A stretch of DNA of 64,000 nucleotides from NCBI RefSeq assembly GCF_004959925.1, contig NZ_SPUW01000004.1:1-64000 (forward strand), read 5' to 3'. This document shows positions 1 to 64,000 of this stretch, piece by piece. Source of the DNA: Pseudooceanicola onchidii. GTDB lineage: Bacteria; Pseudomonadota; Alphaproteobacteria; Rhodobacterales; Rhodobacteraceae. Below the pieces are notes generated by a model, which worked only from the letters and a program-made list of their open reading frames with translations, was not told the DNA's origin and searched no databases. The first letter of the stretch is position 1. Every line of letters starts with the position of its first letter. The position numbers and the translations under genes are program-made.

Positions 1-300
1 CACAACGCCGGGGCGACGATGGATTACGATTTCCTGCGGTTCCTCATCAACCGGATGGAGCCGAACGACGGCCCGCAGCAACAGGTGGTCGCCTTCCTGC
101 GCAACCTCTTCGGCAGGGAGGTCATGGTGAACGCCATGCTCAAATCCACCGCGATTTCGGACGCGGGCCTGACGCACCAGACGATCTATGAGGTCGAGCG
201 CAGCCAGTTCAACCGCAACACCTATGACCGCGCGGTCGATTCACTCAATGGTGTGAATGATGAGATTGAATCCCTGATCCAGTCAGCATGGGGACGCTAA
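1..300 (+). CDS. repA: RepA (ParA-type partition ATPase), 3' end only
   Basis: This is the last 99 codons of a RepA protein; the start and the Walker motifs lie before the window. RepA is the ParA-type ATPase that, with RepB and parS, segregates repABC replicons and represses their operon. The visible tail (FLINRMEPNDGPQQQVV, then FLRNLFGREVM, ending in IESLIQSAWGR) has the C-terminal character of alphaproteobacterial RepA. The frame is open from base 1. The TAA stop is one base before the repB ATG, as expected for a co-translated repAB pair. Confidence 0.9.
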   Translation, partial: HNAGATMDYDFLRFLINRMEPNDGPQQQVVAFLRNLFGREVMVNAMLKSTAISDAGLTHQTIYEVERSQFNRNTYDRAVDSLNGVNDEIESLIQSAWGR

Positions 301-301
301 G

Positions 302-1261
302 ATGGCACGCAAAGGTATCCTGACGCCGAACATCACGCCCAGAACCGACACCCCTGCCCCGCGACGGCAAGGCCCGGCGGCGGCCGTGGGCGCCCTGCAA
401 AGCAGCCTGTCGAAACTGCAGGAAAATGCGGTGCAGGACATCGATCCGTCGCTGATCGACATGGCCGGCATGGAAGACCGGCTGGGGTTCTACAACGAGG
501 AACAGAAGCGCCTGAAGGAAAGCCTGAAGGCCTATGGTCAGCAGGTCCCGGTGCTGCTGCGTCCGCATCCGACGGCACGGGGACGGTATGAAATCGTCTA
601 TGGCCGCCGCCGGCTGGCCGCCCTGCGCGATCTGGGCATGCCGGTGCGCGCCATGGTGCGGCAGCTGGACGATCACGCGCTGGTCATGGCGCAGGGTCAG
701 GAAAACACCGAACGCACCGACCTGAGCTTTATCGAAAAGGCCAGTTTTGCCGCGCAGCTGGATGCCGCGGGCTATGACCGGCAGACAATCGCGGCGGCGC
801 TGGCGATGGACATGCCGATGGTCAGCCGAATGCTCAAGGTCGGCACGGCGTTCGACTTGGCCTTCCTACGCCAGATCGGCCGCGCCCCTTCCGTCGGGCG
901 GGACCGCTGGATGACGCTGGTGGAGAAATTCAAGAACGAAGGCGCGCGGAACCGGGCCACGGCCTTCATGAACCGGCCCGAATTCGCCGTTCTGGGAACC
1001 GACGACCGGTTCGACGCCGTGTTGCGCATCGCCGAAAAACAACCCGACGCCAAGGCCCCTGCCCCGAAGGTGCCCGCGCGTAAGGCTTCGATCACCACGC
1101 CGGACGGCACGCCGCTGGCCACGCTCAGCGCCAGTGACAAGGGCGTCAATCTGGCGGTCCGGACCGAAGGGTTCGACCGCTGGATCGAAGAGAATGCCGA
1201 TGATCTGCTGAACGAATGGTTTGCCCGCTGGCAATCCGCGCAGGCCACGGACCAGGACTAA
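302..1261 (+). CDS. repB: RepB, ParB-type centromere-binding partition protein
   Basis: A 319-residue ParB-family protein of the repABC type. RepB binds parS and recruits RepA for segregation. After a basic N-terminus (MARKGILTPN), the ParB/Sulfiredoxin-like region around residues 55-140 contains YEIVYGRRRLAALRDLG and the arginine-rich QENTERTDLSFIEKA segment. A helix-turn-helix follows (DRQTIAAALAMDMPMVSRML, about residues 160-180). The C-terminal third is linker and dimerisation region. It starts one base after repA and is followed by the 188-bp repB-repC spacer that carries the antisense RNA. Length is normal for RepB. Confidence 0.93.
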   Translation: MARKGILTPNITPRTDTPAPRRQGPAAAVGALQSSLSKLQENAVQDIDPSLIDMAGMEDRLGFYNEEQKRLKESLKAYGQQVPVLLRPHPTARGRYEIVYGRRRLAALRDLGMPVRAMVRQLDDHALVMAQGQENTERTDLSFIEKASFAAQLDAAGYDRQTIAAALAMDMPMVSRMLKVGTAFDLAFLRQIGRAPSVGRDRWMTLVEKFKNEGARNRATAFMNRPEFAVLGTDDRFDAVLRIAEKQPDAKAPAPKVPARKASITTPDGTPLATLSASDKGVNLAVRTEGFDRWIEENADDLLNEWFARWQSAQATDQD

Positions 1262-1315
1262 GACCCGCAACCAGATCCCCGCAACCAGACCAAGGAGGCA
1301 CAGACAGGGACCCCC

Positions 1316-1365
1316 AAATAAGAAAAGCCCCCCAAGCAATATGGAAGGCCTTTCTCGTCGTTAGC
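1316..1365 (-). ncRNA. repABC countertranscribed RNA (ctRNA, IncA-type) in the repB-repC spacer
   Basis: repABC plasmids carry a small antisense RNA in the repB-repC spacer that limits repC expression and sets copy number and incompatibility. Here the minus strand has a promoter (TTGACG, 17 bp, TATCCC) whose start would fall near 1365. About 15 nt downstream is an intrinsic terminator: AGAAAGGCC (1355-1347) pairs with GGCTTTTCT (1329-1321) through nine pairs including one G-U, followed by a T-rich TATTT. The predicted RNA of about 50 nt is close to known ctRNA sizes. Ends are estimates. Confidence 0.7.
1321..1355 (-). terminator. Intrinsic terminator of the ctRNA
   Basis: Arms 1347-1355 and 1321-1329 form a nine-pair stem on the minus-strand RNA (one G-U). 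A loop of 17 nt separates them, and a T-rich stretch follows the second arm. On the plus strand the same stem has one mismatch, so it fits an antisense transcript better than a repB transcript. In family models the same region also folds in the repC leader. Confidence 0.6.
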
Positions 1366-1371
1366 ACCTAC

Positions 1372-1400
1372 GGGATATCTTTCTTCCGCGACTCCGTCAA
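1372..1400 (-). promoter_or_regulatory. Predicted promoter of the ctRNA
   Basis: On the minus strand, TTGACG (plus 1395-1400) and TATCCC (plus 1372-1377) are separated by exactly 17 bp. The site faces away from repC and towards repB, which is where the family places the ctRNA promoter. The -35 matches the sigma-70 consensus in 5 of 6 positions and the -10 is weaker. Confidence 0.6.
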
Positions 1401-1449
1401 CTCTGTCGTCCGGACAGGGGGCAACTTTTTGCGTCCTGCGTGAACTTTC

Positions 1450-2607
1450 ATGACCGCACAAACCACCCGTTTTCAGGGCCAGCCGGTATCGGCTGCGCCC
1501 GACAATGGACCTATGTCCTTCGACAAGTGGGCCCTGGTCGACGACCTGAGGCTGGCCGCCCCCGATTTGGGGCTGTCGCATCGGTCCGTCGCCGTCCTGC
1601 GCGCGATGCTGACTTTCCTGCCCGATCGGACCCTCACCGCCCTGCCCGGTCGCGCGATTGTCTTTGCCTCGAACACGACGCTGTCGGCGCGTCTGGGCGG
1701 CATGCCTGAAAGCACCCTGCGCCGACATCTGGCCGCACTGGTCGCCTGCGGTGTTGTCAGCCGGTGCGACAGCCCGAACCGCAAACGCTATGCCCGGAGG
1801 CTGGGGTCCGGTCTGGGCTGCGCCTTTGGATTCGACATGGCTCCGCTGGCGATGATCGCCCGCGATATCGGCACCCTTGCCCGCGCCGCCGAACGCCGGG
1901 CCGAGGAACATGCCGTGTTGCGCAGCGCCGCCCTTGTCGCGCGTCAGGATCTGTTCCAGGCGATGAGTGCGCAGGGCATCGACCCCGAGGGACCGAACCC
2001 GCAGTCCCCGCTGATCGGACGCGCCCGGCTGATGCTGCGGCGCAAGGACAACGTGGACGATCTGCGGCAGCTGATCGAGGATCTGGAAAACGCCCGGAAG
2101 ACCCTTGCCGACACCACCGAAACGGGCGGCAGTGACACCGGAAATGAGCGGCACCAACATAAAGGGATACATAAAGATTCTGAGACACCCCGGCCTGTGG
2201 ACAACGCGCAGACCCAGGAGATGCCTGATCAGCTGATGCCCTTCCGGCAGTATCACCTGTTGTTCCCCGATATGGCCCGCAACTGGCACGAGGTCACCGC
2301 CCATGCCCGTCAGCTGGTGCCGATGATGGGGATCGACATGCAGGTCTATGACGAGGCCAGCGCTGCCATGGGGCCACGGCTTGCCCCTCTGGCCATCTTC
2401 TGCCTGTTGGAACGGTTCGAGACGCTGAGAAACCCGGGCGGCTACCTGCGGCGCCTGACCCAGACGGCGCGTCTTGGACAGCTGGACTATGCGCGATTGC
2501 TGAGGACGACCGAGGTCGCACGCCCGGAATTGTCAGCTGACAATTTTTCGAATGGCGGGATGCCTCGACCGTCCGCCAACCGACCACCGGCAGAAATTGT
2601 CAGCTGA
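1450..2607 (+). CDS. repC: RepC, repABC replication initiator
   Basis: A 385-residue RepC initiator, the only protein strictly needed for replication of repABC elements; the origin is usually inside repC itself. The N-terminal half reads like a winged-helix domain (GLSHRSVAVLRAMLTFLP, then SNTTLSARLGGMPESTLRRHLAALVACGVVSR). The C-terminal half includes FRQYHLLFPDMARNW and ends in a low-complexity tail. The ATG at 1450 has no clear Shine-Dalgarno sequence; an ATG at 1513 is a possible alternative. The TGA stop lies inside a parS-like palindrome, and a second palindrome lies in the last codons, so the 3' end does double duty as centromere. Confidence 0.92.
   Translation: MTAQTTRFQGQPVSAAPDNGPMSFDKWALVDDLRLAAPDLGLSHRSVAVLRAMLTFLPDRTLTALPGRAIVFASNTTLSARLGGMPESTLRRHLAALVACGVVSRCDSPNRKRYARRLGSGLGCAFGFDMAPLAMIARDIGTLARAAERRAEEHAVLRSAALVARQDLFQAMSAQGIDPEGPNPQSPLIGRARLMLRRKDNVDDLRQLIEDLENARKTLADTTETGGSDTGNERHQHKGIHKDSETPRPVDNAQTQEMPDQLMPFRQYHLLFPDMARNWHEVTAHARQLVPMMGIDMQVYDEASAAMGPRLAPLAIFCLLERFETLRNPGGYLRRLTQTARLGQLDYARLLRTTEVARPELSADNFSNGGMPRPSANRPPAEIVS
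2528..2545. repeat. parS-like palindrome 1, inside the 3' end of repC
   Basis: AATTGTCAGCTGACAATT is a perfect 18-bp palindrome. Its central 16 bp match the published repABC parS pattern GTTNNNNGCNNNNAAC at all fixed positions except the outermost pair (A/T instead of G/C). It is coding sequence for repC. The centre is 67 bp from that of the second copy. The likely role is RepB binding. Confidence 0.75.
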
Positions 2608-2613
2608 CAATTT
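2594..2613. repeat. parS-like palindrome 2, overlapping the repC stop codon
   Basis: AAATTGTCAGCTGACAATTT is a perfect 20-bp palindrome with the same 18-bp core as copy 1. The repC stop codon TGA (2605-2607) lies just right of its centre. Two identical copies in phase with the end of repC make a chance origin very unlikely. The likely function is a RepB-bound centromere that also defines the incompatibility group. Confidence 0.78.
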
Positions 2614-2699
2614 TCCCCGAACCAGTGGATCACACCACTGGTTGACAGCCCGCGCAATCAGGCGCCAAAAGCCGCCACCGGGATAAAGGACGACGTGAC

Positions 2700-3932
2700 A
2701 TGGCCCATCTGAACCGCAAGGCAGCGCAGCGCATGATGCAGGCCGAAGGGATGGATGCGCTTTTGATCCTGTCGGCCGAAGGCTTCGCCCATGCCACCGG
2801 GGCCGCGCCCGGGGTCGCCACCATGTGGCGGCGTGAAGGGGCGGTGGCCGTCCTGGTTCCGGCCGATCCGGACCAGCCCGAAACCGTCGTCATCAGCGAT
2901 CTCTTCGCCGCCAACCTGCGGCGCGACAGCCATATCCGGGATATCCGCGAAAGCCCCATCTGGGTCGAGGCGATGACGATCGAGGCACCGGACCTCGATG
3001 GTGACCTGTCGGTGCTTGGCGATCTGTGGGACGGACCCCGCAGGCCGGTCGGCAACCGCAGACCCGAAACCTTCGATCCCGCGATCACCTATGGCCACCT
3101 GCGCGATGCGCTGGCCGAGAAGGGGTTGCGCGCGGGGCGGGTCGGGGTCGAATTGTCAGCCGTCGCCGCCAATGGGATCGACGCCCTGACCGCCGCCCTC
3201 GCGCCCACCACGCTGACCGACGGCACCCATGTCGCGCGGCAGCTGCGCGCGATGAAATCGCCCGAGGAGATCGCCCTGTTGCGCAGCGCGGTCGAGGTCG
3301 CGGAGGTCGGGATCAGTGCCGTGCGCGACGCCATTTCGGTCGGCGTGGCCCGCAGCGATCTTGCGGCCGTCTGGTCCGCCACCGTGGCGAAGGCCGGGGC
3401 AGGGCGGCCGATGACGGGGCAGTGGGAATACATCTCGGTCGGGGCGGATCCCTGGGGCGGGGATGCGATCGCCGCGCCGGGTGATCTGGTCAAAGTCGAT
3501 GTCGGCTGCCTGATGCGCGGCTATACCTCGGACAGCGGGCGCACGTTCGTCGTGGGTCAGCCGCGCCGCCTTCAGGCCGAGATGCACGCGGCGCTCATGA
3601 CCGGGTTCCGCGCAGGGTTCGACCTGCTGCACCCCGGCACGCCCCTGTCCGAGGTGCACCGCGCCACCCAGTCGGCGATCCGGGGCAGGGGGCTTGGGGG
3701 CTACAGCCGGGGGCATTTCGGGCACAGCCTGGGCACGGGACCGGGGTCCGAGGAATGGCCCTTCATCTCGGCCGATGCCGACACGCGGATCGAAAGCGGC
3801 ATGGTCCTGGCCTTCGAGACGCCGATCTACGTGACCGGCGTGGGCGGCATGATCATCGAGGACCAGGTCGAGATCACCGACAACGGTCCGGTGTCGATGA
3901 ACCGGCTGACACATGACCTTGTTGCCTGTTAA
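2700..3932 (+). CDS. M24-family metallopeptidase (Xaa-Pro peptidase/creatinase fold)
   Basis: A 410-residue cytoplasmic M24 protein with an N-terminal creatinase-like domain (about residues 1-165) and a pita-bread catalytic domain (about 185-410). All five expected metal ligands are visible: D267 (KVDVG), D278 (TSDSG), H342 (GHFGHS), E373 (AFETP) and E387 (IIEDQ), so it should be an active dinuclear metallohydrolase. The family covers Xaa-Pro dipeptidases, creatinase and ectoine hydrolase, and the sequence alone does not say which. It lies upstream of and parallel to a TRAP operon, 222 bp away. That distance allows but does not prove a shared substrate. Confidence 0.88.
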   Translation: MAHLNRKAAQRMMQAEGMDALLILSAEGFAHATGAAPGVATMWRREGAVAVLVPADPDQPETVVISDLFAANLRRDSHIRDIRESPIWVEAMTIEAPDLDGDLSVLGDLWDGPRRPVGNRRPETFDPAITYGHLRDALAEKGLRAGRVGVELSAVAANGIDALTAALAPTTLTDGTHVARQLRAMKSPEEIALLRSAVEVAEVGISAVRDAISVGVARSDLAAVWSATVAKAGAGRPMTGQWEYISVGADPWGGDAIAAPGDLVKVDVGCLMRGYTSDSGRTFVVGQPRRLQAEMHAALMTGFRAGFDLLHPGTPLSEVHRATQSAIRGRGLGGYSRGHFGHSLGTGPGSEEWPFISADADTRIESGMVLAFETPIYVTGVGGMIIEDQVEITDNGPVSMNRLTHDLVAC

Positions 3933-4019
3933 CGACCTGAATACCCATAATTATCATTGAAAATCAGGCAATTAAGGGAATTTCGGCGCGTCAGTCCCAC
4001 ATCCCACGTCCGTATTTGT

Positions 4020-4035
4020 GCATATTCGAATGTGC
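4020..4035. promoter_or_regulatory. Near-palindrome, candidate operator upstream of the first TRAP operon
   Basis: GCATATTCGAATGTGC is a 16-bp palindrome with one mismatched pair in an AT-richer spacer, 35 bp upstream of a candidate -35 element. No regulator gene is adjacent, so the binding protein is unknown. Confidence 0.3.
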
Positions 4036-4069
4036 GCCCAAGTGGTACACAGCAGGGGCCTTCGACGGC

Positions 4070-4098
4070 TTGACCGCACGAGGGCAAAGCAAAATAAG
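4070..4098 (+). promoter_or_regulatory. Candidate sigma-70 promoter for the first TRAP operon
   Basis: TTGACC (4070-4075) and AATAAG (4093-4098) are spaced by 17 bp, about 57 bp before the chosen TTG start. The match is moderate: 5 of 6 positions for the -35 and 4 of 6 for the -10. Confidence 0.35.
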
Positions 4099-4154
4099 GG
4101 TGCCGACATATGCGCGGATGGCCTCATGCCTCTGGCTCAATAGGAGACAAGACC

Positions 4155-5168
4155 TTGAAAACACTTCTGAACAAAACTGCCCTGACCCTCGTGGCCGGCG
4201 CCCTGTTTGCAGGTCCTGCCCTGGCCGAGGAATGGCGCTTCAACAACTTCCTGCCCGAGACCCGCCCCGAGTCCGCGCAGCTGGACCAGTTCGCCGAAGA
4301 CGTGAACACCGCGCTGGCCGACAAGGATTTCTCGATCCAGATGTATCACGGCGGGTCGCTTGGCCTGCCCAACACCGACCTGCTGCGTGTGGTCCCGACC
4401 GGCGCGGTCGAGATGAGCCTGATGTGGTCGAACTATCTGGGCCGTGACGCGCCGGAACTCGGCTCGGTCTTCGTGCAGGGCGCGATCAGCACCGTGGACG
4501 AGCTCAAGGCCGTGCTGCCCGTCGCGCAAGAGATCTACACCGAAGCCTACAACGACTGGGACATTACCACCGTCGGGTTCGTGGCAATCCCCACCCTGTC
4601 GGTGTCGGTCTTCTGCCGCGACAAGCCGATCAACACGCTGGAAGACCTGCGCGACGTGAAGCTGCGCGTCTGGGCCCGCGAACAGGTTGAGACCTTCACC
4701 AAGCTGGGCGTCGCGGCACAGATCGTCCCGCAGGAAGAAGTCTATGTCGCCCTTCGCACCGGCGTGGTCGACTGCGCGCTGTACCCGGCGCTTTATGCCC
4801 ACACCATTTCCCTGCAGGAGGTGACGAAATACGCGTCGTTCCTCTACCCCATGGCCTCGGCGCCCTACACGATCGCCGTGCAGGACGACCGTTGGGAAAA
4901 CACCGACCCCGAGATCCGCGATGCGATCACCGCGGCGGCGGATGCGCTGTGGGAACGCACCAACCAGTATGACGCCGACCTCGAGAACGAACTGGCCGCG
5001 CGTGAGAAGCTGGTCGAACAGGGCATCACCTGGGGCGAGGACTTCCCGCAGGCCGACCGCGAACAGTTCGTCGCGGCCGTGTCCGAAACCTGGGCCATGC
5101 TGGCGGAAGAAGCCGGTGGCGAGGCGCTGGACTATCGCGCCCGCATGCTGAAGGCCCTGGGCCGCTAA
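4155..5168 (+). CDS. TRAP transporter substrate-binding protein (DctP family)
   Basis: A 337-residue periplasmic binding protein of a tripartite ATP-independent periplasmic transporter. I chose the TTG at 4155 because TAGGAGA sits eight bases upstream and the resulting N-terminus is a clean Sec signal peptide (MKTLLNKTALTLVAGALFAG, cleavage after ALA, before EEWRF). The longer reading from 4110 would put 15 unlikely residues in front. The DctP fold is indicated by TDLLRVVPTGAVEMSLM, VKLRVWAREQVETFTKLG and ALRTGVVDCALYPALYA, including the arginine that normally binds the substrate carboxylate. It heads a three-gene operon with DctQ and DctM. The substrate is unknown. Confidence 0.88.
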   Translation: MKTLLNKTALTLVAGALFAGPALAEEWRFNNFLPETRPESAQLDQFAEDVNTALADKDFSIQMYHGGSLGLPNTDLLRVVPTGAVEMSLMWSNYLGRDAPELGSVFVQGAISTVDELKAVLPVAQEIYTEAYNDWDITTVGFVAIPTLSVSVFCRDKPINTLEDLRDVKLRVWAREQVETFTKLGVAAQIVPQEEVYVALRTGVVDCALYPALYAHTISLQEVTKYASFLYPMASAPYTIAVQDDRWENTDPEIRDAITAAADALWERTNQYDADLENELAAREKLVEQGITWGEDFPQADREQFVAAVSETWAMLAEEAGGEALDYRARMLKALGR

Positions 5169-5178
5169 GACCCGGGTC

Positions 5179-5736
5179 ATGCGGATCCGTCACACCTTTG
5201 CGCAGGGGCTGGATCACCTGGCCCTTGCGCTGGCGCTCTGCGCCTCGGCCTGCATGGTGGCCATCGTCGGGCTGGTGACAACCAGCGTGATCCTGCGCCG
5301 CTTTGCCGGGACGCCGCTGCACATCACCGAAGACGTGGTCGGCCTGCTGCTGACGGCGATGCTGTTCCTGGGCCTGCCGTTGGTCACGATCCGGGCGCAG
5401 CACGTGCGCGTGTCGATCGTGGCGACTGCGCTGGACCCGCGCTTTGGTCGCTTGGTCCATGTCGCGGCGATGCTGGTCGGGATCGTCTTCTTCGGCTGGA
5501 TCTTCCTCAAGGCGCTGCCTTGGCTTGAATTCGCGTGGAAGCGCAACCTCAAGACCGAAACGGCGCGGCTGCTGCTGTATCCCTGGATGGCGGCGCTGCC
5601 CCTGTCCGTGGGCCTGACCTGGGTGATCTTTGCCGGCCGTCTGACCGGCCTGCTGGACCGTGAACACCACAGCGCCCCCGAAGAGGGCACGACCATCGCG
5701 CCCACCCCCTCCGACCCGAACGACAGGGACAGCTGA
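5179..5736 (+). CDS. TRAP transporter small permease (DctQ family)
   Basis: A 185-residue membrane protein with four predicted transmembrane helices (about residues 15-40, 50-70, 90-115 and 130-152). It is the small membrane subunit that pairs with DctM in TRAP secondary transport driven by sodium or proton gradients. The helix-1 end VILRRFAGTPL and the segment around WLEFAWKRNLKTETAR are typical. The C-terminal tail is polar and cytoplasmic. It begins 10 bp after dctP and ends 3 bp before dctM. Confidence 0.88.
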   Translation: MRIRHTFAQGLDHLALALALCASACMVAIVGLVTTSVILRRFAGTPLHITEDVVGLLLTAMLFLGLPLVTIRAQHVRVSIVATALDPRFGRLVHVAAMLVGIVFFGWIFLKALPWLEFAWKRNLKTETARLLLYPWMAALPLSVGLTWVIFAGRLTGLLDREHHSAPEEGTTIAPTPSDPNDRDS

Positions 5737-5739
5737 TCG

Positions 5740-7029
5740 ATGTTCTGGACCACTTTGATCGGCATCCTGGTGACCTCGGCCGCCACGGGCGTGGCGCTTG
5801 GCGCGGCGCTTGGGCTGACCGGGCTCGTGCTGTTGCAGGTCTTCTCCAACGGCGCCACCGGGCTGGCCGTGGACGCGATCTGGAACGTGTTCAATTCCTT
5901 CACGCTCAGCGCGGTGCCGCTGTTCATCCTGCTGGGCGAGATCCTGCTGCGCAGCGGGGTCAGCAACCGCGCCTACGCAGCCTTCGCGCCGGTCTTCAGC
6001 AAGGTGCCGGGCGGGCTGCTCCACACCAATATCGCGGTCTGCACGATCTTCGGCGCGGTCAGCGGATCAAGCCTGTCGACCGCCGCCGCCGTCGGGTCGG
6101 TCGCCTACCCCGAGATGACGCGCCGCGGCTATGACCGTGACGTGATCGTCGGCTCTCTTGCGGGGGGCGGCACGCTTGGCCTGCTGATCCCGCCCAGCCT
6201 GTCGTTCCTGATCTTCGGGGCGCTGACCGAAACCTCGATCGGGCGGCTCTTCATCGCGGGGATCATCCCGGGTCTGCTGATCGGCGCGGCCTTCATGGTC
6301 TACATCATGATCAAGGCGCTGCGGCACCCGCATGTCGCCCCGCGCGAAGACGTCCACGTGCCGCTGATCGCGATCCTGCGCGGCATGGGGCAGGTCTGGC
6401 CGCTGCTGCTGCTGATCGTTGCCGTTATCGGGTCGATCATCGGCGGCATCGCCACCCCGACCGAAGCCGCCGCCCTGGGCGTGGTCATCGCCACGGTGAT
6501 TTCCTTCATCTGGGGCGATCTGACCCTGGCGTCGCTGTGCGCGGCGATCTTCCACGCCACGCTGCTCTTCGCCTCGATCGGGTTCGTGGTCATGGGCGCG
6601 ACGATCCTGGCGCAGTCGGTCAGCATCCTGGGCGTGGCGCAGCAGGTGCTGAACGTCGTCGCCGACAGCGGGCTGAACCGCTATACGATCCTGCTGCTGG
6701 TGGTGCTGATCTACCTGGTGATGGGCTGTTTCTTCGACGGGCTGTCGCTGATGATCATGACCCTGCCGGTGGTCTTTCCGCTGCTGGTCGGGCTGGGCTA
6801 TGACCCGATCTGGATCGGCGTCATGATCACCATCGTGATCGAGATCGGGCAGGTCACGCCGCCCGTCGGCCTGAACCTCTCGGTGCTGGCCAGCCTCACC
6901 AACAACGAGGTCAGCCTGGGCCGGGTGGCGCGCGCGACGGTGCCCTACTGGGTCATCCACCTGCTGGCCATCGCGGTGCTGGCGGCCTTTCCGGGCATCG
7001 CGCTGTTTTTGCCGGACCTGCTGTTCTAA
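5740..7029 (+). CDS. TRAP transporter large permease (DctM family)
   Basis: A 429-residue, very hydrophobic protein with about 12 helices, the transport-catalysing subunit of the TRAP system. Family landmarks are AVPLFILLGEILLRSGVSNR, GAVSGSSLSTAAAVGSVAYP, GTLGLLIPPSLSFLIFG, TPTEAAALGVV and GQVTPPVGLNLSVLASL. Length is normal. It is the last gene of the operon. A strong GC-rich hairpin lies 60 bp downstream, between it and the convergent PRC-barrel gene. Confidence 0.92.
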   Translation: MFWTTLIGILVTSAATGVALGAALGLTGLVLLQVFSNGATGLAVDAIWNVFNSFTLSAVPLFILLGEILLRSGVSNRAYAAFAPVFSKVPGGLLHTNIAVCTIFGAVSGSSLSTAAAVGSVAYPEMTRRGYDRDVIVGSLAGGGTLGLLIPPSLSFLIFGALTETSIGRLFIAGIIPGLLIGAAFMVYIMIKALRHPHVAPREDVHVPLIAILRGMGQVWPLLLLIVAVIGSIIGGIATPTEAAALGVVIATVISFIWGDLTLASLCAAIFHATLLFASIGFVVMGATILAQSVSILGVAQQVLNVVADSGLNRYTILLLVVLIYLVMGCFFDGLSLMIMTLPVVFPLLVGLGYDPIWIGVMITIVIEIGQVTPPVGLNLSVLASLTNNEVSLGRVARATVPYWVIHLLAIAVLAAFPGIALFLPDLLF

Positions 7030-7088
7030 GTGGACCCCACGGGACCGGCGGGGCAGGGCAGGGGGGTATCCCCCGACCGCACGCAAAA

Positions 7089-7111
7089 GGCCCCGGCGCA
7101 TGACCGGGGCC
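7089..7111 (-). terminator. Hairpin terminator between convergent dctM and PRC-barrel genes
   Basis: GGCCCCGG (7089-7096) and CCGGGGCC (7104-7111) form an 8-bp perfect stem with a 7-nt loop. Read on the minus strand, the stem is followed by TTTTGCG, so it fits best as the terminator of the PRC-barrel gene. It may act on dctM readthrough as well. Confidence 0.6.
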
Positions 7112-7127
7112 CCTGCAATTTCAGATC

Positions 7128-7493
7128 TCAGATCCAGTAGGTCGGCACGCCGTAATACTGGTGGGTGCGTTCTTCCCAGTTGCGATCCGACGCCCACGTC
7201 TCGGTCCGCTTGGGCGCACCCTTGACGTCGGCTTCGGTGATGTCGGTGACATAGCCGTCCTTTTGGGTGTCATACCGCAGCTTCTGCCAGGGGATCGGGT
7301 GATGGTCTTCCCCCAGCCCCAGGAAGCCGCCAAAGCCCATCACGGCATAGGCGACGTTGCCGGACGGCTTGTCGATCATCAGGTGGTCGATATGGCCGAT
7401 GTGGGCGCCGTCGACGCCGTAGACATCGGACCCTTCGACGCGGGACGACGAAATCAGGTTGGTCTTGCTTGATGCAGTCATGGTCGCAGTCAT
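7128..7493 (-). CDS. PRC-barrel domain protein
   Basis: A 121-residue soluble protein made almost entirely of one PRC-barrel domain: NLISSSRVEGSDVYGVDG, then IGHIDHLMIDKPSGNVAYAV, then PIPWQKLRYDT. PRC barrels occur in photosynthetic reaction centre H subunits, in RimM and in small stress-associated proteins. Stand-alone proteins of this size in alphaproteobacteria have no settled function. It stands alone, convergent with the TRAP operon and upstream of nrdF on the same strand. GAGGAGAG upstream of the ATG is a good ribosome binding site. Confidence 0.85.
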   Translation of the reverse strand: MTATMTASSKTNLISSSRVEGSDVYGVDGAHIGHIDHLMIDKPSGNVAYAVMGFGGFLGLGEDHHPIPWQKLRYDTQKDGYVTDITEADVKGAPKRTETWASDRNWEERTHQYYGVPTYWI

Positions 7494-7612
7494 GGCCCTC
7501 TCCTCAGGGTTATCGCACTACCTGAAGGAAACGCCGCGCCCACGTCCGCTGTTCCGCTGGCGCGGCACCCTGCGGCGCAAATCTGCCGGTCCCGGACGGG
7601 CAGGGGAGGGGA

Positions 7613-7632
7613 GGGGGGCGAGGTCGCCCCCC
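7613..7632. terminator. GC-rich hairpin just downstream of nrdF
   Basis: GGGGGGCG (7613-7620) and CGCCCCCC (7625-7632) form an 8-bp stem with a 4-nt loop, eight bases after the nrdF stop on the minus strand. There is no T-run, so it may be a Rho-dependent or RNA-stabilising 3' end rather than a true intrinsic terminator. Confidence 0.4.
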
Positions 7633-7639
7633 CGGGGGA

Positions 7640-8695
<1,056 letters not shown>

Positions 8696-8701
8696 GTCAC
8701 G

Positions 8702-10834
8702 TCACAGCGTGCAGGACACGCAGCCTTCGACTTCGGTGCCTTCCAGCGCGGCCTGGCGCAGGCGGATGTAGTAGATCGTCTTGATCCCCTTCTTCCAGGC
8801 ATAGATCTGCGCCCGGTTGATATCGCGGGTCGAGGCCTCGGCCGGGAAGAACAGCGTCAGCGACAGGCCCTGGTCGACATGTTCGGTGGCCGCCGCATAG
8901 GTGTCGATGATCGCCTCGGGCCCGATGTCATAGGCGTCGCGGTAGAATTCCAGGTTCTCGCCGGTCATGTAGGGCGCGGGATAGTAGACCCGGCCGATCT
9001 TGCCTTCCTTGCGGATCTCGATCTTCGCCGTGATCGGGTGGATCGAGGAGGTCGCATAGTTGATATAGCTGATCGACCCGGTCGGCGGCACCGCCTGAAG
9101 GTTGCGGTTGTAAAGCCCGTGTTCCATCACGTCGGCCTTCAGCGCGGCCCAGTCCTTCTTGGTCGGCAGGTCGATGCCGAACCGTTTGAACAGCGCCTTC
9201 ACCTCACCCAGTTCGGGGCGCCAGCTGCGGCTGGTGTACTTGTCGAAAAACGCGCCCGAGGCATAGGTCGAGCTTTCGAACCCCTTGAAGGTCTGCCCCT
9301 TTTCCCGCGCCAGCCTGCACGAGGCCGTCAGCGCGTGGAACAGGACGGCGGCGAAATAGACGCTGGTGAACTCGACCCCCTCGGGGCTGCCATAGTGGAT
9401 GCGTTCGCGTGCCAGGAAGCCATGCAGGTTCATCTGGCCCAGGCCGATCGCATGGCTTTCGTCGTTGCCCTTGCGGATCGACGGGACCGAGTCGATCGCC
9501 GACATCTCGGACACGGCATTCAGCGCGCGGATCGCTGTCGCGACCGAGGCGCCCAGATCGCCGCCGTCCATCGCCCGGGCGATGTTCATCGACCCGAGGT
9601 TGCACGAAATGTCGGTGCCCATCTGCGCATAGGACAGGTCGTCGTTGAATTCGGACGCCTCGTTCACCTGCAGGATTTCGGAACACAGGTTCGACATGGT
9701 GATGCGGCCCGCGATCGGGTTCGCCTTGTTCACCGTGTCTTCGAACATGATGTAGGGATAGCCTGATTCAAACTGGATCTCGGCCAGCGTCTGGAAGAAC
9801 GCACGGGCGTTGATCTTGGTCTTGCGGATCTTGGGGTTGTCGACCATCTCGGCGTATTTCTCGGTGACCGAGATTTCCGAGAAGGCGCAGCCATAGACCT
9901 TTTCCACGTCATGCGGCGAAAAGAGGTACATGTCCTCGTTCTTCTTCGCCAGCTCGAAGGTCACGTCGGGGATCACCACGCCGAGGCTCAGTGTCTTGAT
10001 GCGGATCTTCTCGTCCGCGTTCTCGCGCTTGGTGTCGAGGAACCGCAGGATGTCGGGGTGATGCGCGTTCAGATAGACCGCGCCGGCGCCCTGACGTGCG
10101 CCCAGCTGGTTGGCATAGGAAAAGCTGTCTTCCAGCAGCTTCATCACCGGGATCACGCCGGACGACTGGTTCTCGATCCCCTTGATGGGGGCGCCGTGTT
10201 CGCGGATGTTGGTCAGCATCAGGGCCACGCCGCCGCCCCGCTTGCTGAGTTGCAGGGCCGAATTGATGCCGCGCCCGATGCTCTCCATGTTGTCTTCCAG
10301 TCGCAGCAGGAAGCAGGACACGAATTCACCCCGCGCGGTCTTGCCCGCGTTCAGGAAGGTCGGCGTGGCGGGCTGGAAGCGGCCCGACAGGATCTCCTCC
10401 ATCAGCTGCATCGCCAGGGTTTCATCACCCCGCGCCAGCGCCAGCGCGTTCATCACCACGCGGTCTTCATAGCGTTCAAGGTAGCGTTTCCCGTCGCGGG
10501 TCTTCAGCGTGTACGAGGTGTAGTACTTGAACGCGCCCAGGAAGGTCGGAAAGCGGAATTTCCTGGCAAAGGCCGCGTCCCAGATCTTGCGCAGGTAGTC
10601 CTTGGAATACTGCTCAAGCACCGCAGCTTCGTAATAGCCCTCGTCGACCAGATAGCCGAGCTTTTCCTCGAGCGAATGGAAGAAGACCGTGTTCTGGTTG
10701 ACGTGCTGCAGGAAGTACTGCCGCGCGGCCATCCGGTCGGCTTCGAACTGGATGTTGCCGTCCTCGTCATAGAGGTTCAGCATCGCGTTCAGCGCGTGAT
10801 AGTCGAGGCCCTGCGTCAGGCTGGCGTCAAGCAT
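8702..10834 (-). CDS. nrdE: Class Ib ribonucleoside-diphosphate reductase, large catalytic subunit NrdE
   Basis: A 710-residue reductase subunit that converts ribonucleoside diphosphates to deoxyribonucleotides. The catalytic cysteines appear in NLCSEILQ and [11 protein letters not shown], and the C-terminal redox pair is CVSC in the last residues ([10 protein letters not shown]). There is no N-terminal ATP-cone, as expected for class Ib, which lacks dATP overall-activity control. I start at the ATG at 10834 ([16 protein letters not shown]). The in-frame extension to 10930 is arginine-rich and antisense-like. The start lies inside the end of nrdI (19-bp overlap), indicating translational coupling. 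Confidence 0.95.
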
Positions 10835-11232
10835 TCTGTCCCCCAGAATTTGGTCAGCCCGTCGCGGACGCGGGCGATATCGGTGTCGGTCCCGGCCAGT
10901 TCGAAACGATACAGCACGGGCACGTTGCATTTGCGCGCGACGACCTGGCCGGCCATCGCGAAGGTTTCCCCGAAGTTGCGGTTGCCGGCGGCGATCACGC
11001 CGCGCAGCAGGCGGCGGTTCGCCTCGACATTCAGGAATCGGATCACGGGCTTTGCCACAGCGCCCCGCCCTTGGCCATCCGCATATGTCGGGCAGATCAG
11101 CACGAAGGGCGCGGTCATCCGGGGCGGTTCGGCATCGCCGCGCAGCGGCAGCCTGACAGAGGGAAGGCCCAGCCGGTCCACGAAGCGCGCGGTATTGCCC
11201 GACCCGCTTGAGAAATAGGCAAGGCCGCCCAT
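10816..11232 (-). CDS. nrdI: NrdI flavodoxin-like activator of class Ib ribonucleotide reductase
   Basis: A 138-residue NrdI, a small flavodoxin-fold protein that supplies the oxidant for assembling the Mn-tyrosyl cofactor of NrdF. The FMN phosphate loop is visible as [13 protein letters not shown] at the N-terminus, and the family motif [19 protein letters not shown] lies in the second half. It sits between nrdH (5-bp gap) and nrdE (19-bp overlap). Its presence, with no NrdAB-type features, confirms the class Ib assignment. Confidence 0.94.
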
Positions 11233-11237
11233 CCCGA

Positions 11238-11459
11238 TCAGCTCAGGCGGCTGATCATGTCGGGGCGGAACCCGGCCCAGTGATCGTCGCCGGCCACGAC
11301 GACGGGCGCCTGGCGGTAGCCCAGGCCGGTGACCAGTTCCATGGCGGCGGCATCTTCGGTCAGGTCGATGATGTCATAGTCGATGCCACGCGCGGTCAGG
11401 GCGCGGGTGGTCGCGGTGCACTGCACGCAGGCGGGCTTGGAATAGACGGTGATGCTCAT
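11238..11459 (-). CDS. nrdH: NrdH glutaredoxin-like redox protein
   Basis: A 73-residue electron donor for class Ib ribonucleotide reductase. The redox motif CVQC is at residues 11-14 (YSKPACVQC). The thioredoxin-reductase-interacting signature typical of NrdH shows in [23 protein letters not shown]. It is the first gene of nrdHIEF. Its Shine-Dalgarno AAAGGGA, 6 nt before the ATG, lies in the 3' arm of a predicted hairpin downstream of a cobalamin riboswitch, so expression should respond to B12. Confidence 0.93.
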
Positions 11460-11465
11460 GGTGGT

Positions 11466-11498
11466 CCCTTTGCCAATTTTTTGCCTCTGGGCGAAGGG
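11466..11498 (-). promoter_or_regulatory. Predicted RBS-sequestering hairpin of nrdH (riboswitch expression platform)
   Basis: In the minus-strand RNA, CCCTTCGCC (plus 11498-11490) pairs with GGCAAAGGG (plus 11474-11466) in eight of nine positions (one C-A mismatch), with a 15-nt loop. The second arm contains the Shine-Dalgarno sequence of nrdH. Such masking is the usual translational OFF form of cobalamin riboswitches in Gram-negative bacteria. Folding was done by eye. Confidence 0.55.
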
Positions 11499-11561
11499 GA
11501 CACGAAGACCGGCCGGAAGGCCTGTCCGCGCGTCCGGGCCCTCCGCCGCGGTCGTCGTTCA

Positions 11562-11734
11562 TGCCTTGGCAGGTCTCCTGACTTGCGGCTCGGACGTTGT
11601 CGATCCGCCTTCCCGGTGTGCCTGTGACACCAGTGGATCCGGACCGGAACTTGCCGCTTACAGTTGCGGGGGCAGTGCCGGATTTACACCGACTTCCCTC
11701 TTAGCGCACGAGTCACCTCGCGAGCACCAAAGCA
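11562..11734 (-). promoter_or_regulatory. Cobalamin (AdoCbl-type) riboswitch upstream of nrdHIEF
   Basis: Read on the minus strand, the element has the hallmark B12 box AGTCAGGAGACCTGCC near its 3' end (plus 11568-11583). It also has the conserved core GGTGTAAATCCGGC, then CTGCCCCCGCAACTGTAAG, further 5'. An 8-bp P1 stem closes it: TGCTTTGG (plus 11734-11727) pairs with CCAAGGCA (plus 11569-11562). It lies 102 bp before nrdH with no gene between. Known cobalamin riboswitches turn off B12-independent isozymes when cobalamin is available, which fits a class Ib reductase. Confidence 0.93.
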
Positions 11735-11739
11735 ACTGC

Positions 11740-11769
11740 ATATTGGGGTTGGTGGCCTTGGGCTGTCAA
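11740..11769 (-). promoter_or_regulatory. Candidate nrdHIEF promoter
   Basis: On the minus strand a perfect TTGACA -35 (plus 11764-11769) is followed after 18 bp by a weak CAATAT -10 (plus 11740-11745). Transcription would begin near 11733, at the first base pair of the riboswitch P1 stem, which supports the placement. Confidence 0.45.
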
Positions 11770-11788
11770 TATATCGCCACAGGTTTTC

Positions 11789-11797
11789 CGTGGATAA
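11789..11797 (-). promoter_or_regulatory. Possible DnaA box upstream of nrdHIEF
   Basis: The minus strand reads TTATCCACG, eight of nine bases of the DnaA box TTATCCACA, about 20 bp upstream of the candidate -35. DnaA regulates nrd genes in E. coli. A single near-match is weak evidence. Confidence 0.25.
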
Positions 11798-11815
11798 GTC
11801 GGGATTGCACGGATC

Positions 11816-11847
11816 GGGCCACACCTGCGGCGGGTGCGGCGTGGCCC
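11816..11847. terminator. Hairpin between the cupin gene and the nrd regulatory region
   Basis: GGGCCAC (11816-11822) and GTGGCCC (11841-11847) form a 7-bp stem with GC-rich loop sequence, 13 bp after the stop of the upstream minus-strand cupin gene. It probably ends that eight-gene operon. There is no clear T-run. Confidence 0.4.
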
Positions 11848-11860
11848 TTGGCCCGTGGGG

Positions 11861-12388
11861 TCAGCGGATGAACTGGTCGACGAAATCCGCCCCCAGGCCG
11901 ACCTTTTCGTAATGCGCGCGGCACATGTCGATCTTGGTGAAGACGTCTTCGAACCCCATGGTCTTGCCCCAGGGATCGACATAGAGCATCACGCCGTTGA
12001 CCTGGAACATGGTGATCATCTCGTCCACGTCCTCGGGCACGACAAGGGTATGCGTCTCGCCCGGCGCCTCGAAGACATAGCCGCCCTCTTCGGCCATCCA
12101 GTCGTGTTCCAGGTAATGCCAGCGCCCCTTGATGACATAGCCATGCACCGCCTGCGGATGCCGGTGGCGCGACAGCACGCCCGATTTGCGCACGCGCAGC
12201 AGGTTCATCCAGTAACCCTGGCTGCGGTTCAGGCACAGCGGGCGGAAGGCGACGTTTTCGGCCTGGGGCACCCAGATCCGTTCGTCCTCGGGGATCGCCT
12301 TGGGGATGACGATCTCTTCCTGTGCGTCCTTGGGAAAGGGCAGCTGGTAGGGGGTGCGCGCGTCGGCGTCGGCGGTTTCAACGGGCAT
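11861..12388 (-). CDS. Cupin protein, 2,4'-dihydroxyacetophenone dioxygenase-like
   Basis: A 175-residue cupin. The likely metal-binding motif is RHRHPQAVHGYVIKGRWHYLEHDW, with several histidines, followed by the second cupin motif GETHTLVVPEDVDEM. The overall pattern resembles the DAD (2,4'-dihydroxyacetophenone dioxygenase) family, in which an iron centre cleaves a carbon-carbon bond. Many relatives are uncharacterised. I start at MPVETADADART (12388), just after GGAACC. Upstream in-frame sequence is antisense-like. It is the last gene of a TRAP/SDR/sugar-kinase operon, where a dioxygenase or a cupin isomerase are both possible. Confidence 0.8.
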   Translation of the reverse strand: MPVETADADARTPYQLPFPKDAQEEIVIPKAIPEDERIWVPQAENVAFRPLCLNRSQGYWMNLLRVRKSGVLSRHRHPQAVHGYVIKGRWHYLEHDWMAEEGGYVFEAPGETHTLVVPEDVDEMITMFQVNGVMLYVDPWGKTMGFEDVFTKIDMCRAHYEKVGLGADFVDQFIR

Positions 12389-12399
12389 GGGGGTTCCTT

Positions 12400-13104
12400 T
12401 CACATTGCGGCATAGCCGCCATCCACGGGATAGACGCTGCCGGTGACGAAGGACGCGCGGTCCGACAGCAGCCAGGCGGCAAGTTCGCCAACCTCGGTCG
12501 GCTCGCCCCACCTGGCCAGCGGCGTGCGGGTGACGATCGGGTCGTTGCGGGCGGGATCCTCGCGCAGGGCCTGCGTCATCTCGGTCGCGATCCAGCCGGG
12601 CGCGATGGCGTTGACGCGGATGCCGTCCGCCGCCCACTTGCCCGAGAGCGCCTTGGTCAGCTGTGCCACCCCGCCCTTTGAGGCCGAATAGCCCGGCACC
12701 AGCGGCCCGCCAAAGAAGCTGAGCATCGAGGCCGTGTTGACGATCGCCCCGCCGCCCGCGGCCAGAAGGTCGTGCGCCGCAAGGCAGGTGCGCATGGTTC
12801 CGGTCAGGTTGACGTCGATGACCTTCTCGAAGACCTCGATCTCGTATTCGCGCCCGCGCATCAGGATGCCCGCGCAGTTGACCAGACCCTGCAGGCTGTC
12901 GAGCCCGTCGAAAAAGGCGCCCACCTGCGCGGTGTCGGTCACGTCCAGCACGGCGGTGGCGACCTCGGGCCGGGTGGCGCGGAAGGCGGCGACCTCGTCT
13001 TCGCTGACTCCGGTGGCGGTGACCCGCCAGCCGTCGCGCTGTAGGGTGGCCGCGATGCCCGCCCCGATGCCGCGTGTGCCGCCGATGATGACTGCGTGAT
13101 TCAT
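12400..13104 (-). CDS. Short-chain dehydrogenase/reductase (classical SDR)
   Basis: A 234-residue NAD(P)-dependent oxidoreductase. It shows the nucleotide-binding GGTRGIG at residues 8-14, NCAG at 76-79, the catalytic serine S126 and the YSASK motif with Y139 and K143. The adenine-pocket residues after strand 2 (ATGVSEDE) do not decide between NAD and NADP. Its ATG overlaps the stop of the upstream sugar kinase by four bases, and the cupin follows after 11 bp. In this operon it probably oxidises a hydroxyl of the imported sugar acid or polyol. Confidence 0.9.
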   Translation of the reverse strand: MNHAVIIGGTRGIGAGIAATLQRDGWRVTATGVSEDEVAAFRATRPEVATAVLDVTDTAQVGAFFDGLDSLQGLVNCAGILMRGREYEIEVFEKVIDVNLTGTMRTCLAAHDLLAAGGGAIVNTASMLSFFGGPLVPGYSASKGGVAQLTKALSGKWAADGIRVNAIAPGWIATEMTQALREDPARNDPIVTRTPLARWGEPTEVGELAAWLLSDRASFVTGSVYPVDGGYAAM

Positions 13105-14021
13105 GCGGTGTCCTTGCTTAGAAAATCCTCGACCGCCGCGCGACGCGGCATCGGGGCGACGGCCCCGTAGCCCTGCGTCGACAGGGCGGCGGCGGCGTTG
13201 GCATAGCGTGCGGCGGCAAAGGGATCGTCCCCGTCCACAAGCCGCGCCAGGAAAGCCCCGTCAAAGGTGTCGCCCGCAGCGGTGGCATCCACCGCCGTCA
13301 CCTGGCGCCCCCGGATGCGGCGGCGATCGTCGGGCGTGGCGACCAGCGTGCCCTCGGCCCCGAGGGTCAGCGCGACGATCCCGGCCCCGAGGTGCAGGTA
13401 GAAATCCGCGATGGCGTCGGGATCGTCCAGGCCGGTCAGCTGCTGCGCATCCTCGTATCCCGGCAGGGCGATGTCGCACTGGGCCATGGCCGCGTGGATC
13501 ACCGCCCGCGCCCGGTCCAGCGGCCAAAGCTTGAGCCGCAGGTTGGTGTCGTAAGACACCCGGCCGCCCGCCGCCCGAACGACGGCGATCGCGTCAAAGA
13601 CCGCGTCCGCCGCGCGGTCGGAAATCGCCTGGCTGATGCCCGAGACATGCAGCACCCCGGCCTGCTGCAACGCGACGCGGGGCAGGTCGTCGGGCCCCAT
13701 GCGGCTGCTGGCGGACCCGGCGCGGAAATAGCTGAACTGGTGGCCATCCGCGCCGTGGGTGACAAAGTAGACCCCGGTGTGCGCGTCGGTCACCTGTCGC
13801 ACGGTCGATGTGTCGATGCCTTCGTCAGCCCAAAGCGCCATGAAGCTGTCGCCGAAGGCATCGGCGCCGATATGGGTGACATAGCCGACGCTGGCGCCCT
13901 GCCGGGCAGCAGCGATGGCGCAGTTCGACGTGTCGCCGCCGTGGCCGGGCAGGTACCGCCCGTCGGGCTGCTGGTTGAACTCCAGCATCGGTTCGCCCAG
14001 GCAGAGGATCTTGGCAGACAT
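13101..14021 (-). CDS. PfkB-family sugar kinase, 2-keto-3-deoxygluconate kinase-like
   Basis: A 306-residue ribokinase-fold kinase. The N-terminus ILCLGEPMLEFNQQPDGRYLPG and the C-terminal anion-hole motif DATAAGDTFDGAF (catalytic Asp in GD) are those of KDG-kinase-like PfkB proteins. It would phosphorylate a keto-deoxy sugar acid using ATP. No KDPG aldolase gene is nearby, but an RraA-family protein, some members of which are aldolases, is immediately upstream (11 bp). Substrate is inferred, not shown. Confidence 0.86.
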   Translation of the reverse strand: MSAKILCLGEPMLEFNQQPDGRYLPGHGGDTSNCAIAAARQGASVGYVTHIGADAFGDSFMALWADEGIDTSTVRQVTDAHTGVYFVTHGADGHQFSYFRAGSASSRMGPDDLPRVALQQAGVLHVSGISQAISDRAADAVFDAIAVVRAAGGRVSYDTNLRLKLWPLDRARAVIHAAMAQCDIALPGYEDAQQLTGLDDPDAIADFYLHLGAGIVALTLGAEGTLVATPDDRRRIRGRQVTAVDATAAGDTFDGAFLARLVDGDDPFAAARYANAAAALSTQGYGAVAPMPRRAAVEDFLSKDTA

Positions 14022-14032
14022 CGCGGGCGCCC

Positions 14033-14683
14033 TCAGATCCGGCCGTACTTTGCCAGACCTTCCTTCAGCGATCCGCTGTCGATGATCAGCTTGGCCTGTT
14101 CGGCTTCGCGTTCGTCGATCTCGATCGCCATCTTCAGCACCTCTTCGGCATGGGCGATCGGCACGCAGACCACCCCGTCGATGTCGCCGACGATCAGGTC
14201 ACCGGGGTGCACGATCACGCCACCCATGTCGACCTCGACATTCGCGGCCAGCGTCTTGGCATGGCCGACGGTGGTGCCGGGGCAGACGGTGCGGGAATAG
14301 ACCGGGAAGTCATAGTCGCGGCGGATTTCGACGATGTCGCGGACACCGGCGTCCAGCACGGCAGCCTCGTGCTTGTTGGCGACGGCCCCGGCGGTCATCA
14401 GGCCGCCCCAGACGGCGACATCGATGCTCTGGTTGGTCGAGATCACGATGACCGACCCGGGATCGGATGCGTCGATCACGTCAAGCGCGTGCTGCGGCGG
14501 AAGGGCTTCGTCCGTCGGGCCTTCCAGCACGGTGACGGCAGGGCCGACGATCTTGGTCTCGTTGATCCGGGGGCGGATCTGGTGGTTGAGGAAGCCGGGC
14601 TTGCCCGCCACCTTGTCCACCGCATCGGCGACCGAGGCGATGGCGGTTCCACGGAATCCGGCGATCAGGTCTTCAAGTGTCAT
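14033..14683 (-). CDS. RraA-family protein (possible class II pyruvate-type aldolase)
   Basis: A 216-residue RraA-fold protein. Signature segments are SVADAVDKVAGKPG near the N-terminus, GGLMTAGAVANKHEAAVLDAGVRDI in the middle (the D-x-x-x-R-D type metal/substrate region of HMG/CHA aldolases) and GDLIVGDIDGVVCVP. The family includes the RNase E regulator RraA and 4-hydroxy-4-methyl-2-oxoglutarate aldolases. Catabolic context favours an aldolase or decarboxylase. The ATG at 14683 has AAAGGA seven bases upstream; the ATG six bases earlier is too close to that site. It lies between the 2-hydroxyacid dehydrogenase and the sugar kinase. Confidence 0.84.
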   Translation of the reverse strand: MTLEDLIAGFRGTAIASVADAVDKVAGKPGFLNHQIRPRINETKIVGPAVTVLEGPTDEALPPQHALDVIDASDPGSVIVISTNQSIDVAVWGGLMTAGAVANKHEAAVLDAGVRDIVEIRRDYDFPVYSRTVCPGTTVGHAKTLAANVEVDMGGVIVHPGDLIVGDIDGVVCVPIAHAEEVLKMAIEIDEREAEQAKLIIDSGSLKEGLAKYGRI

Positions 14684-14700
14684 GGTCATGTCCTTTGAGT

Positions 14701-15681
14701 TCAGGGTTCGGGGGACCAGCGGTTCACCCAGTTGACGGGGGGCTGGCCTGACAGCACGCGGGCGATCTCCTCGGCCGCCTTGCGCTGCAAGAGCGCGACC
14801 GACCGTTCGGAATACCAGGCGTTGTGATCCGACAAGAGCGTGTTCGGCGCGGCCATCAGCGGGTTGCCGGGGCGGATCGGTTCGACCTCGAAGACGTCGA
14901 TGCCGGCGCCGAACAGGCGGCCCTCGGTCAGGGCTGCGGCCAGGGCGGCTTCGTCCACCAGCCCCCCGCGCGAGACGTTGATGACGATGGTCGTGGGTTT
15001 GACGCGGGCCAGCCGGTCGGCGTTCAGGATGTGGCGGGTGTCGGGTGTCAGCGGCGCGTGCAGGCTGATGACATCGGCGGTGGCGCAGAGCGTGTCCATA
15101 TCGGTCAGCTTGACCCCGGCGGCGCATGCGGCGTCTTCCGACATGAAGGGGTCATGGACCAGCACGCGGGCAAAGCCGAAGGCGCGGAACTTGGCCAGCG
15201 TGACCAGCCCGATCCGGCCGCAGCCGATCAGCCCCAGCACCGCGCCGTCACGATCGGGGATGGGCGCGGCCTGTCCGATGCCCCAGTGCCCGGCGCGCAC
15301 TTCGGCGTCGCGGGTGACGACGCGGCGCTGCACCGACAGATAAAGCGCAAGGGCGTGATCGCTGACCTCATGCTCGGCACCATAGTCGGGGACGTTCGCG
15401 ACATAGACGCCCCGGTCCCGGGCTGCATCCAGGTCGATATTGTCGGTGCCGACGCCATAGCGCACGACGACCCGAAGGTCCGGACAGGCCGCAAGTTCGG
15501 CCTGCCCGATGGTCCGTTCGCGGACCAGGATCCCCTGCGGGTTCAGATCCCGCAGGGCAGGGACCGCATCCACGCCCTCGCCAACCGCCACGATCCGTGC
15601 GCCCGCCGCGCCCAGAACGGAGGTTTCCGTGTCATAGGTCGCGTAACCGGGTTCCAGAACGGCGATGGTCGGCGTGGTCAT
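14701..15681 (-). CDS. D-isomer-specific 2-hydroxyacid dehydrogenase
   Basis: A 326-residue NAD-dependent dehydrogenase of the phosphoglycerate/glyoxylate reductase type. It has the nucleotide loop GLIGCGRIG, the catalytic arginine region INVSRGGLVDE, and the Glu/His pair late in the protein (DVFEVEPIRPGNPL, then LLSDHNAWYS). The usual catalytic His context is altered to SDHNAW but His is present. It would interconvert a 2-keto acid and a D-2-hydroxy acid. The ATG at 15681 has a GGGA seven bases upstream; an ATG at 15696 is possible. It follows the TRAP binding protein gene directly. Confidence 0.88.
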   Translation of the reverse strand: MTTPTIAVLEPGYATYDTETSVLGAAGARIVAVGEGVDAVPALRDLNPQGILVRERTIGQAELAACPDLRVVVRYGVGTDNIDLDAARDRGVYVANVPDYGAEHEVSDHALALYLSVQRRVVTRDAEVRAGHWGIGQAAPIPDRDGAVLGLIGCGRIGLVTLAKFRAFGFARVLVHDPFMSEDAACAAGVKLTDMDTLCATADVISLHAPLTPDTRHILNADRLARVKPTTIVINVSRGGLVDEAALAAALTEGRLFGAGIDVFEVEPIRPGNPLMAAPNTLLSDHNAWYSERSVALLQRKAAEEIARVLSGQPPVNWVNRWSPEP

Positions 15682-15699
15682 GATACGGTCCCGCATGGA

Positions 15700-16716
15700 T
15701 CAGAACTGGTCGCGATAGGCCTGAACGGCAGCGTCCAGCTTGTTCGGCCAGTCCTCGCCGATCTCGCCCACGACAAATTCCTTCACCGCCGGCTGCGCCT
15801 TTTCGCGGAACATCGCCTTCTGTTCGGGGCTGACGGCCACGACGGTCATGCCCTTTTCTTCAAGGATGGTGGTCGCATTGGCATCCTGTGCGGCGGTCAT
15901 GCCGCGGTGGATGGTCTTGGCGATGTCCGAACACTGGGTGACGGCGACCTGTTCGGCCTTGGTCAACCCCTGGTAGAAGTCGTCGGACATCAGGTAGGCG
16001 TGCCAGCTGAAGACGTGCCCATCCAGCGACACGTACTTCTGGTTCTGGTAGAGCGAGGCGTTGACGATATTGGTCACGCCGTTTTCCTGACCGTCGACCA
16101 CGCCCTGCTGCAGCGCGCCGGGCAGTTCGGGCCACGGCACCGGGGTCGCCGAGGCGCCAAGGCTTTCCACCAGCGTCACCCAGACCGGCGCGGTCATGAC
16201 CCGCATCTTCAGGCCTTCCATGTCCTTGGGTTCGGCAATGGGGCGGATGTTGTTGGTAAAGTTGCGCACGCCGTTGTCGGCCGCGCCGAACATCCGGATG
16301 CCCGTCTTGTCCAGCATGTCGGCGGCCAGGTCGTCGCCAAAGTCGCCGTCCATCACCGACCAGGCCATCGCCTGATCGTCGAAGAGGTAGGGCAGGGCGA
16401 GCACCGAGAAGGGCTTGTACATGGCCGAGATCGGTCCGTCATGCACGACGGCCATCTGGATGGTGCCCAACTGCAGGCCCTCCATCACCTCGTTGTCGCC
16501 GGCCAGCTGGCCCGCGGGGAAGATCTGCACATCGATCGACCCGGCGGTCTTGCCCTCGACACAGCTTTCAAAGGCCAGCGCCGCGGCGTGTTTCGGGGAA
16601 CTGAGGTCGGCCGACTGGAAGTGCGCGTATTTCAGATCCTTGGCGACGGCGGCCTGCCCGGCCACGGTCAGGGCGATTGTCGCAGTCGCGGTAAGCAGTT
16701 TTGACATGGTTTTCAT
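15700..16716 (-). CDS. TRAP transporter substrate-binding protein (DctP family)
   Basis: A 338-residue periplasmic binding protein. The start at 16716 is set by GGGAGG upstream and gives a Sec signal peptide (MKTMSKLLTATATIALTVAG, cleavage near AVAKD). DctP hallmarks are GTIQMAVVHDGPISAMYKPF, MEGLKMRVMTAPVWVTLVESLGA with the substrate-binding arginine, and ELPGALQQGVVDGQENGVTN. It is the third gene of the operon, after dctQ and dctM, an order different from the first TRAP operon. The sugar-acid enzymes downstream suggest a hydroxylated acid substrate. Confidence 0.9.
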   Translation of the reverse strand: MKTMSKLLTATATIALTVAGQAAVAKDLKYAHFQSADLSSPKHAAALAFESCVEGKTAGSIDVQIFPAGQLAGDNEVMEGLQLGTIQMAVVHDGPISAMYKPFSVLALPYLFDDQAMAWSVMDGDFGDDLAADMLDKTGIRMFGAADNGVRNFTNNIRPIAEPKDMEGLKMRVMTAPVWVTLVESLGASATPVPWPELPGALQQGVVDGQENGVTNIVNASLYQNQKYVSLDGHVFSWHAYLMSDDFYQGLTKAEQVAVTQCSDIAKTIHRGMTAAQDANATTILEEKGMTVVAVSPEQKAMFREKAQPAVKEFVVGEIGEDWPNKLDAAVQAYRDQF

Positions 16717-16735
16717 TGGTTTCCTCCCTTGCATG

Positions 16736-18022
16736 TCAGTTTGAGAACCCGAAGAACGTCGGGACAAAGGTGCTGATGCCTGGCACCAGGATGACCAGAA
16801 GCAGCACGATGAGCTCGGCCGCGAGAAGCGGCAGAACGGCACGGGACAGCGCGTCGAGGCGCAGCTGGCCGACGCTGGCGATCACGAAAAGCACCGGGCC
16901 GACCGGGGGCGTGACCATGCCGATGGTCAGGTTCAGCACCAGCATCATGCCGAACTGAAGCGGGTCGATCCCCGCGCCATAGGCGATCGGGCCCAGCACC
17001 GGCGTCAGGATGATCAGCGCGGGCAGGGTGTCGATGAAGAACCCGCAGACCAGCGCGAAGGCGGCCAGGATGAACAGCACGCCCAGCCGCGTGTCGGTGA
17101 CCGAGGCGACCATCCGGGCCAGGTCCTGCGGGATCTGCAGATAGGTCAGCAGCCAGGCAAAGATCGACGCCATCGCGATGATCAGGAAGACCGACGAAGT
17201 GATGATCGCGGCGCGGGTGAAGGCAACGTAGAGGCCGCGCAGGGAATAGGCGCGCAGCACCAGCCCCAGCAGCAGCGCATAGGCCGAGGCGACCGCGCCG
17301 GCCTCGGTCGGGGTGAAGACGCCGAAGATGATGCCGCCCAGGATGATCGCGGGCATGACCAGCGCGGGCAGGGCGGCAAGCGCGCTGCGCGACAGTTCAG
17401 CCCTGCCCGCGCGGGTGTCACGGCCGCGATAGCCATGCCGCGTCGACACGATGTGGTTGGCCAGTGCCAGGGCAAGCCCCAGCAGCACCCCCGGCACGAT
17501 CCCGGCCAGGAACAGCCCCGCCACGGTCACGCCATTGGTCGAGATCGCGAAGATCACGGCCAGGATCGACGGCGGGATGATCGGCCCGATCGTCGCCGTC
17601 GCGGCCGACAGCGCGCCCGCGTAATGCTTGTCATAGCCCGCCTCGCGCATCATCCGCATGACGATGGCCGACGGCCCCGCCGCATCGGCCAGCGCCGATC
17701 CGGAAATGCCCGCGAACAGCATCGACACCAGCACGTTCACATGCCCCAGCCCGCCGCGCAGGTGGCCGACCAGCGCGTTGGCAAAGTTCAGCAGCGCCCG
17801 GGTCAGCCCGCAGGCGGTCATCAGTTCCGACGCCAGGATGAAGAAGGGCACGGCCATCAGCGGAAAGCTGTCGATGCCCGCGAACATGCGCTGCGTGGCG
17901 ACCAGCGGGTTCAGGCTGCCTTCGATGAAGATCGCCGCGATGCCCGCCACGCCCATGGTGAAGGCCACGGGCACGCCCAGGATCAGGGTCGCGAAGAACA
18001 GAAGGATCAGGGTCTTCGCCAT
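16736..18022 (-). CDS. TRAP transporter large permease (DctM family)
   Basis: A 428-residue multi-spanning permease. Landmarks are FPLMAVPFFILASELMTACGLT, GISGSALADAAGPSAIVMRMM, ATATIGPIIPPSILAVIFA, FTPTEAGAVASAYALLLG and GMVTPPVGPVLFVIASV. The ATG at 18022 is preferred. A GTG six bases earlier overlaps the dctQ stop codon, so translation is probably coupled to dctQ either way. Confidence 0.91.
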   Translation of the reverse strand: MAKTLILLFFATLILGVPVAFTMGVAGIAAIFIEGSLNPLVATQRMFAGIDSFPLMAVPFFILASELMTACGLTRALLNFANALVGHLRGGLGHVNVLVSMLFAGISGSALADAAGPSAIVMRMMREAGYDKHYAGALSAATATIGPIIPPSILAVIFAISTNGVTVAGLFLAGIVPGVLLGLALALANHIVSTRHGYRGRDTRAGRAELSRSALAALPALVMPAIILGGIIFGVFTPTEAGAVASAYALLLGLVLRAYSLRGLYVAFTRAAIITSSVFLIIAMASIFAWLLTYLQIPQDLARMVASVTDTRLGVLFILAAFALVCGFFIDTLPALIILTPVLGPIAYGAGIDPLQFGMMLVLNLTIGMVTPPVGPVLFVIASVGQLRLDALSRAVLPLLAAELIVLLLVILVPGISTFVPTFFGFSN

Positions 18023-18024
18023 GG

Positions 18025-18552
18025 TCACGCGGTCTTGTCGGGGGTCGGGACGGGGGTGTCATCGGGCGCGGCATCGGCGAGGAACTCGAACTCCTCGCGG
18101 ACGAAGCGCGCGGCGAAGAGCACGAGGTGCAGCAGGAACAGCCCGCAGCCGATCGGGATCGACAGGTAGGCGACCCCGCGCGGCATGCCGGTTGACATGG
18201 TTTCCTTGTTCCAGCCGAACTGCACGAATTCCACGCCCAGCCAGAACATCGTGGCCATGAAGACGAACATGATGACCACGGCCAGCCACCGAAGCGCCCG
18301 GCCAAAGGCGGGCGATCCGAGCGAATGCAGCGTGGTGATGGCCACCAGCCGCCCTTCGCGCAGCGCCAGCCCGGCCCCTGCGAAGGCACCCAGGATCATC
18401 AGGTGGCGTGCGGCCTCTTCGACCCAGGCGAAGGACTGCCCGAAGCCATAGCGGCCGACCACGTTGACAAAGACGATGGCAAAGACGGCGGCCAGGACCA
18501 GCGCGACCAGCACGCGGTTCAGGACAACCAGTATGGCTTCTGCACGGGCCAA
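18025..18552 (-). CDS. TRAP transporter small permease (DctQ family)
   Basis: A 175-residue membrane protein with four predicted helices; FVNVVGRYGFGQSFAWVEEAARHLMILGAFAGAGLALREGRLV is the typical DctQ core. I take the TTG at 18552 as start, since GGGGAGGAG lies three to ten bases upstream. The longer reading to 18618 would translate through the operator palindrome. It is the first gene of the eight-gene minus-strand operon, divergent from the GntR regulator gene. Confidence 0.84.
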   Translation of the reverse strand: MARAEAILVVLNRVLVALVLAAVFAIVFVNVVGRYGFGQSFAWVEEAARHLMILGAFAGAGLALREGRLVAITTLHSLGSPAFGRALRWLAVVIMFVFMATMFWLGVEFVQFGWNKETMSTGMPRGVAYLSIPIGCGLFLLHLVLFAARFVREEFEFLADAAPDDTPVPTPDKTA

Positions 18553-18590
18553 TCGCTCCTCCCCTAGCGGTATCTCGATGCAGAATCGAA

Positions 18591-18640
18591 ACTGGCATAC
18601 TGTATGCCAGTGTGTCAATCATTGTATATTGTATGCCAGT
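18591..18640. promoter_or_regulatory. Operator region between the TRAP operon and its GntR regulator
   Basis: A perfect inverted repeat has arms ACTGGCATAC (18591-18600) and GTATGCCAGT (18602-18611) around one central base. A second GTATGCCAGT arm lies at 18631-18640 with a degenerate left partner, its centre 29 bp from the first. The TGTATGC-type half-site is typical of FCD-subfamily GntR operators. The position would let one protein repress both divergent transcripts. Confidence 0.7.
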
Positions 18641-18673
18641 TTGCTATTCCGATCAGGCCGCCGAGGAGTTGAG

Positions 18674-19330
18674 ATGAAAGCGCTTATCAGACCGAAATCA
18701 TTGACGGAAACAGTGGCCGAGGCGCTGCGGGACTGGGTCATCTCGGGCGATATGGAGCTGGGAAGCCAGCTGTCGGAGGCCAGAATCGCGCAGGATTTGT
18801 CGGTTAGCCGCACCCCGGTCCGAGAGGCGATCAACCGGCTTGAGATGGAGGGGCTGCTGACGGTCGAACCGCAGCGCGGCACCTTCGTCTTCTCGCTCGC
18901 TCCGGAGGAACTGGCCAAGCTTTGCGATGCCCGGCTGAGCCTTGAATCGGCGGCGCTGAGCTTTGCGATGCAGGCCGATGCGCCACGTCTGGCCGACCGG
19001 CTGTCGGCCTGTGTCGACCAGATGTCACGCGCCCGGGCGGCGGATGACGTGCCGCTCTACTTGCGGCTCGATTCCGAATTCCACCAGATCCTGATGGAAT
19101 GCTCGGACAACCGGTTTCTGACCGACGCCTACCAGACCATCGCGCAAAAGATGGCCGCCCTGCGCAACAGGCTGGGGCGGCATCCCGACCACATGGCCAA
19201 ATCCTATCGCGAACACCAGGAGCTGTGCGAGGTCATCGCGCGCGGCGACGAGGCAACGGCCCAGTCCATCCTGCGCGCCCATATCGGGCGCAAGGAAGGA
19301 TCCTATTGGGAAATGGCGATCAAGGACTGA
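18674..19330 (+). CDS. GntR-family transcriptional regulator (FadR/FCD subfamily)
   Basis: A 218-residue repressor. Its winged helix-turn-helix is at residues 5-70 (LTETVAEALRDWVISGDMELGSQLSEARIAQDLSVSRTPVREAINRLEMEGLL). A C-terminal all-helical FCD effector domain carries the metal/ligand histidine pattern (DSEFHQILMECSDN, then YREHQELCEVI). The ATG at 18674 follows GAGGAG. It is divergent from the TRAP operon across an inverted-repeat operator, so it most likely controls that operon and itself in response to the transported acid or a breakdown product. Confidence 0.9.
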   Translation: MKALIRPKSLTETVAEALRDWVISGDMELGSQLSEARIAQDLSVSRTPVREAINRLEMEGLLTVEPQRGTFVFSLAPEELAKLCDARLSLESAALSFAMQADAPRLADRLSACVDQMSRARAADDVPLYLRLDSEFHQILMECSDNRFLTDAYQTIAQKMAALRNRLGRHPDHMAKSYREHQELCEVIARGDEATAQSILRAHIGRKEGSYWEMAIKD

Positions 19331-19333
19331 CGG

Positions 19334-19828
19334 TCAGAAGTCGCCCGGGGCGCATTGCAGGCAGGTCAGCCCGGCGGCGCGCCAGAAATCCACGACGGAC
19401 CGGCGGTCGTCGACGACCAGCCACGGGGCATAGCCGTCGGCGCGGATCCGGGCCAGCGCGCTGCGCTTGACCTCGGGGTCGGGGTCGCGGTCTTCCTCGG
19501 GGCGGCGCAGGTAAAGCGCGTCGTGGGCGATGCCCATGGTCTCAAGCCAGTCGAGGGTGCGGTGCCGCCAGCCCTCGGGTCGCCCCGAACACAGAACGAT
19601 CGCATCGCCCTGCGCCTTCAACCGCGACAGCAGCCGCGCCACGGGTTCGATCACCGGCGCCACGGCCATGGCATCGTGAAAGTCGTCCCACTTCTTGGTT
19701 TCGCCATGCACCAGGTGACCCAGGCGGTCGGCGTCGAATTCGGCCAGGGTTCCGTCGATGTCGAAAATCACGCAGTCCATCGGGTGGGCCCTGTCTTTGG
19801 TCATGTCGTGGTCGCTGTCTTTGGCCAT
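19334..19828 (-). CDS. HAD-family phosphatase, polynucleotide 3'-phosphatase-domain-like
   Basis: A 164-residue HAD hydrolase. Motif I is VIFDIDGTLAEF (D23 nucleophile, D25), motif II is IVLCSGRPEGWRHRT, and the late acidic motif is WLVVDDRRSVVDFW. The order DIDGTLA, then SGR with the conserved arginine, then TLDWL and LYLRRPEEDRDPDPEVK recalls the phosphatase domain of T4 polynucleotide kinase more than sugar-phosphate HADs. The real substrate is not known. The ATG at 19828 has AGGAGA upstream and overlaps the end of the histidine phosphatase gene by 28 bp. It is last in the ABC importer operon. Confidence 0.8.
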   Translation of the reverse strand: MAKDSDHDMTKDRAHPMDCVIFDIDGTLAEFDADRLGHLVHGETKKWDDFHDAMAVAPVIEPVARLLSRLKAQGDAIVLCSGRPEGWRHRTLDWLETMGIAHDALYLRRPEEDRDPDPEVKRSALARIRADGYAPWLVVDDRRSVVDFWRAAGLTCLQCAPGDF

Positions 19829-20379
19829 GTATCGGGGTCTCCTGTCGGGTCGGCCTCGTGCCAGCCCCCGGGGACGGGCACGAAGAGGATCGGGGTGGTG
19901 TTGCGCGGGGACGGGCCGAAGGGGTCGTGGCCCAGCAGGTGGCGGGTCGCGCGGATCACGCCGGAATGGGCGACGAAGACCGGCAGCCGGTCTTGGTCGG
20001 TTTGCGTCAGCCCGTGGCTCAGCGCCCGGGCGACGCGGTCGATCATGTCGGGCCAGCCTTCGCCGCCTTTGGGAGTGCTGGCACGGGGCGGAAGATCGGC
20101 AACCGGCAGGCCTTCGAAATCGCCCCAGTCGCGTTCGCGCAGATCCGCCAGCGTCACGGCGGGTCGTCCGGGGAAGGCCAGGCGCGCGGTATCCTGCGCG
20201 CGATCCTGCGGTGACACGAACAGCGTGACCTTGGGCCAGGGGCGGTTGGCCAGGGCGGCAGCGCCCGCGCGGCCTGCATCGGTCAGCTGTGCTTCGGTCC
20301 GCCCGGCGATCCGCCCGTCGCGGTTGGCGTCGGTTTCGCCGTGCCGGATCAGCACGAAGCGGCGAGGGGGCAGGGTCAT
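19801..20379 (-). CDS. Histidine phosphatase family protein
   Basis: A 192-residue phosphoglycerate-mutase-like phosphatase. The catalytic RHGE is at residues 12-15 (LIRHGETDANRDGRIAGRTEAQLTDAG), and the second catalytic histidine is in VFVAHSGVIRATRHLLG. The pattern is that of CobC/broad-specificity phosphatases acting on small phosphate esters. It overlaps the MBL-fold gene upstream by 4 bp and the HAD gene downstream by 28 bp, so the two phosphatases are made with the ABC importer. Confidence 0.86.
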   Translation of the reverse strand: MTLPPRRFVLIRHGETDANRDGRIAGRTEAQLTDAGRAGAAALANRPWPKVTLFVSPQDRAQDTARLAFPGRPAVTLADLRERDWGDFEGLPVADLPPRASTPKGGEGWPDMIDRVARALSHGLTQTDQDRLPVFVAHSGVIRATRHLLGHDPFGPSPRNTTPILFVPVPGGWHEADPTGDPDTWPKTATTT

Positions 20380-21461
20380 AGCGGCAGCCTTTCGTTCAGC
20401 AGCAGGCGCGCCCGGAACCGCGATTCCAGCAGGTAGTCCTCGGGGCGGTCACAGAAGAGCGGCGCGAAATGCCGCGCGCCAAGCCGGTCGATCATGGCGA
20501 TCTGGTCGCGCAGCGGCGGGTGCACGTTCCAGCGCAGGTACTGGCCGCCGTGCGCGGCGATGGCGCGGGCGTGGGCGGTCATGTGGCCGGTGAAGATCAC
20601 GGTGGCCGCCCGGCCCAGGCGCCCGGTGTCGCGCCAGCCCTGCACCAGTCGCCAGGCCATTCCGGCGTCGGCATTGGGCGTGTCGCAGATCAGGAACCGC
20701 GCCGCGGGATCAAAGGGGGCGTCGATCAGCGGCCGCAGGGCCGCGGCCCCGTCGGCAATGCCCCCGCTGCGCAGCATCACGTCCAGCGCGGCGCGGCAGG
20801 TGTCGTCCAGCGTCACCGATCCGCGCGGTGCCAGGTGCAGCGCGAGTTCCCCGGCGCGGCCCGAAGGGGGGACGGGAAACAGGTGCTGTTCGGCAGTGCT
20901 GGCATCCAGTGCGGCGTCCAGCGCGGCGCGCCGGTCGGCCTGCGGGACATCGCCCAGATGGTAGGAGCAGTCGATCAGCGCGACCTCGGCCCGGGGTGGC
21001 GGATCGAAGGCGAACCAGTGCGATTCCTCGGACCAGTCGCCCGAGAAGAACAGCCCCCCGCCAAGCGCCAGGTGCAGCCAGACCCCGCCGTGGGCATGGC
21101 CATTGCGCCCGGTCGTCACGACCGTCCCGCTGATCCGCGTGGTGCCATGGTCGGGCAGGGGATGCAGATCGGCCCCGGGGGGCAGGGCGCGCGCGGTGGT
21201 GGCGGTGCAGTGGATCGGCAGGCCCGCGTTGATCGCAAAGCCCGCGCCGCCGATATGATCGATGTGGTCATGGGTGATCAGCACCCGGTCCGCGCCCGCA
21301 AGCCAGGCGGGATCGAAGGGCGACGACGCCTCGGGGCCCGCGCCGACATCAAGCAGCCAAAGCTCTTGCCCGGTCCAGACGCGGATGCAGGCGGGGCCCT
21401 TTTCGCCCAGGCCCGACAGGACCTCGACCCAGGGGGTGTGCAGCTGTCCGGCGTCAGGCAT
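20376..21461 (-). CDS. Metallo-beta-lactamase-fold hydrolase, possibly beta-CASP-like
   Basis: A 361-residue MBL-fold protein. The metal motif THDHIDHIGG (H64, H66, D68, H69) is complete, and later ligands are in FFSGDWSEESHW. The C-terminal part has ATVIFTGHMTAHARAIAAHGG and RWNVHPPLRDQIAMIDRL, which resembles beta-CASP nucleic-acid-processing enzymes, though I cannot confirm a full beta-CASP domain. I start at MPDAGQLHTPW (21461), overlapping the ATPase stop by 8 bp. Its place in an operon with two phosphatases suggests phosphodiester or other phospho-compound processing. Confidence 0.78.
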   Translation of the reverse strand: MPDAGQLHTPWVEVLSGLGEKGPACIRVWTGQELWLLDVGAGPEASSPFDPAWLAGADRVLITHDHIDHIGGAGFAINAGLPIHCTATTARALPPGADLHPLPDHGTTRISGTVVTTGRNGHAHGGVWLHLALGGGLFFSGDWSEESHWFAFDPPPRAEVALIDCSYHLGDVPQADRRAALDAALDASTAEQHLFPVPPSGRAGELALHLAPRGSVTLDDTCRAALDVMLRSGGIADGAAALRPLIDAPFDPAARFLICDTPNADAGMAWRLVQGWRDTGRLGRAATVIFTGHMTAHARAIAAHGGQYLRWNVHPPLRDQIAMIDRLGARHFAPLFCDRPEDYLLESRFRARLLLNERLPL

Positions 21462-22536
21462 GGGCGGGCTCGCGCGCGGGGGCGGCGGGGCTGGCGGGAT
21501 CGTGGAAGGCCCAGGGGGCGGTGATCCGCAGGCCGACGTGATCGCCGGGCGCGGCGCGCTGCGGCGACATCGCGACAAGGTCTTCGCCCCCGGTGTCCAG
21601 CCGCAGCCGGAACCGCCCGCCGAGGTAGGTGCAGCTGAGCACGCTGGCCCGCACCCCACCTTCAGACAGCAGGGTGATATCCTCGGGCCGGATGCTGAGA
21701 TGGCTGATCGCGCCGGTCCGGGCGCGGGCGGTCAGGGTCTGGCCCATGGCCACGACCGGAAGATCGCGCCCGGCCAGCGGCCCGGCAGCCTGCGCCGATA
21801 CCACCGCGCCGTCGCCAAGGAACCCGGCGACAAAGCAGTCGGCAGGTTCGGAATACAGCACCTCGGGCGCGGCGAACTGGCGGATGCGGCCCGCTTCCAT
21901 CACCGCGATCCGATCGGCCAGCGCCAGGGCTTCGCCCTGGTCGTGGGTGACATACAGCATCGTCGCCCCGGTGCGCTGATGGAAATTCGCAAAGGCGTCC
22001 TGCATCGAGGCGCGCAGCGCCAGGTCGAGGTTGGCCAGCGGTTCGTCCAGCAGCACGGCCCGGGGTTCGGCGACAAGACAGCGCGCCAGCGCCACCCGCT
22101 GCCTTTGCCCGCCCGACAGCTGCGACGGCGCGCGGTCGGCAAAGTCGGTCAGCCCGGTCAGCGCCAGCGCCTCGGCGACGCGGGCGCGCCGGTCGGCCGG
22201 TTTCAGGCCCCGGACCTGCAGCGGATAGGCGACGTTGCCTGCCACGCTCATGTGCGGCCACAACGCATAGGACTGGAAGACGATGCCGACACCCCGGTCC
22301 TCGGGCGGCACGAACCGGCCCGGTCCGGCCACCATGTCGGCGCCCATGTGCAGCGTGCCGGCGGTCGGTTCCTCGAACCCCGCCGTCAGGCGCAGCAACG
22401 TGGTCTTGCCGCAGCCCGACGGCCCCAGCAGCGCCACGAATTCGCCTTCGCCGACGCGGGCGTCGATGGCATCCAGCGCCGGGGCGGCGGTGCCGTCAAA
22501 GCGTTTGGTCAGCCCGGAATAGATCAGCTCTGCCAT
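21454..22536 (-). CDS. ABC transporter ATP-binding protein (Fe3+/polyamine-type, with TOBE-like domain)
   Basis: A 360-residue ATPase. Walker A GPSGCGKTT is at residues 38-46, followed by the Q-loop (IVFQSYALWPHMSV), the signature LSGGQRQRVALAR, Walker B VLLDEPLANLD and the H-loop YVTHDQGEALALAD. The C-terminal third is a TOBE-like regulatory domain. The start at MAELIYSGLTKRF (22536) overlaps the permease gene by 13 bp. It powers import by the adjacent FbpB-type permease. Confidence 0.92.
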   Translation of the reverse strand: MAELIYSGLTKRFDGTAAPALDAIDARVGEGEFVALLGPSGCGKTTLLRLTAGFEEPTAGTLHMGADMVAGPGRFVPPEDRGVGIVFQSYALWPHMSVAGNVAYPLQVRGLKPADRRARVAEALALTGLTDFADRAPSQLSGGQRQRVALARCLVAEPRAVLLDEPLANLDLALRASMQDAFANFHQRTGATMLYVTHDQGEALALADRIAVMEAGRIRQFAAPEVLYSEPADCFVAGFLGDGAVVSAQAAGPLAGRDLPVVAMGQTLTARARTGAISHLSIRPEDITLLSEGGVRASVLSCTYLGGRFRLRLDTGGEDLVAMSPQRAAPGDHVGLRITAPWAFHDPASPAAPAREPAHA

Positions 22537-24230
22537 GGCACGACTCCTTTCGGCAGGCGGCGCGCGGCCAGTTGCACGCAGCCCATGAGACAGACGATGA
22601 GGACGACGATCGACATGGCGAGGGCCGAGGCCATCACCGTCTCTCCGCTGTCTTCGAGGTTGTAGATGACGACGCCCAGGGTTTCGGTCCCCGAGGACCA
22701 CAGCAGCGCCGACACCGTCAGTTCGTTGACCGCCGTCAGGAACACCAGGATCGCCCCCGCCGCTGCCGCCGGGGCCGCCAGCGGCAGCACGATGGTGCGC
22801 AGGCGACGACCCAGGCGGGCCCCGGCGGCGGCGGCGGCTTCCTCCATTGCCGGATCAAGCTGGCTGACCGAGGCCTGGACGGGCCGCAGCATCACCACCA
22901 GGAACCGGGCCAGGTAGGCGGCCAGGATGATCCAGATCGTGCCGTAGAGCGTCAGGTCGGTGAAGGGCAGGTCGATGAAGGCGAGGATGCAGGCGATCGA
23001 CAGCACCACGCCGGGCAGGGCATAGGGCAGGTCGACCAGCGCATCGACGCTGCGGGTCAGCCGCGACGGACGCCGCGCCATCAGCCAGGCCAGCGGCAGG
23101 CTGACGGCCATCAGGATCGCCGCCGCTGCGGTGGCCAGCATCAGCGAGTTCACATAGGCCCGGCGGGTGACGGGCTGGACGAACAGCGCCTCGACCCAGG
23201 CCTTGAAGGTCAGCGTGTCCAAGGTCAGCGGCACCCCGTAGGCCGGGATCAGCGAGGTGAACAGCAGGGCGGTCAGCGGCAGAACTAGGATCGCCGCGAT
23301 GAAGGCCCACAGCGCGATTTCCACGGGAAGCCGGCCGCCTTTCAGCACGATCGACAGGGGTTGGCCCGACAGGCCGACCAGCCCGTAGGACCGCCGCGCC
23401 AGCAGCCAACGGCCCAGCAGAACGCCCAGGATCGCGACCACGCCGATGATCAGCGCCAGCACCGCGACCTCGGGCAGGACCGAAGGGCCGAGTCCGACAA
23501 GCCGCTGGTAGATCAGCGTCGGCAGGGTGGAATAGCGGGCGGGAATGCCCAGCATCGCCGGAATGCCGAAATTGCCAAGCGCGGTGACAAAGGCCATCGC
23601 GGCCCCCGCGCCAAGGGCCGGCAGGCTAAGCGGCAGCACGATCTGCGCCCAGACCTTCAGGCCACGCGCGCCGGACATCCGGGCGGCCTCGACCAGGTCG
23701 GCGGGGATCTGGCGCAGGCCCGCGCGCAGGGTCAGGAAGACGATCGAGGCATGCTGGATGCCGAGAAGAAGAATGATGCCGCCGGGCGAATGCAGCGGCT
23801 GCGGCGATCCAAGCGGCGGCGCGATCCCCAGCATCCTGAGCAACACGGACGACGGCCCCATGACCTGCATCCAGGCCAGCGCGGTGATCTGCGGCGGGAT
23901 CATCATCGGCACCATCAGGCAGAAGACCAGCGCCGCCTTGCCGCGCACGTCGGTCAGCGCGACGAGAAAGGCGAAGGCCGCCCCGATGAGGATCGAGATC
24001 AGCGTGCCGCCCGCGGCGGTGACCAGCGAATGGATCAGCGCGGTGCGGGTGCTGTCACGGGTCAGGACGGTGGCCAGGTGATCGCCGGTCAGCCCGGATC
24101 CGACGCCCACGCCTTCCAGCAGCAGGCGTACCACCGGGCCAAGCGCGATCAGCACCACCGGCACCAGCAGTAGCGACAGCAGCCGGCCTTCCGACCGGCT
24201 GCTGTTCCTGTGCGTGAGAGAGGCGATCAT
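22524..24230 (-). CDS. ABC transporter permease, fused two-domain FbpB/SfuB type
   Basis: A 568-residue permease carrying two homologous membrane domains, about six helices each. The coupling motifs are LVEAARMSGARGLKVWAQIVLPLSLPALGAG in the first half and MEEAAAAAGARLGRRLRTIVLPLAAPAAAAGA in the second. This duplicated architecture is typical of iron(III), 2-aminoethylphosphonate and hexose-phosphate (AfuB) importers. It overlaps the binding protein gene by 4 bp. Confidence 0.92.
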   Translation of the reverse strand: MIASLTHRNSSRSEGRLLSLLLVPVVLIALGPVVRLLLEGVGVGSGLTGDHLATVLTRDSTRTALIHSLVTAAGGTLISILIGAAFAFLVALTDVRGKAALVFCLMVPMMIPPQITALAWMQVMGPSSVLLRMLGIAPPLGSPQPLHSPGGIILLLGIQHASIVFLTLRAGLRQIPADLVEAARMSGARGLKVWAQIVLPLSLPALGAGAAMAFVTALGNFGIPAMLGIPARYSTLPTLIYQRLVGLGPSVLPEVAVLALIIGVVAILGVLLGRWLLARRSYGLVGLSGQPLSIVLKGGRLPVEIALWAFIAAILVLPLTALLFTSLIPAYGVPLTLDTLTFKAWVEALFVQPVTRRAYVNSLMLATAAAAILMAVSLPLAWLMARRPSRLTRSVDALVDLPYALPGVVLSIACILAFIDLPFTDLTLYGTIWIILAAYLARFLVVMLRPVQASVSQLDPAMEEAAAAAGARLGRRLRTIVLPLAAPAAAAGAILVFLTAVNELTVSALLWSSGTETLGVVIYNLEDSGETVMASALAMSIVVLIVCLMGCVQLAARRLPKGVVPWQS

Positions 24231-25198
24231 TCGACGCCGAAGGTCTTGGCGAAGCGGTCTTTGTTGGCCTCGGTGTCGGCCAGTGCCTTGGCCGGATCGA
24301 AGGCCATCAGGGTGATATCGCCGCGCTGCGGGAAACCTTCGGGGCTGGCGACGCCGTTGCGGGCGGGGATGTAGCCCTGCGTCACGATCAGTTCCTGGCC
24401 CTGCTGCGACAGCAGGAAGTCGACGAACTTCTGCGCGGTCGCGTTGCCTTCGGCCTTCTTCATGATGGCGACGGGTTCGGTCACGTAGGACACGCCTTCC
24501 TCGGGGAAGACGAACTCGACCGGAGAGCCTTCGGCCTTGGCACGCAGGGCCATGAAGTCGACCAGCACGCCATAGGGTTTTTCACCCGCCGCGACCGCCT
24601 TGAAGGTGCCGCCGTTGCCGCCCTGGGCCAGCGTCTCGTTGTCGGCCAGCGCCTGGTAGTAGTCCCAGCCAAGGGTCTCGTCACCGGTCAGCGTGGCCAG
24701 GTGGATCAGCGCGGCGCCGGAATACAGCGGCGACGGCATGGCGACCATGCCCTTCATCTCGGGCTTGGCCAGGTCTTTCCACGAGGTCGGAACCTCGGCC
24801 GCGCCGGTGTTGTAGACGATGCCGGTGGTGATCAGCTTGGTCGAATAATAGTAGCCGTCCGCGCTGTAGAGCGCCGGGTCATAGGCCTCGGCTTCGGGGG
24901 ATTTGTAGGCGGCCAGCTGACCGTCCTGGGCCAGCGCCTCGAGCGTCACGGTATCGGCGATCAGCAGCACGTCGGGCTGCGGGTCACCGGCGGTGATTTC
25001 GGTCTGCAGGCGGGCCATCAGGTTGGTGGTGCCGTCACGCACCCATTCGACCTCGACACCCGGGTTGGCGGCCATGAAGGCATCCACGGTCGACTGGGCG
25101 TCGGCATTGGGCTGCGAGGTATAGAGCGTCAGGCTTTCGGCCTGTGCGGCCAGCGGCAGGGCCAGCGCGAAGGACAGAGAGAGGAGGGGACGAAGCAT
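24227..25198 (-). CDS. ABC transporter extracellular solute-binding protein (iron/phospho-compound type)
   Basis: A 323-residue periplasmic protein with a Sec signal peptide (MLRPLLSLSFALALPLAAQA, cleavage before ESLTLY). The LTLYTSQPNADAQSTVDAFMAANPGVEVEWVRDGT opening and YIPARNGVASPEG near the end put it in the cluster annotated as iron(III)-binding. The paired tyrosines that ferric-binding proteins use near the C-terminus are not clearly present. Relatives bind phosphonates or hexose phosphates. It is the first gene of a six-gene operon, 26 bp downstream of an inverted repeat matching the one at the DeoR gene. Confidence 0.88.
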   Translation of the reverse strand: MLRPLLSLSFALALPLAAQAESLTLYTSQPNADAQSTVDAFMAANPGVEVEWVRDGTTNLMARLQTEITAGDPQPDVLLIADTVTLEALAQDGQLAAYKSPEAEAYDPALYSADGYYYSTKLITTGIVYNTGAAEVPTSWKDLAKPEMKGMVAMPSPLYSGAALIHLATLTGDETLGWDYYQALADNETLAQGGNGGTFKAVAAGEKPYGVLVDFMALRAKAEGSPVEFVFPEEGVSYVTEPVAIMKKAEGNATAQKFVDFLLSQQGQELIVTQGYIPARNGVASPEGFPQRGDITLMAFDPAKALADTEANKDRFAKTFGVE

Positions 25199-25220
25199 GG
25201 GGAACTCCTGAAGGATTCAC

Positions 25221-25239
25221 TTTCGTTCGAAAACGAACG
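25221..25239. promoter_or_regulatory. Candidate DeoR operator upstream of the ABC importer operon
   Basis: TTTCGTTCGAAAACGAACG contains the inverted repeat CGTTCG-AAAA-CGAACG (25224-25239). TTCG-rich repeats are typical DeoR/GlpR-family targets. A related sequence, TTTTCGAACGAAA, lies at the deoR start. Confidence 0.6.
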
Positions 25240-25406
25240 GCTTCGTGCCATTCGTCGACGCCCTGTTACGGATGCCGCGTAACAGCGGTGTGACGGATTT
25301 GCGTAACTCTCATGAACCCATAAATATATGGCGATCTTGGGGTTTTGACGCTGGACAGGACGGGCAACGCCGATCCATCCTTGGGGCAATCACAGACGCC
25401 AATCGG

Positions 25407-25419
25407 TTTTCGAACGAAA
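25407..25419. promoter_or_regulatory. Candidate DeoR autoregulatory site at the deoR start
   Basis: TTTTCGAACGAAA ends on the first base of the deoR-type gene and shares TTTTCG and CGAACG with the repeat upstream of the importer. Binding here would block translation-proximal transcription of the regulator gene. Confidence 0.45.
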
Positions 25420-26186
25420 TGACCATTGATGAAGGCGCCCGCCGCCGCGACCAGATCGTCAACCTGCTGTCCGCCTACGGAGAGCTGTCGGCCAAGGCCA
25501 TGGCCGACATGCTGGCCGTGACGGTCCAGACCGTGCGCGCCGACCTGCGCGCCCTGGATGACGCCGCGCTGGTACGTCGCCGTCATGGCAGTGCGCGGCT
25601 GGCGGTGCCAGCGGAAAACATCGGCTACCTGCCCCGCATGACCGTGTCGCGCAGCGAAAAGGACCGGATCGGCGCGGCGGTGGCGGGCCTGCTGCCCGAG
25701 GGCGCCTCGGTCGCGCTTGGCACCGGCACCACGGTCGAGGCGGTGGCGCGGGCGCTGGCCGGTCATGCCCGGCTTTCGGTCGCCACCAACAACCTGCACG
25801 CGGTGCTGGCCCTGCGCGCGGCCCCCGGCATCACCGTATCACTGGCGGGCGGTCAGGTGCGGATGCGCGACCTGGACCTGATCGGCGCCGAGGCCAGTGA
25901 ATTCTACGACGGGCTGCGGATGCAGTTCGCGGTCTTCAGTGTCGGCGGTGTCTCGGCCGAAGGCGATCTGCTGGACTTCAACATGGATGAAATCCGCGCG
26001 CGCCGCGCGATTTCGGGCTGTGCGACGCACCGTATCCTGGTGATCGACCATGCCAAGATCGGGCGCGATGCGGGCTTTGCCATGGGCCACCTGGGCGATC
26101 TTGATACCGTCGTCTGCGGCAGCGCGATCCCGGATGATCTGGCCCGCGCCTGCGCGGCGGCCAACACCCGCATCGTCCTGGCCTGA
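25419..26186 (+). CDS. DeoR/GlpR-family transcriptional regulator
   Basis: A 255-residue repressor with an N-terminal helix-turn-helix (RRDQIVNLLSAYGELSAKAMADMLAVTVQTVRADLRALDDAALVRRRHGSARL). The sugar-phosphate-sensing DeoR C-terminal domain shows GTGTTVEAVARAL, VATNNLHAVLAL and the FSVGGVSAEGDLLDFNMDE segment. Members of this family sense phosphorylated sugars. I start at MTIDEGARRRDQ (25419); the longer frame covers the regulatory spacer. It is divergent from the ABC/phosphatase operon, which supports a phosphorylated ligand. Confidence 0.88.
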   Translation: MTIDEGARRRDQIVNLLSAYGELSAKAMADMLAVTVQTVRADLRALDDAALVRRRHGSARLAVPAENIGYLPRMTVSRSEKDRIGAAVAGLLPEGASVALGTGTTVEAVARALAGHARLSVATNNLHAVLALRAAPGITVSLAGGQVRMRDLDLIGAEASEFYDGLRMQFAVFSVGGVSAEGDLLDFNMDEIRARRAISGCATHRILVIDHAKIGRDAGFAMGHLGDLDTVVCGSAIPDDLARACAAANTRIVLA

Positions 26187-26633
26187 TCAGAGCGTGCCGC
26201 GTTTCGCCAGTGCGGCGGCAAGGGTCAGGCCGGTGGCGACTTCGTCGACGGAAAAGGGCGGGCCGCTGCGCAGGTAGTTGATCGTGCCAAGCGTCCGGCC
26301 CTGCGCCACCACGGGCAGGTTCAGCACCGCCAGCAGACCCAGATCGAGGATCTTTTCGTGATCGTCGAAGGCCCAGGCGATGTCGATCGGGCCGTAGCCG
26401 CAGTTGTGCTCCTGCGCGATCAGCACCTTGTCGCCCCAGGGCGTAGACCGCTTGGGTTTGCGGCCGCTGACCGGATAGGCGGCGGTGTTCGTGGAATAAA
26501 GCCGTTCGACCTCCATCGTGTCGGGGTGGAACCGCATGGCAGTGAAAAGGCCGTTGTCGATCGTGTCGTTACAGATCGCATAGGCATCGTCCAGCGGGAC
26601 AGAGGGGTCGGACAGGGGAAGCAGGTCGGTCAT
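26187..26633 (-). CDS. Small GAF-domain protein
   Basis: A 148-residue protein consisting of one GAF-like domain (AYAICNDTIDNGLFTAMRFHPDTMEVERLYSTNTAAYPVSG, then LLAVLNLPVVAQGRTLGTINYL). GAF domains bind small ligands. No output domain is attached, so it may be a sensor subunit or an enzyme accessory. It starts at 26633, 19 bp after the GGT-family gene on the same strand, and its end abuts the convergent DeoR gene. A role linked to gamma-glutamyl metabolism is only contextual. Confidence 0.75.
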   Translation of the reverse strand: MTDLLPLSDPSVPLDDAYAICNDTIDNGLFTAMRFHPDTMEVERLYSTNTAAYPVSGRKPKRSTPWGDKVLIAQEHNCGYGPIDIAWAFDDHEKILDLGLLAVLNLPVVAQGRTLGTINYLRSGPPFSVDEVATGLTLAAALAKRGTL

Positions 26634-26652
26634 GTGGGGGTTCCGGTTGGGG

Positions 26653-28314
26653 TCAGGACTGGCCGGTGGCCGCAGTGCCCGCACGGCGGGGATCGGCGAC
26701 GGCGGTGGCGCCGGTGTCGTCGCGCATGGCCAGGCAGATGCCGCCGGCCATCCAGGTCATCTCGGGCCAGGGTTCCAGGTCATGGCCGCGCGCGCGCAGA
26801 TCCGCGACCTGCGCCGGGTCGAGGTCGGATTCAAACAGCACCCGGTTGGGGTGCACGCTGTGCGGCGCAAAGCTGCCCGGGAAGGCATAGGTGGCAACGC
26901 GGGGCGCACGCACGGCCTCGTCTGCGGTCATCCCGCCGTCCAGCAGATGCAGCAGCACCTGGATCATCGCCTGCACCTGCACGTCGCCGCCCGGGGTGCC
27001 AAGCGCCAGCCAGGGCTTGCCGTCCTTCAGCGCCAGGATCGGGTTGGGCGTCAGCCGGGGCCGCTTGCCCGGGGCCAGCGCGTTCAGGTGGCCGGGGATG
27101 CTGCGCGACTGCGACCCGCGCGACGACACCGACAGCCCGGTGCCGGGGATCACGACCGTGTCGTAGCTGGGATCGCTTGGCGTGGCGGAAAAGATGTTGC
27201 CCGCGCCGTCGATCACGCTGACATGGGTGGTATCGGCACAGCCGACGCGGAAGGGCGCGGCGCTGTCGTCATCGGGCCCGGTGGCGGGGCCGGGGGCGGG
27301 CAGGGGGTCCGAGGTGTCACCGATGCTGGCCAGCCGGTCGGCCAGGAACCCGGGATCCAGCAGCGCCTCGGGCCGGATCTGCATGTAGTCGGGGTCGGTG
27401 ACATGGGCCTCGCGGTCGGCAAAGACACGCTTCAGCACCTCGAGCAGGAAGTGCAGGTTCAACCGGCCGTCGCGCCGCGCGGCGTCACGCCCGGCGGCTT
27501 CGATCATCGCCAGTGTCTCGGCCATCGAGATCCCCTGGCACCAGGCGCCGCAGCAATGCACCTGCGCGCCCCGGAACGAAATCGGCAGCGAGGGTTCGCT
27601 GCGCACCGCATAGCCCGCCAGGTCGGCGGCGGTCAGCAACCCGCCGTTTTCGGCGTGAAAGGCGGTGATCTTCTGCGCCACCGGCCCTTCGTAAAAGGCG
27701 GCACGCGCTGCAGCCAGCCCGGCGCGGCGGTCACCGGGGCAGGCGGCTTCGGCGTCGATCATCTGCGTCAGCGTCCAGGCGAGGTCGGCCTGCACGAAGA
27801 TGTCGCCCGCGCGGGGTGGGGTGCCACCGGGCAGGAAGATCGCGGAGGTCGAGGGGAAGCGGGCGTATTTCTCGTGCCGCGAGGCAATGAAATCGGCCAG
27901 CAGGGGATAGACCTCGAACCCGTCGCGGGCGGCGGCCAGGGCCTCTTGCGTGACCTCGGCGAAGGTCATCGTGCCGTGATCGGACAGCGCCTTGATCCAG
28001 CTGGCAGGCGCGGCGGGGATCACCGTGCGCAGGATGCCTTCGGGCACGTGATCGCCATGGTCGCGATGCATCCGGTCGACATCCGCCGCGGCGGGCCAGC
28101 CGCCCACGCCGTCCTGCGTGGTCACCGCGCCGGTCGCCGCGTCATACATGATGATGGGCGCGACGCCTGCCACGGACACGAGGTCGGGCTGCACCACGCC
28201 CAGGGTCAGTCCTGCGGCCACCCCGGCATCCACCGCATTGCCCCCCGCCCGAAGGATCCGTTCGGCGGCCTGCGTTCCCAGAGGGTGCCCGGTGGCAACT
28301 GCCCAAGTCTTCAT
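26653..28314 (-). CDS. Gamma-glutamyltransferase-family Ntn hydrolase 1
   Basis: A 553-residue self-processing Ntn hydrolase. The N-terminal motif GHPLGTQAAERILRAGGNAVDAGVAAGLTLGVVQP is diagnostic. The autocleavage/nucleophile threonine is T362 in DTTHVSVID, and RPRLTPNPILALKDGKPWLALGTPGGD is the conserved small-subunit block. No signal peptide is seen, so it should act in the cytoplasm, unlike periplasmic E. coli GGT. The family also includes oxamate amidohydrolase HpxW and acylases. It is divergent from the UTRA-type GntR regulator. Confidence 0.87.
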   Translation of the reverse strand: MKTWAVATGHPLGTQAAERILRAGGNAVDAGVAAGLTLGVVQPDLVSVAGVAPIIMYDAATGAVTTQDGVGGWPAAADVDRMHRDHGDHVPEGILRTVIPAAPASWIKALSDHGTMTFAEVTQEALAAARDGFEVYPLLADFIASRHEKYARFPSTSAIFLPGGTPPRAGDIFVQADLAWTLTQMIDAEAACPGDRRAGLAAARAAFYEGPVAQKITAFHAENGGLLTAADLAGYAVRSEPSLPISFRGAQVHCCGAWCQGISMAETLAMIEAAGRDAARRDGRLNLHFLLEVLKRVFADREAHVTDPDYMQIRPEALLDPGFLADRLASIGDTSDPLPAPGPATGPDDDSAAPFRVGCADTTHVSVIDGAGNIFSATPSDPSYDTVVIPGTGLSVSSRGSQSRSIPGHLNALAPGKRPRLTPNPILALKDGKPWLALGTPGGDVQVQAMIQVLLHLLDGGMTADEAVRAPRVATYAFPGSFAPHSVHPNRVLFESDLDPAQVADLRARGHDLEPWPEMTWMAGGICLAMRDDTGATAVADPRRAGTAATGQS

Positions 28315-28363
28315 CTTTCGGTTCCGCTGCCCGTTCTTGTTGATATATTTCCGATGTTAGATC

Positions 28364-28381
28364 GTTAACTACGTAGTTGAC
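28364..28381. promoter_or_regulatory. Candidate operator of the UTRA-type GntR regulator
   Basis: GTTAACTACGTAGTTGAC is an 18-bp inverted repeat with a perfect 12-bp core (AACTACGTAGTT, 28367-28378) and one mismatched pair further out. It sits in the AT-rich divergent spacer, 50 bp from the GGT start and 32 bp from the regulator start. Confidence 0.6.
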
Positions 28382-28412
28382 AAGTCGAAAGCTGAGATAT
28401 TAGCGTTGTTAT

Positions 28413-29201
28413 ATGAGCATGACGCCCAACAAACTGTCACTTGAGCCGCTGCTGGCCCATTGGGAAGCCGCCGAGGACCGGCCGGTGAAGTATCAGCGCC
28501 TGACCGAGGCCTTCGCGGCCTGCATCCGGTCCGGCGCCTATGCGCCCGGCGGCCACCTGCCGAAAGAGACCGAGATCTGCGCCGCCCTGCCCGTGGGCCT
28601 GTCGACGGTGCAGAAGGCGCTGGCGCAGATGGTCGAAGAGGGGCTGGTGGTGCGGCGGCGCAAGCTGGGCAGCTTCATCGCCGAGGCCAGCAACCAGGTG
28701 CCCGAGGTCCACATCTACCGCTTTACCGATCCGGCCACGGGTGAAGAGATGATGCCCTTCACCCGCGTGCTGCGGGTCAGCCGGGTCCAGACGGCATCCT
28801 TCGGTCCGCTTCTGGCCGATTTCGACGCGGACGAGGTGATGCGGATCGACCGGCTTGTCTGGGTGACGGGCGAATCCCCGGCCTTCAGCAGCTTCTTCAT
28901 CCGGTGCGAACACACCGAGGACATGCCCGACGAACGCACTGAAACGCTGCACGGCGCCTCGTATCACCGGATCCTGTGGGAACGCTATGGCATCCGCATC
29001 GCCCGGGTCCGCCACGCCGCCTGCGCCGATCTTCTGTCGCGCACCGCCTGCGATGCGCTCGACCTGGCGGCGCCGCATGTCGGGATGCTGTGGGATGCCT
29101 ATGAATTTGACCGCGATGATCGGCTTCAGATCGTGCAGCGGTTCGAACTGCCGCGTGGGCACAGGCCCATGCAACTGGTGGAACGCAAGTCGGTCCTGTG
29201 A
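28413..29201 (+). CDS. GntR-family transcriptional regulator (HutC/UTRA subfamily)
   Basis: A 262-residue regulator. The winged helix-turn-helix spans about residues 20-95 (YQRLTEAFAACIRSGAYAPGGHLPKETEICAALPVGLSTVQKALAQMVEEGLVVRRRKLGSFI). A UTRA ligand domain follows to the C-terminus, ending VQRFELPRGHRPMQLVERKS. UTRA regulators sense small metabolites such as urocanate or sugar derivatives. It lies between the divergent GGT-like gene and the downstream TTT transporter, and probably controls both through the palindrome in the spacer. Confidence 0.87.
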   Translation: MSMTPNKLSLEPLLAHWEAAEDRPVKYQRLTEAFAACIRSGAYAPGGHLPKETEICAALPVGLSTVQKALAQMVEEGLVVRRRKLGSFIAEASNQVPEVHIYRFTDPATGEEMMPFTRVLRVSRVQTASFGPLLADFDADEVMRIDRLVWVTGESPAFSSFFIRCEHTEDMPDERTETLHGASYHRILWERYGIRIARVRHAACADLLSRTACDALDLAAPHVGMLWDAYEFDRDDRLQIVQRFELPRGHRPMQLVERKSVL

Positions 29202-29241
29202 CGGACCATCCCCTACAAACAACAACAGTGGAGATACTGAG

Positions 29242-30180
29242 ATGAAAAAGACCCTGATGATGACCGCGGCCCTGTCGCTTCTGGCCGCGCCCGCCTTTGC
29301 CGAATGGAACCCCGACGGGCCGATCCGCCTGTGGATCGGCTATGGCGCCGGCGGTGGCACCGACGTTCAGGGCCGGACCCTGGCGAAAGAGATCGAGGCC
29401 CTGCGCGGCTGGAAGGTCCTGCCCGAGAACAAGGCAGGCGAAGACGGCACCGTGATGTCCGCCCAGCTGAAGGGCGAAGCCGCCGATGGCCAGACCCTGG
29501 GCTTCGCGATCACCACAACCTACGACTTCGCGCCGATGAACAGCGACAACCTGTCACCCGAGGACTTCACCTACATCACCACGACCGCCGGGTCGCAGAT
29601 GGCGGTGCTGGCCCGTGCCGAAAGCGGCTGGCAGTCGCTGGAAGACCTGAAGGCTGCGGCCGATGCGGGCGAACAGATCGTCTGGGCCAACTGGGGCACG
29701 CAGGTCGAAGCGGGCGCCGAAATCGTGGCCCGCGCGCTTGGCATCACCGTCAACCACCTGCGGACCAAGGGCGGCAAGGGCGCGCTGAACGCGCTGGTGT
29801 CGATGGACGCGAATGTCGGTTGGGGCGGTGGCGTGCAGAAGCCGCTGGTCGAAGCCGGCGTGCTGAACATCCTGGCCTCGGCCGAAACCACCCCGGTGGC
29901 GCTGGCGCCTGAAAAGCCGACGCTCAAGGATGCGGGTGTCGATCTGAACCTCGGCTACCAGTACATCATCACCGCCCCCGCGGGCCTGCCCGATGAGATC
30001 CGGGACGAGATCGCCGGCGTCGTCGCCGAGATCCTGAACAATCCCGAAAGCGAAACCCGCCAGTTCATCGAAAAGCAGTACCCGCCGGCGCCGATCGTCA
30101 CCCAGGGAGCAGCGCTGCGCGAGCAGATCCTGACCACCTATGACGCCAACGTCGACATGATGAAGGCCCTCGCGGAATGA
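29242..30180 (+). CDS. Tripartite tricarboxylate transporter (TTT) substrate-binding protein, TctC/Bug family
   Basis: A 312-residue periplasmic binding protein starting at the ATG at 29242 (GGAGA eight bases upstream). The signal peptide is MKKTLMMTAALSLLAAPAFA, cleaved before EWNPD. WNPDGPIRLWIGYGAGGGTDVQGRTLA is the diagnostic Bug-family N-terminus with its ligand loop, and ENKAGEDGTVM follows. It is upstream of tctB and tctA homologues with a 4-bp overlap. GGT-family neighbours suggest a gamma-glutamyl or amide substrate rather than citrate. Confidence 0.9.
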   Translation: MKKTLMMTAALSLLAAPAFAEWNPDGPIRLWIGYGAGGGTDVQGRTLAKEIEALRGWKVLPENKAGEDGTVMSAQLKGEAADGQTLGFAITTTYDFAPMNSDNLSPEDFTYITTTAGSQMAVLARAESGWQSLEDLKAAADAGEQIVWANWGTQVEAGAEIVARALGITVNHLRTKGGKGALNALVSMDANVGWGGGVQKPLVEAGVLNILASAETTPVALAPEKPTLKDAGVDLNLGYQYIITAPAGLPDEIRDEIAGVVAEILNNPESETRQFIEKQYPPAPIVTQGAALREQILTTYDANVDMMKALAE

Positions 30181-30815
30181 CCAGCCGTCCCGCGGAAGAT
30201 CAGGCCGACACAGGACAGGCCACACCGGGCCAGGGAGGCAGCTGGAACCTCTGGCTTGGCCTCGGCACGCTTGCCTTCGTTGTGCTCTGTCTGCTGGTCT
30301 GGTTTCCGCGGGACATCGGCAGTGGCTTTCTGCAAAAGAACCTCACCGGGCGCACCGTGCCCGGGGATGCCTTCTTTCCGGTGCTGCTGGTCGGGCTGAT
30401 GGTGCCGCTGGCGGTGCTTCTGGTGCTGTCGCAACTGCGCCCGCGCGCCGGATCGACGGGCGAACCCGTGGGCCATATCGGCCTGTCGAACCTTGGCTTT
30501 CTGGGCCAGATCATCCTGCTGACCGGCGTGTCGCTGATGGCGATGAACTGGGCCGGCACCGGGCTGGTCGCGCTGACCAATGCCATCGGCCTGACCGCGT
30601 TCAGCGGCTACCGCGCGGCCTCGGCCACCTTTCCCTTCGACGTGTCGGGGTTCTTCGCGGGCGGCGTGCTGCTGACCTGCGGGTTCATCCGCATCACCTG
30701 TCACCGGCTTGGCCTGCGCCATATCCTGGTCGCCATGGCCGTTGTGGCGGGACTTATCCTTCTATTCGACGGCCTGCTGAACGACATCCAGCTGCCCCCG
30801 AACGCCGACCTCTGA
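30177..30815 (+). CDS. TTT transporter small permease, TctB family
   Basis: A 212-residue membrane protein with an N-terminal polar tail and about four helices (LGTLAFVVLCLLVWF, FFPVLLVGLMVPLAVLLVL, FLGQIILLTGVSLMAMNW, then two close helices near the end). TctB proteins are poorly conserved, so the call rests on size, topology and position between TctC and TctA. Its ATG overlaps the tctC stop (ATGA). Confidence 0.82.
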   Translation: MTSRPAEDQADTGQATPGQGGSWNLWLGLGTLAFVVLCLLVWFPRDIGSGFLQKNLTGRTVPGDAFFPVLLVGLMVPLAVLLVLSQLRPRAGSTGEPVGHIGLSNLGFLGQIILLTGVSLMAMNWAGTGLVALTNAIGLTAFSGYRAASATFPFDVSGFFAGGVLLTCGFIRITCHRLGLRHILVAMAVVAGLILLFDGLLNDIQLPPNADL

Positions 30816-30824
30816 GGCCCCCGT

Positions 30825-32411
30825 ATGGATCTGCTGTTTCAATATATCGGCCTTGGCGTGTCGTCGGTCTTCCAGGGCCCCGAGGGTGGGCTGTGGCTTT
30901 TGCCCGTGGGCATGGTGCTGATCGGCGTGCTGGTGGGCATCATCATCGGCGCGGTGCCGGGGATGTCCGGGCCCTTCGCCATGGCGATCGCGCTGCCCAT
31001 CCTCGTGTCGATCTTCGGCTATGGGAACGAGGCGCTCTATCCCGTGCTGGGCTGCCTGCTGGGCATCATGAAGGGCGCGACCGTGGGCGGGGCCGTGCCC
31101 GCGATCCTGTTTCGCACCCCCGGCACGCCGGATGCCTTTCTGACCACGCTTGACGGCTATCCGATGGCGCAGAAGGGGCTGGGCCGCAAGGCGATCCAGA
31201 CGGCGCATTTCTCCTCCGTGCTGGGCGACAACTTTTCCGACCTCGTGCTGTTCATCGCGGCGCCGGCCATCGCGCTGGCGGTCGAACGCATCCTTGGCCT
31301 GCCCGAGAAATCGGCGCTGATCATCCTGTCGCTGTGCTTCATGGCGGCCGTGGTGGGGCAGGCGCCGCTCAAGGGGCTTCTGGGCGGGTTGCTGGGCATG
31401 TTCGTGTCGCTGATCGGGTCGTCGATGTCGGGCAACGGCCCGCGCCTGACCTTCGGCATGCCCGAACTGGGCAACGGGTTGCCGCTGACCTCGGCGGTGC
31501 TGGGGGTGCTGGTGATCTCCGAAGTGCTCGTGTCGATCGAGGATATGCGCAACGACCGGTCCGGCCGGACCGAGGGGCCGACCAAGCGCCCCGAGATGGG
31601 GCCGCGCCTGACCTGGGGCGAACGGGCGCGGATGCTGCCCGGCATCCTGCGCGGCGCGTCCATCGGGACGGTGATCGGCGCGCTGCCGGGGATCGGCACG
31701 ACCACCGCCGCGACGCTCAGCTATGACAGCGCGCGGCGTGCCTCGAGGCACCCCGAACAGTTCGGCAAGGGCACGCCCGAAGGGGTCGTCGCCACCGAAT
31801 CCGCCAATTCCGCCGTGTCGGGCGCCAACCTGATCCCGGTGATGAGCCTGGGTATCCCGGGCAATTCGGCGGCGGTCTTCATCATCCTCGCGGTGGAAAC
31901 CATCGGCGATTTCGCCTTCGGTCCGCAGGTCTTCCAGTTCACCCCGATCCGCGAGATCGAGGGTTTCGACACCATCATGAACGCGGGCCTCGTCACGGCC
32001 TTCGGCATGTTCACGATGATGGTCATCGCGAACTTCTGGAACTGGACGCTTGGCGGCATGCTAATGGGTCTGCTGGGCCATCTGGTCAAGATCCCCAAGT
32101 CGATCATCCTGCCGGTGATCCTGACCGTGTCGCTGACCGCGGCCTATACGCAGGACGGCGGCTATCTGGGCCTGCTGACGGCGGCGGTCTTTTCGCTGAT
32201 CGGCTATGGGCTGCGGCGGCTCGACGTGTCGATCCTGCCCTTCGTCATCGGCTTCCTGCTGGCACCGACGCTGGAAGGGCTGGTGCGCGGCGCCTTCACC
32301 GCCTCGGGCGGCGATCCGTTCTTCCTGCTGAAATCGCCCATTGCCCTTGGCATGCTGGCGCTGTCGGCCTTCCTTCTGATCCGCATGGTGCGTCAGGCCC
32401 GCCGGGCCTGA
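30825..32411 (+). CDS. TTT transporter large permease, TctA family
   Basis: A 528-residue permease with about 12 helices. Diagnostic TctA stretches are GAVPGMSGPFAMAIALPILVSIFGYGNEALYPVLGCLLGIMKGATVGGAVPAILFRTPGTPDAFLTTLDGYPMAQKGLGRKA and, later, ALPGIGTTTAATLSYDSARRASRHPEQFGKGTPEGVVATESANSAVSGANLIPVMSLGIPG. The two halves are the duplicated transport repeats. It completes a secondary importer with the preceding genes. Confidence 0.93.
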   Translation: MDLLFQYIGLGVSSVFQGPEGGLWLLPVGMVLIGVLVGIIIGAVPGMSGPFAMAIALPILVSIFGYGNEALYPVLGCLLGIMKGATVGGAVPAILFRTPGTPDAFLTTLDGYPMAQKGLGRKAIQTAHFSSVLGDNFSDLVLFIAAPAIALAVERILGLPEKSALIILSLCFMAAVVGQAPLKGLLGGLLGMFVSLIGSSMSGNGPRLTFGMPELGNGLPLTSAVLGVLVISEVLVSIEDMRNDRSGRTEGPTKRPEMGPRLTWGERARMLPGILRGASIGTVIGALPGIGTTTAATLSYDSARRASRHPEQFGKGTPEGVVATESANSAVSGANLIPVMSLGIPGNSAAVFIILAVETIGDFAFGPQVFQFTPIREIEGFDTIMNAGLVTAFGMFTMMVIANFWNWTLGGMLMGLLGHLVKIPKSIILPVILTVSLTAAYTQDGGYLGLLTAAVFSLIGYGLRRLDVSILPFVIGFLLAPTLEGLVRGAFTASGGDPFFLLKSPIALGMLALSAFLLIRMVRQARRA

Positions 32412-32441
32412 TCCCACCCCCCAATTCCGAAAGGATCCGCC

Positions 32442-34235
32442 ATGAGTGGCTTTACAACCCGTCCCGAAATCCGTGGAAGCTTTGGCATGGTGACCAGCAC
32501 GCACTGGATCGCCTCGGCCGTGGGGTTCGGCATCCTGGAACAGGGCGGCAACGCCTTTGATGCGGCCGTCGCGGCGGGTCTGGTGCTTCAGGTGGTCGAA
32601 CCGCATCTGAACGGGCCGGCGGGCGATCTGCCGGTGATCTTCCACGACGCGACCACGGACCGGACGCAGGTGCTTTGCGCCCAGGGTACCGCCCCCGCCG
32701 CCGCCACGATCGAGGTGTTCGAACAGCTGGGGCTTGAGCTTATCCCCGGCTCGGGCCTGCTACCCGGCGTGGTGCCCGGGGCGTTTGACGGCTGGATGCA
32801 GTTGCTGCGCGATCACGGCACGATGGAACTGGGCCAGGTCATGACCCCCGCCATCACCTATGCCCGCGATGGCCACCCGATGCTGGCAGGAGTCTCCAAG
32901 GCGATCGAGGGCGTGGCGCCTTTCATGGCCGAGGAATGGCCGACCTCTGCCGCCGTCTGGACCCCGGGCGGAGAGGTGCCGACCCCCGGTGAGCTGTTCC
33001 GCAACCCCGATCTGGCCGCGACCTACCAGCGGCTGGTTGACGAGGCGACGGGGGACACCCGCGAGGGCCGGATCGACGCCGCCCGCGATCTGTGGCGGCG
33101 CGGCTTCGTGGTCGACGCGATCGAAGACTACCTTGCCACCGCCGAGGTCGCGGATGTCACCGGGTCGCGCAACCGCGCCCTGCTGACCCGCGCCGACATC
33201 GAAGGCTGGGAGGCGCACTACGAAGCGCCAGTCGAGATCGACTATCACGGGTACACCATCTGCAAGACCGGCCCCTGGGGGCAGGGGCCCGTGCTGCTGC
33301 AGGGGCTGCGGATCCTGGAAAACTTCGACCTGGCGGCGATGGACCCCATGGGCGCGGATTTCGTGCACCTGGTGGTCGAGGCGATGAAGCTGGCCTATGC
33401 CGACCGCGAGGCCTATTACGGCGATCCCGATTTCACCGACATCCCGCTGGAGACGCTGCTGTCGCGCGACTATGCCCGCGACCGCGCGGCGCTGATCGAC
33501 ATGAAGACGGCGTCGACCGACCAGCGGCCGGGCCGCATCCCCGGTTTCGAACACTGGGCCGACGCCGCCATTGCCCGCGCCGCGCGCGACTTCAAGGCCG
33601 GCACCGGCGCCAGCGTGGGTGAACCGACCATGGCGCATCTGACCGAACGCAAGGGCGACACGGTGCACCTGGATATCATCGACCAGTGGGGCAACATGGT
33701 CAGCGCCACGCCCTCGGGCGGGTGGCTGCAAAGCGCCCCGGTCGTGCCGGGCCTTGGCTTTCCGCTGAACACCCGGGCGCAGATGTTCTGGCTTGAGGAC
33801 GGGCTGCCCTCGTCTCTGGCCCCGGGCCGTCGCCCGCGCACCACGCTGACGCCCTCGCTGGTCAAGAAGGACGGCAAGCCCTGGCTGGTCATGGGCACGC
33901 CGGGCGGCGATCAGCAGGATCAGTGGCAGCTGATCTGGTTCCTGCGTCTGGTCCACCACGGGCTGGACATCCAGGAAGGCATCGACGCCCCGCTGTTCCA
34001 TTCGCAGCACTTCCAGGGGTCGTTCTATCCGCGCAAGGCCAACCCCGGCGCGATGATGATCGAACCCGCGATCGGCGACGACGTCATCGCCGACCTGCGC
34101 GGCCGCGGCCATACCGTCACGGTGTCGGCGCCCTGGTCCGTCGGTCGCCTGACCGCCGCGATCCGGGACGAGGACGGCCTGCTGCGCGCCGGCGCCACGC
34201 CGCGCCTGATGCAAGCCTACGCCGTGGGGCGCTGA
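32442..34235 (+). CDS. Gamma-glutamyltransferase-family Ntn hydrolase 2
   Basis: A 597-residue relative of the GGT-like protein at 26653-28314. WIASAVGFGILEQGGNAFDAAVAAGLVLQVVEPHLNGPAGDLPVI is the family N-terminus. The nucleophile threonine is T407 in GDTVHLDIIDQWGN (canonical TTH changed to TVH), and RPRTTLTPSLVKKDGKPWLVMGTPGGDQQDQWQ is the small-subunit block. No signal peptide is present, so it is cytoplasmic. Tryptophan/glutamine-rich QDQWQL and a longer chain distinguish it from copy 1, implying a different substrate. It is co-directional with the TTT genes (30-bp gap). Confidence 0.87.
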   Translation: MSGFTTRPEIRGSFGMVTSTHWIASAVGFGILEQGGNAFDAAVAAGLVLQVVEPHLNGPAGDLPVIFHDATTDRTQVLCAQGTAPAAATIEVFEQLGLELIPGSGLLPGVVPGAFDGWMQLLRDHGTMELGQVMTPAITYARDGHPMLAGVSKAIEGVAPFMAEEWPTSAAVWTPGGEVPTPGELFRNPDLAATYQRLVDEATGDTREGRIDAARDLWRRGFVVDAIEDYLATAEVADVTGSRNRALLTRADIEGWEAHYEAPVEIDYHGYTICKTGPWGQGPVLLQGLRILENFDLAAMDPMGADFVHLVVEAMKLAYADREAYYGDPDFTDIPLETLLSRDYARDRAALIDMKTASTDQRPGRIPGFEHWADAAIARAARDFKAGTGASVGEPTMAHLTERKGDTVHLDIIDQWGNMVSATPSGGWLQSAPVVPGLGFPLNTRAQMFWLEDGLPSSLAPGRRPRTTLTPSLVKKDGKPWLVMGTPGGDQQDQWQLIWFLRLVHHGLDIQEGIDAPLFHSQHFQGSFYPRKANPGAMMIEPAIGDDVIADLRGRGHTVTVSAPWSVGRLTAAIRDEDGLLRAGATPRLMQAYAVGR

Positions 34236-34236
34236 G

Positions 34237-35064
34237 ATGGACCAGGGCACCCTTCTGACCCTGATCGCCATCGCGGTCAGCGCGGGCATCGCGGGCGGCA
34301 TCCTGGCCGGTCTTCTGGGCGTCGGTGGCGGCATCGTCATCGTGCCCGCGCTCTATTTCGCGCTGTCGTTCACCGACATGGCGCCGGGGCTGATCATGCA
34401 GGTGTCGGTCGGGACGTCGCTGGCCACGATCATCTTCACCTCGCTGTCCTCGGCCAGCGGGCACTATCGCAAGGGGGCGGTGGATTTCGCGCTGCTCCGG
34501 CTCTGGGCGCCATCGATCCTGGTCGGCGTGCTGATCGGGTCCGCCGCCGGGGGGCTGATCGACGGGCGCATCATGATGGGCGTCTTCGCGGTGATCGCCG
34601 CCATCGTGGCGCTGAACATGATCTTTTCGCGCCAGTCCGACGGAACCGCGCCGCGCAGTTTCTCGAAACCCGTCTGGGCGGGCTTTGGCGTCTTTGCGGG
34701 CACGGTGTCGTCGATGATGGGCATCGGCGGCGGCACGGTCTGCGTGCCGCTGCTGAACTTCCTGGGCTATGACATCCGCAAGGCCGTCGGCACCTCGGCC
34801 GCGATCGGGCTGGTGATCGGCCTGCCGGCCACGGTGGTCTACGTGCTGACCGGGCTGGGTGTCGACGGGCTGCCGCCGTTTTCCCTGGGCTACGTCAACC
34901 TGGTGGCGGCGGCGGTCATCATCCCGCTGACCACGGTCTTCGCGCGCGTCGGCGTCCTGATCGCCCATGCCATTCCGCAACGCGTGCTGCGCCTGTTCTT
35001 CGGGCTGTTCCTTGCGGTGACCTCGGTCCGGATGGCGCTGGATCTGCTGCGGTCCCTGGGCTGA
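34237..35064 (+). CDS. Sulfite exporter TauE/SafE family protein
   Basis: A 275-residue membrane protein with about eight helices and the duplicated family motif: GILAGLLGVGGGIVIVPALYF near the N-terminus and FAGTVSSMMGIGGGTVCVPLLNFLGYDIRKAVGTSAAIGL in the second half. The family exports sulfite, sulfoacetate or related anions. The ATG begins one base after the GGT-2 stop, so it belongs to the regulator-TTT-GGT transcription unit. This hints at a sulfur-containing substrate. Confidence 0.88.
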   Translation: MDQGTLLTLIAIAVSAGIAGGILAGLLGVGGGIVIVPALYFALSFTDMAPGLIMQVSVGTSLATIIFTSLSSASGHYRKGAVDFALLRLWAPSILVGVLIGSAAGGLIDGRIMMGVFAVIAAIVALNMIFSRQSDGTAPRSFSKPVWAGFGVFAGTVSSMMGIGGGTVCVPLLNFLGYDIRKAVGTSAAIGLVIGLPATVVYVLTGLGVDGLPPFSLGYVNLVAAAVIIPLTTVFARVGVLIAHAIPQRVLRLFFGLFLAVTSVRMALDLLRSLG

Positions 35065-35068
35065 TCGC

Positions 35069-35881
35069 TCAGGCCGCAGGGGCTTTCGGCCGGGTCAGGT
35101 CAAATATCATCGGATCGGCGGGCAGGGGGTCGTACCGCTCGGCCACCGCCGGATCATGGCCGGGGATCAGGCGGGACCGGTCCCCCGCCAGGCGGGTGAC
35201 GCGGTCGTGCCCGTCCAGGGTCCGCGCGACGTCGGCCACGATCGGGAAGGGGCGGCCCCGGTCGATGTTGCCATAGAAATGTGCCGCGTCCGACGCCAGG
35301 CATAGCCAGCCCGCACGGGTGCGCACCGTGACCGCCTGCAGCCCGAGCGAATGGCCGGGCACATGGTGTAGCCGCACGCCATCCGTCAGCTCGGCATCGC
35401 CATCGACGAAATCGACGCGACCGCCATAGTTCAGCGCCACCATCAGCTGCACGTCCGACAGTTCGAACGGGACCCGCATCAGGTCGTGGCGCATGTGCCG
35501 CCCGATGGCAAAGCGCATCTCTTCGTCCTGCAGGACGAACCGCGCGTTTGGCAGCTTGTCCATGTTGCCGGCATGGTCGTAATGCAGATGCGTGATGACG
35601 ACCGTATCCACGTCGCCGGGCGCGATCCCAAGTGCGGCAAGCGCCTCGATCGGGCAGCGGATCAGCTCGCGTTTGCGGGCCGCGGCGCGGGCGGCGTTGA
35701 AGCCGGTGTCGACCAGGATGACCTCCTCGCCCCGGCGCAGGACCCAGACGTAATAGAAGATCGGCTCCGATCCGTCGTGGGGATCGGCCCCCATGTAGAA
35801 ATCCGATACGGGCCGGATCGAGCGGGCGTATTGGACGGCATAGGCCTCCCAGGTGTCGGGGGATGTCGCGGGGTTGGTCAT
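35069..35881 (-). CDS. N-acyl-homoserine-lactonase-like metallo-beta-lactamase-fold protein
   Basis: A 270-residue MBL-fold hydrolase of the AttM/AiiB-type lactonase group. The metal motif THLHYDHAGN (H98, H100, D102, H103) is intact, with later ligands in HHVPGHSLG and LASDAAHFYGN. Such enzymes open lactone rings, including quorum-sensing AHLs, but many act on other lactones. It overlaps the upstream hydrolase gene by 4 bp and is the last gene of a GntR-led operon. This context suits a catabolic lactone as well as AHL quenching. Confidence 0.84.
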   Translation of the reverse strand: MTNPATSPDTWEAYAVQYARSIRPVSDFYMGADPHDGSEPIFYYVWVLRRGEEVILVDTGFNAARAAARKRELIRCPIEALAALGIAPGDVDTVVITHLHYDHAGNMDKLPNARFVLQDEEMRFAIGRHMRHDLMRVPFELSDVQLMVALNYGGRVDFVDGDAELTDGVRLHHVPGHSLGLQAVTVRTRAGWLCLASDAAHFYGNIDRGRPFPIVADVARTLDGHDRVTRLAGDRSRLIPGHDPAVAERYDPLPADPMIFDLTRPKAPAA

Positions 35882-37119
35882 GGCGTCTCCAGTCTGGCGA
35901 GCGCGGGCAGGACATGATCGCGGAACCGGTCGGGGTCTTCGATCATCGGAAAGTGGCCCAGCCCCTCCATCTCGGTAAAGGTCACCTTGGCCGGGTCCAG
36001 CAAGCGGGCCAGGCTGCGCGTGTTCTCGGGCGAGGCCGAATAGTCGTAGCTGCCAGTGAGCAGTTCGATCTTCACCGCGCCGTCCCGGATGGCGGGCGCC
36101 AGGGCCGCGCCGTCGTATTCCTCGGAATAGTAGTGCAGATCGCCCATGTAGACCCCGGGTCGGGCCTGGGCATAGATCGCGCAGGCCTCGTCACGTTGGC
36201 GCTGTGGACAGGCGGGGCCCAGCATCGCGCGGACATAGGCCGGGTTGTGCAGGCCATTTGCCACGCGGGCATCGGTCAGCAAATCGCTTTTCCGGCCCGG
36301 CGACCGCAACGGCGCCTCAAGCGCGATGACCCCGCGCAGCAGGTCGGGCCGGTGCGCCGCCATCGCCATGGCGATCGCCGCGCCCATGGAACAGCCGACA
36401 AGGATGACAGGCCCGCCCACCACCGACTCAATAAAGGCCGAAACCCAGCCCAGGTAGGCGGCCTCGGTCAGCAGGTAGTCTGCCGTCGTCTCGCAATCGT
36501 CCTGGCCCGAGGACAGCCCGTGCCAGGGCATGTCGAAGGCCAGAAGCCGGTGCTTGGCCTGCAGCTCGGTGTCCGCAACCTGGTGCTGGAACTGCCGGGC
36601 ATCCGCGCCGGCGGTGTGCAGGAAGACAACCGGGGTGCCCTCTCCGGCCTCAAGCCAGTGCAGCGTGGCCCGGTGACCGCCGGGTCCGGTGATCTGGCGG
36701 CGTTGGCCGACGACCGTCGCCGGATCGTGCGGAAAGCCAAAGCCGCCGAATGGTGTCGCATCGGGCCGGGCCAGTTCGATCAGCCGTTCCAGCGCGGCCA
36801 GCGATTGGGCCATCAGAACCGGATCGCCGGAGATCACCGGCCCGTCGGACTTGCGCAGCAGGGCGCCGAAGGAATGATACCCCGGCGGGGGCAGGGGGGA
36901 CAGAACGCGATCCCAAACCTCTGCCCCTGCACTCAGGGTGATGTCGCCCTTGGCACCGGGGCACAGCTGCGGGTCGGGCCCCAGCTGAAGCGCCGCGCCC
37001 GAGCCCGGGTTCGTGCCGGGCTCCGCGACCGAGATCGTGCAGTCAAGCCCGCGCGCCGAAAACCGGAAGACCGGGTCGGTCGCCGCGCGGGACAGCCATT
37101 CGTGCAGGCGACCCGTCAT
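35878..37119 (-). CDS. Alpha/beta hydrolase with an N-terminal SCP2-like domain
   Basis: A 413-residue protein. Residues about 150-413 are an alpha/beta hydrolase with oxyanion loop FLHTAGAD (168-172), nucleophile elbow GCSMGAA (S244) and a late histidine in EGLGHFPMIED. The first 120 residues (DCTISVAEPG, GDITLSAGAEVWDRVLSP and DGPVISGDPVLMAQSLAALERLIELAR) look like an SCP2 sterol-carrier-type lipid-binding fold. That would be an unusual partner, perhaps presenting a hydrophobic ester or lactone. The ATG overlaps the dehydrogenase stop (ATGA). The hydrolase call is firm; the N-terminal domain is inferred. Confidence 0.82.
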   Translation of the reverse strand: MTGRLHEWLSRAATDPVFRFSARGLDCTISVAEPGTNPGSGAALQLGPDPQLCPGAKGDITLSAGAEVWDRVLSPLPPPGYHSFGALLRKSDGPVISGDPVLMAQSLAALERLIELARPDATPFGGFGFPHDPATVVGQRRQITGPGGHRATLHWLEAGEGTPVVFLHTAGADARQFQHQVADTELQAKHRLLAFDMPWHGLSSGQDDCETTADYLLTEAAYLGWVSAFIESVVGGPVILVGCSMGAAIAMAMAAHRPDLLRGVIALEAPLRSPGRKSDLLTDARVANGLHNPAYVRAMLGPACPQRQRDEACAIYAQARPGVYMGDLHYYSEEYDGAALAPAIRDGAVKIELLTGSYDYSASPENTRSLARLLDPAKVTFTEMEGLGHFPMIEDPDRFRDHVLPALARLETP

Positions 37120-37997
37120 GATCCCTGCAGGCCGTCGAGATAGCGGAAGATCTCGGTATGATCCGCGCCGGGCTCAAGATCCTGCTGGGCGCGGGACCAG
37201 ACCGCCGAGATCGCCTCGACCCCCGGCAGGGGGCGGCCGGTCGTGCCGGCCAGTGCCGCCGCCAGCCCGACATCCTTGGCCATCAGCCCAAGCGCAAAGC
37301 CCGCGTCGCGGAACTTCTCGGACAGGATGAACTGCACCACCTTGTTCTCGGTCGAATTGTTGCGCCCGGTCGAGGCATTGATGATCTCGGTCATCCGTTC
37401 GGGATCCAGCCCGAAGTCGCGCGCCACGATCACCGCCTCGCAGGCCGCCAAAAGACCCGCCGCCGAGACATAGTTGTTCAGCGCCTTGGTCGCGTGACCG
37501 GCGGCCAGCGGACCGGCGCGGAACACCTTGCCCATGGCGCCCAGCATCGGGTCGACCCTGTCCATCGCCGCCGCGTCGTCGCCGCCCAGCATGATCGCCA
37601 GCGTGCCGCTGATCGCCTTGCGCACGCCGCCCGACACGGGCGCATCCAGCAGGGTGATGTTGCGCTCGGCCAGGCTCGCGCCGATCTTGCGCGTCTCGAC
37701 CGGGTCGGACGAGCTCATGTCGACGATCACCGCGCCGGGCTTCAGCGTCGCCGCCAGCCCGCCGTCATCAAGACAGACCGCGCGCACGATGGCCGAATTG
37801 GGCAGCATCAGCAGGACGGTCTCGCATCCGGCCATGTCGCCAAGCGTGGTGGCCACCTGCAGGCCGTCGCGGTCGGCGACGGCGCGGGCGGCGTCAGGCT
37901 GGGCGTCGTAGACCAGCGGTGCAAAACCCTTTTCGGCCAGGCAATGCACCATGGGGGCGCCCATGGTGCCGGTGCCGACAAATCCGATCGTGGCCAC
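37116..37997 (-). CDS. NAD(P)-dependent oxidoreductase, 3-hydroxyisobutyrate dehydrogenase family
   Basis: A 293-residue beta-hydroxyacid dehydrogenase. The nucleotide motif GFVGTGTMGAPM is at the N-terminus, followed by the substrate-binding DAPVSGGVRKA, the catalytic-lysine motif GHATKALNN and KDVGLAAALAGTTGRPLPG near the end. It would oxidise a 3-hydroxy acid or reduce a semialdehyde such as tartronate or succinic semialdehyde. It is in a tight operon, one base after the CMD-family gene and overlapping the hydrolase. Confidence 0.88.
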   Translation of the reverse strand: MATIGFVGTGTMGAPMVHCLAEKGFAPLVYDAQPDAARAVADRDGLQVATTLGDMAGCETVLLMLPNSAIVRAVCLDDGGLAATLKPGAVIVDMSSSDPVETRKIGASLAERNITLLDAPVSGGVRKAISGTLAIMLGGDDAAAMDRVDPMLGAMGKVFRAGPLAAGHATKALNNYVSAAGLLAACEAVIVARDFGLDPERMTEIINASTGRNNSTENKVVQFILSEKFRDAGFALGLMAKDVGLAAALAGTTGRPLPGVEAISAVWSRAQQDLEPGADHTEIFRYLDGLQGS

Positions 37998-37998
37998 G

Positions 37999-38379
37999 TC
38001 AGATCGCCTCCATGTCTTCCAGAACGCCCCGCGCGATGCGGAAACTGTCGACCATGGCGGGCACGCCGCAATAGATGCCGACCTGCAGCAGGATTTCCTT
38101 GATCTCGTCCGGGGTCAGCCCGTTGTTGATCGCACCGCGCACATGGGCGGCCAGTTCGTGCTGGCGGTTCAGGGACGCGATCATCGCGATGTTGATGGTC
38201 GACCGGGTCTTGCGGTCCAGCCCTTCGCGGCCCCAGACCTCGCCCCAGCAATAGGTCGTCACCAGTTCCTGCAGGTCCTTGGTGAAATCGACCATGCCGT
38301 CCACCGCCTTGTCGACATAGGCATCGCCCAGGGTCGCGCGTCGAATTTCCATGCCTTTGTCGTAGGTCGCCTTGTCCAT
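37999..38379 (-). CDS. Carboxymuconolactone decarboxylase family protein, PcaC-like
   Basis: A 126-residue all-helical protein. The segments MEIRRATLGDAYVDKA, QELVTTYCWGEVWGREGLDRKTRSTINIAMIASLNRQHELAAHVRGAINNGLTPDEIKEILLQVGIYCGVPA and FRIARGV closely follow gamma-carboxymuconolactone decarboxylase (PcaC) of the beta-ketoadipate pathway. It lacks the CxxC of AhpD peroxidases. No pcaB, pcaD or pcaGH is in the window, so it may be a paralogue working on a related lactone. Confidence 0.87.
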   Translation of the reverse strand: MDKATYDKGMEIRRATLGDAYVDKAVDGMVDFTKDLQELVTTYCWGEVWGREGLDRKTRSTINIAMIASLNRQHELAAHVRGAINNGLTPDEIKEILLQVGIYCGVPAMVDSFRIARGVLEDMEAI

Positions 38380-38397
38380 GTGATTGGATCCTTTCGC

Positions 38398-39084
38398 TTA
38401 AAGTTCAGAAGTCTTTTCCAGTTCCGCGAACCTGCGGATGACCACGGCCGCAGCGGCCGCGACGTGGGCCTCGGCCAGCAGACGCGCCGAGGCGCCGTCG
38501 CCGTCGCGGATCGCGTCGATGATCGCGCCGATTTCCTTCAGCGTCTCGGGAAACCGCCCCGAGGCCGACAGGGTGAAGCGCCGAAGCTGGACGATGCGGT
38601 TGTTCAGCTGCGTGAACATCTGTTCCAGCACGTCGTTGTCTGCGCCGGTCAGCAGGCAGCGGTAGAAATCGTTCTTGGCCTCGATCAGGTCGTCGGCGTC
38701 CTCGCGGCCCAGCATGTCCTTCAGCCGGTCGAAGATGGCGAAAAGCTCCTGCCGCTGATCTTCGCTGGCGTGGCGGGTGAATTCCTCGCAGGCGAGCCCT
38801 TCCAGCGACCCGCGCACGCGGTAGAGATCGGCCGCCGCCTTCTGATCAAGCAGCGTCACCGTCGGCCCCTTGTGTGGCACCACCGTCACCAGCCCTTCGA
38901 CCGCAAGCACCTGGATCGCCTCGCGGACAAGGCTGCGGCTGACCCCGAACATTTCGGTCATGGCGCGTTCGGACAGGCGCTCTCCGCCTTTCAGGTCACC
39001 GGCCAGGATCGCGCTGCGCATGCTCGTGACCAGCCGGGAGCTCAGCGTGACGTTGTCGCGGTTCAGCGCGTATTTCGATGACAT
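38398..39084 (-). CDS. GntR-family transcriptional regulator (FCD subfamily)
   Basis: A 228-residue regulator. The winged helix-turn-helix is LSSRLVTSMRSAILAGDLKGGERLSERAMTEMFGVSRSLVREAIQVLAVEGLV, followed by an FCD-type helical ligand domain (RVRGSLEGLACEEF, AKNDFYRCLLTGADN, AIIDAIRDGDGASAR). The ATG at 39084 has GGAGGACGGAGA in front. It is the first gene of the CMD/dehydrogenase/hydrolase/lactonase operon and is divergent from the Liv-type ABC operon, with two inverted repeats in the shared spacer. Confidence 0.88.
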   Translation of the reverse strand: MSSKYALNRDNVTLSSRLVTSMRSAILAGDLKGGERLSERAMTEMFGVSRSLVREAIQVLAVEGLVTVVPHKGPTVTLLDQKAAADLYRVRGSLEGLACEEFTRHASEDQRQELFAIFDRLKDMLGREDADDLIEAKNDFYRCLLTGADNDVLEQMFTQLNNRIVQLRRFTLSASGRFPETLKEIGAIIDAIRDGDGASARLLAEAHVAAAAAVVIRRFAELEKTSEL

Positions 39085-39112
39085 TCTCCGTCCTCCGTCT
39101 TTCTTCAATCAT

Positions 39113-39143
39113 ATTGTCAGACAATCTGTCAATCAGGTTGACA
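39113..39143. promoter_or_regulatory. Operator candidates between the GntR-led operon and the Liv-type ABC operon
   Basis: ATTGTCAGACAAT (39113-39125) is a perfect odd palindrome. Two bases further, TGTCAA (39127-39132) and TTGACA (39138-39143) form a second inverted repeat. TTGTC-type half-sites are usual for FCD-GntR regulators. TTGACA may also be the -35 of the livK-type gene. Confidence 0.55.
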
Positions 39144-39202
39144 TGTGATCCGCCCCCACCTTACGCTCTGGCCAAATCGAAATCGACTGGATGGAGGAGA
39201 TC

Positions 39203-40435
39203 ATGTCGAAATCATTTGGAACTGAGGCTCAGCGTGCGACGGGTCTGAGCCGTCGTGCCGTGCTGGCGACGGGGGCTGCGGCCCTGGCGACCCCGGCGCT
39301 GACCGGGCGCGTCTTTGCGCAGGATGCGGTGAATGTCGGTGTGATCATGCCGCTGTCGGGGCCGAACGCGCAGTTCGGGATCAACTCGCGCAACGGCATC
39401 CAGCTGGTCGCGGACGAGATCAACGCAAACGGCGGCATCAAGTCCATGGGCGGCGCGCCGATCAACCTCGTCATCGCCGACGCGACCTCGAACCCGACAC
39501 AGGCCGCGACCGTGGCGCAGCGGATGATGTCGCAGGACAACGTCGTGTCGGTGCTGGGGGCCTTTGCCTCTTCGCTCACCCTCGCGATTTCCGAGGTGAC
39601 CGAACGCCGGGGCGTGCCGCTGCTGACCATGTCCTTTTCGGACCAGATCACCGACCGCGGTTTCCGCAACGTGTTCCAGATCGTTTCGGTCGGCAGCCAG
39701 ATCGGCGCCGCCACCTTCGATTACACCCGCGCGCTGGCCGAACAGGCGGGCACCACGCTTGAGCGGATCGCGATCATGTACGAGGACACGGCCTATGGCA
39801 CCTCGCAGTCCGCGGGCCTGCGGTCGGCCGCTGCTGCCGCCGGGATCGAGGTCGTCATGGACGAAGCCTATCCCCTTGGCATCACCGACGTCAGCCCGCT
39901 GATCAACCAGCTGCGGCGGTCCGATGCACAGGTCGTCTTCCCGGTGTCCTACCTGAACGATTCGCTGCTGATCGTGCGGGCGATGCGCCAGCAGGGGATC
40001 ACCATCCCGACCGTGGGCGGCGCCGCCGGTTACATCATCCCCGACTTCCGCGACGGTCTGGGCGAGTTGGCCGACAACGTTCTGTCGATCTCGCCCGCCG
40101 CCTATGACCAGGCGCCCGAATACACCGAACGCTTCCGCGAGAAGTTCGGCTATTTCATGGTGCACGAGGCGCAGGAACACGCGGCCTGCATGGGCTGCCT
40201 GCACGCCGCGCTGGAATCGGCCGGCAAGGCTGACCCCGACGCCATCCGCGAGCACTTGCAGAACGATGTCTTCGATCAAGGCTGGGCCACGGTAATGACC
40301 GGCGGCAAGGTCGAATTCGACGACAAGGGGCGCAACCCCCATGCCTCGCCGCTGATGGTCCAGTGGCAGAACGGCGAACTGGCCACGGTCTATCCCAAGG
40401 AACTGGCCAAGGCCGAGGTCGTCTGGAACAGCTGA
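39203..40435 (+). CDS. Branched-chain amino acid-type ABC transporter substrate-binding protein
   Basis: A 410-residue periplasmic binding protein (LivK/Peripla_BP_6 type). The start at 39203 follows GGAGGAG. The leader contains a twin-arginine motif SRRAVL at residues 16-21 and a hydrophobic stretch ending at FAQD, so export may be by Tat. Family segments are NVGVIMPLSGPNAQFGINSRNGIQLVADEIN, ASNPTQAATVAQRMMSQDNVVSVLG and LINQLRRSDAQVVFPVSYLNDSLLIVRAMRQQG. Paralogues bind amino acids, amides, urea or aromatic acids. It heads a five-gene ABC operon. Confidence 0.9.
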   Translation: MSKSFGTEAQRATGLSRRAVLATGAAALATPALTGRVFAQDAVNVGVIMPLSGPNAQFGINSRNGIQLVADEINANGGIKSMGGAPINLVIADATSNPTQAATVAQRMMSQDNVVSVLGAFASSLTLAISEVTERRGVPLLTMSFSDQITDRGFRNVFQIVSVGSQIGAATFDYTRALAEQAGTTLERIAIMYEDTAYGTSQSAGLRSAAAAAGIEVVMDEAYPLGITDVSPLINQLRRSDAQVVFPVSYLNDSLLIVRAMRQQGITIPTVGGAAGYIIPDFRDGLGELADNVLSISPAAYDQAPEYTERFREKFGYFMVHEAQEHAACMGCLHAALESAGKADPDAIREHLQNDVFDQGWATVMTGGKVEFDDKGRNPHASPLMVQWQNGELATVYPKELAKAEVVWNS

Positions 40436-40452
40436 TCGCTGCCCGATCCCGT

Positions 40453-40477
40453 CCCGAAGCGGCACGACCGCTTCGGG
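40453..40477 (+). terminator. Hairpin between binding-protein and permease genes of the Liv-type operon
   Basis: CCCGAAGCGG (40453-40462) and CCGCTTCGGG (40468-40477) make a perfect 10-bp stem with a 5-nt loop, followed by CAATCCTTTCT. It probably acts as a leaky terminator or RNA stabiliser, keeping the binding protein more abundant than the permeases. Confidence 0.55.
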
Positions 40478-40505
40478 CAATCCTTTCTGAGGCCGGATAC
40501 TTCGA

Positions 40506-41396
40506 ATGCAAAATCTTCTGACGCTCCTGCAGACGACGATCGACGGCATCCTGATCGGCGGCGTCTATGCCGTGATCTCGATTGGGCTTAGCCTTGTCTT
40601 CGGTGTGATGCACATCGTCAATTTCGCCCATGCCGAATTTCTGATGATCGGCATGTTCATCGCCTGGTTTGCCTGGAATTACGCCGGGATCGACCCGATG
40701 CTGGGCGCCTTCATCGCGCTGGCCGTGACCTTTGTCCTGGGCATGCTGATGCAGCGCACGATGATCAAGCCGATCCTGCACGCGCCGCAGGTGTCGCAGA
40801 TCTTCCTGACCGTCGGCCTGCTGTTCGCGCTGGAAAACGGCGCACTGCTGCTGTTCGGGGCGGATTATCGGTCGGTCTCGACGGGCTACCAGACGCAGGC
40901 GCTGACCCTGCTGTCGACCGAGGCCGGGCGGCTTTTCGTGCCGCTGGACAAGCTTTACGCCTTCCTCATGGCGCTGCTGAGCGGCGGGGCGCTGTGGTAC
41001 TTCCTGAGCCGGACAAGATGGGGCCGCGCCATGCGCGCCACGGCGCAGGATCCGATGGCCGCGCGCCTGATGGGGATCGACACCGACAAGATGTACATGA
41101 TCGCCTTCGGGCTGGGGGTCGGCACCACGGCCTTCGGCGGCGCGGTCATCCTGCCCTATATCACCGCCTCGCCCACGGTCGGGTCGCAGTTCGTCGTCCT
41201 GATGTTCACGGCCGTGGTCCTGGGCGGTCTCGGTTCGGTCGCCGGCGCTGTGGTCGGTGGCATCATGGTCGGGCTGATCCAGTCGTTTTCGGCCCTGTTC
41301 CTGCCCATTCAGCTGATGAACCTCACGCTTTTCGTCATCTTCATCCTGGTCCTGGCCTTCCGGCCCGAAGGCCTGACCGCCCGGAGGCGCGCATGA
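40506..41396 (+). CDS. livH: Branched-chain amino acid-type ABC transporter permease LivH
   Basis: A 296-residue inner-membrane permease with about eight helices. GVYAVISIGLSLVFGVMHIVNFAHAEFLMIGMF is the typical LivH opening, and GRAMRATAQDPMAARLMGIDTDKMYMIAFGLGVG is the ATPase-coupling region. It ends with the ATGA overlap into livM. Confidence 0.91.
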   Translation: MQNLLTLLQTTIDGILIGGVYAVISIGLSLVFGVMHIVNFAHAEFLMIGMFIAWFAWNYAGIDPMLGAFIALAVTFVLGMLMQRTMIKPILHAPQVSQIFLTVGLLFALENGALLLFGADYRSVSTGYQTQALTLLSTEAGRLFVPLDKLYAFLMALLSGGALWYFLSRTRWGRAMRATAQDPMAARLMGIDTDKMYMIAFGLGVGTTAFGGAVILPYITASPTVGSQFVVLMFTAVVLGGLGSVAGAVVGGIMVGLIQSFSALFLPIQLMNLTLFVIFILVLAFRPEGLTARRRA

Positions 41397-42397
41397 CCCG
41401 TCAGCGACTTCTTCCCGTCCTTCTGTTCGCCGGGGTCATCATCCTGGCGCTGATCCCGCTCGGGCTTGATCCGCGCGGCTACGAGATGCGGATCCTGTGC
41501 ATCACGCTGCTTTTCGCATCGCTTGGCCAGGCCTGGAACATCGTCGGCGGGCTGGCCAACCAGATCTCGCTTGGTCACGCGGCCTACTTCGGGATCGGGG
41601 CCTATACTTCGACCATCCTGCTCAAGCTGTTTTCGCTGTCACCCTGGCTGGGCGGCGTGATCGGCATGATCCTGGCCGTGGCCTTTGCCCTGCTCCTCAG
41701 CCTGCCGACCGCGCGGCTCAAGGGGCATTACTATGCGCTGGCGACCCTCGCGGCCGGTGAGGCCATCCGCGTCATCGCCAACAGCTGGGCCGATGTCACC
41801 GGCGGACCTGTCGGGATTTCGGTCCCCTACCTGCCCGACGGCAGCCTGTGGATGATGCAGTTCTCGACCGTGCTGCCCAACTATTACCTGTTCCTGGCCG
41901 CGCTGGTGGTGATCTGCCTGGTGTTCTGGAAGATCAAGTCCGGCGCCCTGGGCTACCGTCTGCGCGCCATCAAGGAAAACGAACAGGCGGCCGAGGTCAT
42001 CGGCGTGGACACCTACCGCTCCAAGCTGATCGCCGCCTGCGTTTCGGCCGCGATCACCGCCTTCCTCGGCACGCTTTATGCGCAGTTCCAGTTCTTCTTC
42101 GATCCGGACACGGTGTTCGGCGTGGCGACGATTTCGGTCAAGATGGCCCTGATCGCGATCCTTGGCGGGGTGGGGCGCCTGTCCGGGCCTCTGGTCGGCG
42201 CGGCCTTCATCATCCCGATGGAGGAGATGGCCAACAGCTATTTCGGCAGCTCGGCCGCCGGGCTGTCGCAGTTCGCCTACGGCGCGATCCTTGTGCTGGT
42301 CATCCTGCTCAACCCGCATGGGCTGACGGCGCTGTTCGCGCAGCTTCGGGACCGTTTCACCGGGAAAGGGGGCTCGCATGACCGCTCCGTTGCTTGA
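41393..42397 (+). CDS. livM: Branched-chain amino acid-type ABC transporter permease LivM
   Basis: A 334-residue permease starting at the ATG overlapping the livH stop. Family segments are [58 protein letters not shown] and [26 protein letters not shown] (coupling loop). It partners LivH in the translocation pore. It overlaps livG by 20 bp. Confidence 0.9.
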
Positions 42398-43133
42398 GGT
42401 CAGGGGCGTCACGCGCCGCTTCGGCGGGCTGATCGCGGTGAACGACGTGACCTTCGACGTCCACGCCGGAGAGATCGTGGGCCTGATCGGCCCGAACGGC
42501 GCCGGCAAGACGACGCTGTTCAACCTGCTGACCGGGGTCTATCCGCCGTCTTCGGGCGACATCCGGCTGGAAGGCGAGGCGAGCGGCGGCTTGAAGCCGC
42601 ACAAGATCGCCCGGCGCGGGATGACCAAGACCTTCCAGAACGTCGCCCTGTTCATGGAATCCTCGGTGCTCGACAACGTGGTGACCGGGGGGCTGCTGAA
42701 CAACGCGCTGCCCGAGGCCCGCGACAAGGCCCGCCAGATCCTGGACCGGGTCGGCCTGTCGGCCATCGCCGATGTCCGCGCGGGCGACCTGTCGTTCCCG
42801 GAACGCGCCCGGGTCGAAGTCGCGCGTGCCCTGTGCACCGAACCCAAGCTGCTGCTTCTGGACGAGGTCATGGCCGCCCTGACCCCCGCCGAGATGGAAG
42901 AGGTCATCGACCTCGTGCGGTCCCTGCGCGACGATGGCACCACCTTCATCGTCGTCGAACACCACATGAAGGCGGTGATGAAGCTGTGCGAACGCCTTCT
43001 GGTTCTCAACTTCGGAGAGCTGATCGCTGATGGCACGCCGACCGAAATCTCTCGCAATGACCGGGTGATCGAAGCCTATCTTGGCGCGAACTTCGCCAAG
43101 AAGCAGGCATCCCAGCCCGTGGAGACCGCATGA
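42378..43133 (+). CDS. livG: ABC transporter ATP-binding protein LivG
   Basis: A 251-residue ATPase. Walker A is [16 protein letters not shown]. The Q-loop region [20 protein letters not shown] is LivG-like. The signature is [36 protein letters not shown] (degenerate LSFPERAR instead of LSGGQ, with the Walker B glutamate in LLLLDE). The H-loop is [30 protein letters not shown]. The altered signature is worth noting but the neighbouring features are intact. Confidence 0.9.
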
Positions 43134-43870
43134 TGACCCCCGATCCCCAGACCGCGCCCGCCCCGCTTCTTGCTGTCGAGGGCCTCTCGGCCTCCTACGG
43201 CGGGGCCTGGGTGCTGCGCGACGTGTCGCTTGTCATGCAGGAGGGTGAATTCCTGTCGGTGATCGGCGCCAACACGGCCGGGAAAAGCACCCTGCTCAAG
43301 GCGATTTCGGGCCTGATGCCCAAGGTCGAGGGCCGCATCACCTTTCGCGGCACCGACCTGACCGCCACGCCGTCGCATCGCATCCCGTCGCTTGGTATCG
43401 CGCATGTCCCCGAGGGGCGGCATGTCTTTCCCGACATGACGGTCGAGGAAAACCTGATCGCCGGCGCCTTTGCACGTGGCACGGATGCCGCGATCGGCGA
43501 CACGCTGGCGCATGTCTTCGACCTGTTCCCGCGCCTGAAGGAACGGCGGCGTCAGCTGGCCGGAACCCTGTCGGGCGGCGAACAGCAGATGGTCGCCGTC
43601 GGGCGTGGCATGATGCTGGACCCGAAGCTCTTGATCCTGGATGAACCCAGCCTTGGCCTGGCCCCCATGGTGGTCGAGGAAATGCACGACCGCTTTCACG
43701 AGATCCACGAAAGCGGGGTGTCGGTCCTGCTGGTCGAACAGAACGTGTCGCTGGCGCTGGAAAGCGCCGAACGCGCCTATGTCATGTCCTCGGGCGAGAT
43801 CGAATTCGAAGGCGTGGCCAAGGATCTGGCGAACGACGACCGCATCCGGAAGGCCTATCTGGGGATCTAG
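43130..43870 (+). CDS. livF: ABC transporter ATP-binding protein LivF
   Basis: A 246-residue ATPase. Walker A is GANTAGKSTLLKAISGLMP, with Thr in place of the usual Gly (GANTAGKST). The rest is canonical: LGIAHVPEGRHVFPDMTVEENL, LSGGEQQMVAVGRGMMLDPKLLILDEPSLGLAPMVVEE and VLLVEQNVSLALESAERAYVMSSGEIEFEG. It overlaps the livG stop by 4 bp and ends the operon. Confidence 0.91.
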   Translation: MMTPDPQTAPAPLLAVEGLSASYGGAWVLRDVSLVMQEGEFLSVIGANTAGKSTLLKAISGLMPKVEGRITFRGTDLTATPSHRIPSLGIAHVPEGRHVFPDMTVEENLIAGAFARGTDAAIGDTLAHVFDLFPRLKERRRQLAGTLSGGEQQMVAVGRGMMLDPKLLILDEPSLGLAPMVVEEMHDRFHEIHESGVSVLLVEQNVSLALESAERAYVMSSGEIEFEGVAKDLANDDRIRKAYLGI

Positions 43871-44164
43871 CGCGGTCCGGGTCGCGCGGGGCGGGGCGCG
43901 CATCACGCGCGTCTCGCGGTTTTGTGAAGGTACGTGAGCACCTCATCGGATCGCTGTACCGCGCGGTCCCCGACCCCCGGCCCCCAAATTTCATTGCGAA
44001 AACGCCCTGCGCGCTGTTGGCGGCACAAGGTCGCGGCCCTTGCCGGACCCGACGTCACCCCATACGGTTGGTTTGATTTTTCAGGCTGAAGACACGACCT
44101 TGAGAGGAATACCTTCAGGTCGCATCGAAGCCTGGGTCAACGGGACAAGAACAGGGCTGCCAAC
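43871..44164 (+). other. Spacer between the Liv-type and Mrp operons
   Basis: These 294 bp carry no convincing gene. Just after livF there is a GC-rich imperfect hairpin (GCGCG, CATCA, CGCGC) that may end the ABC operon. The second half is less GC-rich (around CATACGGTTGGTTTGATTTT) and probably holds the mrp promoter, but no clear -35/-10 pair was found. Confidence 0.4.
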
Positions 44165-47044
44165 GTGTCACTATTTCTTATCGTCGCTCTGCCGTTTCTG
44201 GGCGCCCTTCTGCCTGGCGTGATGAACCCGGCCGGGCGGTCGGCCACCGCCGGCGTGACCTTCACCATCACCCTTGCCGCCTTTGTCGGCCTGCTGACCA
44301 ACCTGCCCGCCGTGCTGAACGGAGAAGTGGTGACCAACGGCATAAACTGGATGCCCGTGCTTGGGCTGAACGTGACCCTGATGCTGGACGGGCTGGGCTT
44401 CTTCTTTGCGCTGCTGATCCTCGGGATCGGGCTTCTGATCATCGCCTATGCCCGGCAGTACCTGTCCCGCGATGACAACATGGGCGAATTCTTCACCTAC
44501 CTGCTGCTGTTCCAGGGTGCGATGGTGGGGATCGTGCTGTCCGACAACATCCTGCTTTTGCTGGTGTTCTGGGAACTTACCTCGCTGTCGTCCTTCCTGC
44601 TGATCGGCTATTGGAAGCATCTGCCCGAAGGCCGCCAGGGCGCGCGCATGGCGCTGACCGTGACCGGGATGGGCGGCCTTGCCATGATCGGGGGGATGCT
44701 GATCCTGGGCCAGATCGCGGGCAGCTATGACCTGAGCGACATCCTGCAGAACCGCGACCTGATCCAGGCCAGCCCGCTTTACGTGCCCGCGCTGATCCTG
44801 ATCCTGCTGGGCTGTTTCACCAAGTCGGCGCAGTTCCCTTTCCACTTCTGGCTGCCGCACGCCATGGCCGCACCGACGCCGGTGTCGGCCTACCTGCATT
44901 CGGCGACCATGGTGAAGGCGGGGATCTTCCTGATGGCGCGGCTCTGGCCGGTGCTGTCTGGCACGCCGGAATGGGTGATGATCGTCACCACGGCAGGGCT
45001 GATCACCATGGTGCTGGGCGCGGTGATCGCGCTCTTCAAGCATGACCTGAAATCGCTCCTGGCCTTTTCGACGGTGTCGCACCTGGGCCTGATCACCATG
45101 CTGCTGGGCACCGGCACCTCGTTCGGGGCCATGGCGGCGGTGTTTCACATCCTGAACCACGCGACCTTCAAAGCGGCGCTCTTCATGTCGGCGGGCATCG
45201 TCGATCACGAGGCCCACACCCGCGACATCCGGCGCCTGGGCGGGCTGCGGCACCTGATGCCGATCACCTTCGCCATCGCCTCGCTTGCGGCGCTGTCGAT
45301 GGCGGGCATCCCGCTGCTGAACGGCTTCCTGTCGAAAGAGATGATGCTTGAGGAAGCGCACCACACCGTCCTTTTCGGCAGCCATTGGCTGGTACCGGTG
45401 ATGGCGACCGTCGGATCGCTGTTCTCGGCCGCCTATTGCTTCCGGTTCATCGGGCATACCTTCCTGGGCCCGGTGCGCGACGACTATCCCCACACCCCCC
45501 ACGATCCGGGCGCGGGCATGTGGCTGCCGCCCGCGATCCTGGTGACGCTGGTCGTCCTGATCGGTGTCGCGCCTTTCGTTGCGGAACCCTTCGTCAAGCT
45601 GGTCACGGCCTCTCTGCTTGGCTCGGCCGGAGAGGTGCCGGATGCGCACATCAAGATCTGGCACGGTCTGGTGCCCGCGCTTTACATGTCGATCGTTGCC
45701 GTGGCGGGCGGCCTGCTGATGATGCTGGTCTTCGCGCCCCTGTCGCGGCTGTGGGAATCCACGCCGCGCCCCGAGGCCAAGGTGATCTTCGAGGCGATCA
45801 TCAACGGCGCGGTCCGCGCCGCGCGCGTCGTGATGCACAGCCTGCACAACGGGTCGTTCACACGCTATGCCATGATCGCCGTCGTGACCGTTCTGGCGGC
45901 GGGCTATCACGCCTGGATCACCGGCGCCGTCGGCGTGCCCACGCGCGAGATGCAGGCGCCCGGGGCGGTGGCCATCGCGGGCTGGGCCATGCTGGTGGCC
46001 GCGACGCTCGGCATCGTCTTCTTCCACCGCAACCGCCTGCTGGCGCTGATCCTGATGGGGATCGTCGGGCTGATGGTGTCGATCGCCTTTGTCTTCTTCA
46101 GCGCGCCTGACCTCGCCATGACCCAGTTCACGGTCGAGGCCGTCACGATCATCCTGCTGCTGCTGGCGCTGAACTTCCTGCCGAACCGCACGCCGGTGGA
46201 AAGCACCACGCTGCGGCGGTTCCGCGATGCCACGGTCGCGATTGCCGGCGGGCTCGGATCGGCCGCGCTGGCCTGGCACTACCTGCTGCGCGACGCGGTG
46301 GCGACGCCGATTTCCGAATTTCACCTGGCCAATTCCTACAAGGGCGGGGGCGGCACCAACGTCGTCAACGTGATCCTTGTCGACTTCCGGGGCTTCGACA
46401 CCTTCGGCGAGATCATCGTCCTGTCGATCGCCGCCCTGCTGATCTATGCGCTGACCGAGACGCTGCTGGACGGGCCGGTGCGGCGGCGGCTGCTGAACCG
46501 CACGCCGGACCAGCCGCAGTCGGGCACCCGCCATCCGATGATGATGGTGGTGCTGACCCGGGTCATCATGCCCGTGGTCATGATGGTCGGCTTCTACATC
46601 TTCCTGCGGGGCCACAACGAACCGGGCGGAGGCTTCATCGCGGGCCTGATCGTGTCGATCGGCGTGGTGATGCAGTACATGGCCAGCGGGTTCAGCTGGA
46701 CGGCGGCGCGGCTGAAGTATCCCTATCACGGGGTGATCGGCGCGGGCGTGCTGGTGGCGGGGTTCACCGGCATGGGGTCATGGTTCCTTGAAAAGCCCTT
46801 CCTGACCTCGGACTTCACCTATGTCCGCATCCCACCCTTCGAGAAATTCGAACTGGCCACCGCCGCGCTGTTCGATCTTGGCGTCTTCCTGGCCGTGGTC
46901 GGCGCGGTGATGCTGTCGCTGGAAAGCTTCTCGCGGTTGGCGCGGCGCGCCGACATGCCCGACAGCGACCACCCGATGGATATCGACCCGTCGCGCGAAA
47001 AGCCGTCGCCCGACCTGCGTACCCCCGAACCGGAGGCCCACTGA
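44165..47044 (+). CDS. mrpA: Monovalent cation/H+ antiporter subunit A with fused MrpB domain (PhaAB type)
   Basis: A 959-residue membrane protein. The first 750 or so residues are the MrpA/NuoL-like ion-translocating subunit (LVFWELTSLSSFLLIGYWKHLPEGRQGARMALTVTGMGGLAMIGG, FPFHFWLPHAMAAPTPVSAYLHSATMVKAGIFLMARLWP). The last 160 residues are MrpB-like (MMMVVLTRVIMPVVMMVGFYIFLRGHNEPGGGFIAGLIVSIG). The A-B fusion is usual in alphaproteobacteria. The start is a GTG at 44165 with AGGG upstream. The complex exchanges Na+ or K+ for protons in pH and salt homeostasis, and this is the first of six genes. Confidence 0.93.
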   Translation: MSLFLIVALPFLGALLPGVMNPAGRSATAGVTFTITLAAFVGLLTNLPAVLNGEVVTNGINWMPVLGLNVTLMLDGLGFFFALLILGIGLLIIAYARQYLSRDDNMGEFFTYLLLFQGAMVGIVLSDNILLLLVFWELTSLSSFLLIGYWKHLPEGRQGARMALTVTGMGGLAMIGGMLILGQIAGSYDLSDILQNRDLIQASPLYVPALILILLGCFTKSAQFPFHFWLPHAMAAPTPVSAYLHSATMVKAGIFLMARLWPVLSGTPEWVMIVTTAGLITMVLGAVIALFKHDLKSLLAFSTVSHLGLITMLLGTGTSFGAMAAVFHILNHATFKAALFMSAGIVDHEAHTRDIRRLGGLRHLMPITFAIASLAALSMAGIPLLNGFLSKEMMLEEAHHTVLFGSHWLVPVMATVGSLFSAAYCFRFIGHTFLGPVRDDYPHTPHDPGAGMWLPPAILVTLVVLIGVAPFVAEPFVKLVTASLLGSAGEVPDAHIKIWHGLVPALYMSIVAVAGGLLMMLVFAPLSRLWESTPRPEAKVIFEAIINGAVRAARVVMHSLHNGSFTRYAMIAVVTVLAAGYHAWITGAVGVPTREMQAPGAVAIAGWAMLVAATLGIVFFHRNRLLALILMGIVGLMVSIAFVFFSAPDLAMTQFTVEAVTIILLLLALNFLPNRTPVESTTLRRFRDATVAIAGGLGSAALAWHYLLRDAVATPISEFHLANSYKGGGGTNVVNVILVDFRGFDTFGEIIVLSIAALLIYALTETLLDGPVRRRLLNRTPDQPQSGTRHPMMMVVLTRVIMPVVMMVGFYIFLRGHNEPGGGFIAGLIVSIGVVMQYMASGFSWTAARLKYPYHGVIGAGVLVAGFTGMGSWFLEKPFLTSDFTYVRIPPFEKFELATAALFDLGVFLAVVGAVMLSLESFSRLARRADMPDSDHPMDIDPSREKPSPDLRTPEPEAH

Positions 47045-47045
47045 C

Positions 47046-47396
47046 ATGGAAGTTCTTGTTGCCTCTGCCATCGGCGTGCTGACCGCTGCCGGGATCTATC
47101 TTGTCCTGCGGCTGCGCACCTTTCCGGTGATCCTGGGGATGTCGCTGCTGACCTATGCGGTGAACGTCTTCCTGTTTGCCTCGGGCCGGCTGACCATCGG
47201 CGCGCCACCGATCCTGCGCGATGGCGTGACCACCTATACCGATCCGTTGCCGCAGGCGCTGGTGTTGACGGCCATCGTGATTTCCTTCGGCATGACGGCC
47301 GTGGTGGTGATGATCGGCCTGGGCGCCTTCCTCGGGTCCGATGACGACCATGTCGACGATCAGCCCCAGGGCGCGGACGCGGAGCAGCAGTCATGA
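47046..47396 (+). CDS. mrpC: Cation/H+ antiporter subunit C (MrpC/PhaC, NuoK-like)
   Basis: A 116-residue membrane protein with three helices. LTAAGIYLVLRLRTFPVILGMSLLTYAVNVFLFASGRL and DPLPQALVLTAIVISFGMTAVVVMIGL are conserved with MrpC and NuoK. The C-terminal tail is acidic (GSDDDHVDD). One base after mrpA, overlapping mrpD by 4 bp. Confidence 0.93.
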   Translation: MEVLVASAIGVLTAAGIYLVLRLRTFPVILGMSLLTYAVNVFLFASGRLTIGAPPILRDGVTTYTDPLPQALVLTAIVISFGMTAVVVMIGLGAFLGSDDDHVDDQPQGADAEQQS

Positions 47397-48946
47397 GCCA
47401 CTGGATCATTCTTCCGATCGTCCTGCCCGCCCTTATGGCCCCCTTCATCGTGCTGGCCGCGCGGTTCCACATCGGCATCCAGCGGGTGTTTTCTGTCGTG
47501 GGTGTGCTGCTGCTGATCGCGCTGGCCGCAGGGCTGGCGTGGCATGTCGCGGACGGCACGGTCATCTACTATCGCCTCAGCGACTGGGCCGCGCCCTTCG
47601 GCATCGTGCTGGTCGGCGACCGGCTGTCGACCATGATGGTGCTGCTGACGGTGGTGCTGGCGCTCTTCGTGCTGCTCTATGCCATCGGGTCCGGCTGGGA
47701 CAGTCGCGGGGATCATTTCCACGCGCTGTTCCAGTTCCAGCTGATGGGGATCCTCGGCGCCTTTCTGACCGGCGACCTCTTCAACCTTTTCGTCTTCTTC
47801 GAGGTCCTGCTGATCGCCTCTTACGGGCTGATGATCCACGCGGGCGGCAACGACAGGCTGAAGGCGGGGACGCAGTACGTCCTTTACAACCTGATCGGGT
47901 CGACCCTGTTCCTGTTCGCACTTGGCGCGATCTATGCGGAAACCGGCACGCTGAACATGGCCGACCTGGGCCGCCGCGTGGCCGAGATCGGGCCCGAGGA
48001 AACCGTGGGCATCCGGGTGGCCGCCGTGCTGCTGCTGCTGGTCTTCGCGATCAAGGCCGCGCTGGTGCCGCTGCACTTCTGGCTGCCGTCCAGCTATGCC
48101 GAGGCCCCCGCCCCGGTTGCGGCCCTGTTCGCGATCATGACCAAGGTGGGCGCCTATGCGATCATCCGGGTCTACACGATGATCTTCCCGCCCGACCTCG
48201 ATGTCACGTCCAACCTGCTTGAGACATGGTTCCTGCCCGCCGCCCTGATTTCCTGCGCGATCGGTGCGATCGGGGTTCTGGCGGCGCGCAAGATGGACCG
48301 GCTGGTGGCCTTCGCCGTCGTCGGCTCCATGGGGATGGTGATGATCGCGATTTCGCTTTTCACGCCGCAGGGCATCGGCGCGGCGCTGTACTACATCATC
48401 CATTCGACGCTGGCGGCGGCGGTGCTGTTCCTGGTGTCGGACCTGATCCGCACCGGACGCGGCAACGTGGATGTCACGGCGCAGATCCCCATGGCCGGCA
48501 CCTTCCTGACGGCAGGGATGTTCTTTGCCGGCGCCATTGCCATGGCGGGCCTGCCGCCGCTGTCGGGGTTCCTGGGCAAGCTGCTGATCCTGCAGGCATC
48601 GGTCAGCGCGGACCTGGTGGTCTGGGTCTGGGCGGTGGTGCTGATATCCAGCCTGATCAGCGTCGTGGGCTTTGCCCGCGCGGGCAGCACGGTCTTCTGG
48701 AAATCCCACGGCACGCTGCCCGATCTGGACACGGACGAGAACAAGGAGGTCGCGACGCCTCCGACGATCCTGTCCTACGTGGCGATCGGCGGGCTTTTTG
48801 CGCTGCTGGTGCTGCACACGGTCTTTGCGGGGCAGGTGCATGGCTATACCACCGACATCGCCCGCGACCTCTTTGCACCGCAGGCCTACAATTCGATCGT
48901 GCTGGACACCCCCGGCAAGCTGAGCAAACCAAGTGAGGGCCACTGA
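47393..48946 (+). CDS. mrpD: Cation/H+ antiporter subunit D (MrpD/PhaD, NuoN-like)
   Basis: A 517-residue proton-translocating subunit with about 14 helices. Conserved parts are TGDLFNLFVFFEVLLIASYGLMIH, AIKAALVPLHFWLPSSYAEAPAPVAALFAIMTKVGAYAIIR and MAGLPPLSGFLGKLLILQA. The charged Glu in FFEVLL and the Lys in FAIKAAL and MTKVG belong to the putative proton path. Confidence 0.93.
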   Translation: MSHWIILPIVLPALMAPFIVLAARFHIGIQRVFSVVGVLLLIALAAGLAWHVADGTVIYYRLSDWAAPFGIVLVGDRLSTMMVLLTVVLALFVLLYAIGSGWDSRGDHFHALFQFQLMGILGAFLTGDLFNLFVFFEVLLIASYGLMIHAGGNDRLKAGTQYVLYNLIGSTLFLFALGAIYAETGTLNMADLGRRVAEIGPEETVGIRVAAVLLLLVFAIKAALVPLHFWLPSSYAEAPAPVAALFAIMTKVGAYAIIRVYTMIFPPDLDVTSNLLETWFLPAALISCAIGAIGVLAARKMDRLVAFAVVGSMGMVMIAISLFTPQGIGAALYYIIHSTLAAAVLFLVSDLIRTGRGNVDVTAQIPMAGTFLTAGMFFAGAIAMAGLPPLSGFLGKLLILQASVSADLVVWVWAVVLISSLISVVGFARAGSTVFWKSHGTLPDLDTDENKEVATPPTILSYVAIGGLFALLVLHTVFAGQVHGYTTDIARDLFAPQAYNSIVLDTPGKLSKPSEGH

Positions 48947-48947
48947 C

Positions 48948-49448
48948 ATGCTGATGCGCGCCTATCGCTGGCTGCTGCCGCACCCCTACCTGACCGCGAT
49001 CCTCGCCATCGTGTGGATCATGCTGCAGAACAAGGCCACCGCCGGTATGGCGGTCTTCGGGCTGATCCTCGGGATCATCATCCCGCGCCTGACCTCGATC
49101 TGGTGGCCCGACACGCCCAAGTTCCGGATCCTGCGCATGGTGCCCTATACCCTGCTGGTCGTCTGGGACATCGTCGTCGCCAATATCCAGGTCGCCTGGA
49201 TCGTGCTGACGGTGCCGAACTCCAAGCTCAAGCCCGCCTGGATCGTCGTGCCGCTGGATCTCAAGTACCCCGAGGCGATCTCGACCCTCGCGGGGACCAT
49301 CACGCTGACGCCCGGCACCGTCACGGCTGACGTGTCGGACCAGGGCAACTGCCTGCTGGTGCACGTGCTGCACACCCACGATCCGGACGCCGTGCGCGAT
49401 GACATCAAGACCCGCTATGAAAGCCGACTGCTGAGGATCTTCTCATGA
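48948..49448 (+). CDS. mrpE: Cation/H+ antiporter subunit E (MrpE/PhaE)
   Basis: A 166-residue subunit with two N-terminal helices and a soluble domain containing NSKLKPAWIVVPLDLKYPEAISTLAGTITLTPGTVTADVSDQGNCLLVHVLHTHDPDAVRDDIKTRYE, which is diagnostic of MrpE. Start at the ATG at 48948, two bases after mrpD. It overlaps mrpF by 4 bp. Confidence 0.92.
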   Translation: MLMRAYRWLLPHPYLTAILAIVWIMLQNKATAGMAVFGLILGIIIPRLTSIWWPDTPKFRILRMVPYTLLVVWDIVVANIQVAWIVLTVPNSKLKPAWIVVPLDLKYPEAISTLAGTITLTPGTVTADVSDQGNCLLVHVLHTHDPDAVRDDIKTRYESRLLRIFS

Positions 49449-49732
49449 CCCATGCCGCAGGACTTCTCGACATCGCGCTCAGCATCGCGCTGGTGACGCT
49501 GGCGCTTGGCCAGATCATGTCCATGGTCCGGCTGATGATCGGCCCGACCACCGGCGACCGGATCCTGGCGCTGGACACCATGGTGATCAACGCGCTTGGC
49601 CTGGTGGTGGTGCTGGGCATCCAGCAGGGCGTGAAGGTCTATTTCGAAGTGACGCTGCTGATCGCGATGCTGGGCTTCGTGTCCACGGTCGCCCTGGCGC
49701 GCTTCATCCTTCGGGGGGACATCATCGAATGA
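49445..49732 (+). CDS. mrpF: Cation/H+ antiporter subunit F (MrpF/PhaF)
   Basis: A 95-residue protein with three helices. MVRLMIGPTTGDRILALDTMVINALGLVVVLGI is the conserved MrpF core containing the GPTTGDRILALD motif. Four-base overlaps with mrpE and mrpG. Confidence 0.92.
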   Translation: MTHAAGLLDIALSIALVTLALGQIMSMVRLMIGPTTGDRILALDTMVINALGLVVVLGIQQGVKVYFEVTLLIAMLGFVSTVALARFILRGDIIE

Positions 49733-50091
49733 CGATCGAAACCATCGCAACCTATGCCGCCGCTGCCAGCCTGCTGATCGGGGCCTTCTTCATCATCGTC
49801 GGGGTGATCGGGCTGTTGAAATTCAACGAACCGATGACGCGCCTGCATGCGCCGACCAAGGTGGGCACCATCGGCATCGGCATGCTGCTGATCGCCTCGA
49901 TGCTGGTGTCCTTCGGTCAGGGCGAAGGGTCGGTGCACGAACTTCTGATCGTGGCCTTCCTGTTCACGACCGCCCCGGTGTCGGCGAACTTCTTTGCCAA
50001 GGTGATCATCCACCGGGGCAACTGCGGGCCGCTGCCGACCCCGCCGGGAGACCAGGCCTGGTCGACCCTGGCCAAGCCCAAGAAGGACTGA
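49729..50091 (+). CDS. mrpG: Cation/H+ antiporter subunit G (MrpG/PhaG)
   Basis: A 120-residue protein with three helices. FFIIVGVIGLLKFNEPMTRLHAPTKVGTIGIGMLLIASML is characteristic, with the RLHAPTK motif. It ends the mrpA(B)CDEFG operon. All expected subunits are present, so the antiporter should be complete. Confidence 0.92.
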   Translation: MTIETIATYAAAASLLIGAFFIIVGVIGLLKFNEPMTRLHAPTKVGTIGIGMLLIASMLVSFGQGEGSVHELLIVAFLFTTAPVSANFFAKVIIHRGNCGPLPTPPGDQAWSTLAKPKKD

Positions 50092-50106
50092 CCCGCCCGG
50101 CGTGGT

Positions 50107-50133
50107 GCGACCGGACCTGCGCGGCCCGGTCGC
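50107..50133. terminator. Hairpin between convergent mrpG and esterase genes
   Basis: GCGACCGG (50107-50114) and CCGGTCGC (50126-50133) form an 8-bp perfect stem with an 11-nt loop in the 56-bp spacer between converging genes. No T-run follows on either strand, so strength is uncertain. Confidence 0.45.
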
Positions 50134-50147
50134 GGGACGGAACTGGC

Positions 50148-51809
50148 CTAATCCGAGGCGAGCGCCTTGGTCAGCCAGTCGCACATCGCCCGCAGCTTGG
50201 CCTCGGCATCGGCGCAATATTCCATCGACCGCATGTAGCCGTGGATCAGCCCCTCGCCCTGGTCCAGCGTGACCGCGACACCGGCCGCCGTCAGGGCGTC
50301 GGCATAGGCCCGGCCGCTGTCGCGCAGCGGGTCGTATTGCGCCACGCCGATGAAGGCGGGCGGCAGGTCGGCGTGCGACGCCGCCACCAGCGGCGCGACA
50401 TACGGGTCCGAATGCAGCCGGTCCGTGTCCGGGGAATACCAGGCGTTGGTCTGCGCCATGCCCGCGACCTTCAGCAGCGGGCCTTCGGCATTCTCGATGC
50501 AGGACGGGCGGCTGCGGTCGAAATCGCAGGCCGGATAGATCAGCATCTGCGCCTTGACGGGCAGCCCGGTCTCGCGGGCCCAGATGGCGATGGCGGCCGC
50601 AAGGTTGCCGCCCGCGCTGTCCCCCCCGACCGTGATCCGCGCCGGGTCGATGCCAAGGGTGTCGGCGGTGTCATGCGCCCATTTCAGCACGCCGCAGCAC
50701 TGGTTGAAGGCGGCGGGGTAGGGGTGTTCGGGGGCCAGAGCATAGTCGACCGAGATCACGCAGGCCCCGGTCCAGTCGGCGATCCGGGCGGTGATGTCCC
50801 AGTGTGTCTCTGGGCTGCCCTGCATCCAGCCGCCGCCGTGCATGTAGATCATCGCGGGCTGCGGATCCTGGCCCTCCTTGCGGAACAGGCGCACCCGGAC
50901 GGGGCCGCCCTCGGTCTCGATCCAGTGCTCTTCATCGGTGTCGACGCCGACCGGGGTGGGCAGGCGCATGTCGCGGGCGATGGATTCGAACCGCAGCCGC
51001 CGGTCGGCGCCCGTGGCATTCGGCGGCAGGCCCGCCCATTTGCCGTCCCATACCTCGAGAAAGCGGTGGATATCGGGGTTGATCATGCGGGTTTCCTCCT
51101 CAGCCGTCTGATGTCTTTGCGGGGCGGCACCGTCGCGCAGCACGAAGCGGACGATCATGTCGCCGACATGCCGCCGCAGCATCTGCTGGCCCATGTCCTG
51201 AAACAGCGCGTCGCCGAAGATGCTTGAGAAGGTGCCGCGGTTGGACACGTTGAAATAGCACAGCGCCGAGATGTGCCAGTGCAGTTCAAGCGCGGTCAGG
51301 CCGCGCCGGAACAGGCCCTGCTGGCAGCCCCGGCGATAGATGTCTTCCAGGTGGCGGATCGCCGAGGAGTTCTGCGCCGCAATCTGGTGAGAGCGCGACA
51401 TGTGGCGCGCATCATGCACGTTCTCGATCATGACGAGCCGGATGAAGTCGCTGTTGCGGCGGTGGTGGTCAAAGGTGAATTCGGCCAGCTGGCGCAGCGC
51501 TTCGACCGGGGCAACCTCGGCCAGGTCCAGCGCATCCTCGGAATGGCGCATCCGGGCATAGGCGTCTTCCAGCACGGCCTGGTACAGACCTTCCTTGTCC
51601 CCGAAGTAGTAATAGATCATCCGCTTCGAGGTCGCCGTCCGTTTGGCGATGTCATCGACCCGCGCCCCCGAGAACCCGGCCTCGGCAAAGACGCGGCGCG
51701 CGGTCGCAAGGATATCGGCGCGCACCGCGTCGGGATCCTGCTTCCACCCCTTGCGGGACCCGTCGGCGCCTGCGTCGTCGGTTCCCGTCACATCGATCTT
51801 CTCACCCAT
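50148..51809 (-). CDS. TetR-family regulator in frame with an HSL-type alpha/beta hydrolase (fusion or two overlapping products)
   Basis: One open frame of 553 codons holds two complete proteins. Residues 1-241 are a TetR regulator (VRADILATARRVFAEAGFSGARVDDIAKRTATSKRMIYYYFGDKEGLYQAVLEDAY, then a ligand domain). Residues 242-553 are a 312-residue hormone-sensitive-lipase-type esterase with oxyanion HGGGW, nucleophile elbow GDSAGG, DYALAPEHPYPA and a late GLIHGYM histidine. No stop codon separates them, yet the hydrolase has its own ideal Shine-Dalgarno and ATG at 51086. Thus it could be a true fusion, or a regulator-esterase pair whose regulator stop was lost. Each half has normal stand-alone length. 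It is divergent from the quinate/shikimate-type operon. Confidence 0.82.
   Translation of the reverse strand: MGEKIDVTGTDDAGADGSRKGWKQDPDAVRADILATARRVFAEAGFSGARVDDIAKRTATSKRMIYYYFGDKEGLYQAVLEDAYARMRHSEDALDLAEVAPVEALRQLAEFTFDHHRRNSDFIRLVMIENVHDARHMSRSHQIAAQNSSAIRHLEDIYRRGCQQGLFRRGLTALELHWHISALCYFNVSNRGTFSSIFGDALFQDMGQQMLRRHVGDMIVRFVLRDGAAPQRHQTAEEETRMINPDIHRFLEVWDGKWAGLPPNATGADRRLRFESIARDMRLPTPVGVDTDEEHWIETEGGPVRVRLFRKEGQDPQPAMIYMHGGGWMQGSPETHWDITARIADWTGACVISVDYALAPEHPYPAAFNQCCGVLKWAHDTADTLGIDPARITVGGDSAGGNLAAAIAIWARETGLPVKAQMLIYPACDFDRSRPSCIENAEGPLLKVAGMAQTNAWYSPDTDRLHSDPYVAPLVAASHADLPPAFIGVAQYDPLRDSGRAYADALTAAGVAVTLDQGEGLIHGYMRSMEYCADAEAKLRAMCDWLTKALASD
51084..51101 (-). promoter_or_regulatory. 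Internal ribosome binding site and start codon of the hydrolase part
   Basis: On the minus strand GAGGAGG (plus 51101-51095) lies eight bases before ATG (plus 51086-51084), which begins MINPDIHRFLEVW. This is a near-perfect initiation site inside the long frame. The hydrolase can therefore be made alone as a 312-residue product. Confidence 0.7.
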
Positions 51810-51913
51810 GCCTCGCCCTCTCTCCTGCCGGGCGGGGGTGTCCCGTTCCGGCGCGACGCGGACCATTCCAGCTTTTTGCACCTGCAGCAATTGAACCGTT
51901 TGGTTACTTGATC

Positions 51914-51940
51914 TTGACAGAATTAACCACACAGTACAAT
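51914..51940 (+). promoter_or_regulatory. Candidate promoter of the quinate/shikimate-type operon, with possible TetR site
   Basis: TTGACA (51914-51919) and TACAAT (51935-51940, 5 of 6 to TATAAT) are spaced by a short 15 bp, about 30 bp before the GTG start. TGGTTA (51901-51906) and TAACCA (51924-51929) form a wide inverted repeat over the -35, a possible site for the divergent TetR domain. Confidence 0.4.
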
Positions 51941-51970
51941 GATCATGACGACCGCAGTGGGGAGGCATGC

Positions 51971-52849
51971 GTGGCGACAGTTCTGGACAGCGTTTTTGCC
52001 CCGAAATCCGGGGAAGACGGGGCGATCCTGATCGGCCTCCTGGGCCAGGGCATTCAGGCGTCGCGGACACCGGGCATGCACATGGCCGAGGGCGAAGCGC
52101 TTGGGATTCCTTACGAATACCGACTGATCGACACCGAGTCTCTGGACGGTCCGCTGGATCTGGACGGGTTGCTGACCCGCCTGGCCGCGGCGGGCTATGA
52201 CGGCCTGAACGTGACCTTCCCCTACAAGCAGGCGGTGATTCCGCATCTCACCGACATCGCGGCCAGCGCCGCGGCGGTCGGGGCGGTGAACACGGTCCTG
52301 CTGCGGGGAAATGTACGGATCGGTGAAAATACCGACTACTGGGGATTCCGCGAAAGCCTGCGCCTTGGCCTGCCCGACGTGCGCAAGGACCGGGTCCTGC
52401 TGATCGGGGCCGGCGGGGCAGGGGGGGCGGTGGCCCAGGCCCTGCTGGACGAAGGGACGCGACAGCTGATGATCCACGACACCGACGCCGCCAGAGTGCA
52501 GGCGCTGGTGGCCCGTCTGGGCGTGCGCGCTTCGGTCGTGACCGACCTGGCGGCAGCGGCGGGGCAGGCGGACAGCATCATGAACGCCACGCCGATCGGC
52601 ATGGCCAAGCTGCCGGGGATGCCGATCGACGCCGCCCTGATCACGCCGCGCCACTGGGTCGGCGACATCATCTATTTCCCGCTCGAGACGGCCCTGCTGA
52701 AACACGCCCGCGCCCTTGGCTGCGCTGTCCTGCCCGGATCGGGCATGGCGCTGTACCAGGCTGTCCGCGCGTTCAACCTGTTTTCCGGCCAGACCCCGGA
52801 CCCAAAGCGCATGTGGTCCGCGTTCGAGGCCGCCGAGACGATGACCTGA
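51971..52849 (+). CDS. Shikimate/quinate dehydrogenase, catabolic QsuD-like AroE family
   Basis: A 292-residue NAD(P)-dependent dehydrogenase. Opening GLLGQGIQASRTPGMHMAEG (S31, T33) replaces the biosynthetic AroE pattern HSxSPxxHN and matches catabolic quinate/shikimate dehydrogenases. The catalytic K86 (NVTFPYKQ) and D122 (GENTDYWGF) are present, and the nucleotide loop is GAGGAGGA (147-154). It would oxidise quinate or shikimate to 3-dehydroquinate or 3-dehydroshikimate. The GTG at 51971 follows GGGGAGG. It is the first gene of an operon with a TRAP transporter, and a type II dehydroquinase gene lies 5 kb away. Confidence 0.86.
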   Translation: MATVLDSVFAPKSGEDGAILIGLLGQGIQASRTPGMHMAEGEALGIPYEYRLIDTESLDGPLDLDGLLTRLAAAGYDGLNVTFPYKQAVIPHLTDIAASAAAVGAVNTVLLRGNVRIGENTDYWGFRESLRLGLPDVRKDRVLLIGAGGAGGAVAQALLDEGTRQLMIHDTDAARVQALVARLGVRASVVTDLAAAAGQADSIMNATPIGMAKLPGMPIDAALITPRHWVGDIIYFPLETALLKHARALGCAVLPGSGMALYQAVRAFNLFSGQTPDPKRMWSAFEAAETMT

Positions 52850-52873
52850 CTTCGCATTCACTGGGAGGAGACC

Positions 52874-53863
52874 ATGCGGATGACTATCGGAACGAAACTC
52901 AAGGGCGCCGTCGCGGCGCTGGCACTGGGGCTGGGGGCGACCAGCCTCATGGCGCAGGATGTGGTCGAACTGACCTATTCCGACACCGTTCAGGAAACCG
53001 ATCGCCGGTCGCGCATCCTGCGGGAAACCTTTTCGACCTGCCTGGGCGATGGCTTCAACTTCACACCCTATTTCGGCGCGACCTTGTTCAAGCAGGGGAC
53101 CGAACTGACCGCGATGCAGCGCGGCAACCTCGACATGGGGGCGCTGGCGATCTTCGATTTCTACAACCAGGTGCCCGAGGCGGCGATCCTGGGCACGGCC
53201 TATCTGTTCCGCGACGTCGACCACATGCGCAAGGTCTATGACAGCGAAGAGCTCAAGCCGCTGCTGACCAGCATCGAGGACAAGACCGGCATCAAGATCC
53301 TGGCCTGGCCCTACATCGGCACCCGACACGTCAACATCCGGGGCGACAAGGAAATCATGACGCCCGCCGACCTGGCGGGGATCAAGCTGCGGATGCCCGG
53401 CGGCGAAGGCTGGCAGTTCGTCGGTGAGGCGCTTGGCGCCAACCCGACGCCCTTGGCCTTCACCGAGGTCTACACCGCGCTGCAGACCGGCGCGATCGAC
53501 GGGCAGGACAACCCGCTGCCCGCCGACAAGCAGATGAAGTTCTACGAGGTCACGGACCAGATCATCCTGACCGGCCACCTGATCGCGGCCAACGTCTTTT
53601 CGGTGTCGAAATCCAAGTGGGATAGCCTGACCGCCGACCAGCAGGCCAAGCTGCAAAGCTGTTCGAAGGAATTCGAAACCGCCCTGTCCGACGACACCAT
53701 CGCGCAGGAGGCCGAACTGGTCGCCTTCATGGAGGGCGAGGGCCTGAAGGTCTACGAGCCGAACAAGGAAGCCTTCCGCAACCACGTGTTGGAGTACTTT
53801 CAGAACTCCAAATACTCCGAGGTCTGGCCCGAGGGGCTGATCGACAAGATCAACGGGCTGTGA
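52874..53863 (+). CDS. TRAP substrate-binding protein (DctP family), paralogue A
   Basis: A 329-residue periplasmic protein with signal peptide MRMTIGTKLKGAVAALALGL, cleaved near LMAQD. The core IKLRMPGGEGWQFVGEALGANPTPLAFTEVYTALQTGAIDGQDNPLP carries the substrate arginine and the DGQDNPLP motif shared with two paralogues nearby (56648-57622 and 58184-59167). GGGAGGAG precedes the ATG. A GC-rich hairpin follows, then dctQ and dctM. It is the only copy directly linked to membrane subunits. Confidence 0.91.
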   Translation: MRMTIGTKLKGAVAALALGLGATSLMAQDVVELTYSDTVQETDRRSRILRETFSTCLGDGFNFTPYFGATLFKQGTELTAMQRGNLDMGALAIFDFYNQVPEAAILGTAYLFRDVDHMRKVYDSEELKPLLTSIEDKTGIKILAWPYIGTRHVNIRGDKEIMTPADLAGIKLRMPGGEGWQFVGEALGANPTPLAFTEVYTALQTGAIDGQDNPLPADKQMKFYEVTDQIILTGHLIAANVFSVSKSKWDSLTADQQAKLQSCSKEFETALSDDTIAQEAELVAFMEGEGLKVYEPNKEAFRNHVLEYFQNSKYSEVWPEGLIDKINGL

Positions 53864-53905
53864 CGGCGGACGACCCACACCGGACAAGACCGGACACATG
53901 ACATC

Positions 53906-53930
53906 GGGCCCGGCGCCACAGCCGGGTCCC
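53906..53930 (+). terminator. Hairpin between dctP paralogue A and dctQ
   Basis: GGGCCCGGC (53906-53914) pairs with GCCGGGTCCC (53921-53930) over nine pairs with one bulged base and a 6-nt loop, then CCTTTC. A leaky terminator or stabilising stem here would raise binding-protein over permease levels. Confidence 0.5.
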
Positions 53931-53947
53931 CTTTCGCGGAGGAGCGC

Positions 53948-54463
53948 ATGATCGCGTCAACATTCACATGGCTGCACAGACGGGCCGAGAACCTGCTGGC
54001 GCTGGTTCTGGCGGCCCTGTTCGCCAGTTTCCTGATCCAGATCGTCTTCCGCTATCTGCTGAACCTGCCCCTGGGCTGGACGGTCGAATTCGTCGCGATC
54101 GCCTGGCTGTGGGGGATCCTCTTTGGCTATGCCTTCGTCGTGGCCGAGCGGGACGTGATCCGGCTGGATATCCTCTATGCCCTGCTGCCGCCACTGGCGC
54201 GGCGGGTGCTGGATGTCGTGACCTCGCTCATCTGCATCGCGATCTTCGCCTGGACGCTGCCGAAGGTCTGGGACTACGTCACCTTCATGAAAATCGAAAA
54301 GACCGCCTACATGAAGGTCCGGTTCGATTACGTCTTCTCGATCTACATCCCCTTCGCCCTGGCCGTGATCGCGCGCTGCGCCATCACCATCTGGAACGCC
54401 GTCGTCAATCCGGCCCCGGCGGAAATCGCGGGCATCAACGCCGAGGCCCACGACTATGATTGA
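53948..54463 (+). CDS. TRAP transporter small permease (DctQ family)
   Basis: A 171-residue membrane protein with four helices. FASFLIQIVFRYLLNLPLGWTVEFVAIAWLWGILFGYAFVVAERDVIRLD is a typical DctQ core. Ends 8 bp inside the dctM gene. Forms the only TRAP membrane module of the 52-59 kb region together with that gene. Confidence 0.9.
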   Translation: MIASTFTWLHRRAENLLALVLAALFASFLIQIVFRYLLNLPLGWTVEFVAIAWLWGILFGYAFVVAERDVIRLDILYALLPPLARRVLDVVTSLICIAIFAWTLPKVWDYVTFMKIEKTAYMKVRFDYVFSIYIPFALAVIARCAITIWNAVVNPAPAEIAGINAEAHDYD

Positions 54464-55751
54464 TCCCTTCCTCGCCTCCATCCTGCTTCTGGCGTTCCTG
54501 GCCATCGGCGGCCTGTCGATCGGCCTGGCGATGATCTGCGCCTCGACCGTCTACCTGATGATGCGCGGGTTCGATCCCTCGATCGCGTCGGAAACCCTGC
54601 TGCAGGGGCTGTTCAACAGCTATACGCTGCTGGCGATCCCGCTGTTCGTCCTGGCGGCGGACATCATGAACATCGGCTCTCTCGCCGACCGCCTTCTGCG
54701 CTTTTCCGAGGCGCTGGTCGGCCGGTTCAAGGGCGGGCTGGGGCATGTGAACGTCGTCTCGTCGCTGATCTTTTCCGGCATGTCCGGATCGGCGGTGGCC
54801 GACGCGGTCGGCATGGGCAAGATCATCATCGGCATGATGACCAAGGATGGTCGCTATACCGCGTCCTATGCCGCCGCGATCACCGCCGCCTCGGCCACGA
54901 TCGGGCCGATCATCCCGCCGTCGATCCCGATGGTGCTTTACGCGCTCGTCTCGGACCAGTCGGTCGGCTATCTCTTTGCGGCCGGGATGCTGCCGGGTCT
55001 GCTGATGGCGGTCGTGCTGATGGTGATGAACGTGATCATCGCCTATCGCCGCGATTTCCCGACCGACAACGCCATTCCGCTGCGCGAGATGCCGGGCGTC
55101 ACCTTCCGCGCCATTCCCGCGCTGCTGCTGCCGGTGATCCTGCTGGGCGGCATCTACGGCGGCGTCATGACCCCGACCGAGGCAGCGGCGGTCGCGGCCT
55201 TCTATGCGCTGTTCGTGTCGGCGGCCTTCTACCGGTCGGTCACGGCGGGGCAGTTCTATCAGACGCTGCTGGCCTCGGCCAAATCCACCGCGACGATCGG
55301 CATCCTGATCGCCGGCGCGCTGACCTTCCAATACGTGATCACCCGCGAAAACGTGCCGGTCAGCCTGTCGAACTGGCTGGGCCAGTACGACCTTGGCCCG
55401 GTGCAGTTCCTGATCGCGATCAACCTGCTGTTCCTGGTGCTGGGCTGCATCCTGGAATCCGGGGCGATCCTGCTGATCATCGTGCCGATCTTCATCCCGA
55501 CCGCGCAGGCGCTTGGCATCGACCTGGTGCACTTCGGGGTGGTCTGCGTGGTCAACGCGATGCTGGGGCTGATCACGCCGCCCTACGGGTTGTTGCTGTT
55601 CATCGTGTCGTCGATCACCAAGCAACCCCTGATGCGGATCGTGCGCGACCTGCTGCCCTTCCTGATCGCGCTGTTCATCGCGCTTGGCATCATCACCTTC
55701 GTGCCGGACTTCGTGCTCTGGCTGCCGCGCCTGCTGGGGTACAAGGGATGA
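54456..55751 (+). CDS. TRAP transporter large permease (DctM family)
   Basis: A 431-residue, 12-helix permease. Landmarks are LAIPLFVLAADIMNIGSLADRLL, IFSGMSGSAVADAVGMGKIIIGMM, ASATIGPIIPPSIPMVLYA, MTPTEAAAVAAFYALFV and GLITPPYGLLLFIVSSI. It overlaps the SMP-30 gene by four bases (ATGA), so uptake and the lactonase-like protein are co-translated. Confidence 0.92.
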   Translation: MIDPFLASILLLAFLAIGGLSIGLAMICASTVYLMMRGFDPSIASETLLQGLFNSYTLLAIPLFVLAADIMNIGSLADRLLRFSEALVGRFKGGLGHVNVVSSLIFSGMSGSAVADAVGMGKIIIGMMTKDGRYTASYAAAITAASATIGPIIPPSIPMVLYALVSDQSVGYLFAAGMLPGLLMAVVLMVMNVIIAYRRDFPTDNAIPLREMPGVTFRAIPALLLPVILLGGIYGGVMTPTEAAAVAAFYALFVSAAFYRSVTAGQFYQTLLASAKSTATIGILIAGALTFQYVITRENVPVSLSNWLGQYDLGPVQFLIAINLLFLVLGCILESGAILLIIVPIFIPTAQALGIDLVHFGVVCVVNAMLGLITPPYGLLLFIVSSITKQPLMRIVRDLLPFLIALFIALGIITFVPDFVLWLPRLLGYKG

Positions 55752-56629
55752 GCGACGTGAAGATCGACCTCGCGCACCGGGCCGAGGCGCAGCTGGGCGA
55801 GACCTGCCTGTGGGATGCCCGAACCGGGCTGCTGGGCTGGATCGACATCGAACAGCCACGGTTTTACACGCTTGACCCCGCCACCGGCGCGACGACCAGC
55901 GTGGCGCATCCCGGCACCTACCTTGGCTGCCAGGCGCTGACCCGGTCGGGGCGGCAGCTGCTGGCCCGCGACCTGACGCTGATCACCTGTGACGCCGACG
56001 GCAGCGACGTCCGCGTGCTGGCCGAAACGCCCGGAGAGGCCATGCCCGACACCCGCCTGAACGATGGCCGGGTCGACGCGCAGGGGCGGCTCTGGATCGG
56101 GACGATGGACAACGAATTGCACCGGGGGCTTGGGCATCTCTACCGGGTCGACCCCGATGGCACGATGACCGCGGTGCTGGGTGACGTGATCGTGTCGAAC
56201 GGCATCGCCTTCGACCCGCAGGGCCGCTGGATGTGGTTCACCGATACACGGCGGCACCTGACCTGGAAGATCCATCTGGACGCCGACGGCACCGTGACGG
56301 GGCGCGACCCCTGGGCCGATTACAGTGCCTCGGGTGGCCGCCCGGACGGGGCCTGCGTCGATGCCGACGGCTGTCTCTGGCAGGCGATGTTCGGGGGCGG
56401 GCGCGTGGTGCGCTATGCGCCCGACGGCCGCATCGACCGCGACATCGCGCTGCCGGTGACCAACCCGACCTGCCTGTGCTTCGGCGGGCCGGACCTGAGC
56501 ACGCTGTTCGTCACCAGCGCCACGAAATTCCTGACCCCCGAGCAGCGCGCGACCGAACCGCTGGCCGGGTCCGTCCTGGCCATTCACGGCGCGGGGCAAG
56601 GGATGCCCGAAAACCTATTCAATATCTGA
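55748..56629 (+). CDS. SMP-30/gluconolactonase/LRE family protein
   Basis: A 293-residue six-bladed beta-propeller lactonase. The metal site residues are expected in AQLGETCLWDARTGLLGWIDIEQP (first Glu), RLNDGRVDAQGRLWIGTMDNEL, VSNGIAFDPQGRWMWFTDTRRHLTW (Asn) and GRPDGACVDADGCLWQAMFGGGRVVRY (Asp). All are present. It hydrolyses a sugar or hydroxy-acid lactone. In this cluster a quinate or related lactone is a reasonable but untested substrate. Confidence 0.88.
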   Translation: MSDVKIDLAHRAEAQLGETCLWDARTGLLGWIDIEQPRFYTLDPATGATTSVAHPGTYLGCQALTRSGRQLLARDLTLITCDADGSDVRVLAETPGEAMPDTRLNDGRVDAQGRLWIGTMDNELHRGLGHLYRVDPDGTMTAVLGDVIVSNGIAFDPQGRWMWFTDTRRHLTWKIHLDADGTVTGRDPWADYSASGGRPDGACVDADGCLWQAMFGGGRVVRYAPDGRIDRDIALPVTNPTCLCFGGPDLSTLFVTSATKFLTPEQRATEPLAGSVLAIHGAGQGMPENLFNI

Positions 56630-56647
56630 CCCACAGGGAGGACCCCC

Positions 56648-57622
56648 ATGAAACTGACACTCAAGGCCATGATGCTGGCCGCCGCGACCGCCGTCGCGCT
56701 GCCCGCCGCAGCACAGGACAAGGTCGAACTGATCTTTTCCGACGTGAACCCGCCCGAGGTGCCGCGGTCAAAGGCGATGGTCGAGATCTTTGCCGCCGAA
56801 CTGGGCGACAGCTTCGACTTCCAGCCCTACTTCAGCGCGACGCTGATGAAGCAGGGGACCGAACTTGTCGGCCTGCAGCGCGGCAACATCCAGATGGCCG
56901 GCCTGCCGCCGTCGGACCTGGCGCAGCAGGCGCCCGAATTCGACATCCTCGGCGCGGCCTATGTCGTGCGCGACCAGGCGCATCTGAAGGCGATCTTCAA
57001 CTCCGAGGTCGGTGATCAGCTGAAGGCCATCGCCCGCGACAAGCTGGGCGTCGAGATCCTTGGCACCTTCTACTACGGCACCCGCCAGGTGAACCTGAAG
57101 GGCGACATGCAGGTCCAGACCCCGGCCGATCTGTCGGGCGTGAAGCTGCGGATGCCCGGCGGCGAAAGCTGGCAGTTCCTGGGCCGGTCGCTTGGCGCGA
57201 ACCCGGTGCCGATCCCCTATACCGAACTGTACACCGCGCTGCAGTCCGGCGTCGTCGACGGCCAGGACAACCCGCTGCCGAACGACAAGGCGATGAAGTT
57301 CTACGAGGTCACGGACCAGATCGTCCTGACCAACCACAACGTCGGCTTCGGCATGCTGCTGGTGTCGTCGCAGGTCTGGAACGGCCTGAGCGATGACCAG
57401 AAGGCCGCGATGCAGGCCGCCGCCGACAAGGCGACCGCCTGGTCCGATGAACAGTACCTGGCGGAAGAGGCTGAACTGGTTGCCTTTTTCGAAGGCGAGG
57501 GCCTGAAGGTCTACAGCCCCGACGTGAAGGCCTTCCAGGAGCACGCGCAGAAGATGTACCTGGAGTCGGACCTGTCCAAGAACTGGCCCGAGGGCATGCT
57601 GGACGCGATCAACGCGCTCTGA
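56648..57622 (+). CDS. TRAP substrate-binding protein (DctP family), paralogue B
   Basis: A 324-residue binding protein with signal peptide MKLTLKAMMLAAATAVALPA, cleaved near AAQDK. It shares VKLRMPGGESWQFLGRSLGANPVPIPYTELYTALQSGVVDGQDNPLP with paralogues A and C and is closest to C in its C-terminal EGMLDAINAL. It follows the SMP-30 gene by 18 bp but has no permease genes of its own, so it probably feeds the DctQM pair upstream with a second substrate. It ends at a strong bidirectional terminator. Confidence 0.9.
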   Translation: MKLTLKAMMLAAATAVALPAAAQDKVELIFSDVNPPEVPRSKAMVEIFAAELGDSFDFQPYFSATLMKQGTELVGLQRGNIQMAGLPPSDLAQQAPEFDILGAAYVVRDQAHLKAIFNSEVGDQLKAIARDKLGVEILGTFYYGTRQVNLKGDMQVQTPADLSGVKLRMPGGESWQFLGRSLGANPVPIPYTELYTALQSGVVDGQDNPLPNDKAMKFYEVTDQIVLTNHNVGFGMLLVSSQVWNGLSDDQKAAMQAAADKATAWSDEQYLAEEAELVAFFEGEGLKVYSPDVKAFQEHAQKMYLESDLSKNWPEGMLDAINAL

Positions 57623-57637
57623 TTGTCAGGTGACAAC
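57622..57637. repeat. Isolated parS-like palindrome with one central mismatch
   Basis: ATTGTCAGGTGACAAC matches the parS-like core at 2595-2612 in all positions except the central C (now G) and the final T (now C). The last change brings it closer to the general repABC pattern. It begins on the last base of the dctP stop codon, 55 kb from the replication genes. Chance cannot be excluded. Confidence 0.3.
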
Positions 57638-57641
57638 ATGG

Positions 57642-57671
57642 AAAACGCCCGCTTGTCCAAGCGGGCGTTTT
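57642..57671. terminator. Bidirectional intrinsic terminator between dctP-B and aroQ
   Basis: AAAACGCCCGCTT (57642-57654) and AAGCGGGCGTTTT (57659-57671) form a perfect 13-bp stem with a 4-nt loop, with T-runs on both strands. It ends the plus-strand TRAP/SMP-30 operon and the convergent minus-strand aroQ operon. Confidence 0.92.
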
Positions 57672-57690
57672 TCGTTGCGACGGGGTCGGG

Positions 57691-58128
57691 TCAGGCCTCG
57701 GCCAGGATATCCTGTGCTGCCGTCACCGCGTGGACATAGCCGCGCGCGCCCAGCCCGGCGATCACGGCCGTCGCGACGGTCGAGACCAGCGATTTGTGAT
57801 AGATCTCGTCGCGCCGGTGAATGTTCGAGATATGCACCTCGATCAGCGGCCCGGAAAACATCTTGAGCGCGTCCAGCAGCGGGATCGACCGAAAGCTGAG
57901 GCCGGCCGGGTTGATGATCAGCGCATCGCCCGTGTCGCAGGCTTCGTGGATCCAGTCGATCAGCTGATATTCGGCGTTGGACTGGCGAAAGACGATCTCG
58001 TCGTCGGTGGCGGCGCCACGGCACATCGCCTCGATCTCGGCCAGGGTGGTGTGGCCGTAGATCTGGGGTTCGCGCAGGCCAAGGCGATTGAGGTTGGGGC
58101 CGTTGAGCACGTGGATGCTACGGGTCAT
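57691..58128 (-). CDS. aroQ: Type II 3-dehydroquinate dehydratase
   Basis: A 145-residue type II dehydroquinase converting 3-dehydroquinate to 3-dehydroshikimate. LNGPNLNRLGLREPQIYG contains the catalytic loop (R19, Y24), N73 is in IINPAG, and H99 is in EVHISN. Two usually conserved substrate-contact stretches differ: QSNHEG is QSNAEY, and the THTS after NPAGL is SFRS. It is thus a divergent, probably catabolic paralogue. The start at 58128 follows GGAGA. It is downstream of dctP paralogue C on the same strand (55-bp gap). Confidence 0.85.
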   Translation of the reverse strand: MTRSIHVLNGPNLNRLGLREPQIYGHTTLAEIEAMCRGAATDDEIVFRQSNAEYQLIDWIHEACDTGDALIINPAGLSFRSIPLLDALKMFSGPLIEVHISNIHRRDEIYHKSLVSTVATAVIAGLGARGYVHAVTAAQDILAEA

Positions 58129-58183
58129 GTCGGTCTCCGGGGTCTTGGGAAACGGGGCGACCCGGGGGCCGCCCCCGCAGGGA

Positions 58184-59167
58184 TCAAAGCGCGTTGATGC
58201 GGTCCAGCATGCCTTCGGGCCAGTCTTTCGACAGGTCCGAGTCAAGGTACATCTTCTGGGCATAGGCGCGGAAGGCGTCTACGTCGGGGGTGTGGAAGGT
58301 CATGCCCTCCCCCTTGAGGAATTCGACCAGCTCGGCCTCGCGGGCCAGGTGCTGTTCGGTCGACCAGGCGATGGCCTCGTCCGCTGCGGCCTGGAATTCG
58401 GCCTTCTGCGCGTCGTCCAGCTTGTCCCAGACCGTCTTGGACACGACCAGCAGGTCATAGGCGATCAGGTGCGAGGTCAGGACGGTCTGCTTCTCGACCT
58501 CGTAGAACTTCATGTTCTCGACGTTCGGCAGCGGGTTGTCCTGCCCGTCGATCGCACCGTTCTGCAGGCCGGTGTAGACCTCGGGATAGGCCATGGGCGT
58601 CGGGTTCGCCCCAAGCGCGCGACCCAGGAACTGCCAGCTTTCGCCGCCGGGCATGCGCAGCTTGATGCCGGCCATGTCCTCGGGCGTGTTGATTTCCTTG
58701 TCGGTGCGCAGGCCGACCTGCCGGGTGCCGAAATAGGTCGGGCCCAGGATGTGGATTCCCAGCTGGTCCTCGGCCATCTGCTTCATCTCGGCGCCCACGT
58801 CCGACGCCCAGAAGGTCTTGAGGTGGTCGGCATCGCGGAACAGATAAGCCGAGGTCAGGATCGAGAAGGCCGGGATCTGGTTCGACACGTCCTGCGGGGC
58901 GATGTTGCCCATCTCGAGGTTGCCACGCTGCAGCGCGACCAGTTCGGTCCCCTGCTTGAACAGCGTCGCGCCGTAGTAGCCGTTGAAGGTGTAGCCGTCG
59001 CCAAGCGCCTCGGCGAACTTCTGCATCATCTCGGCCCGGATGTCCTGCTGCGAGAATACGGCCGAGAAGTTCAGTTCGACCTTGTCCTGCGACAACGCGG
59101 GCAGCGCGGTGGCAAGCAGGCCGACCGTGGCGGCGCCCATCATCAGGCGTCGGGTCAGTGTGAGCAT
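58184..59167 (-). CDS. TRAP substrate-binding protein (DctP family), paralogue C
   Basis: A 327-residue binding protein with signal peptide MLTLTRRLMMGAATVGLLAT, cleaved near ALSQDK. IKLRMPGGESWQFLGRALGANPTPMAYPEVYTGLQNGAIDGQDNPLP marks it as a sister of paralogues A and B. It has no permease genes beside it, is divergent from a GntR regulator and precedes aroQ. GGAGGAG upstream of the ATG is a strong ribosome binding site. Confidence 0.91.
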   Translation of the reverse strand: MLTLTRRLMMGAATVGLLATALPALSQDKVELNFSAVFSQQDIRAEMMQKFAEALGDGYTFNGYYGATLFKQGTELVALQRGNLEMGNIAPQDVSNQIPAFSILTSAYLFRDADHLKTFWASDVGAEMKQMAEDQLGIHILGPTYFGTRQVGLRTDKEINTPEDMAGIKLRMPGGESWQFLGRALGANPTPMAYPEVYTGLQNGAIDGQDNPLPNVENMKFYEVEKQTVLTSHLIAYDLLVVSKTVWDKLDDAQKAEFQAAADEAIAWSTEQHLAREAELVEFLKGEGMTFHTPDVDAFRAYAQKMYLDSDLSKDWPEGMLDRINAL

Positions 59168-59185
59168 GTTTTCTCCTCCAGTTAA

Positions 59186-59207
59186 CCGATAGTTTTGATT
59201 CTATCGG
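59186..59207. promoter_or_regulatory. Operator candidate upstream of dctP paralogue C
   Basis: CCGATAG (59186-59192) and CTATCGG (59201-59207) form a 7-bp inverted repeat with an 8-bp AT-rich spacer, 19 bp upstream of the dctP-C start. It is a reasonable site for the divergent GntR regulator. Confidence 0.55.
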
Positions 59208-59335
59208 ATGATTTAGAAAACATATGCTGAAATACAAAACCGGTAAAGCCGGTCTGACCCATCTGGCAAACGGCGGTAGGCAAGCGGCCACGAACCGGGT
59301 AATCAGACGTCATAAGGCAAAGTGGATTTCATCCT

Positions 59336-60022
59336 ATGATCCGAAAGACCTTCTTCGATGCGCAGACGACGGATACCGTCGGAGATTCCGGCTATCGGCG
59401 GATCAAGTCCGACATCCTGCGCGGCGGGCTTGCCCCGTCGAAAAAGCTGAAGATCGATGAACTGCGCAAGACTTACGACCTTGGCGCCGGCACCGTGCGC
59501 GAGATTCTGACCCGTCTCTGGGTCGAGGGTCTGGTCGTCGCCGAAGGCCAGAAGGGGTTCGAGGTCGCCCCGGTCACCGCCGAAGGGCTGCGCGACGTGG
59601 GGCGCCTGCGGCTTTTGCTGGAAGAACAGGCCCTGCGCCAGTCGATCGAAACCGGCGACATGCACTGGGAGGCCGACGTGGTGCGCGCCCACTACATGCT
59701 GTCCACGGTCGAGGAGAAGCTGATCGCGGGCGACCGGTCGATCGTGAACGACTGGGTGCAGCAGGACTGGGAATTCCACTACGCCACGATCTCGGCCTGC
59801 AATTCGCCTGCGCTGATGGCGGCGCATTCGATGGCCTTCGACCGGTTCATCCGCTACCACATGCTGGTGCTGGAATTCCGCGGCCGCCCCGCCGCCGACC
59901 AGCACGCCGAACTGCGCGAACTGGTCATTGCCCGCAAGACCGACGCCGCCGTCGACCTGCTGGGCCGCCACATCCGCAGCGGGGTCGACCACATCCTGTC
60001 GACGGGCCGCATTCCCGGGTGA
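59336..60022 (+). CDS. GntR-family transcriptional regulator (FCD subfamily)
   Basis: A 228-residue regulator. The helix-turn-helix is YRRIKSDILRGGLAPSKKLKIDELRKTYDLGAGTVREILTRLWVEGLVVAEGQKGFEVAPV. The FCD domain has DVGRLRLLLEEQAL, DWEFHYATISACNSPAL and RHIRSGVDHIL, with the usual ligand histidines. It is divergent from dctP-C and aroQ and probably regulates them, and perhaps the whole quinate-type locus. No strong Shine-Dalgarno is visible before the ATG. Confidence 0.88.
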   Translation: MIRKTFFDAQTTDTVGDSGYRRIKSDILRGGLAPSKKLKIDELRKTYDLGAGTVREILTRLWVEGLVVAEGQKGFEVAPVTAEGLRDVGRLRLLLEEQALRQSIETGDMHWEADVVRAHYMLSTVEEKLIAGDRSIVNDWVQQDWEFHYATISACNSPALMAAHSMAFDRFIRYHMLVLEFRGRPAADQHAELRELVIARKTDAAVDLLGRHIRSGVDHILSTGRIPG

Positions 60023-60220
60023 CGATCGGCGCACCAAGATAGACACTGGCATGCCAGCGCCCGTGCGCCCTATTGCCGGGCGCAAAAAGGGTCAGCCCGA
60101 CCATATCGCTGATTTCCCGGCCAAAAGTTGATCTGGTACTGTTTTACCTTGCTTGCAAAGGCCCGGGGGCAGTCCATATACCGGTATTCAGAGACCTGAG
60201 AACCGGGAAGGGAAACGGAT

Positions 60221-60751
60221 TTGGCGGTGCCGCAGCGGCTGACAGACTACTTGCGCGGATCCAATATCGCCCTGGCCCTGTCCGACACGTCCGAGGATGC
60301 GCCGCTTGTCCTGGTCAACAAGTCCTTCTGTGATCTCACCGGATACGACGAAGAAGACGTCCTGCATCAGAACTGCCGGTTCTTGCAGGGCGAGGCGACG
60401 ACCGAAGAGATGCGCAAGCCGCTGCATGATTTCGTCCACGGCGTGGGCGCGGATGCGGGCCGGTTCCCGATCCTCAATTACCGCAAGGACGGCACGCCCT
60501 TTCACAACTATGTCTTCATGTCCCGCCTTCGTGATGACGCGGGCAAGGCCAGGTACATCCTGGCTTCGCAGTTCGACATGACCTCGGCGGTGAAGCGGTC
60601 GAAGATCCAGTCGAACGACGACACGCTGCGGGACACGCTGAGCGATGTCGAACAGATCGGGCGTGAATACGGCCTCGCGATGATCGGATCGGCCAAGCTG
60701 CTGGCGGATTCGGTCGCCATGATGGCGCGGCTTTCCTTGTCGCGAACCTGA
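60221..60751 (+). CDS. Short LOV (PAS) blue-light photoreceptor protein
   Basis: A 176-residue protein: a single LOV domain (about residues 15-125) plus a helical C-terminal extension. The photoactive cysteine is C52 in QNCRFLQG, matching the LOV signature GxNCRFLQ with Gln in place of Gly-x. FMN-contact residues are seen in FPILNYRKDGTPFHNYVFMSRL and ILASQFDMTS. Blue light should form a cysteinyl-flavin adduct. The start is a TTG at 60221 (AAGGGAAACG upstream); a GTG at 60227 is equally possible. It lies 25 bp before a histidine kinase gene, likely its partner. Confidence 0.87.
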   Translation: MAVPQRLTDYLRGSNIALALSDTSEDAPLVLVNKSFCDLTGYDEEDVLHQNCRFLQGEATTEEMRKPLHDFVHGVGADAGRFPILNYRKDGTPFHNYVFMSRLRDDAGKARYILASQFDMTSAVKRSKIQSNDDTLRDTLSDVEQIGREYGLAMIGSAKLLADSVAMMARLSLSRT

Positions 60752-60776
60752 GCGGACAGGGAGCTTCGGACAGACC

Positions 60777-63700
60777 ATGCGCGATCAGGAAAGCAACGAT
60801 CCCCAGCAGATCGACGGCGATACGGAACGGCTGTGCATCGTGGGCATCGGCGCCTCGGCCGGCGGACTCGAGGCGATCCGCGAGATGCTGGCGGGGGCGT
60901 CGCCGGATGCGAACCTTGCCTACGTGGTGATCCAGCACCTTGACCCGAACCACGAAAGCCTTCTGGCCGAGCTTCTGGCGCGGCATACGGATCTGGCGGT
61001 CCGGCAGGTGTCGGGCGGCGAAAAGATCCAGAGCGGCAACGTCTATATCATCCCGCCCGGCGTGGGTCTGTCGGTCAGCAAGGGCGTGCTGGACCTGACC
61101 GCCTTTTCCCAGCCGCGCGGCCTGCGGCGTCCGATCGACGACTTCTTCGAAAGCCTTGCCATCGACCAGGGCCGGTTCGCGGCCTGCGTGATCCTGTCGG
61201 GGACCGGCGCGGACGGCAGCGTGGGCCTTCGGGCGATCAAGGAACATGGCGGGCTGTGCATCGTGCAGGATCCCGAATCCGCCAAGTACGACGGCATGCC
61301 GACTTCGGCGCAGAATACCGGGCTGGTCGATTTCGTCCGCCGCCCCTCTGACATCGTCGAGGCGATCCGGTCCTATTACACCCATTCGTTCCTGGGCAAG
61401 ACCGACACGCAGCTGGCCAGCACGATCGAAACCAACCTGACCGACATCTGTGCGGTGGTGCGGAATTTCGTCGGCCACGACTTTTCCGGCTACAAGCAGT
61501 CCACGCTGGTGCGTCGGGTGCAGCGGCGGGTCCAGGTGCTGAACCTCGACAATGCCGAGCAGTACCTGCAGCACATCCGGTCCGACCCCCGCGAATGCGA
61601 GCTTCTGTTCCGCGACCTTCTGATCAACGTCACGCGGTTCTTCCGCGATGCCGACCATTTCGAGGTGCTGCGCAAAACGGCGATCCGGCCGCTGGTCAAG
61701 AATTCGGGCAACGAGGATGACATCCGGATCTGGGTGCCCGGCTGTTCCAGCGGCGAGGAAGCCTATACCATCGCGATGATGATCGCCGACGAATGCCGCC
61801 TGCAGAAACGGTCGGTGAACGTCCAGATCTTTGCCACCGACATCGACGAACAGATGCTGCGGATCGCCCGGGAAGGCACCTATGCCCAGGCCGCGCTTGG
61901 CGATATTCCCGAACAGATGCGCGATGCCTACACGATCGGGCGCGACGGGCATTTCCAGGTCTCTGCCAAGATCCGCGACATGATCCGCTTTTCGGTCCAC
62001 AGCATCGTGCGCGATCCGCCGTTTTCGAACATCGACCTGCTGTCGTGCCGCAACCTTCTGATCTATTTCGGAGATCAGCTGCAGAAGGCGGCGATGCCGA
62101 TCTTTCACTATGCGATCAAGCCGGGGGGCATCCTGTTTCTGGGCCCCTCGGAAACCGTGGGCCGGTTCGATCATGCCTTCCAGGCGATCGACCAGTCCGC
62201 GCGCGTCTTCCGCCGCAACGACAGCCGGCCGGAATACCCCCTGCACCTGCGCCATCAGGAACCCACGGCCACGACCAACCGGCGTCGGCCGCAGCACGAC
62301 GAAGAACCCTCGAAGCGGCTGGAATGGGGCGATGGCGGCGCGACCGACCGGATCCTGGCGGCCTATGCCCCCGCAACCCTGCGGGTGACGGCCAGCGGCG
62401 AGATCCTGAAATCCACCGGTCGGCTGGGCAAGTACCTGGATTACAGCATTGGTGGGGATTCGAACCGGTTCGCACCCTCGATCGCGCGTCCCGGCGTGCG
62501 CGAGGCGATCTCGGCCATCATCCGGCAGGTCAGCCGGAACAAGAAACGCACCATATCGCGCGATCTGACCGCGCAGTCCGAATTCGGCACGCAGGACTTC
62601 GACCTGATCGGAGAGCCGCTGCCGGACGGGTCCTTCCTTCTGGTCTTCCGTGAAAGCGACCGCTTCACCTTCGGCGATGACGAGGATTTCGAATCCGTCC
62701 TGCCGATGGACAGCCATGTCCAAAGCCTTGAGGACGAGCTGCGGTCGACCCGCGTCCGCCTGCACACCACCGTCGAGGAACTCGAGACCGCGAACGAAGA
62801 GCTGAAAAGCTCGAACGAAGAAATGATGTCGATGAACGAGGAGCTCCAGTCCACGAACGAGGAGCTTTCGACGGTCAACGACGAGTTGAAGGGCAAGGTT
62901 GACGAGCTTTCGGTCGCCAATTCGGACCTGTCGAACTTCTTTGCCTCGACCGCGCTGCCGCTGGTCGTCGTGGATGCCGACATGGCGATCCGCAACTACA
63001 CGGTCGCGATCCAAAGCATCTATCCCTTCCGCAATTCCGACCGGGGCCGCCCGCTGACCGAGGTGACAAGCGCCCTGCGGCAGGACTCCGAGATGCTGGA
63101 GGCCACCCGCGAGGTGATGCGCGACGGCGAGGTCCGGCACCTGCGGGTCTGGGACCGCAACGATGAACGCATCTGGTCGCTGGTCATCACGCCCTACCGG
63201 TCCCGTGACGGTCAGCTGGACGGCGCGACGCTGGTCTTCTCGGAACTCACCGACGCGGTGCGGCTGGAAGATGCGCTTGAACAGGAAAGCGAACGCCTGC
63301 GCCTTGCCCTCGACGTGTCGAACCTGTCGGTCTGGGAATTCGACCCGGTGGCGGGGACGGTGCGCATCGACCCGACCGGCGCGGTCATTCTGGGCCTTGC
63401 GACCGAACATCCGTCGGCCGAGGACTTCTACGACTGCGTCCACGACGATGACCGCGACCGCGTGAAGCAGGCTTTCCGTGCCGCATCGGGCGACGGCGAC
63501 CAGATCGATGTGACGTTCCGCACCAGGTCGGACGATGCGACTTCTCGGTTCTGCCAGATCGTCGGCCAGCGCATGCACAGCCGGAAATCCGCCCGCGTCC
63601 TTGGCGTCGTCTTCGACGTTACGCGCGAACAGGAAGACCGCGACGTGCGCGAACTGATGCTGCGCGAGATGAACCATCGCGTGAAGAACATGTTCGCGAT

Positions 63701-64000
63701 CATTTCGGGCATGCTGCGGATCGTCGGTCGTTCAGCCAATTCGGTCGCGGATCTGGTCGAGGCGATGCAGCTGCGCATCACCGCGCTGGCCCGGTCGCAC
63801 GACATGACGCAACGCGCCCCCGCCGGCGAGGCGCTGACCCTGGCGGATGTCGTCGCGGCGTCGGTCGAACCCTACGACGCGCATTCCGAGATCAGTATCG
63901 ACGGCCCCGAGGTCGCGGTGGACGTCAGCGAACTGACCGCGCTGTCGCTGCTGTTGCATGAATGGGCCACCAACGCGGCCAAATACGGTGCACTTGGCGC
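60777..64000 (+). CDS. CheB-CheR-PAS-PAS-HWE histidine kinase hybrid (3' end beyond window)
   Basis: At least 1074 residues, open at the window end. There is a CheB-like methylesterase domain (GIGASAGG with S27, H54 in VIQHLDPNH, D147 in LSGTGADGS; no receiver domain) and a CheR-like methyltransferase (about 217-475, INVTRFFRD, WVPGCSSGEEAYTIAMM, LLSCRNLLIYF). A long coiled coil follows (about 643-720, repeated EELKSSNEEMMSMNEEL), then two PAS-like domains (about 725-835 and 840-955). The HWE-type kinase has H-box EMNHRVKNMFAIISG (H967) and N-box start LLLHEWATNAAKYGAL. The ATG is 25 bp after the LOV gene. Confidence 0.9.
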   Translation, partial: MRDQESNDPQQIDGDTERLCIVGIGASAGGLEAIREMLAGASPDANLAYVVIQHLDPNHESLLAELLARHTDLAVRQVSGGEKIQSGNVYIIPPGVGLSVSKGVLDLTAFSQPRGLRRPIDDFFESLAIDQGRFAACVILSGTGADGSVGLRAIKEHGGLCIVQDPESAKYDGMPTSAQNTGLVDFVRRPSDIVEAIRSYYTHSFLGKTDTQLASTIETNLTDICAVVRNFVGHDFSGYKQSTLVRRVQRRVQVLNLDNAEQYLQHIRSDPRECELLFRDLLINVTRFFRDADHFEVLRKTAIRPLVKNSGNEDDIRIWVPGCSSGEEAYTIAMMIADECRLQKRSVNVQIFATDIDEQMLRIAREGTYAQAALGDIPEQMRDAYTIGRDGHFQVSAKIRDMIRFSVHSIVRDPPFSNIDLLSCRNLLIYFGDQLQKAAMPIFHYAIKPGGILFLGPSETVGRFDHAFQAIDQSARVFRRNDSRPEYPLHLRHQEPTATTNRRRPQHDEEPSKRLEWGDGGATDRILAAYAPATLRVTASGEILKSTGRLGKYLDYSIGGDSNRFAPSIARPGVREAISAIIRQVSRNKKRTISRDLTAQSEFGTQDFDLIGEPLPDGSFLLVFRESDRFTFGDDEDFESVLPMDSHVQSLEDELRSTRVRLHTTVEELETANEELKSSNEEMMSMNEELQSTNEELSTVNDELKGKVDELSVANSDLSNFFASTALPLVVVDADMAIRNYTVAIQSIYPFRNSDRGRPLTEVTSALRQDSEMLEATREVMRDGEVRHLRVWDRNDERIWSLVITPYRSRDGQLDGATLVFSELTDAVRLEDALEQESERLRLALDVSNLSVWEFDPVAGTVRIDPTGAVILGLATEHPSAEDFYDCVHDDDRDRVKQAFRAASGDGDQIDVTFRTRSDDATSRFCQIVGQRMHSRKSARVLGVVFDVTREQEDRDVRELMLREMNHRVKNMFAIISGMLRIVGRSANSVADLVEAMQLRITALARSHDMTQRAPAGEALTLADVVAASVEPYDAHSEISIDGPEVAVDVSELTALSLLLHEWATNAAKYGALG

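Follow-up and report, generated by a model that had tools for sequence, protein, structure and literature searches.

The window analyzed here, 64,000 nucleotides of Pseudooceanicola onchidii (positions 1 to 64,000 of contig NZ_SPUW01000004.1), carries a class Ib ribonucleotide reductase operon, nrdHIEF, behind what a first-pass annotation had read as a cobalamin riboswitch. The locus raises the question of why an enzyme independent of B12 should be placed under a B12 sensor and how the sensor would reach the ribosome binding site of nrdH, which that annotation took to be masked. The canonical B12 box, the core, and the closing P1 stem that it had described on the minus strand are all found:

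11551..11746 (-), cobalamin riboswitch aptamer (RF00174), covariance-model match of 120.7 bits
11727..11734 (-), P1 5' strand TGCTTTGG, pairing with 11562-11569, from the sequence and the Rfam alignment
11675-11661 (-), aptamer core CTGCCCCCGCAACTG, read from the sequence
11667..11672 (-), L5 loop CCCCCG, proposed to form a kissing loop with L13, from the sequence, with the L5-L13 role taken from PMC10653944
11568..11582 (-), B12 box GTCAGGAGACCTGCC, from the sequence and the Rfam match
11562..11569 (-), P1 3' strand CCAAGGCA, from the sequence and the Rfam alignment

The covariance-model search for the cobalamin family that had been suggested as a check gave a score of 120.7 bits against a gathering score of 31.5 bits. 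The match (cmscan of the whole window; E 1e-29) covers model positions 1-189, that is, its full length, at 11551-11746 (-), and is the only RNA match in the window at or above the gathering threshold; a whole-genome search returned the same match at the same position. Because its peripheral part is complete, the riboswitch is probably an AdoCbl-selective class I member.

Directly downstream of the aptamer and on the same strand is an intact nrdH-nrdI-nrdE-nrdF cluster, with the nrdH start at 11459:

11238..11459 (-), nrdH, glutaredoxin-like reductant of 73 aa (TIGR02194, 99.9 bits, above cut-off)
10816..11232 (-), nrdI, flavoprotein for class Ib assembly (TIGR00333, 144.2 bits, above cut-off)
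8702..10930 (-), nrdE, class Ib large subunit, as open frame (TIGR04170, 1205 bits)
7640..8617 (-), nrdF, class Ib small subunit (TIGR04171, 475.7 bits), sole PF00268 match genome-wide

The four products occur in this order, each above its curated NCBIfam cut-off, and together with the RF00174 match they establish that a class Ib nrdHIEF operon lies under a cobalamin riboswitch. The TIGR04170 match begins at residue 43 of the nrdE open frame, and the real start is probably the ATG at 10834. Long open frames also run antisense to the operon at 9911-11218 (+) and 11208-11627 (+); such frames are common in G+C-rich DNA. The contig that begins with the window has 157,705 bases and encodes two components of a repABC system near its start:

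302-1261, RepB of the repABC system
1450-2607, RepC of the repABC system

The presence of RepB and RepC on a contig of this size places the operon on a secondary replicon, which had been proposed as probable. TRAP-type transporter-like gene sets, judged from translations, are found on the same replicon at 4110-7029, 15700-18028, 52874-57622, and 58184-59167.

Whether a B12 sensor would be useful here depends on the other reductases of the genome. The assembly (3.67 Mb, 8 contigs) encodes two class II NrdJ proteins above cut-off, in open frames of ~790 and ~1290 residues, called with one model, TIGR02504. The first-pass annotation had supposed a class II NrdJ elsewhere, with the lack of one as an outcome that would count against it; the whole-genome search for nrdJ found these two copies. 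Among class I small subunits the genome has the nrdF of the window alone (PF00268), and no match to NrdD was found in it, so the class Ib enzyme is the only B12-independent reductase found. This content fits the logic that NrdJ serves with B12 and the class Ib enzyme without it. The genome contains two cobalamin riboswitches, the second lying upstream of the CbtB/CbtA cobalt transporter (cbtBA), ~3.4 kb from cobN. Because CobN is present, the genome may make B12, and repression could then be the usual state of the operon.

In the genus, NrdJ scores above cut-off in 22/22 genomes, and a class I small subunit is present in 11 and absent from the other 11, two of which are <90% complete; half of the genomes (11/22) appear to rely on the B12-dependent NrdJ. 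NrdH was found above cut-off in 11 genomes, and in 11/11 an RF00174 match lies on the same strand ~100 nt upstream. Ten of these switches score at least 96 bits, and that of genome G015, at 37.1 bits, is decayed.

Beyond the genus, the sample comprised the best 80 NrdE relatives listed from GTDB genomes, of which more exist. The annotation had called the pairing of the riboswitch with class Ib nrdHIEF one that is less often noted; this did not hold, since a switch matching the Rfam model precedes nrdHIEF in 66 of these best 80 relatives listed. The arrangement, as judged from these loci, is widespread and ordinary for alphaproteobacteria. The 14 loci that lack the switch are from seven Paracoccus, two Vibrio, Pseudoroseicyclus, and four actinobacteria. 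In the 50 of the 80 genomes that were searched, NrdJ was above cut-off in 44, and the remaining six all lack the switch. NrdJ accompanies the switch in 37/37 genomes as compared with 7/13 genomes without it (Fisher p 1.1e-4), a p value that serves as a guide only because kinship is uncorrected. The seven Paracoccus loci, with NrdJ in the genome yet no switch, run counter to a strict rule.

Two of the 66 switches, at loci L049 (2199-2384, 43.6 bits) and L050 (2175-2375, 37.1 bits), are decayed aptamers before an intact nrdE, with a broken B12 box and core and with L13 altered to CGAAGGG. They were considered as variants with a compensating L5, and this was rejected because the aptamers look decayed. 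L050 is from the same genome as G015 (identical coordinates), as is L128, which was dropped. Of the two NrdJ proteins, the genomes of L049 and L050 retain only the long one; the short NrdJ is also missing from genome G001, which has an intact switch. A second, divergent cobalamin riboswitch is found next to the nrdH switch at L119 (G018:C59:12508-12709) and L125 (G011:C16:64747-64943), and also in L044, L058, and L072. In G018 the gene behind it encodes a methionine synthase-like protein, and in G011 a Rieske protein resembling glycine betaine monooxygenase; both are cut fragments that score below the curated cut-offs.

The route from the aptamer to nrdH was examined through the segment that separates them:

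11537..11547 (-), P13 hairpin core with L13 CGGAGGG (11545-11539), arms covarying in relatives
11529..11535 (-), GGACGCG, 3' flank of P13 and candidate anti-sequestor strand, plausible from the third predicted fold
11492..11501 (-), anti-Shine-Dalgarno GTCCCCTTCG, overlapping the anti-sequestor partner CGTGTCC at 11504-11498, from folding and relatives
11464..11471 (-), nrdH Shine-Dalgarno AAAGGGAC, from the sequence

Published sources describe a kissing loop between L5 and L13 in cobalamin riboswitches that stabilizes P13 and so links the aptamer to the platform, with UCCCG as the L5 consensus (PMC10653944). An initial idea that L13 lies inside the loop of the Shine-Dalgarno hairpin was dropped because L5 is the UCCCG-like loop described there (PMC10653944). 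In the window, P13 follows just after P1 with a stem of 3 bp, plus CC/GG past an internal loop, and its L13 CGGAGGG is complementary to the L5 CCCCCG with one A bulged. A search after the aptamer for CGGNGG[GT], in which the loop was fixed and the stem arms were left free, matched 62/91 leaders; as the pattern itself fixed the loop, the constancy of the loop is no evidence. Of the 29 unmatched leaders, 14 lack a switch, one is the duplicate L128, and 2 have decayed aptamers; the pattern missed the other 12, although a looser scan shows this hairpin context in 8 of them. The stem is informative. Its four innermost pairs are standard in 60, 62, 59, and 55 of the 62 leaders, respectively, with arms that vary on both sides, and in 35 leaders two arms from the same leader pair better than arms swapped between leaders (z -8.1). 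In the window, L039, and L042, pairs three and four of the common register are non-standard, which puts the P13 of the window among the weakest.

The annotation had also placed a hairpin containing the nrdH Shine-Dalgarno 60-100 nt further on, and AAAGGGAC can indeed pair with GTCCCCTTCG, 61-98 nt after P1. Taken alone, the mask hairpin of the window is at the level of chance (z -0.05, with 95/200 shuffles equally stable; longest-helix p 0.59). Single-sequence folds of 37 leaders gave p<0.05 in 5 and a combined p of 0.006, and single-sequence folding was rejected as evidence for the mask because the window was not significant. Comparison of the leaders argues for the mask. Of 31 riboswitch leaders with an [AG]GGAC site, 26 have a GTCC in the 60 nt upstream of it, as against 0/6 leaders without a riboswitch (p 2e-4; L083, whose start is unclear, was left out), a contrast that was noticed first and tested afterwards. 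At the next base pair with the nearest GTCC, GGGAC stands with GTCCC in 8 leaders and with GTCCT in 1, and for AGGAC the counts are 9 GTCCT and 2 GTCCC, a G-C/A-U covariation with p 0.0055 on 20/28 leaders. The other eight of the 28 fall outside the 2x2 table; six are mismatches of the [AG]GGAC site (G/G 4, G/A 1, A/G 1), and two of these six hold another GTCC able to pair. Swapping spacers against Shine-Dalgarno sequences was not significant in a broad test (p 0.12) and gave p 0.019 when limited by position; no covariation signal was seen in the relatives for the anti-sequestor. The proposed mask on the nrdH ribosome binding site is therefore supported by the relatives, through the 26/31 against 0/6 contrast and the covariation, whereas the window considered by itself stays at chance and the case there is weak.

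When P13 was forced to form in silico in 35 leaders, the Shine-Dalgarno paired more strongly with leader sequence upstream of it, at 0.74 compared with 0.47 unforced (an increase in 18 leaders and a decrease in 3). The same constraint on dinucleotide-shuffled spacers took the value from 0.45 to 0.47; the two changes differ significantly (p 2.8e-4). Masking in the free form does not differ from that of the shuffled leaders (p 0.75). For the window, masking stood at 0.01 without and at 0.23 with P13 forced, the latter not exceeding the level of its shuffles (mean 0.31). Blocking L13 alone lowered Shine-Dalgarno accessibility in 16/35 leaders, as did blocking a neighboring control segment (also 16). 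The near-duplicates L072 and L127 were left out of the spacer and P13 swap tests and of the fold tests, and the fold-test string of L048, one of the 35 rows, had three repeated bases owing to a one-codon shift of its start. Since imposing P13 raises masking beyond that of shuffles, these models suggest that formation of P13, taken as the ligand-bound form, favors the mask.

The aptamer, the genes, the NrdJ content of the genomes, the covariation of P13, and the co-occurrence of a Shine-Dalgarno complement with the switch in relatives are all observed directly, and with them in hand we consider it very probable that, at high levels of coenzyme B12, the cobalamin riboswitch represses translation of the plasmid-borne nrdHIEF by way of L5-L13, P13, and the mask. 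In this mechanism AdoCbl, as the presumed ligand, would bind the aptamer, and L5 would kiss the L13 of P13 just downstream. With P13 formed, GTCCCCTTCG would be free to pair with the nrdH Shine-Dalgarno, turning the operon off; in the absence of ligand, the L13/P13 stretch would instead pair with the GTCCCCTTCG segment, and nrdH would be translated. That B12 means off is deduced from the platform and from known relatives. The precise route of switching is likewise a deduction, and so is the role in the cell: dNTPs would normally come from the two B12-dependent class II enzymes, with the B12-free class Ib enzyme as a backup.

Repression by B12 could also be exerted at transcription, through Rho after a translation block or through an intrinsic terminator, and not by masking alone. 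A translation block may help Rho (PMC11260477), and in rhizobial relatives the first strong site after the switch belongs to a short upstream ORF and not to nrdH, which direct masking of nrdH leaves unexplained. In 28/28 of the long leaders examined (27 rhizobial or related and one Arenimonas bin; L084-L118, Rhizobiales, and L086), the switch is followed by a GGGGTGAAG-type site and then by an ORF of 11-28 codons. Between the end of this ORF and nrdH lie 98-224 nt, and nrdH has a Shine-Dalgarno of its own. A short ORF after an ATG is by itself no surprise, but the conservation of the site and start is. However, in the window and other short leaders the site facing the platform is that of nrdH itself, and no terminator-like site is present in 11440-11880, so that for this switch a transcriptional mode appears unlikely. 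For the lineage of this switch, a tentative reading, to which we give somewhat less than an even chance, is that NrdJ is the housekeeping enzyme and nrdHIEF an optional, often replicon-borne cassette that insures against lack of B12, and that the platform in Rhizobiales has been re-targeted to the short upstream ORF, with nrdHIEF following by polarity or Rho. Action of a B12 riboswitch on an upstream ORF has a precedent in ppe2 of Mycobacterium tuberculosis (PMC11260477). In the literature searched, that reading of the cassette and its re-targeting was not found described for this operon, which does not prove its absence.

The region upstream of the aptamer suggests a further input:

11764..11769 (-), -35-like TTGACA, by eye, recurring in the leaders of many relatives
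11745-11740 (-), -10-like CAATAT, 3/6 to TATAAT, by eye
11764..11779 (-), candidate NrdR box 1 TGGCGATATATTGACA, from the box-pair score (window p 0.04)
11733..11748 (-), candidate NrdR box 2 CCCCAATATGCAGTTG, from the box-pair score

By eye, TTGACA with an AT-rich -10 element stands upstream of the aptamer in many leaders; scanning the window with a sigma-70 consensus gave no hit. Box pairs were scored with an NrdR box consensus, at 31-32 bp from start to start and within 620 bases upstream of nrdH, against mononucleotide shuffles. An NrdR-like pair with p<=0.05 was found in 70/90 leaders, including the window (p 0.04), and nrdR is present in the genome. The reported spacing of NrdR boxes is 15-16 bp (PMC12051234). 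The pair at 11733-11779 suggests joint control by NrdR and B12, in which the boxes over the promoter would probably add nucleotide control. The same evidence could be read to mean that NrdR is decisive and the riboswitch a minor modulator. We regard this as distinctly improbable, because both can act and a recognizable switch has been kept in 11/11 members of the genus with the operon, intact in 10. That the switch senses corrinoids and activates nrdHIEF, or is a functionless relic, has very little to recommend it: an activating corrinoid riboswitch is known (PMC10653944), and L049 (43.6 bits) and L050 (37.1 bits), clearly decayed before an intact nrdE, indicate that loss happens, but the window aptamer retains box, core, L5, and P1, the switch was absent wherever NrdJ was absent among the 50 genomes searched, and P13 formation masks the Shine-Dalgarno in silico and does not free it.

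Translational repression by B12 thus remains the preferred reading, and the feature of the window is a real, sensible, ordinary, and well-explained switch common to many related bacteria. The observation of the first-pass annotation is confirmed and was in the main read correctly, with a plausible mechanism that comparison partly supports. The locus shows how B12-reliant marine and soil alphaproteobacteria can hold a B12-free backup for DNA synthesis silent until needed. Because switch and NrdJ tend to co-occur and the platform varies readably, these leaders offer a good natural series for the coupling of L5-L13 to ribosome access.

The Rodionov survey of 2003 is said to name ribonucleotide reductase isozymes. 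The principle that a B12 element can stand over a B12-independent reductase had been published by 2004, with such elements preceding nrdDG in δ-proteobacteria that have NrdJ and the phenomenon seen in other genomes (PMC545781), and isozymes of B12-dependent enzymes are a listed class of cobalamin-regulated genes (PMC3766115). We therefore claim no novelty for the pairing, although none of the papers found on nrdHIEF and riboswitches has it in the title. The annotation was right that riboswitches of this kind are known, nrdABS of Streptomyces (PMC4991794) and nrdDG (PMC545781) being examples. In Desulfovibrio vulgaris and Desulfuromonas, nrdDG shares with the window a cobalamin riboswitch over a B12-independent reductase, NrdJ in the genome, and the proposed logic; there the enzyme is class III NrdDG, whereas in the window it is class Ib NrdHIEF, and both are predictions (PMC545781). 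The nrdABS operon of Streptomyces coelicolor is similar in that its class I reductase is under an AdoCbl switch and has a class II NrdJ as partner (Borovok 2006, cited by PMC4991794), but it is a class Ia operon and the effect reported is transcriptional (PMC4991794). The translational riboswitches of Escherichia coli btuB and env8HyCbl have the L5-L13 kissing loop, P13, and ribosome-site hairpin that are proposed for the window; they control other genes, and the bulge in the L13 of the window recalls the imperfect kissing loop of env8HyCbl (PMC10653944). The riboswitch of Caulobacter crescentus metE also governs a B12-independent isozyme that is shut off by B12 at translation (PMC6538847). 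That isozyme is a methionine synthase and not a reductase, and its switch was tested by reporter (PMC6538847).
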